Assembly: GCF_030160015.1 (NCBI RefSeq)
Contig: NZ_BSNN01000004.1
Coordinates: forward strand, 248,001-312,000
Direction of reading: 5' to 3'
Origin: Amylibacter marinus
GTDB lineage: Bacteria > Pseudomonadota > Alphaproteobacteria > Rhodobacterales > Rhodobacteraceae
Length of the DNA: 64,000 nt
Made by a program: the position numbers and the translations under genes. The stretch's first letter is position 1. Each line of letters starts with the position of its first letter. Positions 1 to 64,000 of the stretch are shown here, one piece after another. The notes below the pieces were generated by a model that saw only the letters and a list, made by a program, of their open reading frames with translations, was not told where the DNA came from and did not search any database.

Positions 1-54
1 GCCGCTCTGCTGGTTCTATCGGTTCTGATGATCGCATTCGCGGATTTGGGCTAG
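1..54 (+). CDS. C-terminal tail of an upstream gene (partial)
   Basis: Reading from base 1, an open frame of 17 codons ends at TAG (52-54). The residues are strongly hydrophobic (AALLVLSVLMIAF then ADLG), as in the last membrane segment of an integral membrane protein. The 5' part lies outside the window, so the family cannot be named. The next gene starts 66 bases on with its own strong ribosome binding site. The frame could be chance. Confidence 0.35.
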   Translation, partial: AALLVLSVLMIAFADLG

Positions 55-120
55 CCCCCTTGTCAGCGGCCAAACAAGCTGGCAAACCGCGCAGGTTGCC
101 AGCCAAAAGGAGCCCGCAAA

Positions 121-1347
121 ATGAGAGAAGTAACGATCGAAAAACTGGGTGCCTTGGGCGATGGCATTGCCCGTGATGGCGGCGCAGAAATCTATGTGCC
201 CTATGCCCTACCCGGCGAGATTGTTTCTGGCGACATATCTAACGGGCGCATGGATACCCCAAAAATCATCACCCCCAGCCCCGCACGCATAAAGCCCGTG
301 TGCCGCCACTATAAATCCTGTGGCGGGTGCACAATGCAGCATACCACCGCACAGGTGCAGGCAGATTGGAAATTGCAAAAAACCAAAGATGCGCTATCTG
401 CGGTCAATCTGCACCCAGAGGTGCGCATTTCGGATGTGGTAAACCTACACAGCAGACGCCGCGCCACGCTAAGCGTAAAGCGCACCAAAAAGGGCGCAAT
501 GGTTGGGTTTTATGGCCGTGGGTCAGATAACATCATCGAGATCACTGAATGTGCGGTCATCGCTCCAGAAATTTTAGCGCTGTTTCCTGCATTGATCGAA
601 ATCGCGATCTTAGGCGCATCGCGCAAGGCCGCGCTACGCGTGGCCGTGACACTGGCAGATAATGGCATGGATCTAAGCATAGAAAACGGCAAAGAGCTGG
701 ATGCACCGCAGATTTCAAAACTGGCACAGATCGCAGGCCGCGCGAATATCATCCGCCTTGCATGGAATGGCGAGATTGCGGTGCAATCCGATCCCCCGCG
801 CCAAACCTTTGCTGGGGTGGCGGTATTCCCGCCCGCGGGCTCATTTCTTCAGGCGACCAAGCTGGGCGAGCAACAGCTACAATCTATTGTGGCAAAAATT
901 GTCGGTGATGCCAAACAGGTGGTAGATCTCTTTGCCGGTTGTGGAACATTTGCTATTCCGCTGGCACGCATGGCAACCGTTGTGGCCTATGAGGGCGACG
1001 CCGCCATGATGGGCGCGCTTGATCAGGCATGGCGGGGATCAAATGGTCTGCGCGATATCACCACGCACACCCGCGATTTGTTTCGCCGCGCGGTTTTGGC
1101 CGAAGAGTTGTGCAAAACTGATGCCGTTGTCATTGATCCGCCCCGCGCTGGCGCATTGGCCCAAACCAAAGAGCTGGCCAAATCTGATGTGGCCAAGATT
1201 GCTTTTGTATCCTGCAATCCCGCAACCTTCGCACGGGACGCAAGGGTGTTGGTGGATGCGGGCTACAGCCTGAATTGGGTTCAGGTGGTCGATCAGTTCT
1301 TATTCAACCCGCATGTGGAATTGGTGGCCGAGTTCACGCGCCCCTAA
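121..1347 (+). CDS. 23S rRNA (uracil-5-)-methyltransferase, RumA/TrmA family
   Basis: Class I SAM-dependent RNA m5U methyltransferase of 408 aa. Four cysteines (C61, C67, C70, C144) have the spacing of the RumA/RlmD 4Fe-4S cluster. The SAM-binding motif DLFAGCGTF is at about 269-277, IDPPRAG at about 338-344, and the catalytic nucleophile Cys365 lies in [10 protein letters not shown]. An N-terminal TRAM-like stretch precedes the cluster. The start is fixed by a strong AAGGAG site 10 bases upstream. The TAA stop shares four bases with the stop of convergent dxs. Family assignment is firm; whether the target is U1939 or another uridine is inferred, so no symbol is given. Confidence 0.9.
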
Positions 1348-3275
1348 TTGGCGCGCGCATTAATCTGCCCAACCCCCAGTACATCCAAAACCTTGGCCTC
1401 GATATCATCGGCGTTCATGGCGGCGGCGGCATACATTTTTGCAGGGCTATCCTGATCGATAAACGTATCGGGGAAAACCATAGAGCGGAATTTAAGACCG
1501 TGATCGAAAACGCCCTCATCCGAGAGCAATTGCATGACATGGCTACCAAAGCCACCCACGGCGCCCTCTTCCACGGTGATCAGCGCCTCGTGATCTGCGG
1601 CCAGTTGTAGGATCATGTCCCGATCAAGCGGTTTGGCAAAACGCGCGTCGGCGATCGTCGGGGTGATCCCTTTGGCGCCTAGGTGCTCGCAGGCCTTCTC
1701 GACCTCAGAGAGACGCGCACCAAAGGAGAGGATTGCAACCTTGCTGCCCTTGGCAATCATACGGCCCTTGCCGATTTCCAACACGCTACCCTTGTCGGGG
1801 ATATCCACGCCTGTCCCTGATCCGCGAGGGAAACGGAACGCGCTGGGCCTGTCATCAAGCGCAACAGCGGTTGCCACCATATGCACCAATTCCGCCTCAT
1901 CAGCCGCGGCCATGACGACAAACCCCGGCAGGTTGGCCAAAAACGCGATGTCGAAACTGCCCGCATGTGTAGCGCCATCGGCCCCCACCAACCCTGCGCG
2001 ATCAATGGCAAAGCGTACCGGCAGGCGCTGAATTGCAACATCATGGACAATCTGATCATAGCCCCGTTGCAAGAATGTGGAATATAGCGCGCAAAAGGGC
2101 TTTAGCCCGCCTGCCGCCATGCCGCCACAAAACGTAACCGCATGTTGCTCTGCTATACCCACATCAAAACAGCGGTTGGGGAATCGCTCTGCAAATAGGT
2201 CAAGCCCAGTGCCATCGGGCATTGCGGCGGTAACGGCGGTAATTTTGGTGTCCTTCTCGGCCGCTTTGATCAGGCTTTGGGCGAAGATCGAGGTATAGCT
2301 GGGCGCATTCGACGGCGCCTTGTGCTGTTTGCCCGAGATCACATCAAATTTGCTAACGCCGTGATATTTATCGGCCGAGCTTTCAGCCGGGGCATAGCCC
2401 TTGCCTTTTTGGGTGATGGCATGGATCAGAATCGGGCCTTGTGCGCGGGTTTTTACAGTGCGTAGGACATTAAGCAATTGTTCCATATCGTGGCCATCAA
2501 TTGGGCCAACATATGAAAAGCCTAGCTGTTCAAATAGGGTGCCCCCCACGGTCATATGCTTTAGCATATCGCGGGCACGCTTGGCTCCATCTTGAAATGG
2601 CTCGGGCAACAGCGATACCGCACCCTTGGCCGCGGCCTTTAACTCTTGGAACGGCTCGCCCGCATAAAGACGCGACAGATAGCTAGACATGGCGCCAACT
2701 GGTGGCGCAATAGACATATCATTGTCATTTAATACCACGATCAGACGTTTTCCCAGATGCCCCGCATTGTTCATTGCCTCGTAGGCCATACCACCCGACA
2801 AGGCCCCATCGCCGATCACCGCAATCGCATCACCTAGCCCGTGTTCCGGGGCGCCGCCCAGATCCCGCGCCACCGCAAACCCCAGCGCCGCCGAAATAGA
2901 GGTAGAGCTGTGCGCCGCGCCAAATGGGTCAAAGGGGCTTTCGTTGCGTTTGGTAAATCCTGACAGACCGCCGCCTTGGCGAATGGTGCGCATTTGATCG
3001 CGCCGACCGGTCAAAATTTTATGTGGATAGCATTGGTGGCTTACATCCCAGATCAGCCGATCCTTGGGCGTATCGAACACCGCGTGTATGGCGGTGGTCA
3101 ACTCTACCACGCCCAGCCCCGCGCCTAGATGGCCGCCGGTATCTGCAACCACAGAAATCGTTTCTTGGCGCAACTCATCGGCCAATTGACACAGCTGTGC
3201 ATCGGAAAACTGTTTCATATCCTCGGGGGATTGAACCTGATCAAGGAGCGGGGTATTGGGTCGGCTGGCGTTCAC
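1344..3275 (-). CDS. dxs: 1-deoxy-D-xylulose-5-phosphate synthase
   Basis: Thiamine-diphosphate enzyme that condenses pyruvate and glyceraldehyde-3-phosphate, the first step of the MEP isoprenoid pathway. The 643 aa length is normal. The TPP motif [10 protein letters not shown] and the AAHSSTS segment lie in the N-terminal domain, and the transketolase Pyr domain ([10 protein letters not shown]) in the middle. The start is GTG, preceded by AAAAGGT at 8 bases. It is the last gene of a leftward run and lies 35 bases after ispA, which makes farnesyl diphosphate from the same pathway. Co-transcription is therefore likely. Confidence 0.96.
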
Positions 3276-3310
3276 GTTGGCGCACCTTTTAATAATTCTA
3301 ATGTCTTATA

Positions 3311-4183
3311 TCACATCTTGCGGGTAATGATAAACTGCGCAGCATGTCGCAAAGGATCTCCGCGCCCGCCAAAAGGCGCCAGCGCATCCTGCGCCTGTTC
3401 TACCAATTCTTTGGCACGCAGTTTGGCGTTTTCCAAGCCCAGCAATGAAACAAAGGTTGCCTTGCCCGCATCCGCATCTTTTTGCAATTTCTTACCTGCG
3501 GTTTGGGCATCTCCCTCTACATCAATCACATCATCTTGGATCTGAAATGCCACCCCAATCGCCCGCGCATAGGTGCGCAGCGCACTTTGATCATGCCCTG
3601 CCAATACCGCACCCACACAGGCCGACCATTCGATCAGGGCACCGGTTTTGTTGGATTGCAATTCCGATATTTGCGCCAGATCCAACGGGACAGGGCTGGT
3701 TTCGGCCTGAATATCCTGAACTTGGCCCAGCACCATGCCCCGCGCACCTGCGGCAACGGCCAGCGCACGCACAGCCGCTAAAACATTCCTCGGGGCTACA
3801 TCAACCTCGGACAGGGCTTCAAAGCTCAGGCTCTGCAATGCATCTCCGACCAATACGGCCGTGGCCTCATCCCATTTCACATGAACAGTGGGCTGACCAC
3901 GGCGCAGGTCATCATCATCCATACAAGGCAGATCATCATGCACCAACGAATATGCATGCATGCATTCAATCGCCATACCCGCCCGCACCCCAACATCGGG
4001 GTGTAGATCATACAGCCCACATGATTGCATCGCCAGAAAGGCGCGCAATCGTTTGCCGCCATTCAGCACCGCATGGCTCATGGGGGCAACCAAAGGCACG
4101 CCTTGTAGCGCCAAGCGGGCTTTCAGTTCTGCCTCAACCTGATCGACATGGGACTGCAACAGCAGTTTGAAATCTGAAACCAC
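3311..4183 (-). CDS. ispA: Farnesyl diphosphate synthase / geranyltranstransferase
   Basis: Short-chain polyprenyl synthase that makes farnesyl diphosphate, feeding quinones, carotenoids and undecaprenyl phosphate. The first aspartate-rich motif is in HDDLPCMDDDD, the second in QIQDDVIDVEGD; GGKRLR and the K in SNKTGAL are also present. A longer frame runs up to 4285 inside xseB. The supported start is GTG at 4183, five bases after the xseB stop, which gives 290 aa, the usual family length. Confidence 0.94.
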   Translation of the reverse strand: MVSDFKLLLQSHVDQVEAELKARLALQGVPLVAPMSHAVLNGGKRLRAFLAMQSCGLYDLHPDVGVRAGMAIECMHAYSLVHDDLPCMDDDDLRRGQPTVHVKWDEATAVLVGDALQSLSFEALSEVDVAPRNVLAAVRALAVAAGARGMVLGQVQDIQAETSPVPLDLAQISELQSNKTGALIEWSACVGAVLAGHDQSALRTYARAIGVAFQIQDDVIDVEGDAQTAGKKLQKDADAGKATFVSLLGLENAKLRAKELVEQAQDALAPFGGRGDPLRHAAQFIITRKM

Positions 4184-4188
4184 AGGCC

Positions 4189-4428
4189 CTAGTCCTCGAC
4201 GGGCTTCAACCCATTGGGTTGCCCATCTGCCCCAAAAGTGATTTGGGCGACTTTTTCCTCGGCCTCTTTCAGCTTTGCCTCGCAATGGGCACGCAGGGCC
4301 GCACCGCGCTCGTATAATTTGATACTATCATCCAGCGCCACCTGACTGCCTTCTAGGCTGGTGACCACTTGTTCCAGCTCAGCCAATGCATCCTCGAAGT
4401 TTAACTCTGATACCGGTTTTGTGCTCAT
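4189..4428 (-). CDS. xseB: Exodeoxyribonuclease VII small subunit
   Basis: 79 aa, the typical size of XseB. It has the family core NFEDALAELEQVVTSLEG followed by a helical ...LYERGAAL...CEAKL segment. XseB binds XseA in a nuclease that degrades single-stranded DNA to acid-soluble oligonucleotides; xseA is not in this window. It overlaps the preceding deacetylase gene by four bases and is followed five bases later by ispA, so translational coupling is likely. The xseB-ispA-dxs order is common in proteobacteria. Confidence 0.93.
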   Translation of the reverse strand: MSTKPVSELNFEDALAELEQVVTSLEGSQVALDDSIKLYERGAALRAHCEAKLKEAEEKVAQITFGADGQPNGLKPVED

Positions 4429-5357
4429 CTTGAATGCTCCATCAATACGCTAACATGGGCGGCAACACTGTCCGCCAATGCGTCTAAATCATATCCACCC
4501 TCCAGTGTCGAGACAACGCGGCCATGACAGTGCTGATCCGCGAAATCGCACAGCATCTTGGTGATTTCGGTATAATCCGCGGTCGTAAAGGCAAGCCCCG
4601 CCAGTGGATCGGCGCAGTGGGCATCAAAACCTGCGGAAATAATCAGCAAATCCGGCGCATGGGCGACAAGTGCAGGCAAGGCATTCTGGTGATAGTGATC
4701 CATCAAATCCGCGCCACTGGCACCGGCAGATAGCGGGATGTTGATCACATTTTCATGCGCCCCGCGTTCCGTTGCATCACCGGTGCCGGGCCACAGCGGC
4801 ATCTCTTGTGATGTTACCAGTATGATTTCAGGGTCATTCCAGACCAAATCTTGGGTGCCGTTTCCATGGTGCACATCAAAGTCAACTACGGCCACGCGGT
4901 TTATACCGGCCTGCTTCAGTGCATATTTCGCCCCGATGGCGGCGGTACCAAACAGACAAAACCCCATGGGTGTTTCAGCCTCGGCGTGATGCCCGGGCGG
5001 GCGAGTAGCACAAAAGGCGTTGGTGTCTTTTGCCTGTAGGATCAAATCTACTGCATGGCAAATCGCGCCAACACCGCGCAGGGCCGCATTAAAGCTGGCG
5101 TTCATTACATGGGTGTCCCCATCCAAAGAAACGACCCCCGTTGCAGGGCATGCGGCCTGAATCCGGTCAAAATACTGCGCCGGATGTGCAAGGCTGACCA
5201 ACTGCTTGGTACCTAGGGGCGCATCGATGCGGTGTAACCTATCAAATTCAGGCCTATCGAGGCGCTGATTGATCGCCCGTAACCGCGCCACCTGTTCTGG
5301 ATGGCCACTCGGGGTTACGTGTTCCAAACAATCTGAATGCGTCAGATAAATTGTCAT
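4425..5357 (-). CDS. Histone deacetylase / acetoin-utilisation family amidohydrolase
   Basis: Zinc-dependent deacetylase of the HDAC/AcuC superfamily, 310 aa. All main-site residues are visible: RPPGHHAE (H123, H124), DFDVHHGNGT (D161, H163), SAGFDAH, and the tyrosine of LEGGYD near the C-terminus. Bacterial members remove acyl groups from proteins or polyamines; the substrate here cannot be told. The start is ATG sharing its A with the petR TGA, and the 3' end overlaps xseB by four bases, so it is an integral member of the petP-to-dxs run. Confidence 0.9.
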   Translation of the reverse strand: MTIYLTHSDCLEHVTPSGHPEQVARLRAINQRLDRPEFDRLHRIDAPLGTKQLVSLAHPAQYFDRIQAACPATGVVSLDGDTHVMNASFNAALRGVGAICHAVDLILQAKDTNAFCATRPPGHHAEAETPMGFCLFGTAAIGAKYALKQAGINRVAVVDFDVHHGNGTQDLVWNDPEIILVTSQEMPLWPGTGDATERGAHENVINIPLSAGASGADLMDHYHQNALPALVAHAPDLLIISAGFDAHCADPLAGLAFTTADYTEITKMLCDFADQHCHGRVVSTLEGGYDLDALADSVAAHVSVLMEHSR

Positions 5358-6058
5358 CAATCAGGTGCCAGCATGTAACCAGCCCCGCGCACAGTTTGCA
5401 GATAGCGCGGCACCTTTGGGTCTGTTTCTAACTTGCGTCTAAGGCGGGTGATCTGCACATCTACCGCGCGCTCTTGGCTTTGCACACCATTGCGTGCCAG
5501 ATCCTCTACCAGCTTGGCACGGCTTACGGGCTGATGCGCATTAGCCGAGAAAATCCGCATCAGGGCGGATTCCGTTGCCGTTAGCTTGACCGGTGCATCA
5601 TCGTGCCACAGCTCTCCGCGGGTTAGATCATAACGTACCGAGCCCATCTGCATGGTTTTTGGTGGGGTAACGCCGCTGTCCTCTTTGGGCACGCGGCGCA
5701 GAATTGAATTTATGCGCAACACCAATTCTTTTGGCTCGAACGGTTTCGCTAGATAATCATCCGCACCGGATTCCAATCCCAAAATACGCTCGCTGGCCTC
5801 GCCCTTGGCCGTTAACAGCAAAATGGGTGTCGAAAGCGTTTCGCGTAGACTGCGGGTCAGGGTTAACCCATCTTCGCCTGGCATCATCACATCCAATACA
5901 ATCAGATCAAATTCCAATCCCAACAACAGGCGGCGGGCATGGGCGGCATCGCGCGCGGCAGATACGAAAAAGCCGTTGCGATTTAAAAATTGCTTTAGCA
6001 ATCCTCGAATACGTTCATCATCATCGACGATTAGAATATGGGCATCAGAATCAATCAT
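5357..6058 (-). CDS. petR: OmpR-family response regulator, PetR-like
   Basis: 233 aa. The receiver domain has acidic VDDDE and the phosphoacceptor Asp56 in DLIVLDVMMP, and LLTAKGE supplies the conserved lysine. The C-terminal winged helix contains NGVQSQERAVDVQITRLRRKL and the terminal YLQTVRGAGYML hairpin. It overlaps the MarR-type petP by eight bases. This petP-petR pair is described in Rhodobacter capsulatus next to the cytochrome bc1 genes, where PetR is needed for respiratory and photosynthetic growth. The bc1 genes are not in this window. The symbol rests on gene-pair order. Confidence 0.82.
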   Translation of the reverse strand: MIDSDAHILIVDDDERIRGLLKQFLNRNGFFVSAARDAAHARRLLLGLEFDLIVLDVMMPGEDGLTLTRSLRETLSTPILLLTAKGEASERILGLESGADDYLAKPFEPKELVLRINSILRRVPKEDSGVTPPKTMQMGSVRYDLTRGELWHDDAPVKLTATESALMRIFSANAHQPVSRAKLVEDLARNGVQSQERAVDVQITRLRRKLETDPKVPRYLQTVRGAGYMLAPD

Positions 6059-6569
6059 TTGTACGATCTTTCTCTAAACGGCGTAGGTGATGCAAGGTCT
6101 CATTGTCCATTATTTGTTCTAGAACAATGCGAAAGCCCTGTACCGCATCGGGGCCAGCCGCGCGATAGGCCTTGCGCATGCGGGCGCGCTGGGCATCTGA
6201 CAATTCGCGATCCAGCGCTGTCCCCGCCTCGGTAAGGTAGAGATTTCGCTCGCGCTTGTCCTTGACGCCAACGCGGCTTTCGACCAACCCATCATCGACC
6301 AGCTGGCGCAAAACGCGATTCAGAGACTGTTTCGTTATCCCCAAAATATCCAACAAGTCATTTACCTTTAAACCCTTGTGGCGGTTGATAAAATGAATGG
6401 CACGGTGATGTGCCCGCCCATAGGTATGGTTCTGCAAAATCTTATCAGGATCAGAGGTAAAGCCCTTGTAGGCGAAATACATCAGTTCGATCCCCTGAAG
6501 CAGCTGATCATCTGTCAGAAACAACAGCGCGTCGCGCTTTCGGGATCGGTTCAATAGACTGTCGTTCAT
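6051..6569 (-). CDS. petP: MarR-family regulator, PetP-like
   Basis: 172 aa MarR-type winged-helix regulator. The DNA-binding region lies at about 75-130 (VNDLLDILGITKQSLNRVLRQ, then the wing VESRVGVKDKRERNLYLT). It is first in a leftward run with petR and opposite ilvE across a 143-base spacer. A TTGGAA/TATTAT promoter with a 17-base spacer precedes it, so it probably heads the transcription unit through dxs. The ligand is not predictable. Confidence 0.82.
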   Translation of the reverse strand: MNDSLLNRSRKRDALLFLTDDQLLQGIELMYFAYKGFTSDPDKILQNHTYGRAHHRAIHFINRHKGLKVNDLLDILGITKQSLNRVLRQLVDDGLVESRVGVKDKRERNLYLTEAGTALDRELSDAQRARMRKAYRAAGPDAVQGFRIVLEQIMDNETLHHLRRLEKDRTND

Positions 6570-6592
6570 TTGGTAGCCCCTGCAGTTTCCTT

Positions 6593-6621
6593 ATAATACG
6601 TCAGCAATATTGACTTTCCAA
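6593..6621 (-). promoter_or_regulatory. Predicted sigma70 promoter of petP-petR run
   Basis: Reading leftward, -35 TTGGAA (6621-6616) and -10 TATTAT (6598-6593) are separated by exactly 17 bases and sit 24 bases before the petP start. A partial dyad TCAAT-N9-ATTGA lies just upstream (6625-6643) and could be a MarR-type operator shared with ilvE. On the other strand a weaker TTAGTC-N17-AATAAT (6632-6660) could serve ilvE. All of this is by eye. Confidence 0.5.
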
Positions 6622-6712
6622 GAATCAATTGTTAGTCGATTGAAGGTTTATCGCAATAATGTGTCCGTTTCGGCACTAATTTCGAAACAATTTAACGTGA
6701 AGGGGAATTCCG

Positions 6713-7582
6713 ATGGCTGACAGCTACGATAATCGCGACGGTAAAATTTGGATGGATGGACAGCTGGTCGACTGGCGCGATGCTAATGTGCACCTGTTGA
6801 CACATGCGATGCACTATGCCTCTTCTGTCTTTGAAGGCGAGCGCGCCTATAACGGAAAAATTTTCGAAAGCCGCCTGCATTCAGAGCGCCTGCTGTTCTC
6901 TGGAAACGAGCTAGACATCCCAATTCCCTACACCGTTGATGAAATCGAAGCCGCCAAGTACGAGGTTATGAAAGCCAACAATCTGGTTGATGCCTATGTG
7001 CGCGTATTGGCATGGCGCGGATCTGGCCAGGACATGGGTGTCGCATCCGCATCTAACCCTGTGCGCATGGCTGTGGCCGCATGGGAGTGGGGCGCCTATT
7101 ATGGTGATGCAAAAATGAAAGGCGCAAAGCTGGATATTTCCAAATGGAAACGCCCAAGCCCAGAAACCATCCCCTGTTTCGCCAAGGCATCTGGCCTGTA
7201 CATGATTTGTACCATGGCCAAACACCAAGCCGAAGCCAAGGGATGCTCGGATGCGATGATGTTTGATCACCGCGGCTACGTGGCAGAGGCTACCGGCGCC
7301 AATATGTTCTTTGTTAAGGACGGAGAGGTTCACACCCCGAAACCCGATTGTTTCCTAAATGGGATTACACGCCAGACCACCATCAAGATGTTGGAACGCA
7401 AGGGCATCACCGTGAATGAGCGCCACATCATGCCAGAAGAGCTAGAAGGATTCGAGCAATGCTGGCTAACTGGTACCGCCGCCGAGGTAACGCCCGTGGG
7501 CCAAATTGGCGATTATAACTTCGAGGTGGGTGCAATGGCGCGCGACATCGCAGAAAGCTATGAAAAACTTGTGCGGGAATAA
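6713..7582 (+). CDS. ilvE: Branched-chain amino acid aminotransferase
   Basis: Fold-type IV PLP aminotransferase of 289 aa that interconverts Leu/Ile/Val with their 2-oxo acids. The PLP lysine is K158 in CFAKASGLY. GYVAEATGANMFFV and the LNGITRQT phosphate-binding loop follow. AAGGGGA lies 7 bases before the ATG. Divergence from petP is a conserved arrangement in Rhodobacterales as I know it. It would supply the last leucine step for the leuC/D/B genes near 50-54 kb. Confidence 0.93.
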   Translation: MADSYDNRDGKIWMDGQLVDWRDANVHLLTHAMHYASSVFEGERAYNGKIFESRLHSERLLFSGNELDIPIPYTVDEIEAAKYEVMKANNLVDAYVRVLAWRGSGQDMGVASASNPVRMAVAAWEWGAYYGDAKMKGAKLDISKWKRPSPETIPCFAKASGLYMICTMAKHQAEAKGCSDAMMFDHRGYVAEATGANMFFVKDGEVHTPKPDCFLNGITRQTTIKMLERKGITVNERHIMPEELEGFEQCWLTGTAAEVTPVGQIGDYNFEVGAMARDIAESYEKLVRE

Positions 7583-7590
7583 TCCCGCAC
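7571..7590 (+). terminator. Hairpin at the ilvE stop codon
   Basis: GTGCGGGA and TCCCGCAC form a perfect 8-bp stem with loop AATA, spanning the last ilvE codons and the stop. No T-run follows, so it may act only as a 3' stabiliser or weak terminator. Confidence 0.4.
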
Positions 7591-7734
7591 CCTAACGGCC
7601 CTTGCCCCTCCCTGCGCGGGGTGCTAATCTCAATTCACCTTAGCACCAAGGAACGGTGTGTTTTTACGGAGGATACGGTTCTGGCTAGAACTGTTGATGC
7701 GGCAAACGCTGCAAATAATTCAAATATACCAAGC

Positions 7735-8070
7735 ATGAGCTTGTTGGATTTGGTGCTGAACTCTCTTCAAGATAATAAGGCCGAAGATATCATAACCATC
7801 GACCTTAAGGGCAAATCGTCCATGGCCGACCACATGGTCGTGGCATCTGGCCGTTCCGCACGCCAAGTCAGCGCATTGGCAGAGAACCTGCATACGCGCA
7901 TCAAGGATGTAACCGGCAAGGTTGCCACAATCGAGGGCAAGGGTGCCGGCGATTGGGTGTTGTTGGATGCGGGCGATATTATCGTCCATATTTTCCGCCC
8001 CGAGGTTCGGGAATTCTATCAGCTCGAAAAAATGTGGCTGACAGAATCTGCGGACTCAACAAACGCATAG
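7735..8070 (+). CDS. rsfS: Ribosomal silencing factor RsfS (Iojap family)
   Basis: Binds ribosomal protein uL14 and blocks subunit joining in starved cells. The Iojap core is complete: KAEDI, the ADHMVVASGRS motif, GKGAGDWVLLDAGDIIVHIF and the C-terminal REFYQLEKMW. From ATG 7735 the product is 111 aa. The frame stays open upstream, and a textbook GGAGG (7668-7672) lies 8 bases before an in-frame CTG at 7681, while ATG 7735 has no ribosome binding site. The true start may therefore be CTG 7681 (129 aa). The rlmH ATG follows the TAG directly. Confidence 0.93.
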   Translation: MSLLDLVLNSLQDNKAEDIITIDLKGKSSMADHMVVASGRSARQVSALAENLHTRIKDVTGKVATIEGKGAGDWVLLDAGDIIVHIFRPEVREFYQLEKMWLTESADSTNA

Positions 8071-8541
8071 ATGCGCGTTCATCTGTGCGTTGTTGGCCGT
8101 TTGCGAAATGGCCCTGAATACACACTGATCGATGATTACCGCGCCCGTTTTGATAAAACCGGCCGCAATATCGGGCTGGGTCCTCTGAAAATTCACGAAG
8201 TCGAGGCAAAAAAGGGTGGTGGCATGGCTGCCGAGGCAGATCTGCTGCGCCGTGCAATGCCCAAAGGGGCTCTGTTGGTTTGTATGGACGAGCGCGGCAA
8301 GGTGCTAAGCTCGCCCGAGTTTGCAAATCATCTAGGCAAATGGCGCGACCAAGGTCAGGGGGATATCGCTCTGATTATAGGTGGTGCCGATGGCATCGAT
8401 CCTGCCCTTCGTGCCGAGGCGGATTTTAGCCTATCTTTTGGCAAAATGGTTTGGCCACATATGCTGGTGCGCGTGATGATTGCAGAGCAACTATACCGAG
8501 GCGCAAATATACTGTCCGGCGGCCCCTATCATCGCGTTTGA
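8071..8541 (+). CDS. rlmH: 23S rRNA (pseudouridine1915-N3)-methyltransferase
   Basis: SPOUT-class methyltransferase, 156 aa, that modifies helix 69 of 23S rRNA. Family motifs are present: VCMDERGKVLSSPEFA, the knot loop LIIGGADGID, LSFGKMVWPHMLVRVM, and the terminal SGGPYHR. It starts on the base after the rsfS stop, so the two ribosome-directed genes are coupled, an order widely conserved in bacteria. Confidence 0.96.
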   Translation: MRVHLCVVGRLRNGPEYTLIDDYRARFDKTGRNIGLGPLKIHEVEAKKGGGMAAEADLLRRAMPKGALLVCMDERGKVLSSPEFANHLGKWRDQGQGDIALIIGGADGIDPALRAEADFSLSFGKMVWPHMLVRVMIAEQLYRGANILSGGPYHRV

Positions 8542-8608
8542 ACGCTACGGCAAACTTGATCCATCTCGCCCCTATGCTAGCCCTATCCCATCGAAATAGG
8601 AGCAAATA

Positions 8609-8896
8609 ATGATCGAGTTCACAGAGTTTTTGCAGATACTAAATGAAAAAGCCAAAGGCCAAATTCAAGGCACCGCTAAATTGGATGTCACCGACCAATG
8701 CGCAATTATCCTCAGCGAAGAGGGCGCACGCCTTGGCGATGAAGTGGCCGACGTTACACTATCTGCGACACAGGCTGTTTTCGAAAAAATATTGGCAGGG
8801 ACGCAAAACCCCACCATGGCTTTTATGAGCGGCCAGCTAAAAGTTGACGGCAGTACGACACGCGCATTGAAAGTAAGTGCTATTCTAACCGAGTGA
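8609..8896 (+). CDS. SCP2 sterol-binding domain protein
   Basis: 95 aa made entirely of an SCP2-type lipid-binding fold: GTAKLDVTDQCAIILSEEG, then the Ala/Thr-rich helix, MAFMSGQLKVDGST and a final short helix. AGGAG precedes the ATG by 7 bases. There is no signal peptide, so it is probably cytosolic and binds a hydrophobic ligand. Role unknown; it stands alone between rlmH and gpmI. Confidence 0.82.
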   Translation: MIEFTEFLQILNEKAKGQIQGTAKLDVTDQCAIILSEEGARLGDEVADVTLSATQAVFEKILAGTQNPTMAFMSGQLKVDGSTTRALKVSAILTE

Positions 8897-8950
8897 GTTG
8901 TTGATCCTCGGGGCTAGGCGTCTTACAAATTGCCTAACAAAGGACTTATC

Positions 8951-10474
8951 ATGACCCAACTGAAACCAACCGTACTGTGCATTCTTGATGGTTGGGGCCT
9001 TCGCCCCGAAACCAAGGGCAACGCCGTAGCGCTTGCATCAACCCCCTGCTTTGATCGGCTGATGGCCGAAAACCCTGCATCTACCTTGATCACCTATGGC
9101 CCTGATGTAGGGTTGCCAAATGGGCAGATGGGTAATTCCGAGGTCGGGCATATGAACATCGGTGCCGGGCGCGTGGTAGAAATGGATCTACGCAAAATCG
9201 AGGGCGCGATTGAGCGCGGCGAGTTTGCGACCCTGCCGGCCATAACCCGCTTTGTCGATGCGCTAAGGGATTCAAATGGTGTGGCGCATCTGTGCGGGGT
9301 GTTATCCGATGGCGGTGTACACAGCCATATCGACCACATGATCGCCGCCGCGCGCGCCCTGTCGGATGCTGGGCTAGAGGTAAAGCTGCATTTATTTGGC
9401 GACGGTCGGGATGTGGCGCCGAAATCCGCTCTTGGATATTTAAAAGATTTGGAAGCGGTGTTAGGTGAGCGCGTTTCTGTCGCCAGCCTGTCTGGGCGAT
9501 ATTTTGCATTGGATCGCGATAACCGCTGGGATCGTGTTGCGCAGGCCTATGGTGCAGTGGTGAATGCTACAGGCCCACGCAGCGATACCGCAGAGGCGGT
9601 GATCAACGCAGCCTATGCAGAGGATGTTACCGATGAGTTTATCCCTCCGACCGTTTTGGGTGATTATCAGGGCATCAAGGATGGCGATGGGCTGTTGTTT
9701 TTGAACTTCCGCGCCGATCGCGCCCGCGAGATCTTGGCTGCCATTGGCGACCCTGATTTCGATGGGTTTGAAACCGGCCCGCGCCCCAGTTTGGCAATCC
9801 TATCGGGATTTGCACAATATTCTGATCGCCATGGCACCTATATGGATTGCGTATTCCCAAAAGAAAAGATCACCAACACGCTTGGCGCATGGGTTGCGGC
9901 ACAGGGCAAGAAACAATTTCGCATTGCTGAGACCGAAAAATACCCTCACGTGACTTTCTTCTTGAACGGTGGCGTCGAGGTACCCGCCGCTGACGAAGTA
10001 CGCTACCTAGCACCCAGCCCCAAGGTGGCCACTTATGATCTTCAGCCCGAGATGTCATCTGAAGAGGTTACCGAAAACCTACTGGCGGCTATTGATAGCG
10101 ACGAATATGATCTGATCGTTGTGAACTATGCCAACCCAGATATGGTGGGCCACACGGGTGATCTAGCGGCCGCCATGGCCGCCTGTAGTGCGGTCGATGC
10201 GGGTGTGGCACAGGTGGTCGAGAAGGTAAATGCCAAGGGAGGTGCGATGCTAATTTGCGCGGATCATGGCAATTGTGAAACCATGATCGATCCAGAAACA
10301 GGCGGACCCCATACCGCCCATACCACCAATCCTGTACCGGTGATTTTGGTGGGTGGCCCAGAGGGCGCGGGTCTGCGCGATGGTGGCCGATTGGCCGATC
10401 TAGCCCCAAGTCTGTTAGAGTTGATGGGGCTAACCTCTCCGCCAGAAATGACCGGGAAATCGTTGCTCACGTGA
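8951..10474 (+). CDS. gpmI: 2,3-bisphosphoglycerate-independent phosphoglycerate mutase
   Basis: Manganese-dependent glycolytic/gluconeogenic mutase of the alkaline phosphatase superfamily, 507 aa. The phospho-acceptor serine is in NSEVGHMNIGAGR near residue 60. Metal-binding motifs ILDGWG, NYANPDMVGHTGD and ADHGNCETM and the final PVPVILVGG are present. An upstream ATG at 8930 is in frame, but ATG 8951 has AAAGGA in front and matches the usual N-terminus. The 3' end overlaps envC by four bases (GTGA). Confidence 0.95.
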   Translation: MTQLKPTVLCILDGWGLRPETKGNAVALASTPCFDRLMAENPASTLITYGPDVGLPNGQMGNSEVGHMNIGAGRVVEMDLRKIEGAIERGEFATLPAITRFVDALRDSNGVAHLCGVLSDGGVHSHIDHMIAAARALSDAGLEVKLHLFGDGRDVAPKSALGYLKDLEAVLGERVSVASLSGRYFALDRDNRWDRVAQAYGAVVNATGPRSDTAEAVINAAYAEDVTDEFIPPTVLGDYQGIKDGDGLLFLNFRADRAREILAAIGDPDFDGFETGPRPSLAILSGFAQYSDRHGTYMDCVFPKEKITNTLGAWVAAQGKKQFRIAETEKYPHVTFFLNGGVEVPAADEVRYLAPSPKVATYDLQPEMSSEEVTENLLAAIDSDEYDLIVVNYANPDMVGHTGDLAAAMAACSAVDAGVAQVVEKVNAKGGAMLICADHGNCETMIDPETGGPHTAHTTNPVPVILVGGPEGAGLRDGGRLADLAPSLLELMGLTSPPEMTGKSLLT

Positions 10475-11607
10475 GGTATCTGGCGCAATCGTTAGGATGT
10501 ATTGTTGCGTTGGCTCTTGCTGCACCTACGGCGCTAGCTGATGCCGTTGACGAGGTGCAACAGGCATCCTTTACCCTTGCCACAGCCGCAAAACAGCTCA
10601 GCGAGGCAGAAACTGCCAAGGATCGCGTATCGGCCCTGACCAATACTATTCAGGCCTATGAAGCGGGCCTACTGGCCATGCGCACGGGCTATCGCGGGGT
10701 TACCATCCGCGAGCGAAGCCTGCGCCTAGAGTTTGAACGCCGACGCGATCAAATCAGCCGCCTCTTGGGGGTGTTGCAAACATTGGAACGCGCCACAACG
10801 CCCCTGTTATTGATCCACCCAACAGGCCCGGTTGGCACGGCGCGCTCTGGTATGATGCTGTCTGAAATCACACCGGGTTTGCAAGCTCAGGCCGAAAATT
10901 TGCGCGCCGAGATCGCCGAACTTCACGCGGTACAAACCGCCCAACAAACGGCACTAGATGATATCGCCACTGGGTTGGCTGGCCTAAATGCAGCCCGCGT
11001 TGACCTAAGCAAGGCCATCGCCCAGCGCGGAGAACTACCGCGCCGATTGGTTGACGATCCACAAATGCTGGCGAAGCTTGTACAAAACAGCAAGAGCCTA
11101 AACGCATTTGCGCAATCTCTGTCTGATTCAAACCTACCCGTAGAGGCAACCTCTATTGCCTCTTTCGGTGTGGTGCGTGATCAGCTGTTATTCCCTGCCA
11201 ACAGCACCGTTTTGCGCCAATTCGATGAAAAAGACGCCGCAGGTCTGGCGCGCCCGGGCTTGTTACTGGCTGCGGCACCTCTTTCGTTGGTGAAAGCACC
11301 GTGGCAATCAACGGTGCGCTACTCTGGCCCGTTTTTAGATTACGGAAATGTTATTATTCTAGAGCCAGATCCAGAGTATCTTATAATTCTAGCAGGTCTG
11401 GGCCAGAGCTATGTCTCGGCAGGTGACATCGTAAACAAAGATGATCCTATTGGCATCATTGGCGGAAAAGCGTTAGAAATTGGAGATCTGTTATTAGAAG
11501 TAACACAGGCGGGTGACACATTAGCGCAAGAGACGCTGTATTTGGAAATCCGCAAGAACAAAAAGCCAGTTGATCCGATCCACTGGTTCAAAGGAAGCAA
11601 AGGTTAG
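10471..11607 (+). CDS. EnvC-like murein hydrolase activator (degenerate LytM/M23 domain)
   Basis: 378 aa: signal peptide (cleavage near residue 23, ALA-DAV), long coiled coil about 25-220 rich in Ala/Gln/Glu, then a LytM domain from about 255 (VKAPWQSTVRYSG). The zinc ligands of active M23 peptidases are missing: the HxxxD and HxH positions read as GPFLDYGNVII and EYLIILAGL. It should therefore act as an activator of an N-acetylmuramoyl-L-alanine amidase at division, not as a hydrolase. Start GTG overlaps gpmI; ctpA follows 8 bases on. Confidence 0.85.
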   Translation: MRYLAQSLGCIVALALAAPTALADAVDEVQQASFTLATAAKQLSEAETAKDRVSALTNTIQAYEAGLLAMRTGYRGVTIRERSLRLEFERRRDQISRLLGVLQTLERATTPLLLIHPTGPVGTARSGMMLSEITPGLQAQAENLRAEIAELHAVQTAQQTALDDIATGLAGLNAARVDLSKAIAQRGELPRRLVDDPQMLAKLVQNSKSLNAFAQSLSDSNLPVEATSIASFGVVRDQLLFPANSTVLRQFDEKDAAGLARPGLLLAAAPLSLVKAPWQSTVRYSGPFLDYGNVIILEPDPEYLIILAGLGQSYVSAGDIVNKDDPIGIIGGKALEIGDLLLEVTQAGDTLAQETLYLEIRKNKKPVDPIHWFKGSKG

Positions 11608-11615
11608 GACGCGTA

Positions 11616-12944
11616 ATGAACAAGTTTATCTCAGCAGCCATCGGTGGCGCATTTGCGGGTGTGATCATCACATCGCAACTTACGGGTCCCCTAATAGCCC
11701 AAGAAACCCAGCGCATCAAATCCACCTACGAGCACCTTGATCTTTTTGGTGATATTTTCGAGCGCATTCGCTCTGCCTACGTGGAAGAGGTCGACGAAGA
11801 GAAACTAATCGAAAGCGCCATCAGCGGCATGCTCCGCTCGCTTGACCCGCATTCCAGCTATTTGCCCCCAGAAGATTTCGAATCAATGCAGGTGCATACC
11901 CGCGGTGAATTTGGCGGGCTGGGCATCGAGGTGACCCAAGAACAAGGCTATGTAAAGGTGGTATCCCCCATTGATGATACCCCTGCGGCCAACGCTGGTG
12001 TAGAGGCTGGGGATTTCATAACCAAGGTCGACGGGGTTACCACCCTTGGTCAGACATTGGACGAATCCGTTGAAAAAATGCGCGGGCCGGTTGGCTCAGA
12101 GATCGTTATTACCATCGCACGCGAGGGCGTTGACGAGCCATTTGATCTAACCATCGTGCGCGAAACCATCAAAATTCGCGCCGTACGTGCGCGCATTGAA
12201 TCTGAAACAGTGGTTCTGCGGGTATCCTCGTTTACCGATCAGACTTATCGCAACCTAGAAGAAGGCCTGAAAGAAAAGGTCAAAGAGGCTGGCGGCATGG
12301 ATGCGGTGAATGGGTTCATTATTGATTTGCGCAATAACCCCGGTGGCCTATTGAACCAAGCGATCCGCGTATCTGATGCATTCCTAGAAAAGGGCGAGAT
12401 CGTATCCACCCGTGGCCGCCAAAACGGCAGTGCCGAACACTATAATGCAACACCAGGTGATTTGACCGAGGGCAAACCTGTGGTGATCTTGGTGAACGGT
12501 GGCTCTGCATCCGCATCTGAAATCGTAGCTGGTGCATTGCAGGATCACCGCCGCGCAATCGTTGTAGGTACGCGCACCTTTGGCAAGGGCTCGGTGCAAA
12601 CCGTTATGCCACTTCAGGCAGAGGGTGCAATCCGTCTGACCACCGCGCGCTACTACACCCCTTCTGGGCGCTCTATTCAGGCACTTGGCGTTTCACCCGA
12701 TATCCTAGTAAATCAACGCCCCCCCGTCGAACTAACGGAAGAAGAAGAGGCAGAACAAAACCGCCGATTCGAGGCCGATTTGGCGGGCTCTTTGTCTAAC
12801 GACAGCCTATCTGATGCAGAAAAAGAACAGCTAAAGGCAGAGCAACTGGCCCAAGAAGAAACCGCAAAACTGCGCGAGCAGGACTACCAACTGGCCTATG
12901 CCTTGGACATTCTAAAGGGCCTAACAGCCTTGGATCAGAACTAA
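11616..12944 (+). CDS. ctpA: Carboxy-terminal processing protease (S41), CtpA
   Basis: Periplasmic serine protease with a Ser/Lys dyad, 442 aa. A signal or anchor segment covers 1-29, an N-terminal helical region 35-90, the PDZ domain about 98-170 (GEFGGLGIEV, GVEAGDFITKVDG), and the protease core includes LRNNPGGLL. Catalytic Ser299 lies in GGSASASEI and Lys324 in TFGKGSVQT, 25 residues apart as in Tsp. The C-terminal tail is Glu/Gln-rich. It sits between envC and rppH with 8- and 1-base gaps. Known substrates of the family include peptidoglycan hydrolases. Confidence 0.93.
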   Translation: MNKFISAAIGGAFAGVIITSQLTGPLIAQETQRIKSTYEHLDLFGDIFERIRSAYVEEVDEEKLIESAISGMLRSLDPHSSYLPPEDFESMQVHTRGEFGGLGIEVTQEQGYVKVVSPIDDTPAANAGVEAGDFITKVDGVTTLGQTLDESVEKMRGPVGSEIVITIAREGVDEPFDLTIVRETIKIRAVRARIESETVVLRVSSFTDQTYRNLEEGLKEKVKEAGGMDAVNGFIIDLRNNPGGLLNQAIRVSDAFLEKGEIVSTRGRQNGSAEHYNATPGDLTEGKPVVILVNGGSASASEIVAGALQDHRRAIVVGTRTFGKGSVQTVMPLQAEGAIRLTTARYYTPSGRSIQALGVSPDILVNQRPPVELTEEEEAEQNRRFEADLAGSLSNDSLSDAEKEQLKAEQLAQEETAKLREQDYQLAYALDILKGLTALDQN

Positions 12945-12945
12945 G

Positions 12946-13431
12946 ATGACCGAAGAAGAAATCCAAAATCTACCCTATCGCCCCTGTGTTGGCATTATGC
13001 TGTGTAATCAACAGGGGGGCATATTCGCTGCCCAGCGGCTGGATGGTTATCCCGATGCATGGCAAATGCCCCAAGGTGGCGTGGAAAAGGGCGAAGACCC
13101 CCGCGCCGCGGCACTCCGCGAGCTAGAAGAAGAAACCGGCATCCCATCTGATGCCGTAACAGTGATGGCCGAAACCGAGGACTGGATCCCCTACGATTTA
13201 CCCCACCATCTGATACCAAAGCTGTGGAAGGGCCGCTACCGCGGGCAGAAACAGCGCTGGTTCCTGATGCGGTTTATCGGCGAGGATTCGCAAATCAATA
13301 TACACACCAAAGAGCCCGAATTCTCACAATGGTGCTGGATGCCTTCGGCAGAGCTGTTGGATCGCATTGTACCCTTCAAACGCGCCACATACGAACAGGT
13401 AATTCGCCAGTTCCAAGGCCAAGTGGGTTGA
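12946..13431 (+). CDS. rppH: RNA pyrophosphohydrolase (Nudix)
   Basis: 161 aa. The Nudix box at residues 44-66 has Gly44, Glu50 and R58-E59-L60-E61-E62-E63-T64-G65-I66. The N-terminal YRPCVGIMLCN and the GYPDAWQMPQGG segment are typical of RppH/IalA, which removes pyrophosphate from the 5' end of mRNA or cleaves dinucleoside polyphosphates. It lies one base after ctpA and ends the gpmI-envC-ctpA-rppH run. Confidence 0.93.
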   Translation: MTEEEIQNLPYRPCVGIMLCNQQGGIFAAQRLDGYPDAWQMPQGGVEKGEDPRAAALRELEEETGIPSDAVTVMAETEDWIPYDLPHHLIPKLWKGRYRGQKQRWFLMRFIGEDSQINIHTKEPEFSQWCWMPSAELLDRIVPFKRATYEQVIRQFQGQVG

Positions 13432-13486
13432 TTAACCCCAGCCATACTACCTATGGTATGGTTTGAATATTTTGGGGGCATTGGCC

Positions 13487-14782
13487 ATGGAACGCTATAT
13501 CGCATACGCAGAAGCCGGCTTTGACACTGCTATCTCTTGGCTATTGAGCATCGCCGCTTGGGGGCAGGCGGCTATGATCCTAATTGCCTTTGGTCTGGCC
13601 TTTTACATCTCTAAAATATTATCGCGCATATTAACCCCTTGGTTAACGCCACCAGAGAGCAGCGAAACCCTGCTATCAAAGGTGCGCGTATTTGCACGGC
13701 AATTTCTGCCACTTCTATTGCCTCTGTTGTGCTATGCGATGCTGGGCACCGCCGAGCAAATTGCCGCAAATACATTTGGCGCAAGCGAGGTTATCGGCCT
13801 TGGAAAACGTCTATGCATCCTTCTTGCCACATGGATCTTGGCCACCAAAATCATCTATGCGCCCCTGCCCCGACTGATCGCCAAATACGCCCTGTTGCCT
13901 ATTGCGCTATTGTATACGCTGGGGTTATGGCCACTGGCATCCGAATGGCTGATCAATACGCGTGTTGCGATCGGCAGCATCGGGTTTTCGTTGATGGATG
14001 TTGTGTCAGGCCTAATTTTCGGCGGTTTTCTGTTCTGGCTGGGCAGCTGGTCAAACACCCAGAGTGCGACGCTGATTGAATCCCAAAAAGAAATGAAAAA
14101 GCCGGTGCGCGCCTTGGCCAGCAAGGCGGCCGAACTTTTGATTTTCGCCACTTGTTTCTTCCTATTGCTTAACATTATGGGCATACCGCTGTCTGGTCTT
14201 GCGGTATTTGGTGGGGCTATCGGTTTGGGGCTTGGGTTTGGTTTGCAAAAAATAGCATCCAACTTCATCTCGGGCATTATCTTACTACTAGAAGGTCAGG
14301 CCACCATTGGTGATTTCGTTGAATTGGATGGCGGCGAGGCTGGTACCATCGTAAAAATGATGTCGCGCGCAACAATCCTTGAAACCTTTGATGGCAAATG
14401 GATTGTGGTGCCCAACGAGGATTTCATCACCACACGGATCACCAATTATTCAGACGCTGGATCAGGTAATAGATATGAGGCAAACTTCTCTGTGTCCTAT
14501 GATACGGATATCAACCTTATACCTGATATAATCCAACAGGCTGTATCGGCGCATCCGGATGTTTTACAAACTCCAGAACCCCCGGATTGCGAGCTGCGCG
14601 GCTTTGGCGACAGCGGCATTGATTTCTGCGTAGAGTTTTGGGTCAACGGTATAGATGACGGCAAAAACAAATACACATCAGACGTTTTGTTCCTGATCTG
14701 GAATGCGCTGAAGGACAACAATATCGAAATCCCCTATCCGCATCAGGTCGTGGAATTCAAACAGCCCAGTAAGCCAAAGTGA
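13487..14782 (+). CDS. Mechanosensitive ion channel, MscS family (first copy)
   Basis: 431 aa inner-membrane protein with about five hydrophobic segments. The pore-lining helix and beta domain match MscS: FGGAIGLGLGFGLQKIASNFISGIILLLE, then IGDFVELDGGEAG and VPNEDFITTRITNY. The C-terminal domain ends with NIEIPYPHQVVEF. ATG 13487 has GGGGGC 8 bases upstream; a TTG 24 bases earlier is in frame but less likely. It overlaps the next gene by four bases. A paralogue lies at 54864. Confidence 0.92.
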   Translation: MERYIAYAEAGFDTAISWLLSIAAWGQAAMILIAFGLAFYISKILSRILTPWLTPPESSETLLSKVRVFARQFLPLLLPLLCYAMLGTAEQIAANTFGASEVIGLGKRLCILLATWILATKIIYAPLPRLIAKYALLPIALLYTLGLWPLASEWLINTRVAIGSIGFSLMDVVSGLIFGGFLFWLGSWSNTQSATLIESQKEMKKPVRALASKAAELLIFATCFFLLLNIMGIPLSGLAVFGGAIGLGLGFGLQKIASNFISGIILLLEGQATIGDFVELDGGEAGTIVKMMSRATILETFDGKWIVVPNEDFITTRITNYSDAGSGNRYEANFSVSYDTDINLIPDIIQQAVSAHPDVLQTPEPPDCELRGFGDSGIDFCVEFWVNGIDDGKNKYTSDVLFLIWNALKDNNIEIPYPHQVVEFKQPSKPK

Positions 14783-15981
14783 TCGATCTGTGTGTTATTG
14801 GCGCAGGCCCTGCGGGGCTGATGGCTGCCCACCGCGCCGCCGATGCTGGGCTGTCGGTTACATTGGTAGACGCCATGCCCTCTATGGGACGCAAGTTTTT
14901 GATGGCGGGTAAATCTGGGCTGAACATCACCAAAGACGAACCCTTCGATCAATTCTGCGCGGCCTTTGGTGCATCCCAAATCTGGTTACGCCCAATGCTT
15001 CGGGACTTTAGCAATCGCGATGTCTGCAATTGGGCGCGCGCGCTGGACCAAGAGATATTTACCGGCAGTTCAGGGCGGGTATTCCCTACCGTGATGAAGG
15101 CCTCTCCCCTGTTGCGCAACTGGCTTCAGCGCCTAAATGCGGCGCGTGTATCTCTGCACACACGTTGGGAATGGGTGGGGTTTTCTGATCGGGTAAACCA
15201 TTTTAATACCCCCGATGGCCCCCAGGAAATCACCGCCCGCGCCACCGTTCTGGCCCTTGGTGGCGCCAGCTGGCGGCGACTGGGTGCCCGCGGTACTTGG
15301 GCGGAAATTCTAGGCAACAAGGGCGTGGATATCGCCCCCTTTCGGCCCGCCAATATGGGATTTCAGGTCAACTGGTCTGTTCATATGCAAAAACATTTCG
15401 GTCAGCCCATAAAACCAGCAACCCTAAGCGCAGGCCCCGACCGCGTGCGCGGCGAATTCGTTATCGGACGAAATGGCATCGAAGGTAGTGCGGTTTATGC
15501 GCTTAGCGCCCGTTTGCGCGAAGGTGCACCACTGATTGTTGATCTCATGCCAGACACATCCCAACAGCAACTTCAGGCGCGGCTGTTACGGGCCAACCCC
15601 AAAAACAGCCTATCAAATATCCTGCGGAAATCCTTGCGCCTACCAGCGGCTAAAATCGCGCTGTTTCATGAATGCACCCCCAAAGTGACGCAGAGTGAAA
15701 TTCCCACATTAATCAAAAATCTGCCATTGGCACATCTTGGCCCACGCCCGATAGACGAGGCCATTTCCACCGCTGGGGGTGTAATGCAATCGGCGCTGAA
15801 CACAGATCTTATGTTACACCAATGCGCAGGGGTATTCTGCGCAGGCGAAATGCTTGATTGGGAGGCCCCTACAGGGGGCTATTTGATCAGCGGATGTTTG
15901 GCAACCGGCCGCTGGGCGGCGCAGGGGGCAATTGACTATTTGGCCTCTAATTCGGCGGCGCGGCGAAACATCTCTTTGTAG
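14779..15981 (+). CDS. NAD(P)/FAD-dependent oxidoreductase, HI0933/BaiN-like
   Basis: 400 aa flavoprotein. The FAD-binding Rossmann motif VIGAGPAGLMAAHRA is at the N-terminus, followed by GRKFLMAGKSGLNIT, which typifies the HI0933/YhiN family. A second nucleotide contact, VLALGGAS, and the C-terminal CAGEMLDWEAPTGGYLI also fit. The start is GTG within GTGA of the channel gene. Its 3' end overlaps the convergent GST gene by 46 bases. Substrate unknown. Confidence 0.88.
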   Translation: MIDLCVIGAGPAGLMAAHRAADAGLSVTLVDAMPSMGRKFLMAGKSGLNITKDEPFDQFCAAFGASQIWLRPMLRDFSNRDVCNWARALDQEIFTGSSGRVFPTVMKASPLLRNWLQRLNAARVSLHTRWEWVGFSDRVNHFNTPDGPQEITARATVLALGGASWRRLGARGTWAEILGNKGVDIAPFRPANMGFQVNWSVHMQKHFGQPIKPATLSAGPDRVRGEFVIGRNGIEGSAVYALSARLREGAPLIVDLMPDTSQQQLQARLLRANPKNSLSNILRKSLRLPAAKIALFHECTPKVTQSEIPTLIKNLPLAHLGPRPIDEAISTAGGVMQSALNTDLMLHQCAGVFCAGEMLDWEAPTGGYLISGCLATGRWAAQGAIDYLASNSAARRNISL

Positions 15982-16541
15982 GCAGGACGTTGGATTTGCG
16001 TTTTGCAATAGCTTTGCAATTCCGCAGGCAGCGTAAACCCATAGGTGCGTGCCCAGCCCCCCAAATGCGTTAGCAAAATATCGGCAATTGTGAATTTTTC
16101 GCCCATCAGGTACGGCCCATCTCCTAGCCTGCCCAGCACCGATTGAAATCCGCGTTGTAACTCCCATTCCAAAACAGGCAGAACCTCGGCCACCCGCTTC
16201 TCTTTGGGCAGCACAAATTTATGCCGCGAATAGGCCCATAGCACCGCATCAACCTCATCGTTTATCAGCTGAATAACGCTGTCCATTTGCGCACGCTCGA
16301 TGGTACCGGCCGCAAAACCTAGCTGATGATGGCGATCCGCAAGATAGGTCATAATAGCCACGGAATCTGTGATCAGATGCCCATCCGCCACCAATGCAGG
16401 GATTTTGCCAGAGGGATTTACACGGCGCACGGCCTCGCTTTGAGGGGGGGCAGAAACATGCTCAAATTCCAAATCCATCTCTAAGGCTGTCCATAATACA
16501 CGCAAAGACCGAGACCGCAATTCACCAACAATCGTATACAT
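15936..16541 (-). CDS. Glutathione S-transferase family protein
   Basis: 201 aa cytosolic GST. The thioredoxin-like N-terminal domain has YTIVGELRSRSLRVLW and PSGKIPALVADGHLITDSVAIMTYL (glutathione-binding cis-Pro and Ser loop). A helical C-terminal domain contains FTIADILLTHLGGW. The last 46 bases overlap the end of the flavoprotein gene in antiparallel orientation, so some residues on both sides are doubly coded. Substrate unknown. Confidence 0.88.
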   Translation of the reverse strand: MYTIVGELRSRSLRVLWTALEMDLEFEHVSAPPQSEAVRRVNPSGKIPALVADGHLITDSVAIMTYLADRHHQLGFAAGTIERAQMDSVIQLINDEVDAVLWAYSRHKFVLPKEKRVAEVLPVLEWELQRGFQSVLGRLGDGPYLMGEKFTIADILLTHLGGWARTYGFTLPAELQSYCKTQIQRPAYKEMFRRAAELEAK

Positions 16542-16549
16542 AACTTCTC

Positions 16550-17572
16550 CTATTTGGGGCGCAACATCGCCAATCGAATGAACGCGCGCTCTACCAAGGC
16601 CAATTCAGGCGCTTTTTGGCTAGAACGCAATGCCAAATCTGTATCCATCAGTACCGTTAGGGCCACTTCTAATTTCGCCCCCCCCCAAGAACGCGCTTGG
16701 CGCACCATGCGATCCTTGCGGGGGCCAAAAACCGGCGGGCGGGCCCGCGCCAGCCCAGTATCGGGCCCCTGTGGGTGACACGCGGCAGCGTGCAATGTGC
16801 GAAAGTGGCGCGTAGCCATGATACATAGGCTGGTGGGATTATGCCCCTGCCCAAACAGGCGTTTTAGCACAGGAACCACCTCGCCAGACCGTCCCTCGGC
16901 CACCATATGCAAGACCTCGTCAAGACCCGCATCGATACTAGCGGGGGTGCATTCTGTAATATCTGCAACACTGACCGGCGTATCATCGCCCAGCTTATAA
17001 AGTGCCAGTTTTTCGATGGTTTGTTGCAAATCTCCGGGGTCTAATTGGCGCCCCAAGGCCAGCAATGCATTTTTGCCCTCGAGTTCAAAATCCTTCAATC
17101 CTGCCTTCTGGGCTGTTTGTATAATCTCATCAGGGGTTGGCGGGTCGTTATATATGCCAATCGCCATGGCCTGTTTCAGCGGCTCAAAAACCTTACGCAA
17201 TTTCGAGCGCGCATTCAGCTGACCTGCGGTCACAACCAAGGTCGCATCACCTTCGCACCAATCATCCAGCGCCCCCTGAATGGTCTTGGTCAACCCATCG
17301 CCGGCATCTTCGACAAATACCACCCGTGGGCCGGGGAAGAACCCAGATGCCTTTAGCCCATCCAGAACCAAGGCGGGCTCTTTGCGCAGCTCTGCCGCTG
17401 AAATCCGCGTCAGGCGCATCTCCTCGTCTGCGTTTTTCCCCACCAATGCCAGTATCAATTCTTGGCGGCGCAGGGCCACGCGCATGCTGTCATTTCCAAA
17501 AATCAGGATTGCATGATGCGCCGGATCAGGCTTGGCGAAATAGGCATTTGCCTTGGGGCCGGCCAGCTTCAT
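16550..17572 (-). CDS. holA: DNA polymerase III subunit delta
   Basis: Clamp-loader wrench subunit, 340 aa. It has the alpha-type N-terminus [16 protein letters not shown], the ILIFGNDSMRV strand, domain II motif ARSKLRKVFE and a C-terminal helical domain with FGQGHNPTSLCIMATRHFRTLH. The start is ATG 17572, which overlaps the lptE TGA; a TTG nine bases upstream also fits the frame. A run of nine G residues in the coding strand (16678-16686) encodes part of SWGGAK. leuS-lptE-holA order is typical. Confidence 0.92.
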   Translation of the reverse strand: MKLAGPKANAYFAKPDPAHHAILIFGNDSMRVALRRQELILALVGKNADEEMRLTRISAAELRKEPALVLDGLKASGFFPGPRVVFVEDAGDGLTKTIQGALDDWCEGDATLVVTAGQLNARSKLRKVFEPLKQAMAIGIYNDPPTPDEIIQTAQKAGLKDFELEGKNALLALGRQLDPGDLQQTIEKLALYKLGDDTPVSVADITECTPASIDAGLDEVLHMVAEGRSGEVVPVLKRLFGQGHNPTSLCIMATRHFRTLHAAACHPQGPDTGLARARPPVFGPRKDRMVRQARSWGGAKLEVALTVLMDTDLALRSSQKAPELALVERAFIRLAMLRPK

Positions 17573-18057
17573 TTTGGCCAATCCGGTGCTACAATAGAAA
17601 TACGCGTAGCGATTTTTTCGGCCATATCCCAGACTAGACGCACATGCGCATCGCGCTCGGCAACCGATGTTTGATAGGTGCCCGAGGTTGCCGAATAGGC
17701 CGTGTTCGAGGCAACCTTATCCGTAAACACCACTGTATTACTGGCGCGTTCTAGGATTTTATAGCGGGTTACACCACTCAGCGTGTAGCGCGTAACATTA
17801 TCAGAATCGCTGATCACCAGATCATCAGAGGTGATGCCAAATTCATAGGTCAGATAATAGGGCGCTGATGCATCACCGCGGCCCAGCCTTTCGATCAGGC
17901 GATCCCGAAATTCGAAACTGTTGCGGCTGTTTTGCACCTGAATATCTACCTGTCCCAACAGGGCAGATGCGGAGGATTTCTCGCCATAAACAGGCTCGAA
18001 TCCACAGCCCATCAGGGGCAGCGCCCCCAATAGGAATATGCGCCGATTAAACAACAA
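17569..18057 (-). CDS. lptE: LPS-assembly lipoprotein LptE
   Basis: 162 aa outer-membrane lipoprotein. The lipobox LMGC has Cys18 after a short signal peptide containing the RR pair [11 protein letters not shown]. The body carries [16 protein letters not shown] and the SYxT-like segment typical of LptE. It partners LptD in inserting LPS into the outer membrane; lptD is not seen here. The start is TTG (18057 or 18054) overlapping the leuS stop by up to 11 bases, so translation probably depends on leuS. Confidence 0.88.
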
Positions 18058-20584
18058 CGTTTACGATACGGCCAGGCACCACGATGATCTTCTTCGGGGC
18101 GGCGCCATCTAGGATGCGGGTTACTGCGGGTGTCTCTAGTGCCATCTTTTCAATCTGGTCTTTTGTGGCCGAAATCGCAACCTCAATTTCCGCGCGCCGC
18201 TTGCCATTTACTTGGATCGGTAGGATCACCGTGTCATCCACCAGCTTGCTCTCGTCAACCTGTGGCCAAGGCGCGCCTGTCACAAGGCCCTCTCCACCCA
18301 TTGCCGCCCAAACCTCTTCGGCCAGATGCGGGGTCATGGGTTGCATCATCTGTGCCATGCTTTGCATTGCGACCAATTTGGCGGCCTTGCTGGCATCGGA
18401 TTTAGAAACAGTGTTGGTGTACTGATACAGGGCCGCCACAGATTTATTAAAGGCAAAGCCCTCGATGCCCTTGGTCACCTCGTCGATCGCGCGGTGGCGG
18501 GCCTTTTCCAGTGCTGCATCTTGTGCGGTGTCGCCCTCGCCCATTTCCTGAACCTCTACGCACAGGCGCCACACCCGTTGTAGGTGTTTCCAAGCGGCCT
18601 CGGCACCGGATGCTGTCCATTCTACGTCGCGCTCGGGTGGGCTGTCTGACATCACAAACCAGCGCGCGGTATCTGCGCCGTATTGATCAATGATGTCATC
18701 CGGATCCACCACATTTTTCTTGGATTTGGACATCTTGATTGATTTGCCCACCGTAATCGGGCGGCCATCCAATGTTTCGAAACCACCGCCCTCGATCGCG
18801 CGGGTATCATCGGGGTTCACCCATTTGCCATCGGGATCTTGGTAGGTGGCGTGGCACACCATGCCTTGGGTGAACAGCGCATTAAACGGCTCTGTTGCGC
18901 GCTTGGGCAGATGGCCCGTGGCGTGCATAGCCCGCGCAAAGAAGCGCGCGTACAATAGGTGCAGGATGGCGTGCTCAACACCACCGATATACTGATCAAC
19001 ATTCATCCAGTAATCGACTTCCTTGGCATCCGTAGGTGTTTCAGCCTTGGGCGCGGTGAAACGGGCATAATACCAAGAAGAATCCGCAAAGGTGTCCATG
19101 GTGTCTGTTTCGCGCAGAGCATCCCCACCGCAGGATGGGCAGGCGCAATTGCGCCACGTTTCATGGCGGTCCAGCGGATTACCCGGTTTGTCGAATGCCA
19201 CATCTTTGGGCAATTCAATCGGCAGGTTTTCCTTCTTCTCTGGTACCACACCACATTTTTCACAGTGCACCACTGGGATCGGACAGCCCCAGTAGCGTTG
19301 GCGTGATACACCCCAATCGCGCAGGCGATATTGGGTCTTGGCCGCGCCAGCGCCTTTGCCCTCGATGCGTTTAATCACCTCGGTTTTGGCATCTTCGATG
19401 CTTAGCCCATCCAAGAAGCGAGAGTTGATCAGGTTCCCTGTTTCGGTAAAGGCCTTCTTGCCAATGCTAAACGTATCTGGGTCTTGATCCGCGGGGCAAA
19501 CAACAGGGGTCACCACCAAGTCATATTTGCGCGCGAAATCCAAATCACGCTGATCATGTGCAGGACAGCCAAATACCGCCCCAGTGCCAAAGCCCATCAA
19601 GACGAAATTGGCGATATAAACCGGCAATTCCCATGCATCGTTGAACGGGTGCGTTACAGTAATACCCGTATCAAATCCCTTCTTCTCGGCGGTTTCCATC
19701 GCCTCTTCTGTGGTGCCCAGTTGGCGGCATTCCGCATTAAATGCCGCGATTTCAGGGTTGTTTTCTTCCAGCTGTTTGGCCAGCGGGTGATCCGCAGAAA
19801 TCGCAGCAAAGGCCGCACCGAACAATGTATCAGGGCGCGTTGTGTACACCTCTAGCCCCTCAAAACCGGAAGGCGCGCCATTGGTTTTAAATTCGAATTG
19901 CAGGCCCGTGGATTTGCCAATCCAGTTTTTCTGCATGGTGCGCACTTTTTCCGGCCAGCTGTCCATATTGTCCAAGCTGTCTAACAGATCATCAGAAAAC
20001 GCCGAGATTTTGAAAAACCACTGGGTCAACTCTTTGCGCTCTACCAACGCACCAGATCGCCAGCCGCGGCCGTTTTCCACCTGTTCGTTGGCCAGCACGG
20101 TCATATCCACTGGATCCCAGTTCACAACGGCGTTTTTGCGATACACCAAATCTTTGCCCATCATATCAATGAACAACGCCTGCTGTTGGCCATAGTATTC
20201 CGGATCACAGGTGGCAAATTCACGGGTCCAGTCGATAGATAGGCCCATTGGTTTTAGCTGGGCGCGCATATCTGCGATGTTTTGGTAGGTCCAATCACCT
20301 GGATGCACGCCCTTTTCCATCGCCGCGTTTTCCGCAGGCATGCCAAAAGCATCCCAACCCATGGGGTGCAATACGTTAAACCCAGCCGCGGATTTATACC
20401 GCGCAACAACATCCCCCATGGTATAGTTGCGAACATGCCCCATATGAATGCGCCCCGATGGGTACGGGAACATCTCTAACACATAGTATTTCTCGCGATC
20501 ATCTGGCACCGCACGAAAGCTCTCGGCGGTGTTCCATGCTTCTTGCCACTTTGGCTCGGTCTCTTTGGCGTTGTAACGGGACAT
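18047..20584 (-). CDS. leuS: Leucyl-tRNA synthetase
   Basis: Class I synthetase of 845 aa. The HIGH box appears as [13 protein letters not shown], the KMSKS box as KMSKSKKNV. The editing domain carries the threonine-rich [10 protein letters not shown] and [10 protein letters not shown], and a zinc-type CEKCGV...CPSC segment is present. It is the first gene of leuS-lptE-holA; all three are coupled by overlapping ends. Confidence 0.97.
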
Positions 20585-20656
20585 ATTTCTACCTTAACGT
20601 TTTGCGCCGGACAATTGCCCGGCGCGGAATTCATGGGGTGACGCGCGTTTCGCGGT

Positions 20657-21106
20657 CTAGCGTTTTGCGGTTGCGATGCGTATTTGGCGCGCGCGTGTTA
20701 GAATAGCGTTTTCAATTTGGCGTTGGGTTTCGGCGCTGGCGGTGCCACCGCGGGTTTGCACCGAGACACGTAGCGAACGTGCATCCAATGCAGGGCCTGA
20801 TACCAAGACGGTGGCGCGATACGCAGTGCCCGACCCAGGTGCGCGCCCATATCCAAATGACAAAACACCCGTAAATGGATCCGCAGATTCCACAGGCAAG
20901 AAATTCAAGACATCCAATGAGGCATTCCAAAGGTATTTGTTAACAACAACTGAAACGCTGGCATCAGGGCGCAGGAACAAATCCTGGATTCTTGCTTCCT
21001 TTTCCTCGGCCTTTGGCTCTTGGGGTGCTGTGGTTCCCTCGCCACAGGCCGTTAACAATAGTGCCGACACTGTGAAAAAAACTGAAATTCCTATCGATGC
21101 CTTCAT
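20657..21106 (-). CDS. DUF3576 lipoprotein
   Basis: 149 aa. Lipobox LLTAC with Cys21 after a signal peptide, then a Lys/Glu-rich linker and a globular domain: VVNKYLWNASLDVLNFLPVE, LSFGYGRAPGSGTAYRATVLV, and RQIENAILTRARQIRIA at the end, which is the DUF3576 pattern. Function is not known; it is probably anchored in the outer membrane. ATG 21106 is preferred over ATG 21121 because GGTGGG lies upstream. It precedes leuS on the same strand and diverges from the porin. Confidence 0.82.
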   Translation of the reverse strand: MKASIGISVFFTVSALLLTACGEGTTAPQEPKAEEKEARIQDLFLRPDASVSVVVNKYLWNASLDVLNFLPVESADPFTGVLSFGYGRAPGSGTAYRATVLVSGPALDARSLRVSVQTRGGTASAETQRQIENAILTRARQIRIATAKR

Positions 21107-21216
21107 ATTGACGCCCACCATTTAAAAGTTGCCCAATATCTAGCGTGGTCAGGGGGGCATAACAAGAGACGAAATAGGCAGATTTCCGCCCCGATACACG
21201 CGTATAGCGCAAATGT

Positions 21217-21298
21217 GTGGCAGGTTTGCCACCAAAACCAGCTTTTATCAAATGCCACTGGCGAAATTATTGACCCACCCTGCTGTTTTGGTGATGTT
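21217..21298 (+). promoter_or_regulatory. Porin upstream region: TGCCA dyads and candidate promoter
   Basis: GTGGCA-ggtt-TGCCAC (21217-21232) is a perfect dyad. About 20 bases on, TGCCAC occurs again within GCCAcTGGC. A -35-like TTGACC (21270-21275) is followed 16 bases later by TGATGT (21292-21297), a weak -10. The porin start is about 70 bases further down, with GAGGG before it. Regulator unknown. Confidence 0.4.
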
Positions 21299-21365
21299 GC
21301 CTTCAACTCTCATCGGATTCCCCGAAGAGGGGTGCACCTTCATTTAACTCAACGAGGGAAATAAA

Positions 21366-22202
21366 ATGAAAAAACTTCTTATTGCTTCTACAGCATTGGT
21401 AGCAACTGCTTCTGTAGCAGCTGCTGACGTAGCCGTATCTGGTAACGGCCGCATGGGTATCGTTAACGACGGTACAGACACAGTATTCAACTCACGTATC
21501 CGTATCGTATTCACTGCTTCTGGTGAAACAGATGGCGGCCTAACATTCGGTGGTTCTATCCGCGCAGACAACGCAATCGGCGGCGCAGCTGGTACAGCTG
21601 GTTCTGTATTCCTAGCTGGTGAGTCATGGAAAGCAACCATGGGCGACATCGACGGCGCTATGGAAAAAGCAGTTGGCGATCTGTCAGGTGTTGGTTACGT
21701 AGGTAACGGCGACTTCAACGAAACAGCTTACCTAACTGGTGGCGAAGATGAAGGTCTTCTTCTAGAAGCTTCTTTCTCTGGCGCAACAATCTACGCTTCT
21801 GCTGGACAACGTGAAGGCGACGACGAAGTAGCATTGGGTGTTTCTTACACATTCGGCGACTGGACAGTAGGCGCTGGTTACGAAGACGAAGACAGTGCTT
21901 CTGACGCGCACATGGGTCTTTCTGTTGCTGGTAATGTTGGCGACCTAGGCTTGAAAGCTTTGTACACAAAAGCTGGCGACGCAACTCAGTTGGGTCTTTC
22001 TGTTGACTACGGCTTCGACGCTGCAACAGTAACTGCTTTCTACAAAGTTCTTGACGACGGTTCAACAGACGCAGACGTTTACGGCTTGGGTGTTGCATAC
22101 GACCTAGGTGGCGGCGCGAAAGTTAAAGCTGGTTACGTAGACGGCGACGACGCTCTAGTTGGCGACGCACGTTACGACTTGGGCATCACAATGTCATTCT
22201 AA
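21366..22202 (+). CDS. Outer-membrane porin
   Basis: 278 aa. The signal peptide ends near AAA-DVAVSGNGRMGI, typical of Rhodobacter-type general porins. The mature protein alternates short amphipathic strands with Asp/Gly-rich turns and ends in Phe, the signal for outer-membrane assembly. It is very acidic. Codons favour GGT, GCT, TCT, GTT and GAC, unlike the GCC/GGC-rich neighbours, as expected for one of the most abundant proteins. It is somewhat short for a 16-strand porin. It has its own strong terminator and upstream control region, so it is monocistronic. Confidence 0.93.
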   Translation: MKKLLIASTALVATASVAAADVAVSGNGRMGIVNDGTDTVFNSRIRIVFTASGETDGGLTFGGSIRADNAIGGAAGTAGSVFLAGESWKATMGDIDGAMEKAVGDLSGVGYVGNGDFNETAYLTGGEDEGLLLEASFSGATIYASAGQREGDDEVALGVSYTFGDWTVGAGYEDEDSASDAHMGLSVAGNVGDLGLKALYTKAGDATQLGLSVDYGFDAATVTAFYKVLDDGSTDADVYGLGVAYDLGGGAKVKAGYVDGDDALVGDARYDLGITMSF

Positions 22203-22223
22203 TCCTAACGGATTAATTATGTT

Positions 22224-22250
22224 AAAGGGCGCCTTCGGGTGCCCTTTTTC
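22224..22250 (+). terminator. Rho-independent terminator of the porin gene
   Basis: A 10-bp stem (AAAGGGCGCC with GGTGCCCTTT, one G-T pair) closes a TTCG tetraloop and is followed by a T-run. It starts 22 bases after the porin stop and lies just before the ribosome binding site of yggS. Confidence 0.92.
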
Positions 22251-22264
22251 TTTGGAGAATTAAA

Positions 22265-22918
22265 ATGTCCCTTATCGATATCACCACAAAAATTTCCACT
22301 GCAACATTGGATGCCGATCGCACAGCAGATAGCGTAACATTAATTGCTGTATCCAAGGTGCAACCGCTAGAGCGCGTCCAACAGGTATTGGAACAGGGGC
22401 ATCGCATATTTGGCGAAAACAAAGTGCAAGAGGCACAGGGGAAATGGCCCGATTTGCGTGCAGAGTTTCCGGACACTCAGGTCCATCTGCTAGGCCCATT
22501 ACAATCGAATAAGGTTAAACCCGCCGTTGCCCTATTTGACGCGATACATTCCCTAGATCGCCCCAAGCTGGCCACAAAACTAGCCAGTGAAATACAGGCC
22601 CAAGGTCGCGCGCCCGAATTATTTGTACAGGTTAATACCGGTGCCGAGCCGCAAAAGGCAGGAATTCTACCCGCAGACGCTGATGCATTTATCAAAGAGT
22701 GCCGCGCAATGGATCTGCCGATTACCGGCCTGATGGTTATTCCCCCCGCAGATGAAGAGGCCGCCCTGCATTTTGCATTGTTGCGCAAAATCGCCACGCG
22801 CAATGGGTTGGCAAACCTATCCATGGGCATGAGTAATGATTTCGAAAAAGCGATCAAATTTGGCGCCACCCATGTGCGGGTCGGTACGGCTATCTTTGGC
22901 GCACGCGATTATGGCTAG
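22265..22918 (+). CDS. PLP homeostasis protein, YggS/PLPBP family
   Basis: 217 aa, alanine-racemase-like fold type III without racemase activity; it balances free pyridoxal phosphate. PLP lysine Lys31 is in AVSKV; RIFGENKVQEA, HLLGPLQSNK, LFVQVNTG and SMGMSNDFEKAI are all family motifs. GGAGA precedes the ATG. Its TAG abuts the stop of the convergent L,D-transpeptidase inside the 12-bp palindrome GGCTAGCTAGCC (22913-22924). Confidence 0.94.
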   Translation: MSLIDITTKISTATLDADRTADSVTLIAVSKVQPLERVQQVLEQGHRIFGENKVQEAQGKWPDLRAEFPDTQVHLLGPLQSNKVKPAVALFDAIHSLDRPKLATKLASEIQAQGRAPELFVQVNTGAEPQKAGILPADADAFIKECRAMDLPITGLMVIPPADEEAALHFALLRKIATRNGLANLSMGMSNDFEKAIKFGATHVRVGTAIFGARDYG

Positions 22919-23428
22919 CTAGCCGCGGATCACCACCCGCGACCAAGGTTGCCAATTTTGCAAAATTGTAATCAGGTCACCGCGCGCCAGCGCCACACAG
23001 CCCTCGGTTCTGTGGCGTGGTTTGCGCCATGCATGGATGAAAATCGCACTGCCCCGCCCAGGAACAGCATCTGGCCAATTGTAATCCAACACACCAAATA
23101 CATCATATAGACCATCACTACGGCGCAGTACTTCATGGCTATAGGCGTATGAAAACGCGCTGATCGAATGGTTGTAATTAGAATCCCGCGCATCATCCGA
23201 CCATTTATCATTCAGCCCAATAGGACGCTGAAACAGGTGCGGTGCATCAAAATCCACACGATCCGCGCGGTAGCCCAGAGCGCAAATCCGAAAAGATCCA
23301 ATTGGCGTGACCCCATCGCCCTCGCCGCTCTTAATGCCGATACCGCCGCGCCCAACGGATACGGGGTATCTAACACCCTGAAACCTTGCGCCCCATTTGC
23401 TGACGATTAGATCGTCAAATCGGCTCAT
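22919..23428 (-). CDS. L,D-transpeptidase (YkuD) family protein, no signal peptide
   Basis: 169 aa. The YkuD-type active site reads FIHAWRKP (His132) and TEGCVAL (Cys144). No signal peptide or membrane segment is visible, so export is unexplained; it may be cytosolic or moved by another route. It starts within ATGA of ribA, so it is coupled to riboflavin synthesis for no obvious reason. Family members make 3-3 peptidoglycan cross-links or attach lipoproteins; the exact reaction is unknown. Confidence 0.85.
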   Translation of the reverse strand: MSRFDDLIVSKWGARFQGVRYPVSVGRGGIGIKSGEGDGVTPIGSFRICALGYRADRVDFDAPHLFQRPIGLNDKWSDDARDSNYNHSISAFSYAYSHEVLRRSDGLYDVFGVLDYNWPDAVPGRGSAIFIHAWRKPRHRTEGCVALARGDLITILQNWQPWSRVVIRG

Positions 23429-24504
23429 AACAAATGCCCGCTTTTGGCAGCCTTGGTTGCCAAATAATCTGCATTTAGATGATTGTGCCCCGCCTTCAAT
23501 GGCACACGCTCAGATACCGCAATTCCTGCCGTATTCATACTATCGACCTTGGCTGGGTTGTTGGTCATCAAACGCACTGCATCAAATCCCATCAGGCGCA
23601 GAATTTCCGCCCCGAGCAAAAAATTGCGCTCGTCATCTTCGAATCCCAATCGGTGATTGGCCTCTACCGTATCAAATCCTTGATCTTGCAGAGCATAGGC
23701 GCGCATCTTGTTGGCCAAGCCAATCCCGCGGCCCTCTTGGTTCATGTATAGTAAAACCCCAGCGCCATCCTCGGCGATATTTTTCAGGGCCGCGTCCAGC
23801 TGTGGCCCGCAATCACATTTCAAAGACCCGATCAAATCCCCCGTGAAGCAGGCCGAGTGCAGCCGAGACAGCACTGGTTCTGCGCGGGAAGGATTGCCGA
23901 TTTCAATCGCATAATGCTCTTCTCCGCCATCTTGGGGGCGAAATACATGCACACGGGCATCCTTGGAATATTTCAGCGGAACTCTGGCGGTGGAAATATG
24001 AGCCAACTGTGCCCCCAGCACCGCATCTGCCTCTTTGATCGTTTGCAAATCTACACTATGAAGTCCACAGGCCTCTTGGCCGGTTACCCGCACGACCACC
24101 GCCGCGGGCAACAGGTGGGCCGATTTACAGATGGATAGGGCCAGGCGATGCGCCTGCGCATCACCATCATAAACATGCTGAAACGGGCCCAGCATCGGGC
24201 GGCGAAGATCATCGGATGGATCCGCCATAGAGCGCACCCAATCCAGTCCTTGATCATTGGGCACAAAAATCCGTGCGATATCGCCATCATTCGCCCAAGT
24301 AGATAGCGTAACCGCCCGCCAATTGGTAATCGCAATCTCCAAATCCCCCAAGGCGCGTAGCCCATCAAAGCGCGGGGCAGACAATGTTTCGGCGCTGGCA
24401 ACAATCCATTGGGACGCTCCATCACATAAAACAACCCCCACACCCATGCGAAAATCTGCGCGGCACCGAGCCAGTTGCTCGGCTGTGGTTAATTGGATCG
24501 ACAT
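23425..24504 (-). CDS. ribA: GTP cyclohydrolase II with degenerate N-terminal domain
   Basis: First committed enzyme of riboflavin synthesis. The catalytic domain occupies about 195-359: zinc cysteines C219, C230 and C232 (ACFTGDLIGSLKCDCGPQ), NQEGRGIGL, and MTNNPAKVD. An extra 150 residues precede it. They keep the outline of a DHBP synthase (RADFRMGVGVVLCDG, HRLALSICKSAHLLPAAVVV) but lack its acidic DDEDREN-type active-site cluster, so this looks like a RibBA fusion whose RibB half has decayed. GAGGCG lies upstream of the ATG. Confidence 0.9.
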   Translation of the reverse strand: MSIQLTTAEQLARCRADFRMGVGVVLCDGASQWIVASAETLSAPRFDGLRALGDLEIAITNWRAVTLSTWANDGDIARIFVPNDQGLDWVRSMADPSDDLRRPMLGPFQHVYDGDAQAHRLALSICKSAHLLPAAVVVRVTGQEACGLHSVDLQTIKEADAVLGAQLAHISTARVPLKYSKDARVHVFRPQDGGEEHYAIEIGNPSRAEPVLSRLHSACFTGDLIGSLKCDCGPQLDAALKNIAEDGAGVLLYMNQEGRGIGLANKMRAYALQDQGFDTVEANHRLGFEDDERNFLLGAEILRLMGFDAVRLMTNNPAKVDSMNTAGIAVSERVPLKAGHNHLNADYLATKAAKSGHLL

Positions 24505-24553
24505 TTCACGCCTCGAATTGTTACAGATTTCTACGTTCTATATATTCCAGAAA

Positions 24554-24572
24554 GGAAATGTGAAACATTTCC
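24554..24572. promoter_or_regulatory. 19-bp dyad operator candidate between ribA and response regulator
   Basis: GGAAATGT-GAA-ACATTTCC is a perfect 8+8 dyad with a 3-base centre. It lies 50 bases before ribA and about 100 before the rightward response-regulator gene. No T-run follows in the rightward direction, so an operator is more likely than a terminator. Confidence 0.5.
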
Positions 24573-24670
24573 CCGTATTCTGACACGACTCTGTGAGAGA
24601 TCGCCGTGACACATTGCAGAACTCGGCAAAAAACCACAAGTTAAACCCAGAACAAATACGGAGCAGTAAT

Positions 24671-25357
24671 ATGCAAAACGTGAAAAAAATCTTGATGGTT
24701 GATGATGATCCCGATCTGCGCGAAGTATTGGCAGACCAGCTGATCCTGACCGAAGAATTCGATGTATTCGAGGCCGAAGACGGCACCAGCGGATTAGAGC
24801 GCGCCAAAGAGGCATTGTATGATTTGGTTATTCTGGATGTTGGCTTGCCGGATATGGATGGCCGAGAGCTATGCCGGCTTATGCGCAAACAGGGCGTGAA
24901 ATGCCCGATTGTGATGCTGACCGCCCAAGATACTGATGCAGATACCATTTATGGTTTGGATGCGGGCGCCAACGACTATGTCTCTAAGCCATTCAAATTT
25001 CCCGTTCTTTTGGCCCGCCTGCGGGCACAATTGCGCCAACACGAGCAATCAGAGGATGCGGTTTTCAACCTTGGGCCATATACGTTCAAACCAGCGGCGA
25101 AGATGCTGCTGACCGAAGACGAGAAAAAAATTCGCCTGACCGAGAAAGAAACGAATATCCTAAAGTTCCTGTACCGCTCTGCTGATGGTGTGGTGCCACG
25201 TGATACGCTGTTACACGAGGTATGGGGCTATAACGCGGGTGTCACCACCCATACCCTAGAAACACATATCTATCGACTGCGCCAAAAAATCGAGCCAGAC
25301 CCCTCGAATGCGCGCCTGTTGGTTACAGAATCCGGCGGTTATCGCCTGGTCGCCTAA
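24671..25357 (+). CDS. OmpR-family response regulator, orphan
   Basis: 228 aa. The receiver domain has MVDDDPD, Asp56 in DLVILDVGLP and the lysine in DYVSKPFKF. The winged-helix domain contains HEVWGYNAGVTTHTLETHIYRLRQKIE and ends in LLVTESGGYRLVA. ATG 24671 is the supported start; an in-frame extension to 24593 adds 26 residues of no known domain. No histidine kinase is adjacent, so the partner is elsewhere. A strong terminator follows. Confidence 0.92.
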   Translation: MQNVKKILMVDDDPDLREVLADQLILTEEFDVFEAEDGTSGLERAKEALYDLVILDVGLPDMDGRELCRLMRKQGVKCPIVMLTAQDTDADTIYGLDAGANDYVSKPFKFPVLLARLRAQLRQHEQSEDAVFNLGPYTFKPAAKMLLTEDEKKIRLTEKETNILKFLYRSADGVVPRDTLLHEVWGYNAGVTTHTLETHIYRLRQKIEPDPSNARLLVTESGGYRLVA

Positions 25358-25381
25358 AAATTCCAGTTTCTCCCCTGGACT

Positions 25382-25407
25382 GGCTCGCCTTCGGGCGGGC
25401 CTTTTTT
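25382..25407 (+). terminator. Rho-independent terminator after the response regulator
   Basis: GGCTCGCC and GGCGGGCC form an 8-bp stem with a TTCG loop, followed by six T residues. It lies 24 bases after the stop codon. Confidence 0.92.
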
Positions 25408-25511
25408 ATGCGCTCCGTTTCTTGCTTATTTACCGTATTAAATCTGTTTGTAGTGGTCAGATACCCTTAGCTGCGCTATCCATAATAAACACCATCAAAA
25501 GGCCAATTCCC

Positions 25512-26300
25512 ATGCCCATTACAGTTTGCACTTGGAACATCAATTCTGTCCGCCTACGCGAAGATATCGTGTGTAAATTATTGGCAGAAGAAGCCCCCGA
25601 TGTTCTGTGCCTACAGGAATGCAAAAGCCCCGTTGATAAAATACCAACAGAAAAATTTGCAGAGCTGGGCTATTCTCACATGGTTGCCAATGGGCAAAAA
25701 GGCTATAATGGCGTCGCAATCCTATCGCGCCTGCCACTTGTAGAAACCGCATGCGAAGATTTCGCCGCCCTAGAACACGCCCGCCACATTGCCGCCAGTG
25801 TTGATGGCAAAATGACCATTCACAATTTTTATGTACCCGCAGGTGGCGATAAGCCCAACCGCGAAATCAACGAAAAATTTGGCCAAAAGTTGGATTACCT
25901 AACCGAGATGCGGGATTATTTTACCAAGACCCGCCCTGAAAAATCCGTACTGGTGGGGGATTTGAATATTGCCCCGCGCGAAGATGACGTGTGGGATCAC
26001 AAAAAACTGCTGAAAATCGTCAGCCACACCCCGATCGAGGTAGACCATCTGGCCGCCGTCCAAGACAGCGCCAATTGGGTGGATATCACCCGCCAAGATA
26101 TTCCCGAGGGTCTGCTTTACAGCTGGTGGTCATACCGCGCCAAGGATTGGGATGCCGCAGACAAAGGGCGGCGCCTTGATCACATCTGGGCCACCCCAGA
26201 TATTGCCCCCACGGCCCATTCCAGCCGCATCTTGCGTCCCGCGCGGGGCTGGGAAAAGCCCAGCGACCATGCACCCGTATTTGCGACCTTTGATCTATAA
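25512..26300 (+). CDS. xth: Exodeoxyribonuclease III / AP endonuclease
   Basis: 262 aa Mg-dependent nuclease of the endonuclease-exonuclease-phosphatase fold, for base-excision repair. TWNINSVRLR, CLQECK, VGDLNIAPREDDV, RLDHIWAT and the terminal PSDHAPV give the full active site. A longer frame begins at 25308 inside the previous gene, but ATG 25512 gives the normal length and N-terminus. Separate promoter expected, since a terminator lies upstream. Confidence 0.94.
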   Translation: MPITVCTWNINSVRLREDIVCKLLAEEAPDVLCLQECKSPVDKIPTEKFAELGYSHMVANGQKGYNGVAILSRLPLVETACEDFAALEHARHIAASVDGKMTIHNFYVPAGGDKPNREINEKFGQKLDYLTEMRDYFTKTRPEKSVLVGDLNIAPREDDVWDHKKLLKIVSHTPIEVDHLAAVQDSANWVDITRQDIPEGLLYSWWSYRAKDWDAADKGRRLDHIWATPDIAPTAHSSRILRPARGWEKPSDHAPVFATFDL

Positions 26301-26460
26301 CCTGCACTAAAATCCGATAAAGAAAACGCCGCGATTGGCTTTTGTCGCCATCTGTTGTTAACTGGCCTTGATACATTTTGAATAGACCTTGCCTAGCAAC
26401 ATATAACAGCATCATTTCGCGCTGATCCATGTTGCCTCGGCCATTAAGAACGGGAATATC

Positions 26461-27543
26461 ATGGGCATTATTTCTAGGCTGATTGGCGCGATTTTCACGC
26501 GTATAATGGATTTGATTAAAACGCTGGTGCTGGCGATTCTGGTTGCCTTGTTGGTTTTGATGTCGCCCGCCGCCTTTGTTGAAATTGGCTGTCGCACCGA
26601 CAGTGGGCGTGCGCTCTATCAACCAATCCTACCCCGCGAACACCAGCGCGCACTAGCCGACAGCTATCTCGCCTATCCGCGCGTACAAATCGCCCACAGC
26701 TACGAAGAATATGCCAAAGTCATCGCCACCGATAATCCGCATCACTTTAACTTCCTATCCGCCCTAGAGAACTATTGGGCAACCTCTTGTCAGCTGGTTA
26801 AAGCGGCAGATATTTCCGGTGGATCCGACCTATCTGTGCGCAGCGATCTATACATTAGCGGCATCGGTTACACCGCCGATATCGCCCTAAAGGCCGCCTA
26901 TGAGGAAACCATCGGCCGCATCAGCGCTGGCACAAGGGGTGCCCAGCACAGCCCCCTTGACAAGGAATCGGCGAAAATGGCGCGTGATTTCGCCGCCCTG
27001 ATTGCCGATGCCGATTGGTACAATTATGATTTTGCCACCGATAATCAAATGCTGGCCCAGCGCCGTACAGGTACCCCCCGCGATAGCGAAAGACGCATAG
27101 CCCTTGGGATCGAATTCAGCGCCAAGCATAGCCTTGCCAGCCTACTGCGGGCCATAAGTTCCGACCACGACACCACCACTAAAATCCACAGCATCGTGTC
27201 AAACATCAGCGAAGACGCCCTGTTACGGATACCCAAATTGCGCATCGTCCAATCGCGCCCCGAGGGTATCCAAATAGAAACCAGCGGTGGGGAAGTATTG
27301 TCTGAAATAATACAATTGATCGCATTGCAAAATGGCGAGATTATCGAAATCGCTGGTCAAGACCGCATTCTGGTCTCTACGCTTTCTCATACCCCAACCC
27401 CAGAGGCATTGGCCACCTTCCCACGCCAAGGATTTGATAACCATCGTGCCATTTATCCCGCCTATCTTAGCCAATTGGCCGACGACATTCGCGCCTATGA
27501 AAGCGCCCCCAACAGCAGTATCGAACGGATATTCGCATTCTGA
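26461..27543 (+). CDS. Membrane-anchored protein of unknown function
   Basis: 360 aa. An N-terminal helix (about 15-40, LIKTLVLAILVALLVLMSP) is followed by a soluble, probably periplasmic domain with little low complexity. Two cysteines (near 44 and 110) could pair. A Tyr/His-rich helical part with SYEEYAKV and HHFNFLSALENYW precedes an alpha/beta C-terminal third. I recognise no family. The gene stands alone with about 160 bases upstream and 90 downstream, codes like its neighbours, and is intact, so it is a real gene of undefined role. Confidence 0.8.
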   Translation: MGIISRLIGAIFTRIMDLIKTLVLAILVALLVLMSPAAFVEIGCRTDSGRALYQPILPREHQRALADSYLAYPRVQIAHSYEEYAKVIATDNPHHFNFLSALENYWATSCQLVKAADISGGSDLSVRSDLYISGIGYTADIALKAAYEETIGRISAGTRGAQHSPLDKESAKMARDFAALIADADWYNYDFATDNQMLAQRRTGTPRDSERRIALGIEFSAKHSLASLLRAISSDHDTTTKIHSIVSNISEDALLRIPKLRIVQSRPEGIQIETSGGEVLSEIIQLIALQNGEIIEIAGQDRILVSTLSHTPTPEALATFPRQGFDNHRAIYPAYLSQLADDIRAYESAPNSSIERIFAF

Positions 27544-27632
27544 CCAACGCGATCCAACAGTTGTGATCGGATAAAACTTGAAGCACCTGCCCCAAGGGGC
27601 TAAGTCAACCGCAACAGTTGAAAGGCACAGCA

Positions 27633-28535
27633 ATGATCGAACTTGGACAAACACCTGCGCACGGCGATGTAATCAAAGACGTAACCGAAGCAACGTTTAT
27701 GGAAGATGTAGTCGAGGCCTCGAAAACCGCACCGGTTATTGTGGATTTCTGGGCACCGTGGTGTGGCCCTTGCAAAACCTTAGGCCCTGCACTTGAGGCC
27801 GAGGTCATATCCGCGGGCGGCTCTGTTACCATGGCCAAGGTTGATATCGATCAAAACCAAATGCTGGCGGGCCAGATGCAAATCCAATCAATTCCTGCGG
27901 TTTTCGCCTTTGTTGATGGGCAACCGGTTGATGGGTTTATGGGCGCCAAACCCCCTTCAGAAATCAAGGAATTCGTAGCCAAGGTCGCCGCCCTAAAGGG
28001 CGATACAGGTGATCTATCCGAGGCAGTAGAGGCCGCCAACGAAATGCTAGAGGCCGGCGAATACAGCGATGCGGCGGAAACCTTTGCAGCCATTCTAGGC
28101 GAAGACCCAAACAGCGGCGCCGCCTTTGTTGGCCTATTTAATGCGCAGATGGGCGCTGGGGAAACCGATGCCGCCAAGGAAATGCTGGATAATGCCCCCG
28201 CTGATCTAGCCGAAACCCCAGAGGTGGCGGGCCTTCGCGCGCGTCTGGAATTGGCACAGCAGGCCGAAGACCTAGGAGAGCTGGGCGAGTTACAGGCCAA
28301 GCTGGCGGCAGACCCCGACGATCACCAAGCCCGCTTTGATCTGGCCATTGCCTTGATCGCTGCTGATGAGGCCCAAGCGGCGGTGGATGCATTGCTGGAA
28401 ATTTTCCGCAGGGATCGCGACTGGAATGAAGACGCGGCACGCCAACAGCTGTTTAAAATGTTCGACAGTTTCGGCCCAGAACACCCCATCACCCTAACGG
28501 GGCGGCGCCAATTGGCATCTATGGTATTTGCCTAA
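27633..28535 (+). CDS. Thioredoxin-TPR co-chaperone, CnoX/YbbN family
   Basis: 300 aa. The thioredoxin domain (about 15-125) holds the active motif WCGPC (Cys44, Cys47) and the cis-Pro segment IQSIPAVFAF. The C-terminal half is Ala/Glu-rich helical repeats of TPR type (SDAAETFAAILGEDPNSGAAF, DDHQARFDLAIALIAADEA). Such proteins protect or hand over unfolded substrates. ATG 27633 is preferred over a TTG 15 bases upstream. No signal peptide, hence cytosolic. Confidence 0.9.
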   Translation: MIELGQTPAHGDVIKDVTEATFMEDVVEASKTAPVIVDFWAPWCGPCKTLGPALEAEVISAGGSVTMAKVDIDQNQMLAGQMQIQSIPAVFAFVDGQPVDGFMGAKPPSEIKEFVAKVAALKGDTGDLSEAVEAANEMLEAGEYSDAAETFAAILGEDPNSGAAFVGLFNAQMGAGETDAAKEMLDNAPADLAETPEVAGLRARLELAQQAEDLGELGELQAKLAADPDDHQARFDLAIALIAADEAQAAVDALLEIFRRDRDWNEDAARQQLFKMFDSFGPEHPITLTGRRQLASMVFA

Positions 28536-28561
28536 CGCCGAAAAATACCTATCCTGTTTCC

Positions 28562-29197
28562 ATGCACAGTATTTCGTCTCTGCCAAAGACCATCCCGATC
28601 TTCCCGCTTAGCGGGGTGATCCTATTGCCCAGATCGCGCCTGCCGCTGAATATCTTCGAGCCGCGCTACCTGAGCATGGTAGAGGATGTGTTAAAAACCC
28701 CCGACCGCCTGATCGGTATGGCCCAACCTGCGCCCAACTCTGATCTCCCCGGAATTGGCGGGGTCGGCTGTGCGGGGCGGATCGTTAAATTTGCAGAAAC
28801 CGACGATCGCCGCTACCTGATTACGCTGGCAGGCGTTTGCCGGTTTTCTCTAGCGGCCAGCGCCACAGGTTTCGCCCCCTATCATTCAGGTACGCTGGAT
28901 TGGGGAAACTACAGCCATGATCTGCGTCCGGCGACCCAGAGTTATGCATTCGACAGGCCCGAATTTATCGCCCTACTGAAACGTTATTTCGAAATTCAAC
29001 AGCTCTCAACAGATTGGGATAATCTAATTAATGCCGACGAAGAGATGCTGGTGAATTCTTTGTCCATGATGTGCCCCTTTGATGCCACAGAAAAACAAGC
29101 CCTGCTAGAGGCAGAAACAGTGGCCACGCGACGCCAAACCCTAACCGCACTAATGGAATTTGCCCTGCGGGACGCAGCAACAGGCCCAATACAATGA
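28562..29197 (+). CDS. Lon N-terminal domain (substrate-binding) protein
   Basis: 211 aa corresponding to the N-terminal domain of Lon without ATPase or protease: [61 protein letters not shown]. It may present substrates or act on its own. It lies 26 bases after the thioredoxin co-chaperone and overlaps the Trm112-like gene by four bases, which suggests a small protein-quality operon. Confidence 0.9.
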
Positions 29198-29382
29198 GCA
29201 ACGCATCCGGAAATCCCGATTCGAAAATGCTAGAGGCACTGGTCTGTCCCCTAACAAAATCAAACCTTAGCTATGATGCATCTGCGCAAGAATTGATCAG
29301 CAAGGCGGCCAAGCTGGCCTATCCTATTCGCAATGGCATCCCCGTACTGTTACCAGACGAGGCCCGCAAGCTAACCGACTAA
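29194..29382 (+). CDS. Trm112-like / UPF0434 small protein
   Basis: 62 aa. The pattern [16 protein letters not shown], then [25 protein letters not shown], is that of the Trm112 family. Only one cysteine remains, so no complete zinc site is present. In eukaryotes Trm112 activates methyltransferases; the bacterial role is unsettled. Its stop tetranucleotide CTAA is shared with convergent ubiH. Confidence 0.88.
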
Positions 29383-30605
29383 ATTCCCTGCCCCAACATC
29401 AGCTTGGGCAGATCACCAGACAGCCCCGCCGCATGGCGCATAAAGCCGCGCCGCAGATTTGGCATAGCATTGACCGACCCCAGCCCCATATCGCGCAGCC
29501 CGCGCAAAAACAGATTATCATTGGAAAATAGCCGGTTTATGCCATCCGTTGCGGCCGCCATCATCTGTGTGTCAAAGCGGCGCCAAGTTTGATAGCGCGC
29601 CAAAACATCCATGCGGCCAATATCCTCGCCACGGCGCAATGCCATGGCCAGAACCTCGCTCAGCGACGCCACATCCTTTAGACCCAAGTTCAACCCCTGC
29701 CCCGCTAGCGGATGAATCCCATGTGCTGCATCCCCGACCAAGGCCACCCGCGCACCCACAAAATCATCCACCAACGATAGCGTAAGGGGATAGCTAAAGC
29801 GCGCGCCTGCCAGCGCAATTTCCCCTAGGAAATCCCCAAACACCGGCCGCAACGCGGTTAGAAAATCCGTGTCATTCATCTGTGCAATCTCTGCCGCACG
29901 CTGTGCTGTTTCGGACCACACAATCGAGCTACGCCGCCCCGCCAAAGGTAGGATCGCCAAAGGCCCAGAGGGTGTGAAAAACTGATGCGCGGTACCATTG
30001 TGGGGCAACTCATGCTCTACCGCGCAGACCAATGCGCTTTGATCATAGTCCCAGCCCCTGCGCACCAGCCCTGCATCCCGCGCGGTATTCGAGCGGCGCC
30101 CATCACAGCCAACCAAAAGGCGCGCCAATAGTTTGGTGTCATCTGAAAGTGTCACCTCCACATGCGCATTCTGGGGCCTGTGGCCAGTTACGCTTGTGCC
30201 CTCGATATATCGAATCAGGGGCGTGTTGGTGATCAAATCCAGCATCGCGCGGCGCAAATAGCGATCCTCGATCATCTGCCCCATGGGACCTTCTTCTAAT
30301 TCTCGGTGATCAAAATGCAAAAACTGTGGCCCAGCGCCCTGCCCTGCCTTGCCATCCGTCACCTTGATATCCAAAATCGGCTGCGCCTTGGTGGCGATAG
30401 AATTCCAAACCCCCAGCACCTGTAGCATCCGTACCGAACCATGCGCCAAAGAATAGGCGCGCCCGTCAAATGCGGGGCTTTGCTGATCCTTGGCCAATTG
30501 CGGATCCACAATCACCGAGGCGATCCCAACAGATGCCAAGGCCAGCGCCATCGCACAGCCATTTAGGCCAGCGCCAGCAATCACGATATCTGTATCAAAC
30601 TTCAT
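29379..30605 (-). CDS. UbiH/UbiF/Coq6-type FAD monooxygenase
   Basis: 408 aa ubiquinone-biosynthesis hydroxylase. The FAD dinucleotide motif [17 protein letters not shown] is at the N-terminus, the DG-type motif [17 protein letters not shown] in the middle, and [22 protein letters not shown] binds the FAD ribityl. It hydroxylates the quinone ring; which position cannot be told. Divergent from the amidase, with 77 bases between starts. Confidence 0.9.
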
Positions 30606-30682
30606 GGGCGCATTATGACAGGCACAGGGGGATTGTCCACGCTACATTGCGCCGCTACTGTATCCATAGAAGAGGATATTTT

Positions 30683-32014
30683 ATGGTTCATTCATGGCTA
30701 ACCGCAACGGCCTGCGATCTGGGGCGGGGTATAGAAAACAACAGCATTTGCCCACTAGAATTGACCAATACCTTTCTGTCCGCGATTCAAAACCACCCGC
30801 AGCGCGACCGCATCTACAGCATCGTCACCGCTGATCGCGCACTAAAAGAGGCCAGTGCCGCCAAACAGCGCGCCCAAAGCAACACCCGCAGGGGGCTACT
30901 GGATGGTGTGCCTATCTCTTGGAAGGATCTATTTGATTCTGCAGATATCCCGACCGAAGCGGGCTGTCGTATGCTGGCTGGTCGTGTTCCCGATACCGAT
31001 GCGGTGCCCCTGCGCAATGCCACCGATGCTGGCATGATCTGCCTTGGTAAAACGCATATGTCTGAATTGGCCTTTTCTGGGCTGGGTCTGAATCCTATGG
31101 CCCAAACGACACCATGTGTGAATGATCTGGATGCGGTGGCGGGGGGGTCGTCCTCTGGTGCGGCGGGGTCTGTGGCCTTTGGTATTGCCGCGGCGGGCAT
31201 TGGCTCGGATACCGGCGGGTCGGTGCGCATCCCCTCTACGTGGAATGACTTGGTGGGGCTAAAGACAACCAGCGCTGAAATCTCTTTGGAGGGATCGGTA
31301 CCCTTGTGCCCCAAGTTTGATACCGTCGGCCCCCTGTGCCGATCTGTTGAAGATGCCAGCGCGCTGTTCGATGTTCTAAGGGGCAGACCTATAACACCCC
31401 TGCACCCACAGCCCCCCAAACGCGCGCTAATCCTAAACACTATCGCATTGGATGATGTAGATACGGCGCCCAAGTCAGCGTTTGATAAAGCCTGTGGCGC
31501 GATTTCAGAATCAGGTATTGAGACCGAGGAGATCGCGTTTCCAGAACTAAACGAGATCATGGCGCTGGCGGGTGTTTTGTTCACCACTGAGGCCTATGCG
31601 CAATGGGCAGAATTACTGGAAACCGAGGGGCACAAAATGTACCCGATGATTTTCGAGCGCTTTATGTCGGGCAAGGCGCATGCACAGGCCGACTATCGCG
31701 CGGCATGGGATGTTCTGCGCACAATACGCCAGAAATGGGATCGCTTGATAGGCCCAGAGGATGTTGTGGTCTTGCCCTCTAGCCCGATCCTACCCCCCAA
31801 AACCGAAGGTCTACTAAACGACCACGCCTATTACATTCGGGCAAATCTTCTGGCCTTACGCAATACTCGGATTGGCAACCTGTTGAACCTGCCGGTTGTT
31901 ACGCTGCCGCTTGGCGCGCCATCCTGTGGAATATCCATCATGGGTAAACCCCACGCAGAGGCTAAATTACTGCAACACTGCGCGGCAATAGATCCATTGT
32001 TAACCAATTATTAA
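30683..32014 (+). CDS. Amidase (amidase signature family)
   Basis: 443 aa. The Ser-cisSer-Lys triad is visible: Lys in ISWKDLF, the Gly/Ser stretch GGSSSGAAGSVA, and the nucleophile segment GSDTGGSVRIPS. Family members include indoleacetamide hydrolase and GatA; gatB and gatC are not here, so a stand-alone amidase is likely. ATG 30683 has AGAGGA upstream. A longer frame to 30470 overlaps the divergent gene and is rejected. Confidence 0.9.
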   Translation: MVHSWLTATACDLGRGIENNSICPLELTNTFLSAIQNHPQRDRIYSIVTADRALKEASAAKQRAQSNTRRGLLDGVPISWKDLFDSADIPTEAGCRMLAGRVPDTDAVPLRNATDAGMICLGKTHMSELAFSGLGLNPMAQTTPCVNDLDAVAGGSSSGAAGSVAFGIAAAGIGSDTGGSVRIPSTWNDLVGLKTTSAEISLEGSVPLCPKFDTVGPLCRSVEDASALFDVLRGRPITPLHPQPPKRALILNTIALDDVDTAPKSAFDKACGAISESGIETEEIAFPELNEIMALAGVLFTTEAYAQWAELLETEGHKMYPMIFERFMSGKAHAQADYRAAWDVLRTIRQKWDRLIGPEDVVVLPSSPILPPKTEGLLNDHAYYIRANLLALRNTRIGNLLNLPVVTLPLGAPSCGISIMGKPHAEAKLLQHCAAIDPLLTNY

Positions 32015-32082
32015 ATTGGCGCTTCGCTCATTATAGTCTATGCTGGCCTGAAATGGGCGTTAGACCCTGATACGAGGCATAT

Positions 32083-33261
32083 ATGGAATTTCCAGAGCGG
32101 TTTTCAAACCTGCCAGAATACGCGTTTCCGCGTTTGCGTAGCCTGTTGGGGGATACCCCAGCCGGTGGATCACCTGTGTTCATGTCACTAGGAGAACCCA
32201 AGCATAGGTTCCCCGATTTCGTCACAGAGATTCTAACGCAAAACCTTGCGGGCTTTAACAGCTATCCCAACAATAACGGCACGGCCGATCTGCTGAACAG
32301 TATCGCAGGCTGGTTGCAGCGCCGTTTTCAGGTGGATGTAGATGCCGATAGCCAAATATTGGCCCTGAATGGCACCCGAGAAGGGCTGTTCAATGCTGTT
32401 ATCGCCCTAAGCCCAGAACAGAAAAACGGCCACAAACCGAAAATTCTGATGCCAAACCCATTTTATCAGGTCTATGCGGTGGGGGCTGTTGCTGCGGGGG
32501 CTGATCCTGTTTTTGTGGACGCGCGCCCCGAGAATAATTTCCTGCCCGATTATCATGCCCTGCCAGCAGAGACGCTAGAACAAACCAGCGTTCTGTTCCT
32601 ATGCTCGCCCGCCAATCCACAGGGGGCAATTGCCACGCCGCACTATTGGGCCGATTTGATTAAACTCGCAGAAAAATACGATATTCGGATTTTCGCCGAT
32701 GAGTGCTATTCTGAGATATATCGGGATCAAGCGCCGACCAGCGCATTGCGCGTGGCCGCAGATATGGGCGCAGATCCAGAAAGGGTTGTGATTTTTCATT
32801 CGCTGTCCAAGCGCTCTAACCTGCCTGGCCTACGTAGTGGATTTGCTGCCGGTGGGCCAAAAACCATCGCGGCCATGCGCCGCCTGCGCGCCTATGCAGG
32901 GGCCCCAATTCCCACAGCCCTACAGGCGGTTTCAGCCGCCGTTTGGGATGACGAGGCACATGTGATAGAAAACCGTAACCTATACCAAGAAAAATACCGC
33001 ATGGCTGACGAAGTATTTGGCGCCGTACAGGGGTATTCCTCCCCCGAGGGCGGATTTTTCCTGTGGCTGCCCGTAGAGAATGGTGAGCAGGCCGCAATGT
33101 CCCTGTGGAAACACAGCGGTATTCGCGTACTGCCCGGCGCCTACCTCAGCCGAGATACTAAGGCCGGCAACCCCGGTGAAAAATACATCCGTGTCGCAAT
33201 GGTGGCACCTTTCGACGAAACTCAGCAAGGACTGCTGACAATCCGTGATTGTTTATACTAA
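32083..33261 (+). CDS. Class I/II aminotransferase, DapC-like
   Basis: 392 aa fold-type I PLP enzyme. Motifs: SLGEPKHRFPDFV, NGTREGLFNAV, FLCSPANPQGA, IFADECYSEIY, and the PLP lysine Lys243 in HSLSKRSNLPGLRSGF. Related enzymes act as succinyldiaminopimelate aminotransferase in lysine and peptidoglycan precursor synthesis; that role is inferred from similarity and from the following cell-division gene. GAGG before the ATG; ftsK starts 9 bases after the stop. Confidence 0.88.
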   Translation: MEFPERFSNLPEYAFPRLRSLLGDTPAGGSPVFMSLGEPKHRFPDFVTEILTQNLAGFNSYPNNNGTADLLNSIAGWLQRRFQVDVDADSQILALNGTREGLFNAVIALSPEQKNGHKPKILMPNPFYQVYAVGAVAAGADPVFVDARPENNFLPDYHALPAETLEQTSVLFLCSPANPQGAIATPHYWADLIKLAEKYDIRIFADECYSEIYRDQAPTSALRVAADMGADPERVVIFHSLSKRSNLPGLRSGFAAGGPKTIAAMRRLRAYAGAPIPTALQAVSAAVWDDEAHVIENRNLYQEKYRMADEVFGAVQGYSSPEGGFFLWLPVENGEQAAMSLWKHSGIRVLPGAYLSRDTKAGNPGEKYIRVAMVAPFDETQQGLLTIRDCLY

Positions 33262-33270
33262 GGTATAGCT

Positions 33271-36129
33271 ATGGCTTATAATACACGCACGCGTGACCCA
33301 TTGTTAGAGGCTCAGATGCAGGCAACCATCCGCAAACGATTTGCGGAACTTGTCGGACTGGGCCTGATTGCTTTGGCGGTAGTGGCCGCTATCGCCCTAT
33401 GGACATATCACAAAGAAGACCCGAATTTTCTGAACGCAACCTCTGGCAGCGTTCAAAACAAGATGGGGTTAATCGGGGCCGCATTCGCAGGAAACCTGAT
33501 GCTAACCATCGGCAAAGCGGCATGGCTGTTTCCCGTTGCCTTTCTGGTTTGGGGTGTGCGTATGCTATTGCATATCGGCCAGGCCCGGCTGTTTCGCCGT
33601 GGTGTTTTTCTACCAATTACCATCACCCTTGCCGCGGTTTTCTTAGCCACAAATATCCCCAGCGCTAATTGGCCCTATGATTTTTCCATGGGGGGCCTGT
33701 CTGGTGATGCCATCCTAAAGGTGATTATGGATTTCGCGCCGCTAGAATCTGGCCTATGGATCAGGGTTCTCTCGCTAGGGCTTGGTCTGGCTAGCTTTTG
33801 CCTTGGGCTGTTTTCGCTGGGCTTTACCGGGGCAGAAACAAAACACATATTGCAGCGCGGTACCTACACGCTGATCATTTGGGCCAATTTGCTGGGCGCG
33901 GGTTTTGCGGCGCTGACCCGTATGGGATACAAGGGCGCTAAGGCTGGTACATCAAGCGCCCTAGCTACCGCCGCCAACGCACGCCAAAGGGCCAAAGAGC
34001 GCCGCGAAAACCACCAAGATGATATGCCCGACATCAGCGTCGATCACCACATGCCCAGCGAGCCTAAGGCCCCCAAGCATGTGGGCCGCAAAACACTGTT
34101 TCCTACCCTGCCTGTCTTTGCCAACAAGTCCAAAGATCGCCCAACAGAACCCGATGCAATGGCCGAAACTCCGCCCACGGATTCGCGACGCATCATTTAT
34201 AACGAGCTGAACGTCAGCGGGCAAAAAGAACGCGTAACCAAGCGTATCCGCGAAGCAATCCGCAACAAAGATGCCTTTGCCAGCGCCACCGCCCCAATGG
34301 AGGTGATCGACGACGAGGATGTGATTTCCCCAGTTCAAGAACCCGTTATCCCTGCCAACCCTCAGATTCACACCGCCCCAGAAAATATTTTCGAGGATGA
34401 TCTTGGCGATTCAGAAAACATATTCGCCGATGTCTCTGCACCGATCGAATCTGTGCCAGAGCTGGCGCTGGATGCCATTCCGCCGCGCAAAGAGCCCACA
34501 TTTAAAAAGCTGACCCCCCCCAAATCTGTGGTGGAACATGCCCCGCAAAAACCCATCCCTCAAAGCTCACAGGCAAAATCCGAGGCCCAGCCCACATTGT
34601 TTACAGAGGCGGCAGGGGATTATGAAACGCCCGCGCTAAATCTGCTGGCCAGCCCCTCTAGCGTGGTGCGCCATCAGCTAAGCGATGAAGCCTTAGAAGA
34701 AAACGCCCGCATGTTGGAAAACGTTCTGGATGATTACGGCGTAAAGGGCGAGATCATTTCCGTACGCCCCGGCCCCGTTGTTACAATGTACGAGCTGGAA
34801 CCAGCACCGGGGCTAAAGGCTAGCCGCGTAGTTGGGCTAGCGGATGATATCGCGCGCTCTATGTCGGCGCTGGCCGCGCGGGTATCCACCGTGCCCGGGC
34901 GCACGGTTATCGGGATCGAATTGCCCAACGACAATCGCGAAACGGTGCTATTGCGCGAGATCCTGTCCGCGCGCGACTATGGCGATGGTAAGCACAGCCT
35001 GCCCCTTGCATTGGGTAAAGATATCAGCGGCAAACCCGAGGTTTCGGATCTGGCGAAGATGCCGCATCTGTTGATCGCAGGTACCACTGGATCCGGTAAA
35101 TCTGTAGCAATCAACACCATGATCATGTCACTGTTGTATAAGTTGCGCCCTGATGAATGCCGCATGATCATGATCGACCCCAAGATGCTAGAGCTGTCGG
35201 TTTATGACGGCATTCCGCATCTGCTATCGCCCGTGGTTACCGACCCCAAAAAGGCCGTTGTGGCCCTGAAGTGGGTGGTTGGCGAAATGGAAGAGCGCTA
35301 TCGCAAGATGTCCAAAATGGGCGTTCGTAACATCGCAGGCTATAACAGCCGTGTAGAAGATGCCCTGTCCCGCGGCGAGAATTTTGAACGTACAGTTCAA
35401 ACAGGATTTGATGACGATACTGGCGAGCCGGTTTTCGAAACCGAGAGCTTTGCACCAGAGAAGATGCCCTTTATCGTCATTGTTGTAGATGAGATGGCCG
35501 ATCTTATGATGGTAGCCGGTAAGGAAATCGAGGCCTGTATTCAGCGCCTTGCACAGATGGCGCGGGCCTCTGGTATCCACCTAATCATGGCGACCCAGCG
35601 GCCCTCGGTGGATGTGATCACCGGTACCATCAAGGCAAACTTCCCGACGCGTATCTCATTTCAGGTAACATCCAAAATCGACAGTCGCACAATTTTGGGC
35701 GAAATGGGCGCCGAACAATTGCTGGGTATGGGCGATATGCTTTACATGGCTGGTGGTGGTAAGGTTACGCGTATTCACGCCCCATTCGTTTCCGACGAAG
35801 AGGTCGAGGTTGTCGTAAACCACCTGAAATCCTATGGCCCACCAGAATATGTTAGCACCGTGGTCAAGGGCCCCGACGAGGCGCAAAGCTCGAATATTGA
35901 CGCAGTCCTTGGGCTAGGCGGCAATACCAGCAAGGAAAATGCGCTGTACGATCAGGCGGTAGCAATCGTGGCACAAGACCGCAAATGCTCCACCTCCTAC
36001 ATTCAACGCAAACTGTCCATCGGCTATAACAAGGCCGCTAAATTGGTAGAAGAAATGGAAGATAACGGTGTGGTATCCGCGGCCAACCATGTGGGTAAAC
36101 GCGAGATTTTACTACCTGAACAGAACTAG
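33271..36129 (+). CDS. ftsK: DNA translocase FtsK
   Basis: 952 aa. Four membrane helices at the N-terminus (about 25-200), then an acidic, Pro-rich linker to about 460. The motor has Walker A GTTGSGKS near 604-611, Walker [12 protein letters not shown] near 737 and [12 protein letters not shown]. The gamma winged-helix domain closes the protein ([25 protein letters not shown]), which reads KOPS sites. It pumps chromosome termini at the septum and aligns dif sites. Confidence 0.97.
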
Positions 36130-36204
36130 CGGATATCGGCCCATCGCGGTGCTGTGATCGGCGCCGCACTTCCCCTTGGGCATATGGCAACTTAGGTATT
36201 AATC

Positions 36205-36795
36205 ATGAACAAACGTGACTTTATAAAAGCATCCCTTGTGGGATTGGCCGCATTTTGCGCCACCCCCGCATCCGCAGAGCAATTGCCCCTAAGTGCGCTT
36301 AGTGATTATTTCAATTCTCTGGAATCTGCCCAAACAGCATTCACACAAATCAATTCAAATGGTTCGCAAACCACCGGTACAGTTTACATCAAACGTCCAG
36401 GGCGCATGCGGTTTGAATATAATGGCACCAATGCGCCACTGGTTTTGGCCAGCGCGGGTAGTATTGCCGTGTATGATGGAAAATCCAAAGGTAAACCCAA
36501 GATTTACCCGCTGCGCCGCTCGCCGCTAAACCTGATTTTGGCAAAGAATGTTAATTTAGAAACCAGCGGCATGGTGGTAAAACAGACCTATGATGGGCGC
36601 TTTACATCCATTATCGCACGGGATCCCAAAGAACCCAATCTGGGGCAAATTCAGCTGGTTTTTACCGATAATCCAATTCAACTACGCCAGTGGATCGTTA
36701 CCGATCAATCGCGCAATCGCACCACCGTAAAGCTAGATGCCCTGAACACCAGTACCGAACATTCTAACAAGCTGTTTCGCATCACCAAGCCCTAA
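36205..36795 (+). CDS. lolA: LolA-like outer-membrane lipoprotein carrier
   Basis: 196 aa periplasmic chaperone that ferries lipoproteins from LolCDE to the outer membrane. The signal peptide NKRDFIKASLVGLAAFCATPASA has a KR where a Tat motif has RR, so Sec is more likely. The mature part has QTAFTQINSNGSQTTGTVYIKRPGRMRFEY, the hallmark of LolA. It is 75 bases after ftsK, as in many proteobacteria. Its stop is 5 bases from that of the convergent transglycosylase. Confidence 0.92.
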   Translation: MNKRDFIKASLVGLAAFCATPASAEQLPLSALSDYFNSLESAQTAFTQINSNGSQTTGTVYIKRPGRMRFEYNGTNAPLVLASAGSIAVYDGKSKGKPKIYPLRRSPLNLILAKNVNLETSGMVVKQTYDGRFTSIIARDPKEPNLGQIQLVFTDNPIQLRQWIVTDQSRNRTTVKLDALNTSTEHSNKLFRITKP

Positions 36796-36800
36796 CTGGC

Positions 36801-37385
36801 CTAGCGACAGCGGCGCAATTGGGCATCGTATAGGATTGCACGGTCTTGGACAGATCGTGCAACCGCCACCAGCCATTTTTTCTTCTTATAGGTGCCGCGG
36901 CGATAGCCGGTGTGCCCATCATGATAGGCTAGGTACTGCGCATATGCGTTAGATTTCGAAATGCCCAATTTTTGGCTGCTTTGATCCATGTACCACCCCA
37001 TGAAATCAACCGCATCCGAAAATCGGTCGCGCTTTGCGCCACGCTTGCCTGTTTCATCGCGGTACCAATCCCACGTACCATCCAGGGCCTGTGAAAACCC
37101 ATAGGCCGAGGATTGACGGCCCATTGGAATGACCTTGGCCTTCCATTTAAAAGGCGTGCGAGCCTTACCGTCGAATTTGCTTTCTTGGTAGATGGTTGCC
37201 ATCTGTACAGATACCGGCACCCCCCAGCGACGCTCGGTGCGCTCCATATCCTTGAACCACGATTTGCGCTGGTTCTTGATAGAACATGCATTGTCTAAAT
37301 TGCTGGGCGCGCGCGTACCACCCCCCCCACCACAAGAGGTTAGGACGAAGCCAACGGCCACGAGAAGAAGCGTTATTTTTTTCAT
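36801..37385 (-). CDS. Lytic transglycosylase-like lipoprotein
   Basis: 194 aa. Lipobox VLTSC (Cys18) is followed by a run of glycines encoded by a C8 tract (37321-37328). The SLT fold follows: Glu68 in ATIYQESKF is the catalytic-acid candidate, then SSAYGFSQALDGTWDWY, and AYAQYLAYHDGHTGYRRG. It should cleave glycan strands from the lipid-anchored position. Soluble homologues are usually longer. Confidence 0.85.
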   Translation of the reverse strand: MKKITLLLVAVGFVLTSCGGGGGTRAPSNLDNACSIKNQRKSWFKDMERTERRWGVPVSVQMATIYQESKFDGKARTPFKWKAKVIPMGRQSSAYGFSQALDGTWDWYRDETGKRGAKRDRFSDAVDFMGWYMDQSSQKLGISKSNAYAQYLAYHDGHTGYRRGTYKKKKWLVAVARSVQDRAILYDAQLRRCR

Positions 37386-37440
37386 TTGCCTGTAGTCCAG
37401 TCTTTTGCTGGTTTTCTTTAATTATGATATAGATAGATTG

Positions 37441-38322
37441 CTAAATCAAGACCACCAGCAATGCCGGAAGTGTGATCACCGATAGAAGTGTCGAAATAAT
37501 AACCATGCCCGCCACCTGATCCGCATCCGCACCATATTTCTGGGCCAATAAATAAGAGGTTACCGCAACGGGGGTAGATATCTGCACCACCAGCACCGCA
37601 AAGGCCACCGGATCAAGAGCGAAATACCGCCCAACGCCCCAAGCCACCGCAACGCATAATACCGTCTTCAGCGCCACCAATACGGCCCCGCGCCCCAGTG
37701 TCCCAACCTGTAGGCGCGCAACGGATACACCCAGCGTGATCAACATCAACGGGATTGCCATTTGGCCCAACAGCTCTAGCGAATTTGTGGCCCAATCGGG
37801 CGTTTCCCACCCTTGCACCAGAAACAATCCCCCCAACAATGTGCCCCAGACGATCGGTTCCTTGATCATTTTTGTAAATCCGCCGCCACCCGATACCATC
37901 CACACCCCGACAGAAAACGACAGAATCGCCATCACCGCAAAAACGATTACAGCATAGCTAAGCCCCTCATCACCGAACGCAAATAGCGCCAACGGCAGAC
38001 CCAGATTTCCAGTATTGCCGAAAATTAGCGGTGCCCAATTGGTGCGAAGATCCATGCCCCCCAGCCAAAGAACCAACCAGAAAACCACAATCAGCAACCC
38101 GTAGCAGACAAGGCTGGCAAGAAACAGCGCCGACAAGGCATCTGGTGCCACTTGTGATTTCATCAGCGCCACAAAAATAAGCGCAGGCACAGACAACGTC
38201 ATTGCGATGCGGGTTACGAACTCTATCTCGTATGCCCAGCCATACTTAACCCAGCCAAACCCGATACACGCCAACAGAAAAACCGGCGCTACAATTTCCA
38301 ATACCGTAAAAATGATATCCAC
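37441..38322 (-). CDS. AEC-family permease (auxin efflux carrier type)
   Basis: 293 aa with about ten hydrophobic helices in two halves. NTGNLGLPLALFAFG and ISTPVAVTSYLLAQKYGADADQVAGMVIISTLLS are the two family motifs of AEC transporters. Substrates of bacterial members include malate and other organic acids; unknown here. Divergent from hspQ. Confidence 0.9.
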   Translation of the reverse strand: MDIIFTVLEIVAPVFLLACIGFGWVKYGWAYEIEFVTRIAMTLSVPALIFVALMKSQVAPDALSALFLASLVCYGLLIVVFWLVLWLGGMDLRTNWAPLIFGNTGNLGLPLALFAFGDEGLSYAVIVFAVMAILSFSVGVWMVSGGGGFTKMIKEPIVWGTLLGGLFLVQGWETPDWATNSLELLGQMAIPLMLITLGVSVARLQVGTLGRGAVLVALKTVLCVAVAWGVGRYFALDPVAFAVLVVQISTPVAVTSYLLAQKYGADADQVAGMVIISTLLSVITLPALLVVLI

Positions 38323-38461
38323 AATCCGTCCTTAATATTTAGGGAACAACGCGACCCTCACACATGGCTAGGGGGTGGTCAATTCGATAATCCGCTCCAT
38401 GGGCGCTAGACACCCCATCCTTCTGCACCTAAACAGAGGGGGTCTATCATTCGAGGTTTTA

Positions 38462-38788
38462 ATGCTACGCGCATCTGCAAAATTCACCATCGGTCAGGTG
38501 GTTCGCCACCGCAAACATCCCTTTCGCGGGGTGATTTTTGATATCGATCCAGAATTTTCCAATACAGAAGAATGGTGGGAAAGTATCCCAGAGGATCACC
38601 GCCCCGCCAAAGAACAACCCTTCTATCATCTGTTGGCAGAAAACGAATCCTCGTATTACGTAGCCTATGTATCCGAACAGAACCTGTTGCGCGATGAAAC
38701 AGGCGAACCGGTTGATCACCCAGAGGTAGCGGAGTTATTTGGCGCGCTGCGAAATGGGCAGTATTCTACATCCGCCCAAATGAACTAG
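38462..38788 (+). CDS. hspQ: Heat shock protein HspQ
   Basis: 108 aa: AKFTIGQVVRHRKHPFRGVIFDIDPEFSNTEEWW, then QPFYHLLAENESSYYVAYVSEQNLL, the YccV/hemimethylated-DNA-binding domain. In E. coli HspQ is a specificity-enhancing factor for Lon. ATG 38462 follows GAGG; a 29-residue upstream extension in frame is not supported. Confidence 0.92.
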   Translation: MLRASAKFTIGQVVRHRKHPFRGVIFDIDPEFSNTEEWWESIPEDHRPAKEQPFYHLLAENESSYYVAYVSEQNLLRDETGEPVDHPEVAELFGALRNGQYSTSAQMN

Positions 38789-38795
38789 TGGGCGC

Positions 38796-40370
38796 CTAAT
38801 ACCCCAGCGCGGCGCCATCCTTGCGCGGGTCACTGGCCCCAACCAAAACACCGTTTTTGTGATCTATCCATACGGCCTGTGCGCCCCCAATGGGCACCTT
38901 AGGTATGGTCACTTCATGCCCCAGATCGGCCAAACCCTGGCGCACGGGGGCGCTATAACCGCGCTCTACCTTCATCTCCCCCGCATCACAAAAGGCCCGA
39001 GGCCCATCAATGGCCCGCTGTAGATCCATACCAAAATCCACCAGATTTGAAATGAACCGTACATGCCCATTGGGTTGATAGGCCCCGCCCATCACTCCAA
39101 AGGGCATGATCACCTTGTCCCCCTGCGCCAGCAGGGCAGGTATGATGGTGTGCATTGGCCGCTTGCCGCCGCCAGCCTCGTTTGGGTGATTGGGTGTTAG
39201 GGTAAATCCAGCACCGCGGTTCTGGAAGTTTATCCCGTATTTTTCTGATGCCAACCCAGAGCCAAACGAGTGGAACACGGAATATATCAACGACACCGCA
39301 TTTAAATCCCGATCCACTACAGACAGGCAGATCGTGTCCTTGTGTACAGATTCGCTCATACGCGTGGCACAGGGCATTGCGCGTTTTGGATCAATCAGAC
39401 CAGCCATCTTAACCGCGGTATCAACGCTCAGCATATGATCCAGATGATCACACTGATCCGCAATAAAGCGGTTGCGCGCATCATAGGCCAGCTTGGCCGC
39501 CTCGGCCTCGATATGGGCGCGTTGAACGCCATAGGGATCCATCGAGGCAATATCAAAATGCGACAGAATGTTGCTCATGCAAATCGCCGTTGCACCCTGC
39601 CCATTGGGGGGATGTTCAATCAAATCATAGCCCCCAAACTCACCCTGAATTGGGTCTGTGTACTCACAGGCAACAGAGGCGAAATCATCTAATGTATGCA
39701 CCCCGCCCAATCCGCGTAGGCTTTGCACCATATCCTCTGCCACCGCCCCCTGATAGAATCCCGTCGGTCCGTGCTCGGCGACCAATTCCAAAACCTCGGC
39801 CTGTTTCGGGGCGGCGAACATCTGCCCTGCCTTAGGCGCTTGGCCGTTCTGTAGATAAAACGCGCGCGCGACCCCCTGTAGGCGATCTGCGGCCAAGTCC
39901 CAATCAAAACTGGTGCGCGGGCCGACGGGTACCCCCTGTTTCATATAATGGATTGCTGGGGCCAAGCTGGCCTTTAGCCCGATTTTCCCATGATCCTTGG
40001 ACAATCGACAAAAGGCATCAATGGCCCCCGGGATTGTTACGGACTCTACGCCGTTGGTGGGCATAGTTCGGTGACCATCCGCGCGGATTTTATCAGCAGA
40101 CAGTGCGGCCGGTGCACGCCCAGACCCATTCAGCGCCACAACATCCGCCCCCCCCTTGGGCGCAAATAGAATGAAACAATCGCCGCCTATGCCTGTCATC
40201 TGTGGCTCGCATACCCCTTGCAGTACCGCCGCCGCAATCGCGGCATCCACCGCATTGCCGCCTGACTCTAATATTTGCACCGCGACCTTGGATGCCAATG
40301 GATTAGATGCGGCGACCATGCCATTGCACCCATAAACCGCCGAGCGGCCATTTAAATGGAAATCGCGCAT
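38796..40370 (-). CDS. Gamma-glutamyltransferase family hydrolase (Ntn)
   Basis: 524 aa proenzyme. Self-cleavage is expected before Thr346 in KDTICLSVVD, aligned with the TTHYSVVD nucleophile of E. coli Ggt. The N-terminal AASNPLASKVAVQILESGGNAVDAA and MTGIGGDCF are family motifs. C-terminal KRPMHTIIPA and GVMGGAYQPNGHV also fit. No signal peptide is visible, so it is probably cytosolic like many ywrD-type members. It hydrolyses or transfers gamma-glutamyl groups; the substrate is unknown. Confidence 0.88.
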   Translation of the reverse strand: MRDFHLNGRSAVYGCNGMVAASNPLASKVAVQILESGGNAVDAAIAAAVLQGVCEPQMTGIGGDCFILFAPKGGADVVALNGSGRAPAALSADKIRADGHRTMPTNGVESVTIPGAIDAFCRLSKDHGKIGLKASLAPAIHYMKQGVPVGPRTSFDWDLAADRLQGVARAFYLQNGQAPKAGQMFAAPKQAEVLELVAEHGPTGFYQGAVAEDMVQSLRGLGGVHTLDDFASVACEYTDPIQGEFGGYDLIEHPPNGQGATAICMSNILSHFDIASMDPYGVQRAHIEAEAAKLAYDARNRFIADQCDHLDHMLSVDTAVKMAGLIDPKRAMPCATRMSESVHKDTICLSVVDRDLNAVSLIYSVFHSFGSGLASEKYGINFQNRGAGFTLTPNHPNEAGGGKRPMHTIIPALLAQGDKVIMPFGVMGGAYQPNGHVRFISNLVDFGMDLQRAIDGPRAFCDAGEMKVERGYSAPVRQGLADLGHEVTIPKVPIGGAQAVWIDHKNGVLVGASDPRKDGAALGY

Positions 40371-40416
40371 CTCTTCCTCTCTTGCATCATTTCATGATCT
40401 GTCGCACACTCGACCT

Positions 40417-40764
40417 ATGAACAAACATGTTCCAATGAATGGCAGTGTCAACCCCACCCCCCCCAGCACCGTGCATTTTCATCGCACCGAACTGGGCCCG
40501 ATTATTTCGCTATATGGGCGCATGGTGGCCGCCGGCGAATGGCGAGATTATGGAATTTCGGCGCTAAAGGATGTGGCGGTATTCTCTATTTTCCGCCGCG
40601 CCGCAGAACACCCGATCTATACAATAGAAAAACGCCCCAAACTGAAAGATCGCCAGGGAATGTATAGTATTGTTGCCATGGATGGGAGGATACTGAAACG
40701 CGGATCAGATCTGCGGGCCGTATTGCGCGTGCTAGAGCGCAAGTTGATCAAGGCCGTAAAGTAA
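40417..40764 (+). CDS. DUF2794 family protein
   Basis: 115 aa. After a Pro-rich lead the sequence reads VHFHRTELGPIISLYGRMVAAGEWRDYGI and FSIFRRAAEHPIYTIEKRPKL, the conserved alphaproteobacterial DUF2794 pattern. Function unknown. The 3' end overlaps the convergent NlpC/P60 gene by 17 bases. Confidence 0.85.
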   Translation: MNKHVPMNGSVNPTPPSTVHFHRTELGPIISLYGRMVAAGEWRDYGISALKDVAVFSIFRRAAEHPIYTIEKRPKLKDRQGMYSIVAMDGRILKRGSDLRAVLRVLERKLIKAVK

Positions 40765-41503
40765 CCCGCCGCCGTCTGGTAATGGCACCACCACCGGTTG
40801 CTGAAATCCGCGCCACCGCATCTGCCAGCGGCTCGAATGCCACCCGCATGTGATGACCATTGGCATGCAACAGCAATGTGCTGTCATACATGATGCCAAC
40901 ATGCCCACGCCAGAAAATCAAATCCCCCCGCATCAGGGCCGCATTGGCCATCAGCTCTGTCCCTAGGGTATCGGCCTGTGCGCCGCTGTCCCCCATACAG
41001 GGCTGGCCACAGCCGCGCATCGCTGCCGCGATCAACCCCGAACAATCGATGCCGTATTGCGAATTCCCCCCCCATAGATAGGGAACCCCCAGATACCGTT
41101 CTGCGATGCGCACGGGATCATGTTGGCGATCCGCTACTGGCTCTATTTGCATCTGATGCACAAAACCACCGGCGGCCAGCTCCACGAAATCGCCCTGCTC
41201 GCCCACAACCGTCAGCTCTGATTGATAGGGCAGATGTTGTTGCGGTACGGTTTTGATGTCCGGTACGCCATAAACATGCGCACCCAGATCGCGTACGCGC
41301 ACCGTAGGATCGGCCCAGCCCGCCAAATCCGCCAGAGGCAACACCCCCGCATACCCATCATTGGGGCGCTGACCAAAGGCCCAATCGCCCTCTGTGGCCT
41401 GTACCTCGAAACATTCCCCAAACAACAGTTGACGTTGCAAATCACCATCCGGTCGGTCACATAGGTTAGAAACGCTGGCGGTTACGCGGCGTAGATCAGC
41501 CAT
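40748..41503 (-). CDS. NlpC/P60 family cysteine peptidase
   Basis: 251 aa. An N-terminal pair of SH3-like segments (to about 125) precedes the NlpC/P60 domain. Cys154 in GIDCSGLI, His201 in GHVGIMYD and His213 in HANGHHM are the catalytic residues. Such enzymes cut gamma-D-Glu-meso-DAP bonds in cell-wall peptides. No signal peptide is seen. Eight-base overlap with the upstream aminopeptidase gene suggests muropeptide recycling in the cytosol. Confidence 0.9.
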   Translation of the reverse strand: MADLRRVTASVSNLCDRPDGDLQRQLLFGECFEVQATEGDWAFGQRPNDGYAGVLPLADLAGWADPTVRVRDLGAHVYGVPDIKTVPQQHLPYQSELTVVGEQGDFVELAAGGFVHQMQIEPVADRQHDPVRIAERYLGVPYLWGGNSQYGIDCSGLIAAAMRGCGQPCMGDSGAQADTLGTELMANAALMRGDLIFWRGHVGIMYDSTLLLHANGHHMRVAFEPLADAVARISATGGGAITRRRRVTLRP

Positions 41504-42881
41504 AGCGCGCCTCGATCACCGCAAACATGGTGCGTGCAGATTGGCATGCGCCGCCCAACGTGCGCCCAGGCCTTGCGCTGGGACACCAGCCATACATATC
41601 CACATGAACAAAGCTGTCCGCATGTTCCACAAAGCGGCGCAGAAACAGCGCAGCGGTAATCGCGCCACCAAAGCCACCCTTGGGGGCATTATCCAGATCC
41701 GCCACATCAGGTTCAATCATCGCCTCATAGGGTTCCCAAAACGGCAGGCGCCACATGGGATCTGCCTTGGATAGGCCCGTTTGATACAGCTGTGTTGCCA
41801 AGGCATCATCATCGGTGAAAAACGGCACGATATCGGGGCCCATCGCCACACGTGCCGCCCCCGTAAGGGTAGCATTGCAGATCAGCAAATCTGGGCGCTC
41901 TTCATCTGCCAAGGCCAGCGCATCCGCCAACACCAGTCGGCCCTCGGCGTCTGTATTGTTAATCTCTACTGTAAACCCCTTGCGGCTGGTCAGGACATCT
42001 TGGGGGCGATATGCCCCTGCCGAAATAGAGTTTTCCACCGCAGGCACCAAGACGCGCAAACGTACGGGTAGGCCGAGCGCCATGATCATATGTGCCGTGC
42101 CCATTACATGGGCCGATCCGCCCATATCTTTCTTCATCAGGCCCATTGATCCGCCGGGTTTGATGTTCAACCCACCGGTATCAAAGCACACGCCCTTGCC
42201 CACCAATGTAACCAGTGGGTCGTCTGCGTTACCCCAACGCATATCCAGCAGGCGCGGCTGTTGATCCGATGCGCGGCCAACCGCATGGATCATAGGGAAA
42301 TTTTGTTCTATCAGATCATCCCCCTCGATCACAGTAACCTCGGCCTGATGGGTTTCGCCCAGTGTACGAAACGCCTGCTCTAGCTGTTCGGGGCCCATGT
42401 CATTGGTGGGGGTGTTGATCAAATCTCGGGTTAGAAAATCACCCTCTGCCATGGCCAATATACGCCCCTGATCCACCCCGCTGGGTGGTTTTAACAAGGC
42501 CGATGCGCCCGATTTGGTTTTGTAGCGATCAAAACAATACTGGGCCAGCACCCAGGCCAATGCCGCCTCTTCTGCCGCATCCCCCTCTAGTGGGGTAGCA
42601 ATTTCATATATGCCCTCTGGCAAGCGCTGTGCCACCGTGGCCATATGCAGGCGCCCGCGCGCGCGGGCCTGTGGGCTACCCCAACCTGCTAGCGCCAAGA
42701 TCACGCGCCCCTGTGCATCAGGCACCATCAGTACTTGCCCTAATGAGCCGCTAAACGCGTTGGCCTTGGCCCATGATGCCACTCCTTCGCCCAGCTCCTG
42801 TAGTTTTGTATCTAGCTCTGATATCTCGATCAGATACAGGGGTAGGGCTGCGGCGCTAGGGGGGGCGAATTGGGGGGACAT
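41496..42881 (-). CDS. M17 leucyl aminopeptidase family protein
   Basis: 461 aa dinuclear metallopeptidase. KGVCFDTGGLNIKPGGSMGLMKKDMGG and NTDAEGRLVLADAL hold the metal and catalytic residues (Lys, Asp, Glu, Arg). The N-terminal domain is the shorter form of the PepB-like subgroup. Paired with the NlpC/P60 gene, it may degrade wall-derived peptides; this is inferred from the overlap alone. Confidence 0.92.
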   Translation of the reverse strand: MSPQFAPPSAAALPLYLIEISELDTKLQELGEGVASWAKANAFSGSLGQVLMVPDAQGRVILALAGWGSPQARARGRLHMATVAQRLPEGIYEIATPLEGDAAEEAALAWVLAQYCFDRYKTKSGASALLKPPSGVDQGRILAMAEGDFLTRDLINTPTNDMGPEQLEQAFRTLGETHQAEVTVIEGDDLIEQNFPMIHAVGRASDQQPRLLDMRWGNADDPLVTLVGKGVCFDTGGLNIKPGGSMGLMKKDMGGSAHVMGTAHMIMALGLPVRLRVLVPAVENSISAGAYRPQDVLTSRKGFTVEINNTDAEGRLVLADALALADEERPDLLICNATLTGAARVAMGPDIVPFFTDDDALATQLYQTGLSKADPMWRLPFWEPYEAMIEPDVADLDNAPKGGFGGAITAALFLRRFVEHADSFVHVDMYGWCPSARPGRTLGGACQSARTMFAVIEARYG

Positions 42882-42933
42882 GTTTGGCTCCGTTTTTCGC
42901 CAAGCCTAGCTGATTTCCCAAGACGCGCAAATG

Positions 42934-43317
42934 CTAACCTGCATTTTCTGGGAATTGCACCGCCAGATACAGCGAACGTTCGCCCACCCGCACCAATCGT
43001 GCCCCGACCGCAAGAATTGCGTTCACGTCCTTGCGGCTGACACATTCGGCCAGATCATTTGCAACCAATGCAAATTCGCTTAGGCCAATTTGGGTCGAGA
43101 TGGTGACCAAACTGTTGGCGATCCGCTCTACCTCTTGTACTTGTCCATCGCGCAATAGTTTTTCCAACAACCATAGGCGGTCAGTCATTTCAAAGACCGC
43201 CCGTTCGATCACGGTCTTGCACCGTTCTGCACCCAGTGAGGCCTCTAGGCTGGCCAAGGTTTCTGTTTGTACCGCAGGCGTTTCTGTGTGCCGAAGCGAC
43301 ACAACGTGATTTTTCAT
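42934..43317 (-). CDS. Small helical protein of unknown function
   Basis: 127 aa, all predicted helical: LASLEASLGAERCKTVIERAVFEMTDRLWLLEK, RIANSLVTISTQIGLSEFALVANDLAECV, AILAVGARLVRVGERSLYLAV. The arrangement of amphipathic helices recalls a histidine phosphotransfer bundle, but no H-x-x-K-G motif is present. GAGGG lies before the ATG. It is 52 bases from the aminopeptidase on the same strand. Not recognised. Confidence 0.75.
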   Translation of the reverse strand: MKNHVVSLRHTETPAVQTETLASLEASLGAERCKTVIERAVFEMTDRLWLLEKLLRDGQVQEVERIANSLVTISTQIGLSEFALVANDLAECVSRKDVNAILAVGARLVRVGERSLYLAVQFPENAG

Positions 43318-43451
43318 TTTTATACCCTCGCTAAAAGATATGTGCTTATAGGGAGTGCAGAATGAACAATCGGTAATCTTTGCTGCTTGGAGGGCTTGAA
43401 AAATGCCACAAAATTTAGCAAAACTATGCCTACCTAAGCGAAGAAAAAATC

Positions 43452-44105
43452 ATGACCCCTGTATCAACACTGCCTCAAAATTTAATCACACAATATCAAG
43501 ATTGGCGTCAAAACCAATTTGCAAACAGCCAAGAAAAATTTGCGCGTTTAGCCACCGAGGGTCAAGAACCGCAAGCGATTGTAATCTCTTGTTGTGACAG
43601 CCGTGTATTGGCCACCACAATGTTTGGGGCCGATATCGGGGATTTTTTCATGCATCGCAATATTGCAAACCTTGTGCCGCCCTATGACACCAGCGGCCAA
43701 CATCACGGCACCGCATCAGCATTGGAATACGCCATATGTGCGCTAAAGGTCAGCAGTGTGATCATTATGGGGCATACCAAATGTGGCGGCGTAAAGGGAT
43801 GCCATGACATGTGTTCTGGCAAGGCCCCAGAGCTAGAAGACAACACCAGCTTTGTCGGGCGTTGGATCGAAATATTGCGCCCAGCCTATGAGCGTGTGAT
43901 AGCCAAGGGCGGGTCAGATGCAGATCAGGTCAGCGCATTAGAACGCGAAGGGATTATTACATCTTTGGATAATTTGATGAGCTATCCCTTTGTTGCAAGC
44001 CGCGTAGAGGCTGGCGAACTCGCAATCCACGGCGCAATCTTGGATATTCATGACGGGACAATACAACAGTACAATCCCGCCACAGAAACATTCGAAATGC
44101 TTTAA
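43452..44105 (+). CDS. Beta-carbonic anhydrase
   Basis: 217 aa. The zinc ligands are Cys47, His108 and Cys111 (CCDSRV with Asp49 and Arg51; GHTKCGG). MHRNIANLVPPYD and SALEYAI also match. It interconverts CO2 and bicarbonate in the cytosol. Its ribosome site is weak (GAAGAAAAA). The TTAA at its end serves as stop for both this gene and the convergent cytochrome gene. Confidence 0.95.
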   Translation: MTPVSTLPQNLITQYQDWRQNQFANSQEKFARLATEGQEPQAIVISCCDSRVLATTMFGADIGDFFMHRNIANLVPPYDTSGQHHGTASALEYAICALKVSSVIIMGHTKCGGVKGCHDMCSGKAPELEDNTSFVGRWIEILRPAYERVIAKGGSDADQVSALEREGIITSLDNLMSYPFVASRVEAGELAIHGAILDIHDGTIQQYNPATETFEML

Positions 44106-44455
44106 TTTTTCATGCGGTAATCAGCGTGGCAAGCCTTACAGGTGCCAAAAACAGCTTTGTCGGCCGCGGCTGATTTTTCCACAAGGCTGTCCATAATAGC
44201 GTTAAAGGCATCCGCATCTGTCCAAATGGTATCAAGGGCTGTGGTTTTCACAGTGCCTTGGCCCGTGGTATCAACCATAAATGCGGCCTTGGCCTCGATT
44301 GCGGCGGCATTCATTGCAGCAAAATCACCTGCCTTGGCGGCGGCGCCGATGGCTTTCATGGTGGCCTGGCGTGCGGTGATATCTTCGTCTGGGGTGGCCA
44401 TAGCAGCGGTTGCAACCGCGACCACAAGACCGGTACCGATCAATAGTCTTTTCAT
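44102..44455 (-). CDS. Cytochrome c' / c556-type
   Basis: 117 aa. Signal peptide MKRLLIGTGLVVAVATAAMA, then a four-helix mature protein with the single haem site CKACHADYR at the extreme C-terminus, the signature of class II cytochromes c. Members bind NO or serve in electron transfer in the periplasm. ATG 44455 gives the signal peptide directly; an upstream in-frame ATG would add 18 polar residues. A TATAAT box and two dyads lie upstream. Confidence 0.9.
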   Translation of the reverse strand: MKRLLIGTGLVVAVATAAMATPDEDITARQATMKAIGAAAKAGDFAAMNAAAIEAKAAFMVDTTGQGTVKTTALDTIWTDADAFNAIMDSLVEKSAAADKAVFGTCKACHADYRMKN

Positions 44456-44494
44456 TTTCAACTCCGTTGGCTGTTGGGTGTTCTTTTGGCTTAT

Positions 44495-44556
44495 ATTATA
44501 TGTAGGCAAGTTTGATCATTCTGGCGCTTGATGCAAGCCTCAGAGATAACAGTTAT
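44495..44556 (-). promoter_or_regulatory. Promoter region of the cytochrome c' gene
   Basis: Leftward TATAAT (44500-44495) has no good -35, which suggests activator dependence. A dyad GCTTG-ATG-CAAGC (44526-44538) is centred about 44 bases before the expected start of transcription, and a second dyad ATAAC-A-GTTAT (44546-44556) lies further up. Confidence 0.4.
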
Positions 44557-44564
44557 GTGATGCG

Positions 44565-46229
44565 CTATTCCAGTTGCATCCCCGAGGGCCAGCGCATCTG
44601 ATACCCGAAATCAACGGATTGAACAGATTGCGCCGGTACGTCTAGCTCCCATATCATCAATCCTTTGGTGCGATCTGCATCGCGCACAGTGATGGCGGGC
44701 TTGGCATAATCGCTGATCACCAGATCCTCTTGGGTGGATTGGGGGATGGTGTCATACAGATGCAGGGCGATATCATAGGACAGCAGGCTTTTCACCTCGG
44801 TGCGGTAGGCATATTTGGCGGTCTGCTGCGATGACAGGATGCCCTTGTCGCCGTCTTCGCGTTCTATCACCTCTTGCTGAACAATCAGCCCATCTAATAC
44901 GCCCAGCGCTAGGGAATATTCATCCCCCGCCACACTGTCAGGCATGGTTATATCCCCCACAAATGCGCCATCGCGAAACACCGCCGCATTACCGCGAATG
45001 ATCCGCCCAGCGGTGGTGTTTTCCATATCCACCATCAGAAAGCTCTGGCCTTTTTCGTTTGCGCTGGATCGTGCATATAGCTGTTTCTGGGTCTGAATTT
45101 CATCCAGAGGCACCAATACCGCATCGCCGCCAGATTTAAGCGAGATCGAGCTGGGCACATTAAAGACCACGGTTTGCCCCAGCAGCTGTGCGCCACTGTT
45201 CGCCGGTGCAGAGGATAGCTCCTCCATCATGGGCTCCGCAATGGAGTTGAAATCCGCATTCACCGATCCAGATGACTTAGAATACAAATTGCGCCGGTCG
45301 TCAGGGTTAAAAATTCGAGGGGTCTGTGGGCGCGGCATATACATTTGCATGCGCTCGTTCAGGTTGGCCGTAGATAGGGTAACATTGACATCCCCCCAGT
45401 CCTCGTATGTTTGCTGTACAATCAGTGCGCTGCGCTGGATGGTGATATCACCCTGATCTTGGGTCTGTGCCACATTTACGCGGTAATAGGGATTCCAGAA
45501 CACCTGATCTGAAATGTATTCGATTGAAACCCTGCCATTGATCGGCGCGCCGGCCTGCACATCCAACACCACCTGTAACTCATCACGCTCGGTTGGGGTA
45601 ACCGCATTTAGCGCCTCTTGCGCTTGCTCTACCTCTGCGCGCAGCTCGTTCTCTTGGCGGGTCAACAGCGCCAGTTGGTGGCGACCCTCTGTTTCGGCCT
45701 TTATGGCGCGCGCGACCTCTTGGCCGATATTCTGGGTCAGCTCTGAAAGAACCTCAGGCCCTGACACGGATTCTAGGCTCAGCGCACTTGAGGAACCATC
45801 TGCAACACTGCCCAGAAATTTCAACTGCAGCTGTGCCGCTGATGCGATGGCCTTGGACTGACTCATCAAGGCCTGATGCGCCTGAAGGTTCTTAACAGCC
45901 AGATCCAGATGCGCCTGCATCTGGCGCTCTTGCTCAGAAAACTCCCGAGGGATCGGCTGTTTGCGGGTTTGGATAAATTGCGTGGCGGTAATCTGTGCAT
46001 CCGGCGCATTCTCTAATTTCAGGGAAAACCCCGTTGGCTCTAGATTGGCAGGCAGGCCCAAAACCGTAATCTTGTGCTGCCCCGCAGGCAGGTTCAGCGC
46101 AGCAGTGCGCGTGATGATTCCACCCTGCGCCATAAAGGTAACGTGGCGCACATCGGATCGAATTTGGAATTGATCAGCCCCAGCGGTACCTGCCAGAACT
46201 GCAAAAATAGCTGTATAAAATAGACGCAT
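44565..46229 (-). CDS. DUF4139 secreted protein (mucoidy inhibitor MuiA-like)
   Basis: 554 aa. A signal peptide ends near GTAGA-DQF. An N-terminal beta domain is followed by a long coiled coil (about 95-220, rich in Gln/Glu/Leu), then the DUF4139 beta-rich domain (VSIEYISDQVFWNPYYRVNV, EDWGDVNVTLSTANL). Members are predicted periplasmic or surface proteins with unclear role. AGGGA before the ATG. It follows asd but is separated from it by a terminator. Confidence 0.85.
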   Translation of the reverse strand: MRLFYTAIFAVLAGTAGADQFQIRSDVRHVTFMAQGGIITRTAALNLPAGQHKITVLGLPANLEPTGFSLKLENAPDAQITATQFIQTRKQPIPREFSEQERQMQAHLDLAVKNLQAHQALMSQSKAIASAAQLQLKFLGSVADGSSSALSLESVSGPEVLSELTQNIGQEVARAIKAETEGRHQLALLTRQENELRAEVEQAQEALNAVTPTERDELQVVLDVQAGAPINGRVSIEYISDQVFWNPYYRVNVAQTQDQGDITIQRSALIVQQTYEDWGDVNVTLSTANLNERMQMYMPRPQTPRIFNPDDRRNLYSKSSGSVNADFNSIAEPMMEELSSAPANSGAQLLGQTVVFNVPSSISLKSGGDAVLVPLDEIQTQKQLYARSSANEKGQSFLMVDMENTTAGRIIRGNAAVFRDGAFVGDITMPDSVAGDEYSLALGVLDGLIVQQEVIEREDGDKGILSSQQTAKYAYRTEVKSLLSYDIALHLYDTIPQSTQEDLVISDYAKPAITVRDADRTKGLMIWELDVPAQSVQSVDFGYQMRWPSGMQLE

Positions 46230-46259
46230 AAAATCCCTCTTTTCCCCCTGTATAACACA

Positions 46260-46285
46260 AAAGGCCCGCGTATGCGCGGGCCTTT
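46260..46285 (-). terminator. Rho-independent terminator of asd
   Basis: An 11-bp perfect stem (AAAGGCCCGCG with CGCGGGCCTTT) closes a four-base loop and, read leftward, is followed by TTTTGTGTT. It lies 35 bases after the asd stop. Confidence 0.88.
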
Positions 46286-46319
46286 CATCAGGTGGCAGAG
46301 ACCTGCCTATTTATATGTC

Positions 46320-47342
46320 TTAGCCTTTTTTCAAAATACGACGGCCGTACAGCTCTGCGATTTGAACGGCATTTAGCGCCGCCCCTTTGCGCAGGTTATC
46401 CGAAACACACCATAGGTTGATGCCGTTATCGATGGTGCTGTCTTGGCGTATACGGCTGATGTATGTAGCAAATTCGCCCACACATTCCGCAGGTGTCACA
46501 TAGCCGCCATCTTCGCGTTTATCCACGACCATGATCCCAGGTGCAGTGCGCAGGATTTCGCGGGCTTCATCTTCGTCCAAGAATTCCTCAAATTCGATGT
46601 TGATGGATTCAGAGTGCCCAACAAAGACCGGTACCCGTACACATGTGGCGGTTACCTTGATCGCCGGATCGACGATTTTCTTGGTCTCGGCCACCATTTT
46701 CCACTCTTCTTTCGTTGTGCCATCTTCCATGAACACATCGATATGCGGAATCACATTAAATGCGATCTCTTTAGGGTAAACCTTGGCTTCTACCTCTTGA
46801 CCGGGAACATATTTACCTTTGGTCTGGTTCCACAGCTCGTCAATCGCCTCTTTGCCAGAGCCAGAAACAGACTGATATGTAGAAACCACCACGCGCTTGA
46901 TCTTGGCGCGGTCATGCAATGGCTTCAGCGCCACAACCATCTGTGCCGTAGAACAGTTGGGATTAGCGATAATGTTTTTCTTTGAGTACAGCTCGATATC
47001 GTCGGGATTACACTCTGGTACAATCAACGGCACCTCTGGATCATAGCGATACAAAGAACTGTTATCGATAACCACACAGCCGGCTTTGGCGGCCTTGGGT
47101 GCGTATTCCTTGGTGGCGGTTGAACCGACAGCAAATAAGGCAATATCCCATCCCGTAAAGTCAAAGGTGTCCAAGTCCTTCGTCTTATACGTCTTGTCGC
47201 CTAACATGCATTCCGTACCCAGTGACTTGCGGCTGGCAAGCACTTCTAGTTCTTCGATCGGAAACTGGCGTTCATCCAGTATATTCAGCATTTCGCGGCC
47301 TACATTCCCTGTAGCACCCACGACAACAACGCGGTAACCCAT
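46320..47342 (-). CDS. asd: Aspartate-semialdehyde dehydrogenase
   Basis: 340 aa NADPH enzyme that reduces aspartyl phosphate in the path to lysine, DAP, threonine and methionine. The Rossmann motif VVGATGNVGREML is at the N-terminus, catalytic Cys130 in NPNCSTAQM, and the active-site His in the RVPVFVGHSESI segment. AGGAG precedes the ATG. Confidence 0.96.
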   Translation of the reverse strand: MGYRVVVVGATGNVGREMLNILDERQFPIEELEVLASRKSLGTECMLGDKTYKTKDLDTFDFTGWDIALFAVGSTATKEYAPKAAKAGCVVIDNSSLYRYDPEVPLIVPECNPDDIELYSKKNIIANPNCSTAQMVVALKPLHDRAKIKRVVVSTYQSVSGSGKEAIDELWNQTKGKYVPGQEVEAKVYPKEIAFNVIPHIDVFMEDGTTKEEWKMVAETKKIVDPAIKVTATCVRVPVFVGHSESINIEFEEFLDEDEAREILRTAPGIMVVDKREDGGYVTPAECVGEFATYISRIRQDSTIDNGINLWCVSDNLRKGAALNAVQIAELYGRRILKKG

Positions 47343-47410
47343 TTTAGGTCTCCTAAAGTTAAAGTTTGGACAAGTCCGTAAGGACAGCGCCTCTTACCCG
47401 CTGTTTCAGC

Positions 47411-47443
47411 AAAAGAAAAGAGCCCGCGGCGGCAACGCGCAGG
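47411..47443 (-). terminator. Weak terminator after the KpsS-like gene
   Basis: Read leftward, CCTGCG and CGCGGG can pair across a 9-base loop and are followed by CTCTTTTCTTTT. It lies between the KpsS-like gene and asd. Confidence 0.4.
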
Positions 47444-47481
47444 ATAGCGTAAGAAATCAGCCAATTTGGCATCAAATGATG

Positions 47482-48606
47482 CTATTCTGCCAGCCTTTTT
47501 AAAACGATATTGTGATTCAGATGCCACTTTCCCGCCGCATCTGGCGCCCAATCGGGGTAATATTCATTCAGCAAATAATTCAGATAGGCACTGCGCAGTG
47601 TGGGGTCTGTCTTCAGCTGTGCAACAGAGGCCAATAAATCTGCCAAACTCTGCGCAGAATCGGCACAATGGACTAGCGGGGAAAACCCATAAAAGGCCTG
47701 CCCCAGCGTGATCACAGGTTTTTCAAAAAACATAGCCTCTAACCCCACTGACGAATTTATCGTCAGCACCGCCCCCGATTTTTCAACCTGTTCAAAGGTG
47801 TCTGTCTGGTTATCCACACGTATGCGGCCATGGCTGTTCTCTGCCATTTCGCGCAACATTACCCCAAAGGATACATCCGATGACGGGTGCTCTTTTATCC
47901 GCAAATGCCAGCCCTCGGGCAGATGCGCGGCACTGCGCGCCAGAACATCTAGCATGTTTTCCACGCTCTGAACCCAGCCCCCAAACACACGAATTTGCGT
48001 ATCACTGGGCACCTGTAGGGGGATAAACACAAACCGCTCGTCTTTGCTCAGCGTATCAGTAAGGCCCGATTGATACCCGGCGCGGGCTTTGCGCGCTGTG
48101 ATGTTTTGCTTGGCCTTGCGCCAGTGCAGGTCGATAGTGCCCCTATGCTCCTTGGCCCATCGGATGTAAAAATCGGCATTGCGCGGCAAGCTGTTGGTGT
48201 AATTCAGCCCCTGGCGATCCAGCGATAACTTGCCCGGTAGCGGCGCATGTTCCACATACAGGCACCGCGCCCCCGCATCTTGCGCCCCCATCATAAAGGC
48301 TCGCCGCGATCCCTTTAGGCCATTCCAACTGAGTGCCGTTTGGCCCCGATGGGCGCTAAAATAGCGGCGCGCGCCATTATACTGCCACTGTAGCACCTTG
48401 CGTTTTAGCGCCCTTAGCAATGGGTTTTTCGCAGGCTTGGTGGCCGACGACAGCGCCAATTCGGCGCGCGCATTGGTTTCGGGATATGGGGTGAAGGATA
48501 GAAAGGGCATGCGCCGTATGCGCGCCGAGCCCACCGCAGAAACAGCCTCCAGCGCACGCCGCTTGCTGGCCTTGGATTCGTTATAGACGCAAAAAACCTC
48601 AGCCAT
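47482..48606 (-). CDS. Capsular polysaccharide synthesis/export protein, KpsS-like
   Basis: 374 aa. The C-terminal half reads PEGWHLRIKEHPSSDVSFG, SGAVLTINSSVGLEAMFFEKPVITLGQAFYG, a pattern of KpsC/KpsS (capsule beta-Kdo transferase type) enzymes; the N-terminal half has the FMMGAQDAGARCLYVEHAPLPG segment of the same group. It shares eight bases with the upstream glycosyltransferase. No export genes are nearby, so the product could be a capsule linker or another surface glycan. Confidence 0.78.
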   Translation of the reverse strand: MAEVFCVYNESKASKRRALEAVSAVGSARIRRMPFLSFTPYPETNARAELALSSATKPAKNPLLRALKRKVLQWQYNGARRYFSAHRGQTALSWNGLKGSRRAFMMGAQDAGARCLYVEHAPLPGKLSLDRQGLNYTNSLPRNADFYIRWAKEHRGTIDLHWRKAKQNITARKARAGYQSGLTDTLSKDERFVFIPLQVPSDTQIRVFGGWVQSVENMLDVLARSAAHLPEGWHLRIKEHPSSDVSFGVMLREMAENSHGRIRVDNQTDTFEQVEKSGAVLTINSSVGLEAMFFEKPVITLGQAFYGFSPLVHCADSAQSLADLLASVAQLKTDPTLRSAYLNYLLNEYYPDWAPDAAGKWHLNHNIVLKRLAE

Positions 48607-49540
48607 CTTGCTGGGCACGTTGCCAGAAATCAAAGGCGCATAGGTCTTCCACGGTATCTTGCTCTATCTGTGTGGCAATCAAGCGCACGCGGTCGTTGTG
48701 GCGCTGACCCGATGCACCAGAAACGCCCCCGCGCGCAATCTTGGCATCCAGCTCTGCCTTGGAAAACGTGTAGTAATGGTTCAATTGCAGGCGTGTATCA
48801 GACAGAAAGCTGGCCTTTTTACGCAGTTTATTATGGGCAGATACGCCCTGATCATTCACCGACTGTGCGCCCATGTCTGTGGTTTCGAATTTATGAACCG
48901 CCACCATATTCACCTTGCACGGATCAACGATGCACTTAAAGTTTAGAAACCCCATGCCCTTGGCCAGCGGGTTTGCTGCGCGGTTTTTATACTGTGCGAT
49001 GGTCAACCCCTCTGGGGGGTCTTGGTGCCCATTAAACCCATACATCGTCCAGCTCAGCGAGATATTGGAATAGCGGTTCAGAGGCTCTAGCGCCTCTAAC
49101 AGTGTATTGCCGATCTTTGGCACCAGAAATTCATCGATATCGATGAAGGTCATCCATCTGTAATCTGCCCCAAAGGTGGATATCGCATGGCAATAGGCCA
49201 ATACCTGACGGGGCAGGATCAGGCCCGTCTTGGCGTCTTGTGTATCCATTTGCCATGGAATAAGTGTTAGCATCTCTGCCGAAAGGCACTCGTGTAATAA
49301 CGCCACTGTATTATCTGTGCTTAGGTTATCGTAAATGATAAAATGGCGCACACCCGCCGCGCGGTGGAATTGCACCCACTCGACAATATGCTTGGCCTCA
49401 TCCTTTAGGATGGCAACAATGGCGATCCCATGGCGGTCGGGCGCGGCTGTTGGGGGCGTGATGCGAATACGCTCGGCGCGCGCAGCCTTCTTGCGTCGGG
49501 AAAAAAGTTTAGAAATCATCATGCGGCCTTTCATATTCAT
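48599..49540 (-). CDS. Glycosyltransferase family 92-like protein
   Basis: 313 aa from ATG 49540; ATG 49519 or 49522 also have a ribosome site (AAAGG) and are possible starts. The GT-A core has IVAILKDEAKHIVEWVQFHRAAGVRHFIIYDN, then the metal motif FIDIDEFLVP, and an ending with QLNHYYTFSKAEL, as in DUF23/GT92 proteins. Basic N-terminus (RRKKAARAER) suggests membrane attachment. It forms an overlapping pair with the KpsS-like gene. Confidence 0.82.
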   Translation of the reverse strand: MNMKGRMMISKLFSRRKKAARAERIRITPPTAAPDRHGIAIVAILKDEAKHIVEWVQFHRAAGVRHFIIYDNLSTDNTVALLHECLSAEMLTLIPWQMDTQDAKTGLILPRQVLAYCHAISTFGADYRWMTFIDIDEFLVPKIGNTLLEALEPLNRYSNISLSWTMYGFNGHQDPPEGLTIAQYKNRAANPLAKGMGFLNFKCIVDPCKVNMVAVHKFETTDMGAQSVNDQGVSAHNKLRKKASFLSDTRLQLNHYYTFSKAELDAKIARGGVSGASGQRHNDRVRLIATQIEQDTVEDLCAFDFWQRAQQDG

Positions 49541-49698
49541 TCTACGATCCCAAGAGGCACCCGAACCCACAGTCACAGATCACAGTAATGCACATACCCC
49601 CAAGAATATAGCCTGCACATAGAAGTGCACGACACCTACTGTGGCCCCCTCCCAATTATGGCCCATCTTGCCCAAATGCCAGTAGATTCTAGAAGTGC

Positions 49699-49712
49699 TT
49701 GACCTTTATCAA
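49699..49712 (+). promoter_or_regulatory. FNR-like box
   Basis: TTGAC-CTTT-ATCAA matches the FNR/FnrL consensus TTGAT-N4-ATCAA at nine of ten fixed positions. It is centred about 49 bases before the ATG of the secreted protein gene at 49755. Confidence 0.4.
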
Positions 49713-49754
49713 CCCAGCGCACAAATTCACCCCAAAAGTACAGGATCAAACCCC

Positions 49755-50102
49755 ATGAAATATCTCATCGCATTCATATTATTCGCCGCACCCAGCTTTG
49801 CATCCCCCCCAGAGGTGGTAGACGCAACAGCCAGCAAATCAGGCAGTGGCTGGTCGTTTTCCGTAACCCTTGCGCATCCTGATACTGGCTGGGATCACTA
49901 TGCCGATGGTTGGGGCGTATATAGCCCAGATGGAACAGAGCTAGGGTACCGCACCCTGCACCACCCTCATGTGGAAGAGCAGCCCTTTACCCGATCTTTG
50001 GGTGGCGTTTCTATCCCCGAGGGTACAGAATTCGTATTAATCCGCCCGCGCTGCAACGAAACAGGTGATGGTGCTGATTTCAAATTGCAGCTGGCAAAAT
50101 AA
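49755..50102 (+). CDS. Small secreted protein of unknown function
   Basis: 115 aa. A signal peptide (MKYLIAFILFAAPSFA-SPP) is followed by a beta-rich domain: SKSGSGWSFSVTLAHPDTGWDHYADGW, then YRTLHHPHVEEQPFTRSLGGVSIPEGTEFVLIRP. Aromatic and His residues are frequent in the middle, which could be a metal site. Not recognised to a named family. A possible FNR box lies upstream and the leuB terminator overlaps its end. No partner gene on its strand. Confidence 0.8.
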   Translation: MKYLIAFILFAAPSFASPPEVVDATASKSGSGWSFSVTLAHPDTGWDHYADGWGVYSPDGTELGYRTLHHPHVEEQPFTRSLGGVSIPEGTEFVLIRPRCNETGDGADFKLQLAK

Positions 50103-50124
50103 AAGGCGGGCCAAAAGACCCGCC
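50098..50124 (-). terminator. Rho-independent terminator of leuB
   Basis: GGCGGG and CCCGCC pair across an 8-base loop; read leftward the stem is followed by TTTTATTTT. It lies 24 bases after leuB and overlaps the last bases of the convergent gene. Confidence 0.85.
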
Positions 50125-50147
50125 CTTAGGTGTAGAATTGGGGGCGC

Positions 50148-51251
50148 TTAAGACGCCGCCAATTCCGCAATAATCGCATCGCCCATGGCCTTGCACCCTA
50201 CAGGCGTCCCACCGTCGGCTTGCATTAAATCACCGGTTCTGATGCCCTTGGCAAGAACCTGTTCGACCGCTGTTTCCAGCAATGTAGCCGCATCGCCTTC
50301 ATCAAAACTATAGCGCAATGCCATGGCAAAGCTGAGGATACAGGCGCTGGGGTTTGCCTTGTCCTGACCCATGATATCAGGTGCAGAACCGTGAACGGGT
50401 TCGTACATCGCCTTGGGGCGGCCATTTTCCATAGGTGCACCCAAAGAGGCAGAGGGCAACATGCCCAGTGATCCCGTCAGCATTGCCGCCGTATCAGATA
50501 GCAAATCACCGAACAGGTTGTCTGTTAGGATCACATCAAACTGTTTGGGCGCGCGAACCAATTGCATCGCACCAGCGTCTGCATACATGTGAGATAATTC
50601 AACATCCGCATAATCTGCCTGATGTACCTCTGTCACCACATCGCGCCACAGGATGCCGCTTTCCATCACGTTGGCTTTTTCCATCGAACAAACTTTGTTG
50701 TTGCGGCGACGGGCCAATTCAAATGCGCTGCGGGCAACGCGATCAATTTCGGATTCTGTATAGCGCTGCGTGTTGATACCAACGCGCTGGTTATCTTCGG
50801 TAAAGATACCGCGTGGTTCGCCAAAATACGACCCAGATGTTAGCTCGCGCACGATCATGATATCAAGGCCAGCAACCAGATCTTTCTTTAGCGACGAGAA
50901 ATCAGCCAGTGCATCAAAACACTGCGCAGGGCGTAGGTTTGAAAACAAATCCATTTCTTTGCGCAGGCGCAACAGGCCCCGCTCTGGCTTAACTGCGAAA
51001 TCCAGATCATCGTATTTTGGGCCGCCAACCGCACCCAGCAAAACCGCATCCACCTCTTGGGCTTTGGCCATAGTTGCATCCGTTAGAGGCGTGCCATGTG
51101 CATCATAAGCGGCACCGCCTACCAGATCTTCGCTGACATCAAATTTTAGGTCGCGGTTTTCGCCGAACCAGTCGATGATCTTGCGCACCTCTGCCATAAC
51201 TTCTTGGCCAATACCGTCGCCCGGTAGAATAAGTAGTGAAGGATTGCTCAT
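50148..51251 (-). CDS. leuB: 3-isopropylmalate dehydrogenase
   Basis: 367 aa NAD enzyme of leucine synthesis. [37 protein letters not shown] and the substrate-binding [15 protein letters not shown] are all present. Last gene of the leu region, 73 bases after the membrane protein gene on the same strand. Confidence 0.96.
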
Positions 51252-51324
51252 GGAAATTCCCCTTGTGAATAAGTTGGGAATTTCCTACTGCCCCCGCCCG
51301 CAATGGTCAAGGCGGCATATCCGC

Positions 51325-52122
51325 CTAGAACTTGCGCAGGTTTTCCGCTAAAAATGCCAGCTTCAGCAATGCAATGGTACGCACCAAGGCCATGGCGGGA
51401 ATAACCGCCCAGAAAAACACAATCCAAAAGGACGTCAGCGGGCTGTTGGAATAATCCAACCCCAGATAAACCCGCCCAAACCCGATGAAAAACGGCAGAA
51501 TAAACGGCAAAGAGATCGCCAAGGTAAAGCTTAGGATCGCGATCCGGCTCATGCTGACGGCAGCGCGTTGGCCCGCACGCACGCTAAAGCTGGGCATATT
51601 GGGCCACAGATTAAATCCATCTTGGCTAAGCGGCCAAGGCCCTGTCCACAGCCACACCCCAATGAAACAGCAAGAGAAAATAGAAACCAGTAACGCAAAT
51701 GATGCGATATTGTGCATGTTGTGCCCAACAGCACCCGTGCCATAATTCATGGCCTGATCCAGTAAATCAACAGGGCTAAGCCAACCGCTGAACATCCGCC
51801 CTGACATGGCCTCTAGCCATCCCAAAACCCCAGACACCTCTTGTAGGACAAGCCCATCGCGCACACCACGCGCCACAACCAACGTCAGCGTAATAACCAC
51901 CAAAAACCGCAGGCGATTATAAGGCGACGCATAGCGGAATTCTAGAACTGCGGGCACCTCGACCAGATATTCAGCAAAGATCACGGAAGATGCGAAAACC
52001 GCCAAAACAATGCTGAATAGGCTGATATCACCAAAGCCGCTGGTCAACATAGCTGTGGGCATTAGAATGGTAAGAAACACCAAACCTGCCCGTATAGTCG
52101 CACCCAATAAGCGCAGTAACAT
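51325..52122 (-). CDS. Integral membrane protein of unknown function (leu cluster)
   Basis: 265 aa with about six hydrophobic helices. The start ATG 52122 has a very strong GGAGGGG seven bases upstream; a longer frame to 52206 is not supported. No motif I recognise. It lies between leuD (with a terminator) and leuB, and an extended -10 (TGGTATATT) occurs upstream, so it may drive its own transcript into leuB. Conserved interleaving of such genes with leu genes is usual in Rhodobacterales as I recall. Confidence 0.75.
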   Translation of the reverse strand: MLLRLLGATIRAGLVFLTILMPTAMLTSGFGDISLFSIVLAVFASSVIFAEYLVEVPAVLEFRYASPYNRLRFLVVITLTLVVARGVRDGLVLQEVSGVLGWLEAMSGRMFSGWLSPVDLLDQAMNYGTGAVGHNMHNIASFALLVSIFSCCFIGVWLWTGPWPLSQDGFNLWPNMPSFSVRAGQRAAVSMSRIAILSFTLAISLPFILPFFIGFGRVYLGLDYSNSPLTSFWIVFFWAVIPAMALVRTIALLKLAFLAENLRKF

Positions 52123-52226
52123 AACCCCTCCACCCAGTCGGCGTGAAAATACGCAGAGACCCAAACCACACCCATGGCTCAGGTCACTTTTGCAGGAATA
52201 TACCAAAATTAGTTAATATTTCCAGT

Positions 52227-52251
52227 AAAAAGGGCCGGCACTGGCCAGCCC
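52227..52251 (-). terminator. Rho-independent terminator of leuD
   Basis: Read leftward, GGGCTGGC and GCCGGCCC form an 8-bp stem (one T-G pair) with loop CAGT, followed by TTTTT. It lies 20 bases after leuD and separates leuC-leuD from the membrane-protein/leuB unit. Confidence 0.9.
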
Positions 52252-52270
52252 ATCTATCATCTGCGCAGAC

Positions 52271-52882
52271 CTATAGCCAAGGCGCCTTGGCGGCCTGTTC
52301 AGCCTCAAAGGCATCGATGGCGTCGATTTTTTGGTAGGTCAGGCCGATATCATCTAACCCATTTAGCAAGCAATGCTTCTTGAATGCATCTACCTCAAAC
52401 GAAAATTCCTCGCCGTCGGATGTGGTTACAATCTGTGATTCTAGATCCACGGTCATACGCGCGTTGGCGCCTTTTTCCGCATCCTGCATCAACACATCCA
52501 CCACCTCTTGGGGCATCACAATCGGCAGGATGCCGTTTTTAAAGCTGTTGTTGAAAAAGATATCGGCAAAGCTGGTGGAAATAATGCACTTGATACCAAA
52601 ATCCGCAATCGCCCAAGGCGCATGTTCGCGCGATGATCCACAGCCAAAGTTATCACCAGCAATCAGAATTGACGCATCGCGGTACTGGGGCTTGTTCAAC
52701 ACGAAATCAGGGATTTCAGTGCCATCACGGTTAAAACGCATCTCGTCAAACAGGTTTTTTCCAAAACCAGTGCGCGCGATTGATTTCAAAAACACCTTCG
52801 GGATGATCATATCGGTGTCGATGTTCACCAGTGGCATCGGTGCGGCGATACCTGTTAGTTTTTCATATTTTTCCATTGTCAT
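52271..52882 (-). CDS. leuD: 3-isopropylmalate dehydratase small subunit
   Basis: 203 aa. [40 protein letters not shown] and [25 protein letters not shown] match the LeuD swivel domain that completes the isomerase with LeuC. It is 13 bases after the zinc-ribbon gene. Confidence 0.96.
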
Positions 52883-52895
52883 AGGTCTCCTTAAC

Positions 52896-53198
52896 CTAGT
52901 CGAAAATATCTTCGATTTCGTCCCAAATATCCTCGAAAAAGTCTTCGAAAATATCGCTCAGCGGCTTGCGCTTGCGGGACGGTTTTTTCTTCTTGTTATA
53001 GGGCGTATAGCTTGGGGTGGGTTTCACCCCTGTGCGGCGGGCCGGTGATCGAGATGAGATTTTCATTGGTTTCATCTCGCCCAGCGGTGCTGCACATCCG
53101 GCACAAGCTAGCTCGTGATGGCCCGTCAATTCGCGCAGTTTCAAAACCGCGCGCAATCCACAGAAACTACAGGTCGCTATCTTGATCGAATCCGGCAA
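52896..53198 (-). CDS. Small zinc-ribbon-like protein between leuC and leuD
   Basis: 100 aa. Two Cys pairs, CSFCG and CAGC, 23 residues apart make a zinc ribbon; a Lys/Arg-rich middle ([12 protein letters not shown]) leads to an acidic Asp/Glu/Phe/Trp C-terminus ([18 protein letters not shown]). Charge-segregated proteins of this form may bind nucleic acid or a protein partner. It sits 10 bases after leuC and 13 before leuD. Family not recognised; role unknown. Confidence 0.78.
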
Positions 53199-53208
53199 AC
53201 AATTGCTC

Positions 53209-54618
53209 CTAGGTTAGCGTGCGAACATCGGTCAATTTACCAGTGATCGCCGCCGCCGCGGCCATGGCTGGCGAGACCAAATGCGTACGGCCCTTATAAC
53301 CCTGACGCCCCTCAAAATTCCGATTAGAGGTCGAGGCACAGCGCTCATGCTCGGCCAGCTGATCTGGATTCATGGCCAAACACATAGAACAACCCGCCAT
53401 ACGCCATTCAAATCCAGCGTCTTTGAAAATGTCCGCTAGACCCTCTTCTTCTGCTTGGGCACGTACCAAACCAGATCCTGGCACAACCATTGCCCGCAGA
53501 CCGTCTTTGATTTTCTTACCCTTCAGGATTTCCGCGGCGGCGCGCAGATCTTCGATACGGCCATTGGTACAGGATCCGATAAATACCGTATCAATCGCGA
53601 TATCCGTTAGCTTTTGCCCGGGTGTTAGGCCCATATAATCCAGCGAACGCTGAGCGGCCGCAACCTTGCCACCCTCGAAATCATCTGCGCTTGGAACAGT
53701 AGCGGTAATTGGCAACACATCTTCAGGCGATGTGCCCCATGTGACCACTGGCTGAATATCCTCGCCCTTTAGGGTGACGACCAGATCAAATTCTGCACCC
53801 TCGTCGGTATACAGTGTTTTCCAGTTTTCAAGCGCCGCGTCCCAGTCGGCACCTTTGGGTGCATTTGGACGGCCCTTACAATATGCAAACGTCGTTTCAT
53901 CGGGTGCGATTAGCCCAGCACGCGCGCCACCCTCGATGGCCATGTTACAGACGGTCATGCGACCCTCCATAGACAGGTCGCGAATTGCTTCGCCGCAATA
54001 CTCGATCACATAGCCCGTACCGCCGGCAGTGCCGGTTTCCCCGATCACAGCCAATGTAATATCCTTGGCCGTAACACCTGGTTTCAACTTGCCGGTGATT
54101 TCCACCTTCATGTTTTTTGATTTCTTTTGGATCAGCGTTTGGGTTGCCAAAACATGTTCAACCTCTGATGTGCCAATACCATGGGCCAGCGCACCAAAGG
54201 CGCCGTGGGTGGCGGTGTGGCTATCGCCGCATACCACAGTCATGCCCGGCAATGTCCAGCCCTGCTCTGGGCCGACGATATGCACAATACCCTGACGCAC
54301 GTCAGACACAGGGTAATAGTGCACGCCGAATTCTTTGGCGTTGGTATCCAGCGCATTCACCTGAATGCGGCTTTCTTCGGTCATGGTGGCAGGATCTGCA
54401 CGATCCAGTGTGGTGGGCACGTTGTGATCAGGTACCGCGATTGTTTTATGGGGTGCGCGTACCTTGCGCCCCGCGATACGCAGTCCCTCAAAGGCCTGTG
54501 CGGATGTTACTTCGTGTACCAGATGGCGGTCGATGTATAGCAAACATGTGCCGTCTTCTGCTTCGTGGGCTACGTGGGCATCCCAAATTTTATCATAGAG
54601 TGTTTTTGGTGCTGACAT
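53209..54618 (-). CDS. leuC: 3-isopropylmalate dehydratase large subunit
   Basis: 469 aa aconitase-superfamily subunit. The 4Fe-4S cysteines lie in [12 protein letters not shown] and [42 protein letters not shown] and the terminal [20 protein letters not shown] are also present. With LeuD it isomerises 2-isopropylmalate. AGGAG precedes the ATG. A structured leader lies upstream. Confidence 0.97.
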
Positions 54619-54660
54619 GATGAACTCCTGTCGCTTGGTGTTTTACTGTGGCTACTGAGA

Positions 54661-54778
54661 ATTGGGCAGGGGCTATCTGGCACGCAACAGGGTTACGAGC
54701 TCTGCATGGAATCTCCATGGCAGCCGTGTTTTATCATCCAAATCAATAATACGAGTCATACTGCCCAATACCCTGTTG
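54661..54778 (-). promoter_or_regulatory. Candidate structured leader of leuC: interleaved inverted repeats
   Basis: Read leftward: arm A CAACAGGGT (54778-54770), arm B ATTGGGCAG (54769-54761), then A' ACCCTGTTG (54693-54685) and B' CTGCCCAAT (54669-54661). The order A-B-A'-B' cannot nest, so it would form either a pseudoknot or alternative pairings. A hairpin TGCCATGGA-GAT-TCCATGCA (54722-54703) sits between. No T-run follows B'. Confidence 0.45.
54673..54759 (-). CDS. Possible leader ORF upstream of leuC
   Basis: ATG at 54759 opens a 28-codon frame, MTRIIDLDDKTRLPWRFHAE then LVTLLRAR, ending at TAG 54673. Leu codons CTG TTG fall exactly in repeat arm A' and the stop lies just before arm B'. 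Five of 28 residues are Leu. The ribosome site is poor. It could be an attenuator peptide for the leu genes, or chance. Confidence 0.3.
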   Translation of the reverse strand: MTRIIDLDDKTRLPWRFHAELVTLLRAR

Positions 54779-54863
54779 TCGCACAATCTTCAAGCGCAGC
54801 TTGGATCAAGCCCTTGCAGGACTGGGCCACGCGGCCTAATCTGCCCCAAAGCAGGAGATACCC

Positions 54864-56237
54864 TTGGCAGACCCAGACAGCCCCACGTCGATCCAACCCT
54901 TAGAAGAGGCCGAGCGCACCCCGATCCCGCACCCAGCCGAAGGTGCCGATGCGGTGGTGGAACAGGCCGGCCTGTTGGCAGATATGGTCGCAGATTTCCT
55001 AACGCGGCTACAGCAACCTTGGACGCTCTATCAGATGGGCATCATTCTGGGGCTGATTTTTGCGGCCTATTGCCTAAAGGTTGTCTTTCGTCCGCGCATT
55101 CGCACCAGCCTTGCACAGGGGGGGCATTCCAAAACCACCCTGCGCTTTGCCTCTATCTTGGTGGCGCGGCTGGATCTGATTTTTTTCTCGGCGCTTGCAT
55201 GGTCCACTTATGCGATTATGCAATCCATAACATGGCCCTCACGTAGCTATTTTATCTATATCGTGGCCTCCATTGCGCTGGCATGGTTGGCGATTGCAAT
55301 TCTATCGCGGCTGATTTCCAATAACACAGTGCGGGTAATGATCCGCACCTTTGGCTGGGCCTATGCCGCCCTGCGCATCACCGGCCTATGGGAAAATACC
55401 AGCGCGCTACTAGAAAGTCTTGCGATCGAGACCGAGGGCTTTCGCCTATCGGTGCTCATGGTTTTGACGGCATTGTTCGCACTGGCCATTCTGTTTGTCA
55501 TGGCCAATTTCCTAACCAAATCCACCCATGCGCGTTTGAATGCCGCCAGCGATATTTCCCCATCGATCAAGGTATTGATGCAGAAAATCGCCCAGATCGG
55601 CTTTTATGGTGTGGCGCTGTTGATCGGGTTGAAAACCGTTGGGTTTGATCTGTCGAATTTTGCATTGCTTACGGGGGCCATAGGCCTTGGCCTTGGCTTT
55701 GGTTTGCAGAAAATTGTTTCAAATTTGGTCTCTGGGGTGATTATCCTGTTGGACAAATCGATCAAGCCAGGGGATGTGATATCGCTGGGCAATACCTTTG
55801 GATGGATCACATCATTGGGCGCACGTTATGCATCGATCACCACGCGTGATGGGCGCGAATACTTGGTGCCCAACGAGGATTTCATCACCAACCAAGTGGT
55901 CAACTGGACTCACTCTTCGGACTTTGTGCGCTTGGATATCTTGTTTGGGGTGTCCTACGACAGCGACCCACATTTCGTGAAACGCATCGCCTCCGAGGCG
56001 CCCAAATCCGTGGGCCGCGTGGTATCGACCCCCGCACCCGTGTGTCACATTATTAATTTCGGCGACAGCTCGATTGATTTCAAACTGCGGTTTTGGATCA
56101 AAGACCCGACCAGCGGCCTGACCAATATCCGTGGCAATGTTTATCTGGCCCTATGGGATGCACTGAAGGAAAATGATATCCAGATCCCCTACCCCCGCCG
56201 CGATGTGCATATCCACACCGAACTACCCGAGGATTAG
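54864..56237 (+). CDS. Mechanosensitive ion channel, MscS family (second copy)
   Basis: 457 aa. An acidic, Pro-rich N-terminus precedes about five membrane helices. The pore helix GAIGLGLGFGLQKIVSNLVSGVIILLD, then PGDVISLGNTFGWI and VPNEDFITNQVVNW, are MscS. The C-terminus ends NDIQIPYPRRDVHIH. The start is TTG 54864 with AGGAG seven bases upstream; no in-frame ATG is nearby. Same architecture as the gene at 13487. TTAG at the end is shared with the convergent asparaginase stop. Confidence 0.9.
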   Translation: MADPDSPTSIQPLEEAERTPIPHPAEGADAVVEQAGLLADMVADFLTRLQQPWTLYQMGIILGLIFAAYCLKVVFRPRIRTSLAQGGHSKTTLRFASILVARLDLIFFSALAWSTYAIMQSITWPSRSYFIYIVASIALAWLAIAILSRLISNNTVRVMIRTFGWAYAALRITGLWENTSALLESLAIETEGFRLSVLMVLTALFALAILFVMANFLTKSTHARLNAASDISPSIKVLMQKIAQIGFYGVALLIGLKTVGFDLSNFALLTGAIGLGLGFGLQKIVSNLVSGVIILLDKSIKPGDVISLGNTFGWITSLGARYASITTRDGREYLVPNEDFITNQVVNWTHSSDFVRLDILFGVSYDSDPHFVKRIASEAPKSVGRVVSTPAPVCHIINFGDSSIDFKLRFWIKDPTSGLTNIRGNVYLALWDALKENDIQIPYPRRDVHIHTELPED

Positions 56238-57208
56238 GCCAATAGTGCAGGGGCGGCACACACAACGCCTGTACGGATTTTGCGTCGGTTCAGCTGATCT
56301 ACATTCAGCCGCTTTTGAATCAGCGGGTGATCAAGCTCGGCCACCCCCATGCGTACCAGCAATGCGGCAATGGCGGCCTCGGCGCCGCGCATGGCCCCAT
56401 CATCTACCTTCAGCGCAATGCCGATACCCTGATCTAGCAGGATGGCCGTGAACACGCCCTCAGCGCCGGTTTTCACCACTGCGCGCCCCTCGCAGGCTTG
56501 CATCAGTTCAGAACAGGCCCGCCCCTCGCCCGCCACCAGTAACGGATGGCGCGCCATGGCATCTGCCAAAACCCGCCCATCGGCATCGCCACCAATGCGC
56601 GCCATGGCCCCAGCAAGCCCACCTAGGCTGGTGGCAAAATTCGGGGCGGAACAGCCATCAATCGCCCAGCCTGCCGATTTCTCATCGCAAAACTCTTCGA
56701 ATGCCTCCAGCGCCGCCTGTTGTACGGGGTGATCCATTTCCGTGTATTCCGCATCGCCCCCCATATGGGCATTCAACGTCAGGAACCCAGCATGTTTGCC
56801 CGAACAATTGTTATGGATTTGGCACGGCTTCTGGCCGGCCTTTACCAAGGCATTGGCGGTGGAAAAATCACTGGGGCGTTGGGGGCCACAACGTAAATCA
56901 TCGCGCCCCAGATCCAATGCGCCCAACCAATTGACTACCAGATCCGTATGCATCTGTGCCCCCTGATGCGACGAACACGCCAAGGCCAGCTGTTCCTGTG
57001 ACAGACGAAATTTCTGGGCCGCACCTGAGCGCATCAGCGGCATCGCCTGTAGAATTTTGCAAGAAGAGCGCGGTAGGATCACCTGATCTGGATTGCCCCA
57101 CGCACCCTTGATATCACCCTGTGCATCCACGATCACCGCATGCCCATTATGGGTGCATTCCAAAAAATCACCGCGCCATACCTGCGCCAGCTGTACCGAA
57201 TTTTCCAT
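56234..57208 (-). CDS. Type II L-asparaginase of the Rhizobium etli class (COG4448)
   Basis: 324 aa. AQVWRGDFLECTHNGHAVIVD, LPRSSCKILQAMPLM, ALACSSHQG, IHNNCSGKHAGFL and DGCSAPNFATSLGGLA are the signature blocks of this family, unrelated to the E. coli enzymes. It hydrolyses Asn to Asp and ammonia. No signal peptide. Divergent from ialB. Confidence 0.9.
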   Translation of the reverse strand: MENSVQLAQVWRGDFLECTHNGHAVIVDAQGDIKGAWGNPDQVILPRSSCKILQAMPLMRSGAAQKFRLSQEQLALACSSHQGAQMHTDLVVNWLGALDLGRDDLRCGPQRPSDFSTANALVKAGQKPCQIHNNCSGKHAGFLTLNAHMGGDAEYTEMDHPVQQAALEAFEEFCDEKSAGWAIDGCSAPNFATSLGGLAGAMARIGGDADGRVLADAMARHPLLVAGEGRACSELMQACEGRAVVKTGAEGVFTAILLDQGIGIALKVDDGAMRGAEAAIAALLVRMGVAELDHPLIQKRLNVDQLNRRKIRTGVVCAAPALLA

Positions 57209-57274
57209 GCCATGTTCCCATTGTTGCGATTTTCAGCCGATAGCGGACTAGGGGCTAGAAACAAGGCTTAACTG

Positions 57275-57283
57275 TGATATAAT
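57275..57283 (+). promoter_or_regulatory. Extended -10 promoter of ialB
   Basis: TGaTATAAT, an extended -10 with consensus TATAAT (57278-57283), and no clear -35, lies about 70 bases before the ialB start. Confidence 0.5.
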
Positions 57284-57351
57284 AATGCTGTCAATGCGCA
57301 CCAAGGCGAAAAGCCACGCGCCACTAATACAAAACGGAACAGGCAAGGCAT

Positions 57352-57867
57352 ATGAAATCCCTTCTGAAATCAGGTATCATTTTAACGATTGCTACAGCGG
57401 CACTGCCCGTTATGGCAGAAGAGCGTGTAAATGCCTTTCAAGACTGGGCCGTATACGAGGAAAGTAACCCCAAAACCTGTTGGATTTCGTCTAGCCCTCA
57501 AAAGACCGAAAATTCCCGAGATGGCAAACCACGCACCGTGACGCGCGGTGAGATTGTGCTATCGGTTTCATATCAGGCTGATAAATCAATCGTTGGCGAG
57601 GTTTCATTCGCGGGGGGCTACCCCTTTGATCCTGATCGCTATGTGAAAATGACCATTGGCACGCAATCCTTTGACCTGCGCCCTGTTGGCGAAACCGCAT
57701 GGCCCGAAAACCCCAGCGTTGACCAAACCGTGCGCGTTGCAATGACCAAGGGCGCCACCGCCGTTCTAACCGCACGCAGCACGCGCAACACAGACACCAA
57801 GGATACCTTCTCGCTCAAGGGTTTCACAGCCGCGCTAAATGACGCCAAACAGCGCTGTGGTATCTAA
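57352..57867 (+). CDS. Invasion-associated locus B (IalB) family periplasmic protein
   Basis: 171 aa. Signal peptide ending AALPVMA-EER, then NAFQDWAVYEESNPKTCWISSSP, GEIVLSVSYQ, VSFAGGYPFDP and a terminal Cys (KQRCGI). Two cysteines probably pair. The family is widespread in alphaproteobacteria and not confined to pathogens; role unknown, probably envelope stress. Followed by rlmN, a common order in this group. Confidence 0.88.
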   Translation: MKSLLKSGIILTIATAALPVMAEERVNAFQDWAVYEESNPKTCWISSSPQKTENSRDGKPRTVTRGEIVLSVSYQADKSIVGEVSFAGGYPFDPDRYVKMTIGTQSFDLRPVGETAWPENPSVDQTVRVAMTKGATAVLTARSTRNTDTKDTFSLKGFTAALNDAKQRCGI

Positions 57868-58002
57868 TAAACCACATGTTCACCAATTTATGATCAGCTT
57901 GGGCTGTGCAAATTTGGAAAACATGCTAAAAGATACCACTTCTTATCTGTGAAGAAGTGCTCTAATAGTCTGCCAAAAATGCCTCTGGGCCAAGGATCGA
58001 CT

Positions 58003-59175
58003 ATGTCTAAACCACCAATTACACCTGATACGCTGACTGTTCCGCGCAAGGCCAGCGATCTGCCGGCCCTGCCCAATCTGATCGGCCTACAGCGGCCCGC
58101 CTTGATGGAGGCATTGGGCGCCATTGGCACACCTGAGAAGCAGATCAAAATGCGCACCGCCCAAGTGTGGCAATGGCTGTATGTAAAAGGTGCAAAGACG
58201 TTTGATGAAATGACAAACCTGTCCAAGGATTTCCGTGCGGCCTTGGCCGAGCATTTCTCGCTGTCGCGCCCAGAAATTGTAACCCGCCAAATTTCCAATG
58301 ACGGTACCCGCAAATACCTGTTGCGCATTGCTGGCGGCCACGAGGTAGAGGCGGTCTATATTCCCGAAACCGATCGCGGAACGCTGTGCATTTCTTCTCA
58401 GGTGGGCTGTACGCTAACCTGCACGTTCTGTCATACGGGCACACAGAAATTGGTGCGCAATCTAACTGCTGCCGAAATTATAGGCCAAGTATTGGTTGCA
58501 CGCGATGACCTAGGTGAATGGGATAAACCAGCGGGCGACAAGCGCCTGTTGTCCAATATCGTGTTGATGGGCATGGGCGAGCCTTTGTACAATACGGACA
58601 ATGTACGCGATGCCATGTTGATCGCTATGGATAACGAAGGCATTGCGCTATCACGTCGCCGCATCACACTCTCTACTTCGGGTGTTGTGCCAGATATAGT
58701 TCGCGCAGGTGCCGAAATCGGCTGTATGCTGGCGATATCGTTTCACGCCACTACGGATGATGTGCGCGATGTTTTGGTACCAATCAACCGCAAGCATAAA
58801 ATAGAAGAGCTGTTAGAGGCCTGCCGTAATTATCCGCGCCTATCGAATGCCGAGCGCATCACATTTGAATATGTGATGCTAAAGGATGTGAACGACAGCG
58901 ACGAAGATGCACGCCGCCTTGTACGCCTGATTGCGGGCATCCCTGCCAAGATTAACCTTATACCGTTTAATCCTTGGCCGGGATCACCCTACGAGCGCTC
59001 TGATTGGGAACGCATTGAATCTTTTGCAGATATTGTGAACAAAGCTGGCTATGCCAGCCCCGTACGCACACCGCGCGGTGAAGACATTATGGCCGCCTGT
59101 GGACAATTAAAGAGCGCGACAGAACGCGCCAGAAAATCCGCCAAGCAAATGGCGGCAGAGGTAGAGGGACAGTAA
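58003..59175 (+). CDS. rlmN: Dual-specificity 23S rRNA/tRNA adenine-C2 methyltransferase
   Basis: 390 aa radical-SAM enzyme that makes m2A2503 in 23S rRNA and m2A37 in tRNA. The cluster motif C136-x3-C140-x2-C143 ([14 protein letters not shown]) and the C-terminal catalytic cysteine in [11 protein letters not shown] are present. ATG 58003 is preferred; a GTG 54 bases upstream lies outside the usual length. The L,D-transpeptidase gene begins 2 bases after the stop. Confidence 0.95.
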
Positions 59176-59177
59176 AT

Positions 59178-59687
59178 ATGCGGATCATTTGGGCGCTGGT
59201 AACTGCGCTATTGGTACTGGGTGGCCCCGTCGCCGCCGAGCGTGGGATAATCAAACGCGTGCCCGCCTATCATGGGCCAGAAATCACCCAAGTTACGGTG
59301 ATCAAAAGCAAGCGGCGCATGTATATGTTGGCAGGATCAAAGGTAATCAAAACCTTTAAAATTGATTTGGGATTCACCCCTCGGGGGCACAAGGGACAAT
59401 ACGGCGATGGCCGCACCCCAGAGGGTGTTTATTTAATTGATCGCGTCAATACCAACAGCCGCTATTTCCTAAGTCTTGGAATTTCATACCCCAACGCCAA
59501 TGACCGTGCCAAGGCGCGTGCGGCTGGCGTTGATCCGGGGGGGGATATTTTCATCCATGGTGGCCCACGCTACAAGGGCGAGAAGGGCCGCGATTGGACC
59601 GCGGGCTGTATTGCTGTATCTGATCGTGATATGGGTTGGGTCTATTCAATGGTAAAGGTCGGCACGCCGATTTACATCAAACCATAG
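59178..59687 (+). CDS. L,D-transpeptidase (YkuD), secreted
   Basis: 169 aa. Signal peptide ending PVAA-ERG. The YkuD domain has FIHGGPRYKG (His127) and TAGCIAVSD (Cys144). A G8 run (about 59537) encodes part of DPGGDIF. Likely forms or edits DAP-DAP cross-links or anchors proteins to the wall. The TAG abuts the stop of the convergent CAP-domain gene. Confidence 0.9.
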   Translation: MRIIWALVTALLVLGGPVAAERGIIKRVPAYHGPEITQVTVIKSKRRMYMLAGSKVIKTFKIDLGFTPRGHKGQYGDGRTPEGVYLIDRVNTNSRYFLSLGISYPNANDRAKARAAGVDPGGDIFIHGGPRYKGEKGRDWTAGCIAVSDRDMGWVYSMVKVGTPIYIKP

Positions 59688-60206
59688 CTATTGGGTTAGC
59701 GCGGCTGTGCCAAACACCTGTACCCACCAAATTTTACCGCTTTTCTCTTGGTGCCAGCCGATGCCCATGGCATTTGCCTGTCCGTCTAGAATCACCGCAC
59801 GCGACAGCGGCTCTTTCATCCAAACATCCAGCGTTGTGAAATCATCTTCAAAGGTTTCTGATATGTTTTCACCCTCGAATACCCCCGCAAAGCCAGCATT
59901 TGCTGCGCGGTCATAGGGTGATGATCCATCAGATCCAAAATGCCATGGCCGATTCTGCCGCGCCATATCCGCCGCATGCCCACGCGCCGCCGCATTCAAG
60001 GCCGCATCCAGTACCACCTGCGTCTGCCCATTGGCCTGACGCACCGCATTCACTGCATCCAAGTGGCGGAACTCGATCTTGCTTTGCTTGTATTTTGATA
60101 GGCGAACAACAACCGTACCATCGCCTGGGCGTCCGCCATTTTGGGTGGTAGTCTCACAAGCCACCAAGGCAAATAACGCCGCCCCACATAACAATGCTTT
60201 TACCAT
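59688..60206 (-). CDS. CAP-domain (SCP/PR1) lipoprotein
   Basis: 172 aa. Lipobox LVAC (Cys17) after MVKALLCGAALFA. The CAP fold has VNAVRQANGQTQVVLDAALNAAARGHAADMARQN (His near 90), PYDRAANAGFAGVFEGENI and VWMKEPLSRAVILDGQANAMGIGWH. Start ATG 60206 follows AGGAA; TTG 60212 is in frame. CAP proteins bind lipids or cut peptides in some cases; unknown here. Confidence 0.88.
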   Translation of the reverse strand: MVKALLCGAALFALVACETTTQNGGRPGDGTVVVRLSKYKQSKIEFRHLDAVNAVRQANGQTQVVLDAALNAAARGHAADMARQNRPWHFGSDGSSPYDRAANAGFAGVFEGENISETFEDDFTTLDVWMKEPLSRAVILDGQANAMGIGWHQEKSGKIWWVQVFGTAALTQ

Positions 60207-60376
60207 CTTCAATTCCTATTCCGCAGCACAAACCTAGTTGCAACTGTTTTTGAAAACTATTCATTTTCGCTATTTTGTAAATTAGATATTGGATTATAAA
60301 CTATAATTGAATTGAATTTGGCATCAAAGTGCCGATATTGACAGGTATTGGCGTAAATTAAACACAGGCGGGTATT

Positions 60377-61009
60377 ATGACCACTAAGATGACACGACGT
60401 CGGTTCGCTGTAACCGCAGGCTCTGCAATGGCGCTGGGATCACCCAGCCTTGCGGAGTGGAATCCAGATCTGGATAATCCCGATCTAGGGTTTGACACCC
60501 CACAGGACACCAACCAACGCCTGAATGACGAAGAAGGCCGCGTTAAACGCAATACATCGGCATTTATTGGTCGTACCGGTTGGAGCAACTATTTCTCGGA
60601 TCTTAAAAATGGCGCAATACTGGTCGATATCGACAGCCGCGCCCTGTACTATTGGTCAGAAGACGAAAGCATCTACAAGCTGTATCCCGTTGCTGTGCCC
60701 ACCACCGAGGAACTAACCCGCAAGGGCCGCACCGTAGTCACCCGCAAACGCGTAGGCCCCGATTGGCGCCCAACACCAAATATGCTGAAGCGCAATCCAG
60801 ACTGGCCGAAATATATCCCACCCGGCCCCGGAAATCCTCTGGGATCACATGCGCTGTATCTATCTTGGACATATTATCGCATTCACGGCACCCACGATAA
60901 TCGCAAAATAGGGCGGCGCTCTTCGAACGGGTGCATCGGGCTATATAATGCGCAAATTGCGGAACTGTTTGATTTTGCCAAGGTCGGCACACAGGTTCTA
61001 TTTATCTAA
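60377..61009 (+). CDS. L,D-transpeptidase (YkuD) with Tat signal
   Basis: 210 aa. A Tat signal (MTRRRFAVTAGSAMALGSPS) differs from the Sec-type paralogue at 59178. Catalytic His170 in RIHGTHD and Cys186 in SSNGCIGLYN match the ErfK/YbiS group. Upstream is an AT-rich stretch with TTGACA (60338-60343). A terminator for this gene lies inside the end of the convergent gene. Confidence 0.92.
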   Translation: MTTKMTRRRFAVTAGSAMALGSPSLAEWNPDLDNPDLGFDTPQDTNQRLNDEEGRVKRNTSAFIGRTGWSNYFSDLKNGAILVDIDSRALYYWSEDESIYKLYPVAVPTTEELTRKGRTVVTRKRVGPDWRPTPNMLKRNPDWPKYIPPGPGNPLGSHALYLSWTYYRIHGTHDNRKIGRRSSNGCIGLYNAQIAELFDFAKVGTQVLFI

Positions 61010-61026
61010 AATAGAGACCCACCCAA

Positions 61027-61878
61027 CTATTCACCAGCATTTAACAGGGCTTTTAGCCCTGTTTTGTAGTCTGGGTACAACAGCGTAACCCCCAGCTCCG
61101 ACTTGATGCGATCATTGCTTACAGATTTGCTCTCGGCATAAAAACTGCGCGCCATAGGCGTCATTTCTGCGGTTTCAAAATCCTCGGCCACTGGCATATC
61201 CACCCCAAGCAACTGCGCCGCATAACCCAAAACATCCTGTGGCGGCGCGGGATTATCATCACATACATTATACACCGCCCCGGCATTGGGATTCGCGATA
61301 GATGCGGCCAGAACCTGCGCGATATCTTCGACATGAATGCGGCTGAACAGCTGATTCTTTTTGATGATACGCCGCGCCGTCCCCGCGCGCACCTTTGCGA
61401 ATGGGCCACGACCAGGCCCATAAATACCCGCCAGTCGAAAAATGTGTAGCGGCAGGCCCAATTGCGCCCACGCCGCCTCGGCGTCTCGTCGATAGACCCC
61501 GCGCGTGGTGCTGGGGGACAGGGGGGTTTCTTCGCTGACCCAACCGCCCTTGTGATCGCCATAGACACCCGTAGTAGAGAGATAGCCCACCCAGCTAAGC
61601 GTCGGCGCAGCGGCGCGCAATTCTGCCCCATAAGCATTGAGCACAGGATCACCATCCCCATTGGGTGCGACAGAAGACAAAATGCAATCCGCCTGTGAAA
61701 TCGCAGAAGACAAATCCGCACTGGGCCAAACCAAAGGCTCGATACCACTATCGCGTAGCGCCTGAACACCCGTCGCATCGCGTGTGGTGCCAATAATGCG
61801 CCATCCCAGCGGCAAAAGGATACGCGCAAACGCCTGTGCGCTATAACCATGTCCGATGCTCAGAAGTGTCTTGGTCAT
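61027..61878 (-). CDS. NAD-dependent epimerase/SDR-type protein (YeeZ-like)
   Basis: 283 aa extended-SDR Rossmann fold. The N-terminal [21 protein letters not shown] replaces the usual GxxGxx[19 protein letters not shown] has the Tyr-containing active region, [14 protein letters not shown] and [12 protein letters not shown] are family blocks. Activity unknown. It overlaps queG by four bases, so it is co-translated. Confidence 0.86.
61043..61065 (+). terminator. Terminator of the Tat L,D-transpeptidase gene, inside the convergent gene
   Basis: AACAGGGC and GCCCTGTT form a perfect 8-bp stem with loop TTTTA and a TTTT end on the rightward strand. It is 33 bases past the rightward stop and within the last codons of the leftward SDR gene. 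Confidence 0.7.
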
Positions 61879-62927
61879 TGGTGTTTTCCTAGCTGTTCAA
61901 TCGCCCATATGGCACCATCACGCACCACCGGATCAGCATCGGCAGCCAGTTGATGCGCTGTGGGCAGCAAGTCCAAATTCCCAGAATTTCCAATGGCATA
62001 GGTGACGTTACGCATAAATCTGTTGCGGCCAATACGCTTGATCGGGTTCTTGCTGAATTTCTGACGAAAGCTGGCATCATCTAGCTGTGCCAGCTCTGCC
62101 AGTTTCGGGGCGCGCAGGCCATCGCGGGTGTGATAACCTATCTCTTGCGCAGTTTGCGCGAATTTATTCCACGGGCAGGCCGCCAAACAATCGTCGCAAC
62201 CATAAATCCGATTGCCCATTTTTGCGCGCAGATCAGGCGCAACAGGCCCGTCGTATTCAATGGTTAGATAGGATATGCATTTGCGCGCATCTAATTGATA
62301 AGGTGCGATAAACGCATCTGTGGGGCAGGCATCCAAACAAGCACGGCAATTGCCACAATGATCATCTTCGGCCCCATCGGCAGGCAAATCCAATGTGGTA
62401 AAAATAGATCCCAGAAAAAACCAACTGCCCAGCTGACGCGAAACCACATTGGTATGTTTCCCCTGCCATCCCAGCCCTGCGGCCTGAGCCAACGGTTTTT
62501 CCATCACAGGGGCAGTATCGACAAAAACCTTGATTTCGGCCCCACCAGCGGCATCGATCAACCAGCGGCCAAGGCGTTTTAGTCGCTTTTTCACCAAATC
62601 GTGGTAATCTTTGTTCTGGGCGTAGACAGAAATTGTCGCCCGGTCATCCAGCGCAAGATCCTGCATCGGATCGTAATCTGGGCCATAGTTTTCCGCCAGC
62701 ATGATCACCGATTTGGCCTCTGGCCACAGCGCAGACGCATCACCGCGCCAATGCATGCGCTGTTCCATCCATTGCATCTGTCCATGCAGCCCTGCATCCA
62801 CAAATGTTTGCAATTTTTGCATTGTACCGGGTGCGGCATCTGGGCTGCAAATCGCGGTGGCGCTAAATCCCTCTAGCTGGGCGCGCTGTATCAGCGCCTG
62901 TTTCAGATCTGTGCCAGACAGTGCCAT
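61875..62927 (-). CDS. queG: Epoxyqueuosine reductase
   Basis: 350 aa cobalamin-dependent enzyme, last step of queuosine in tRNA. Two ferredoxin-type clusters: [16 protein letters not shown] and [29 protein letters not shown] and the C-terminal HEAT-like helices ([15 protein letters not shown]) fit. The ATG shares one base with the stop of the GST gene (TAATG); a longer frame to 63029 is not supported. Confidence 0.94.
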
Positions 62928-63592
62928 TAAAAATCTAGGTTGGCATAATGCGTCGGTTGTGGAAATCCGGGCAATTGATCGGCCAGCAGAGAACGGAACG
63001 CAGGGCGCGATTTGATCTTGGCATACCAATCCTTAACCACATCATGGCGGTTCCAATCCACATCAGAAATATAATCGATGCAGGATAACTGCGCCGCAGC
63101 AGAAAAATCCGCCAAGGTCATTTGATCCCCCGCCAACCAGCGGCGATGATCCAACAGCTGTGCCATATAGTCCAGATGAAATTTGATACGCCGCGCGCCT
63201 TCCTTGACGTTCTTACTTTCTGGGTAACCAGCGCCTGTAACCTTCTTCATCACCCGTTCCCCCAGCAGGTTTTTGGTCACCTCGTGATAAAAGGCATCAT
63301 CAAACCAATTTACCAAGCGGCGCACCTCGGCACGATCCTCGGGTGTGCGCGGCATTAGGGGGGGTTGAGGGGTGCGCTCTTCTAGGTATTCACAGATCGC
63401 GTTAGATTCGGAAAAAACCCGCCCGTCATATTTCATCACTGGCACCCGCCCACAGGGGTTCAGACGCAAAAACTCGGTGCTGGGATCCCAATAGCGCTCT
63501 TCGATCAGCTCTACATCAATCTTTTTCTCGGCCAAAACCAAGCGTACTTTGCGCGAAAATGGAGAGAGCGGATAGTGATAGAGTCTGTGCAT
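62927..63592 (-). CDS. Glutathione S-transferase family protein
   Basis: 221 aa. The thioredoxin-like domain [23 protein letters not shown], then [28 protein letters not shown], and the helical C-domain with [25 protein letters not shown] 63592 is preferred to TTG 63604. It couples translationally to queG. Substrate unknown; distinct from the GST at 15936. Confidence 0.9.
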
Positions 63593-63651
63593 ACCGGTGA
63601 GCAATCATTTTTCTAAGAGTTGATTACCAATGCCAAGAAAAAGCAGAGAAT

Positions 63652-64000
63652 TCAACCACTCTCGAAACATTCAGCGCGCCCATCGGCGGCAATTGTTGCA
63701 GCCCCTGATCGAATTGCACCTGTGCGTTTGCGCACATAGGTGCTTGGGGCGCTGGCTGATCGGGCCTTTGGGTTTGGGAGAATCGCCGCCAAACGCGCCG
63801 CCTGAAGTGGTGTAAGGCGATCCGCATCAACGCCGAAATAATGCTGGGCCGCGGCACCCACCCCAAACACACCTTCGTCAAATTCTGCGATATTTAGGTA
63901 GACCTCCAGAATGCGGCGCTTGGTCCAAAGCGTTTCGATCAGTACGGTGAACCCCGCCTCTAAACCCTTGCGTAGATAGCTGCGCTGATGCCACAGAAAC
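63652..64000 (-). CDS. mtgA: Monofunctional peptidoglycan glycosyltransferase, C-terminal part
   Basis: Partial: the 5' part lies beyond base 64000. The visible residues include [20 protein letters not shown], then [48 protein letters not shown], which are the last motifs of family 51 glycosyltransferases. No transpeptidase domain follows before the TAG, so it is MtgA rather than a class A PBP. Confidence 0.9.

Follow-up and report, generated by a model that had tools for sequence, protein, structure and literature searches.

A conserved leader peptide upstream of leuC in Rhodobacterales and Rhizobiales, a candidate device for leucine sensing by the ribosome

The window analysed here, a stretch of 64,000 nucleotides from Amylibacter marinus, carries the leuC gene, preceded by a leader with a short ORF (Table 1). 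This leader sits, as the earlier note on this DNA had it, between leuC and a divergent MscS-like gene, both of which were found. The MscS-like channel gene (54864-56237) is followed by a gene for L-asparaginase II (56234-57208), and genus relatives such as L002 and L004 carry different DNA upstream of the leader. The 28-codon ORF described previously as running through a region of inverted repeats was confirmed to comprise 28 sense codons. It has a core of about D[RHK]xRLPxRF and immediately precedes leuC on that gene's strand, the features by which members of a wider family of leader peptides are recognised in what follows.

Table 1. Features of the leuC leader in the window, in the direction of leuC transcription
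Feature	Sequence	Position	Strand	Remarks
Predicted -35	TTGAAG	54788..54793	-	T-rich maximum at -36/-35 in the 129-locus profile; 2 nt closer to the ATG in the window
Arm A	CAACAGGGT	54778-54770	-	-19 to -11 from the ATG; not conserved
Predicted -10	TATTGG	54765..54770	-	spaced 17 nt from the -35; at -11 to -9 in the window, profile maximum at -13 to -11
Arm B	ATTGGGCAG	54769-54761	-	-10 to -2 from the ATG; abuts arm A; not conserved
Start codon, also the predicted transcript start of a leaderless ORF	ATG	54757..54759	-	promoter profile; S. meliloti homologue leaderless
Leader ORF, 28 sense codons + TAG	MTRIIDLDDKTRLPWRFHAELVTLLRAR	54673..54759	-	ATG at 54759, TAG at 54673
Conserved core, codons 8-17	DDKTRLPWRF	54709..54738	-	codon table; two-order alignment A5
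Hairpin between repeat arms	CATGGA/TCCATG	54719-54705	-	seen in the sequence
Arm A'	ACCCTGTTG	54693-54685	-	holds Leu24 CTG and Leu25 TTG; pairing not conserved
Codon 28, Trp +13 position	AGA	54676..54678	-	CTA/CTT there in most loci of other Rhodobacteraceae genera
Spacer from leader ORF to leuC		54619..54672	-	C-rich and G-poor in relatives; leuC Shine-Dalgarno AGGAG at 54625-54629
Arm B'	CTGCCCAAT	54669-54661	-	not conserved
leuC, 3-isopropylmalate dehydratase large subunit		53209..54618	-	Pfam aconitase family, E 6e-180

Conservation of the ORF in relatives, one of the checks named beforehand, was borne out: homologues adjoin leuC in 128 of 129 distinct Rhodobacteraceae loci, and the one exception (L046) ends at its contig. 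These loci derive from 146 examined, 141 of which have the core by regular expression, with 129 left after removal of identical ones; the five loci lacking the regular-expression core include three family members with variant peptides before leuC (L148, L149 and L151) and L150, which belongs to a different family. In the window's genus, a protein search located the leader ORF in 30 of 33 genomes (E <= 1), each time on the leuC strand and with its start 139-159 nt ahead of the leuC start (30 of 30 loci). A DNA search with the whole leader matched only 6 of 101 genomes, the window's own among them and by way of the ORF, because the peptide is conserved more than the DNA. With a family-wide profile, 342 of 395 genomes match at E <= 0.1, a count that includes weak matches unchecked for leuC. 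A genome collection yielded 470 stretches encoding relatives, of which 80 were kept; the named genera among these, such as Roseovarius, Pseudooceanicola, Maritimibacter and Limimaricola, are largely ones that we take to be Rhodobacteraceae. Qingshengfaniella (Rhodobacterales) carries the peptide too.

The family extends into a second order. A search begun from L150 retrieved homologues upstream of leuC in the family and order of that locus: the 75 loci examined comprise 50 distinct ones with the core upstream of leuC, 23 duplicates and two without leuC (L271 and L272), whose core matches are probably due to chance. Since Sinorhizobium meliloti, Sinorhizobium sp. K101 and Shinella also carry the peptide, we infer that the order of the genomes reached from G739 is Rhizobiales (Hyphomicrobiales). 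The choice of profile matters in this order, with 21 of 150 genomes found using A4 and 31 of 150 using A5. Elsewhere in the class, the peptide was present in none of 40 leuC upstream regions, taken one from each of 40 other alphaproteobacterial genomes, and none was seen in Methylobacterium bullatum or Indioceanicola profundi; class-wide profile searches outside the two orders returned mostly chance matches. Searches of Pfam and NCBIfam with 25 of the peptides gave no credible match.

A translated peptide at this position is known from S. meliloti. In the available excerpts of PMC10117765, SEP18 is described as the product of a leaderless sORF upstream of leuC, detected by Ribo-seq and Western blot; the excerpts report a re-annotated leaderless sORF of 38 aa in this species, called leaderless from Ribo-seq together with RNA-seq. 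Tagged SEP18 was detectable and figured among the proteins assigned at least in part to the pellet of ribosomes and membranes (PMC10117765, excerpts). The same excerpts mention a likeness to ribosomal proteins (L7/12) and propose neither a regulatory role nor a family. The leuC leader of S. meliloti Ak57 encodes a 38-aa homologue with the core QDHKRLPARF and the rare leucine codon CTA, and this peptide matches SEP18, as described in those excerpts, by place and length. Judged by the sequence of the core and by position, the window ORF and the Ak57 peptide matched to SEP18 are members of one leuC leader peptide family. Position and the leaderless start, the latter predicted for the window's family, are common to SEP18 and that family, while the core, the range over two orders and the leucine codon are new in this analysis. 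In the open-licence literature, no description of a leuC leader peptide other than SEP18 was found, and for Alphaproteobacteria the literature searched yielded no account of leuC control that responds to leucine. What is added here to a short conserved peptide, known to be translated in S. meliloti, is its range among bacteria, the exact extent of its core and a prediction at the level of codons.

The pattern of nucleotide variation indicates on what level the core is maintained. Counts of minority bases, taken over codons 8, 9 and 12-17 in 125 loci, are 27, 0 and 304 of 1000 each for codon positions 1, 2 and 3, respectively; every third-base choice occurs at Pro14, and six codons occur at Arg16. 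Codon position 3 thus varies freely and positions 1 and 2 hardly at all, which argues that the core is kept as a peptide. The collection was scanned with the pattern DD[RK][ATS]RLPWR and loci were selected by a regular expression, so that the invariance of residues is partly built in, and the synonymous freedom is not. Variants of the core do exist (LRERF, AFLPWRF); at L149 and L151, LRERFF or LRERFY replaces LPWRFF upstream of leuC, as natural core variants. Some N-termini are extended before the core (L018; L249, L255 and L262), the distance from start to core being free and that from the core to the rare leucine codon discussed below being fixed.

Upstream of the ORF, a promoter profile was obtained from 129 loci aligned at the ATG. 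It is T-rich at -36/-35 and has A/T at -12/-11; 96% of loci carry a pyrimidine at -1, and the profile displays no Shine-Dalgarno sequence before the leader ORF. Both promoter peaks recur in the 50 loci of the second order, where the -35 peak alone is independent of how starts were picked, namely by a -10-like score. The transcript in the window is accordingly predicted to start at or next to the leader ATG, which would make the ORF leaderless.

This promoter bears on the inverted repeats to which the earlier note had drawn attention. The two interleaved 9-base repeats in the order A-B-A'-B' are indeed perfect 9-mer pairs on the leuC (minus) strand, with the hairpin noted between them present, and the Leu codons CTG TTG do lie inside A', as codons 24 and 25 of the ORF; the gap between the stop codon and B' is three bases, not four as had been given. 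An interleaved perfect 9-mer pair arose in none of 3000 dinucleotide shuffles of the 245-nt spacer, a result whose weight is limited by the feature having been chosen after the fact, and such a pair is held by 5 of 1063 overlapping 245-nt tiles of the window, some of which should include this very site. The leader fold is unremarkable (z -1.06; 26 of 200 shuffles equally or more stable), and comparison with 4227 Rfam families gave no match at the gathering score, the four listed matches being far below theirs. The note had proposed that A/A' and B/B' pair alternatively or as a pseudoknot, and compensating changes in the arms had been named as a check. The longest stretch by which the 20 nt preceding the ATG can pair with the leader downstream measures 9 nt in the window but 4-6 nt in the 29 genus relatives, and it averages 5.2 nt over 128 loci (window included) and 5.1 in shuffles. 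The pairing is thus kept in 0 of 29 relatives, and the proposal fails the test that the note had set for it. Moreover, arms A and B overlap the -10 region of the conserved promoter and lie upstream of the predicted transcript start, so they should be absent from the RNA. With pairing not conserved and two arms outside the predicted transcript, the idea that ribosome position on the Leu codons selects between structures is not supported. The repeats are a lineage-specific oddity overlying the promoter, and the conserved feature is the ORF.

Downstream of the ORF, C exceeds G in the spacer in 97.7% of 128 Rhodobacteraceae loci and in 37 of 37 Rhizobiales loci, and the C-G difference is 0.15 against 0.03 in control regions, a small set (n=27). 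The statement that no classical terminator precedes leuC is corroborated, with no strong one on the leuC strand and one weak terminator-like site on the other strand. Sites resembling intrinsic terminators occur in 1 of 128 and 1 of 37 leaders, against 1 and 0 in shuffles, i.e. chance level, and the terminator/antiterminator arrangement of a classical attenuator was rejected on this ground. Sequestration of the leuC Shine-Dalgarno sequence by the leader was likewise discarded, its unpaired fraction being 0.43 in full leaders and 0.47 in those without the ORF (122 leaders). A hairpin of at least 5 pairs whose loop contains the stop codon is overrepresented in both orders, occurring at 25 of 98 and 11 of 37 loci compared to about 4-4.5% of shuffles (e.g. 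L112, L223 and L245). As a universal element it was dismissed, as it is found at 0 of 30 loci in the window's genus and occurs both with and without the rare codon.

A second conserved feature of the peptide, recognisable at the codon level, is a rare leucine codon in its tail. At the position 13 codons after the Trp of the core (Trp +13), with the two groups pooled, 88 of 94 Leu codons are CTA (57) or CTT (31); these codons make up 14% of leuC Leu codons in Rhodobacteraceae and 6% in Rhizobiales. In Rhodobacteraceae outside the window's genus, CTA accounts for 59 of 245 tail Leu codons versus 17 of 2879 in leuC, and in Rhizobiales CTT or CTA make up 23 of the 25 Leu codons from +14 onwards, with offsets in this count numbered from the codon that follows Trp, versus 86 of 1490 in leuC. 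CTG and CTC predominate at Leu13 and at the Leu codons in positions +7 and +10, and A/T at the third position is mildly raised in the other tail codons (102/550 vs 2977/22211; 55/260 vs 611/8026). Fisher p-values for such comparisons overstate independence, the sequences being related. In other Rhodobacteraceae genera, the last CTA/CTT is found at Trp +13 in 83 of 98 loci, in Rhizobiales at Trp +13 to +15 in 31 of 50, and its distance to the stop is variable, 1-5 codons in most Rhizobiales loci, so that the fixed relation is to the core. In terms of sequence geometry, these relatives have what is expected of an arrest peptide, namely conserved tunnel-region residues at a fixed distance from a proposed stall codon. 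At several loci of L237-L302, CGA precedes the rare Leu codon (CGA CTT), as if a slow-codon pair were selected.

A single rare Leu codon is carried by most relatives, not by all. CTA/CTT is absent at or beyond +10 from 12 of 98 Rhodobacteraceae and 15 of 50 Rhizobiales loci, and the 30 loci of the window's genus have CTA/CTT at +13 in 10 cases and another Leu codon in 11. The window leader itself lacks it, with AGA at Trp +13 and Leu at codons 21, 24 and 25; the rare codon was for this reason left out of the conditions for family membership. Stalling in this leader would have to take place at the neighbouring Leu codons 24-25, or else be weaker or lost. Retention of Leu codons had been another check proposed beforehand, and a Leu codon is indeed kept in most relatives, as CTA/CTT at Trp +13 to +15 and not as the CTG TTG of arm A'. 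What stands of the original proposal is a translated leader ORF before leuC, in which Leu codons probably matter and which lacks a classical terminator; its mechanism does not.

A fixed motif with a rare Leu codon at a set distance suggests that the peptide probably lets the ribosome sense leucine shortage. On balance we favour the reading that it is a leuC leader peptide of Rhodobacterales and Rhizobiales in which stalling at leucine codons is aided by the nascent core, probably coupled to Rho. RNA polymerase would begin transcription on the leader ATG or no more than two nucleotides away from it, and the ORF would be translated as a leaderless mRNA, as reported for S. meliloti. By the geometry of the sequence, the core would lie 8-20 residues back in the exit tunnel when, towards the 3' end of the ORF, CUA or CUU enters the A site. 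A shortage of charged tRNA-Leu may make the ribosome stall at the rare Leu codon with the help of the core, and the stalled ribosome would cover the C-rich, G-poor spacer and so let transcription proceed into leuC. With plenty of leucine, the ribosome would terminate and leave the spacer free, and Rho would end transcription; this is the weakest step of the scheme. A more far-reaching version is put forward tentatively, as a possibility that we would not yet rate as probable: these peptides may be unrecognised nascent-chain-assisted leucine sensors, in which the core in the tunnel heightens the response of the ribosome, at a codon 13-15 residues further on, to how far a tRNA-Leu isoacceptor for rare codons is charged, and in which Rho-dependent termination ahead of leuC is thereby gated in two orders of Alphaproteobacteria.

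Several other explanations were weighed. The core might bind leucine or a pathway intermediate in the tunnel and arrest translation, in the manner of TnaC and tryptophan, the rare codon merely slowing the ribosome at a suitable point. Such a metabolite-sensing arrest peptide would account well for a 10-residue core conserved at the residue level across two orders, for a C-rich spacer without a terminator as in the Rho-coupled tnaC, and for a fixed distance of 13-15 from core to codon, close to the 12 of TnaC (PMC8429421, available excerpts). We consider it unlikely nonetheless, as the placed codon is specifically Leu and, in most relatives, specifically the rare CTA or CTT, which points to tRNA charging. 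A trans-acting micropeptide, i.e. a stable product of 28-50 aa acting on LeuC, ribosomes or RNA, its leader position serving for co-expression, appears less probable still. It is consistent with conservation at the peptide level and with the detection of tagged SEP18, partly in the ribosome and membrane pellet, in the excerpts of PMC10117765, but a role in cis is a better fit to a placement that is fixed and close to leuC at every locus with leuC, to the variable tail and to the codon-level signal at +13.

The remaining two explanations concern the repeats. Arms A and B could form a species-specific protein-binding DNA site controlling leuC or the divergent mscS-like gene, given their overlap with the predicted -10 and their length, which exceeds the chance expectation for the spacer; we regard this as very improbable, however, with no known operator recognised in the two arms and complementarity of such length absent in 29 of 29 genus relatives. 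Least credible of all, and in our estimate almost certainly wrong, is a classical leucine attenuator or an alternating A/A' versus B/B' structure set by ribosome position: the interleaved 9-mers are real and no shuffle reproduced them, but their pairing is not conserved, two arms precede the predicted transcript start, terminators are at chance level and there is no consistent sequestration of the leuC Shine-Dalgarno sequence.

The favoured reading, leucine-codon stalling aided by the nascent core, shares features with three known leader peptides. One is trpL of S. meliloti, with its product peTrpL (PMC10117765, available excerpts). The likeness, drawn by description, is that of a leaderless leader peptide before a gene for amino acid biosynthesis in an alphaproteobacterium, and the difference that peTrpL has 14 aa and belongs to a tryptophan attenuator. 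In addition, peTrpL of S. meliloti is reportedly a trans-acting micropeptide. The leuL leader of Salmonella and E. coli is likewise a short translated leader before a leucine gene with CUA as control codon, and in Salmonella sensitivity drops when CUG replaces CUA (Carter et al., as cited in excerpts of PMC1183508). Unlike leuL, the leuC leader has no run of Leu codons and no terminator, and it has a conserved core, is leaderless and precedes leuC. TnaC of the E. coli tryptophanase operon stalls in a core-dependent manner with a Rho site just downstream, and 12 residues separate W12 from the last of its 24 residues (available excerpts of PMC8429421). The resemblance to TnaC is again one of description, arrest being only proposed for the leuC leader, where the proposed stall codon is a Leu codon instead of a stop and the gene is biosynthetic. 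If the more far-reaching version is true, a nascent-chain-assisted sensor would join codon sensing as in leuL with tunnel sensing as in TnaC in one device of 28-50 aa, and the two ways in which a ribosome on a leader may sense an amino acid, by codon and by tunnel, would be separated and shown combined.
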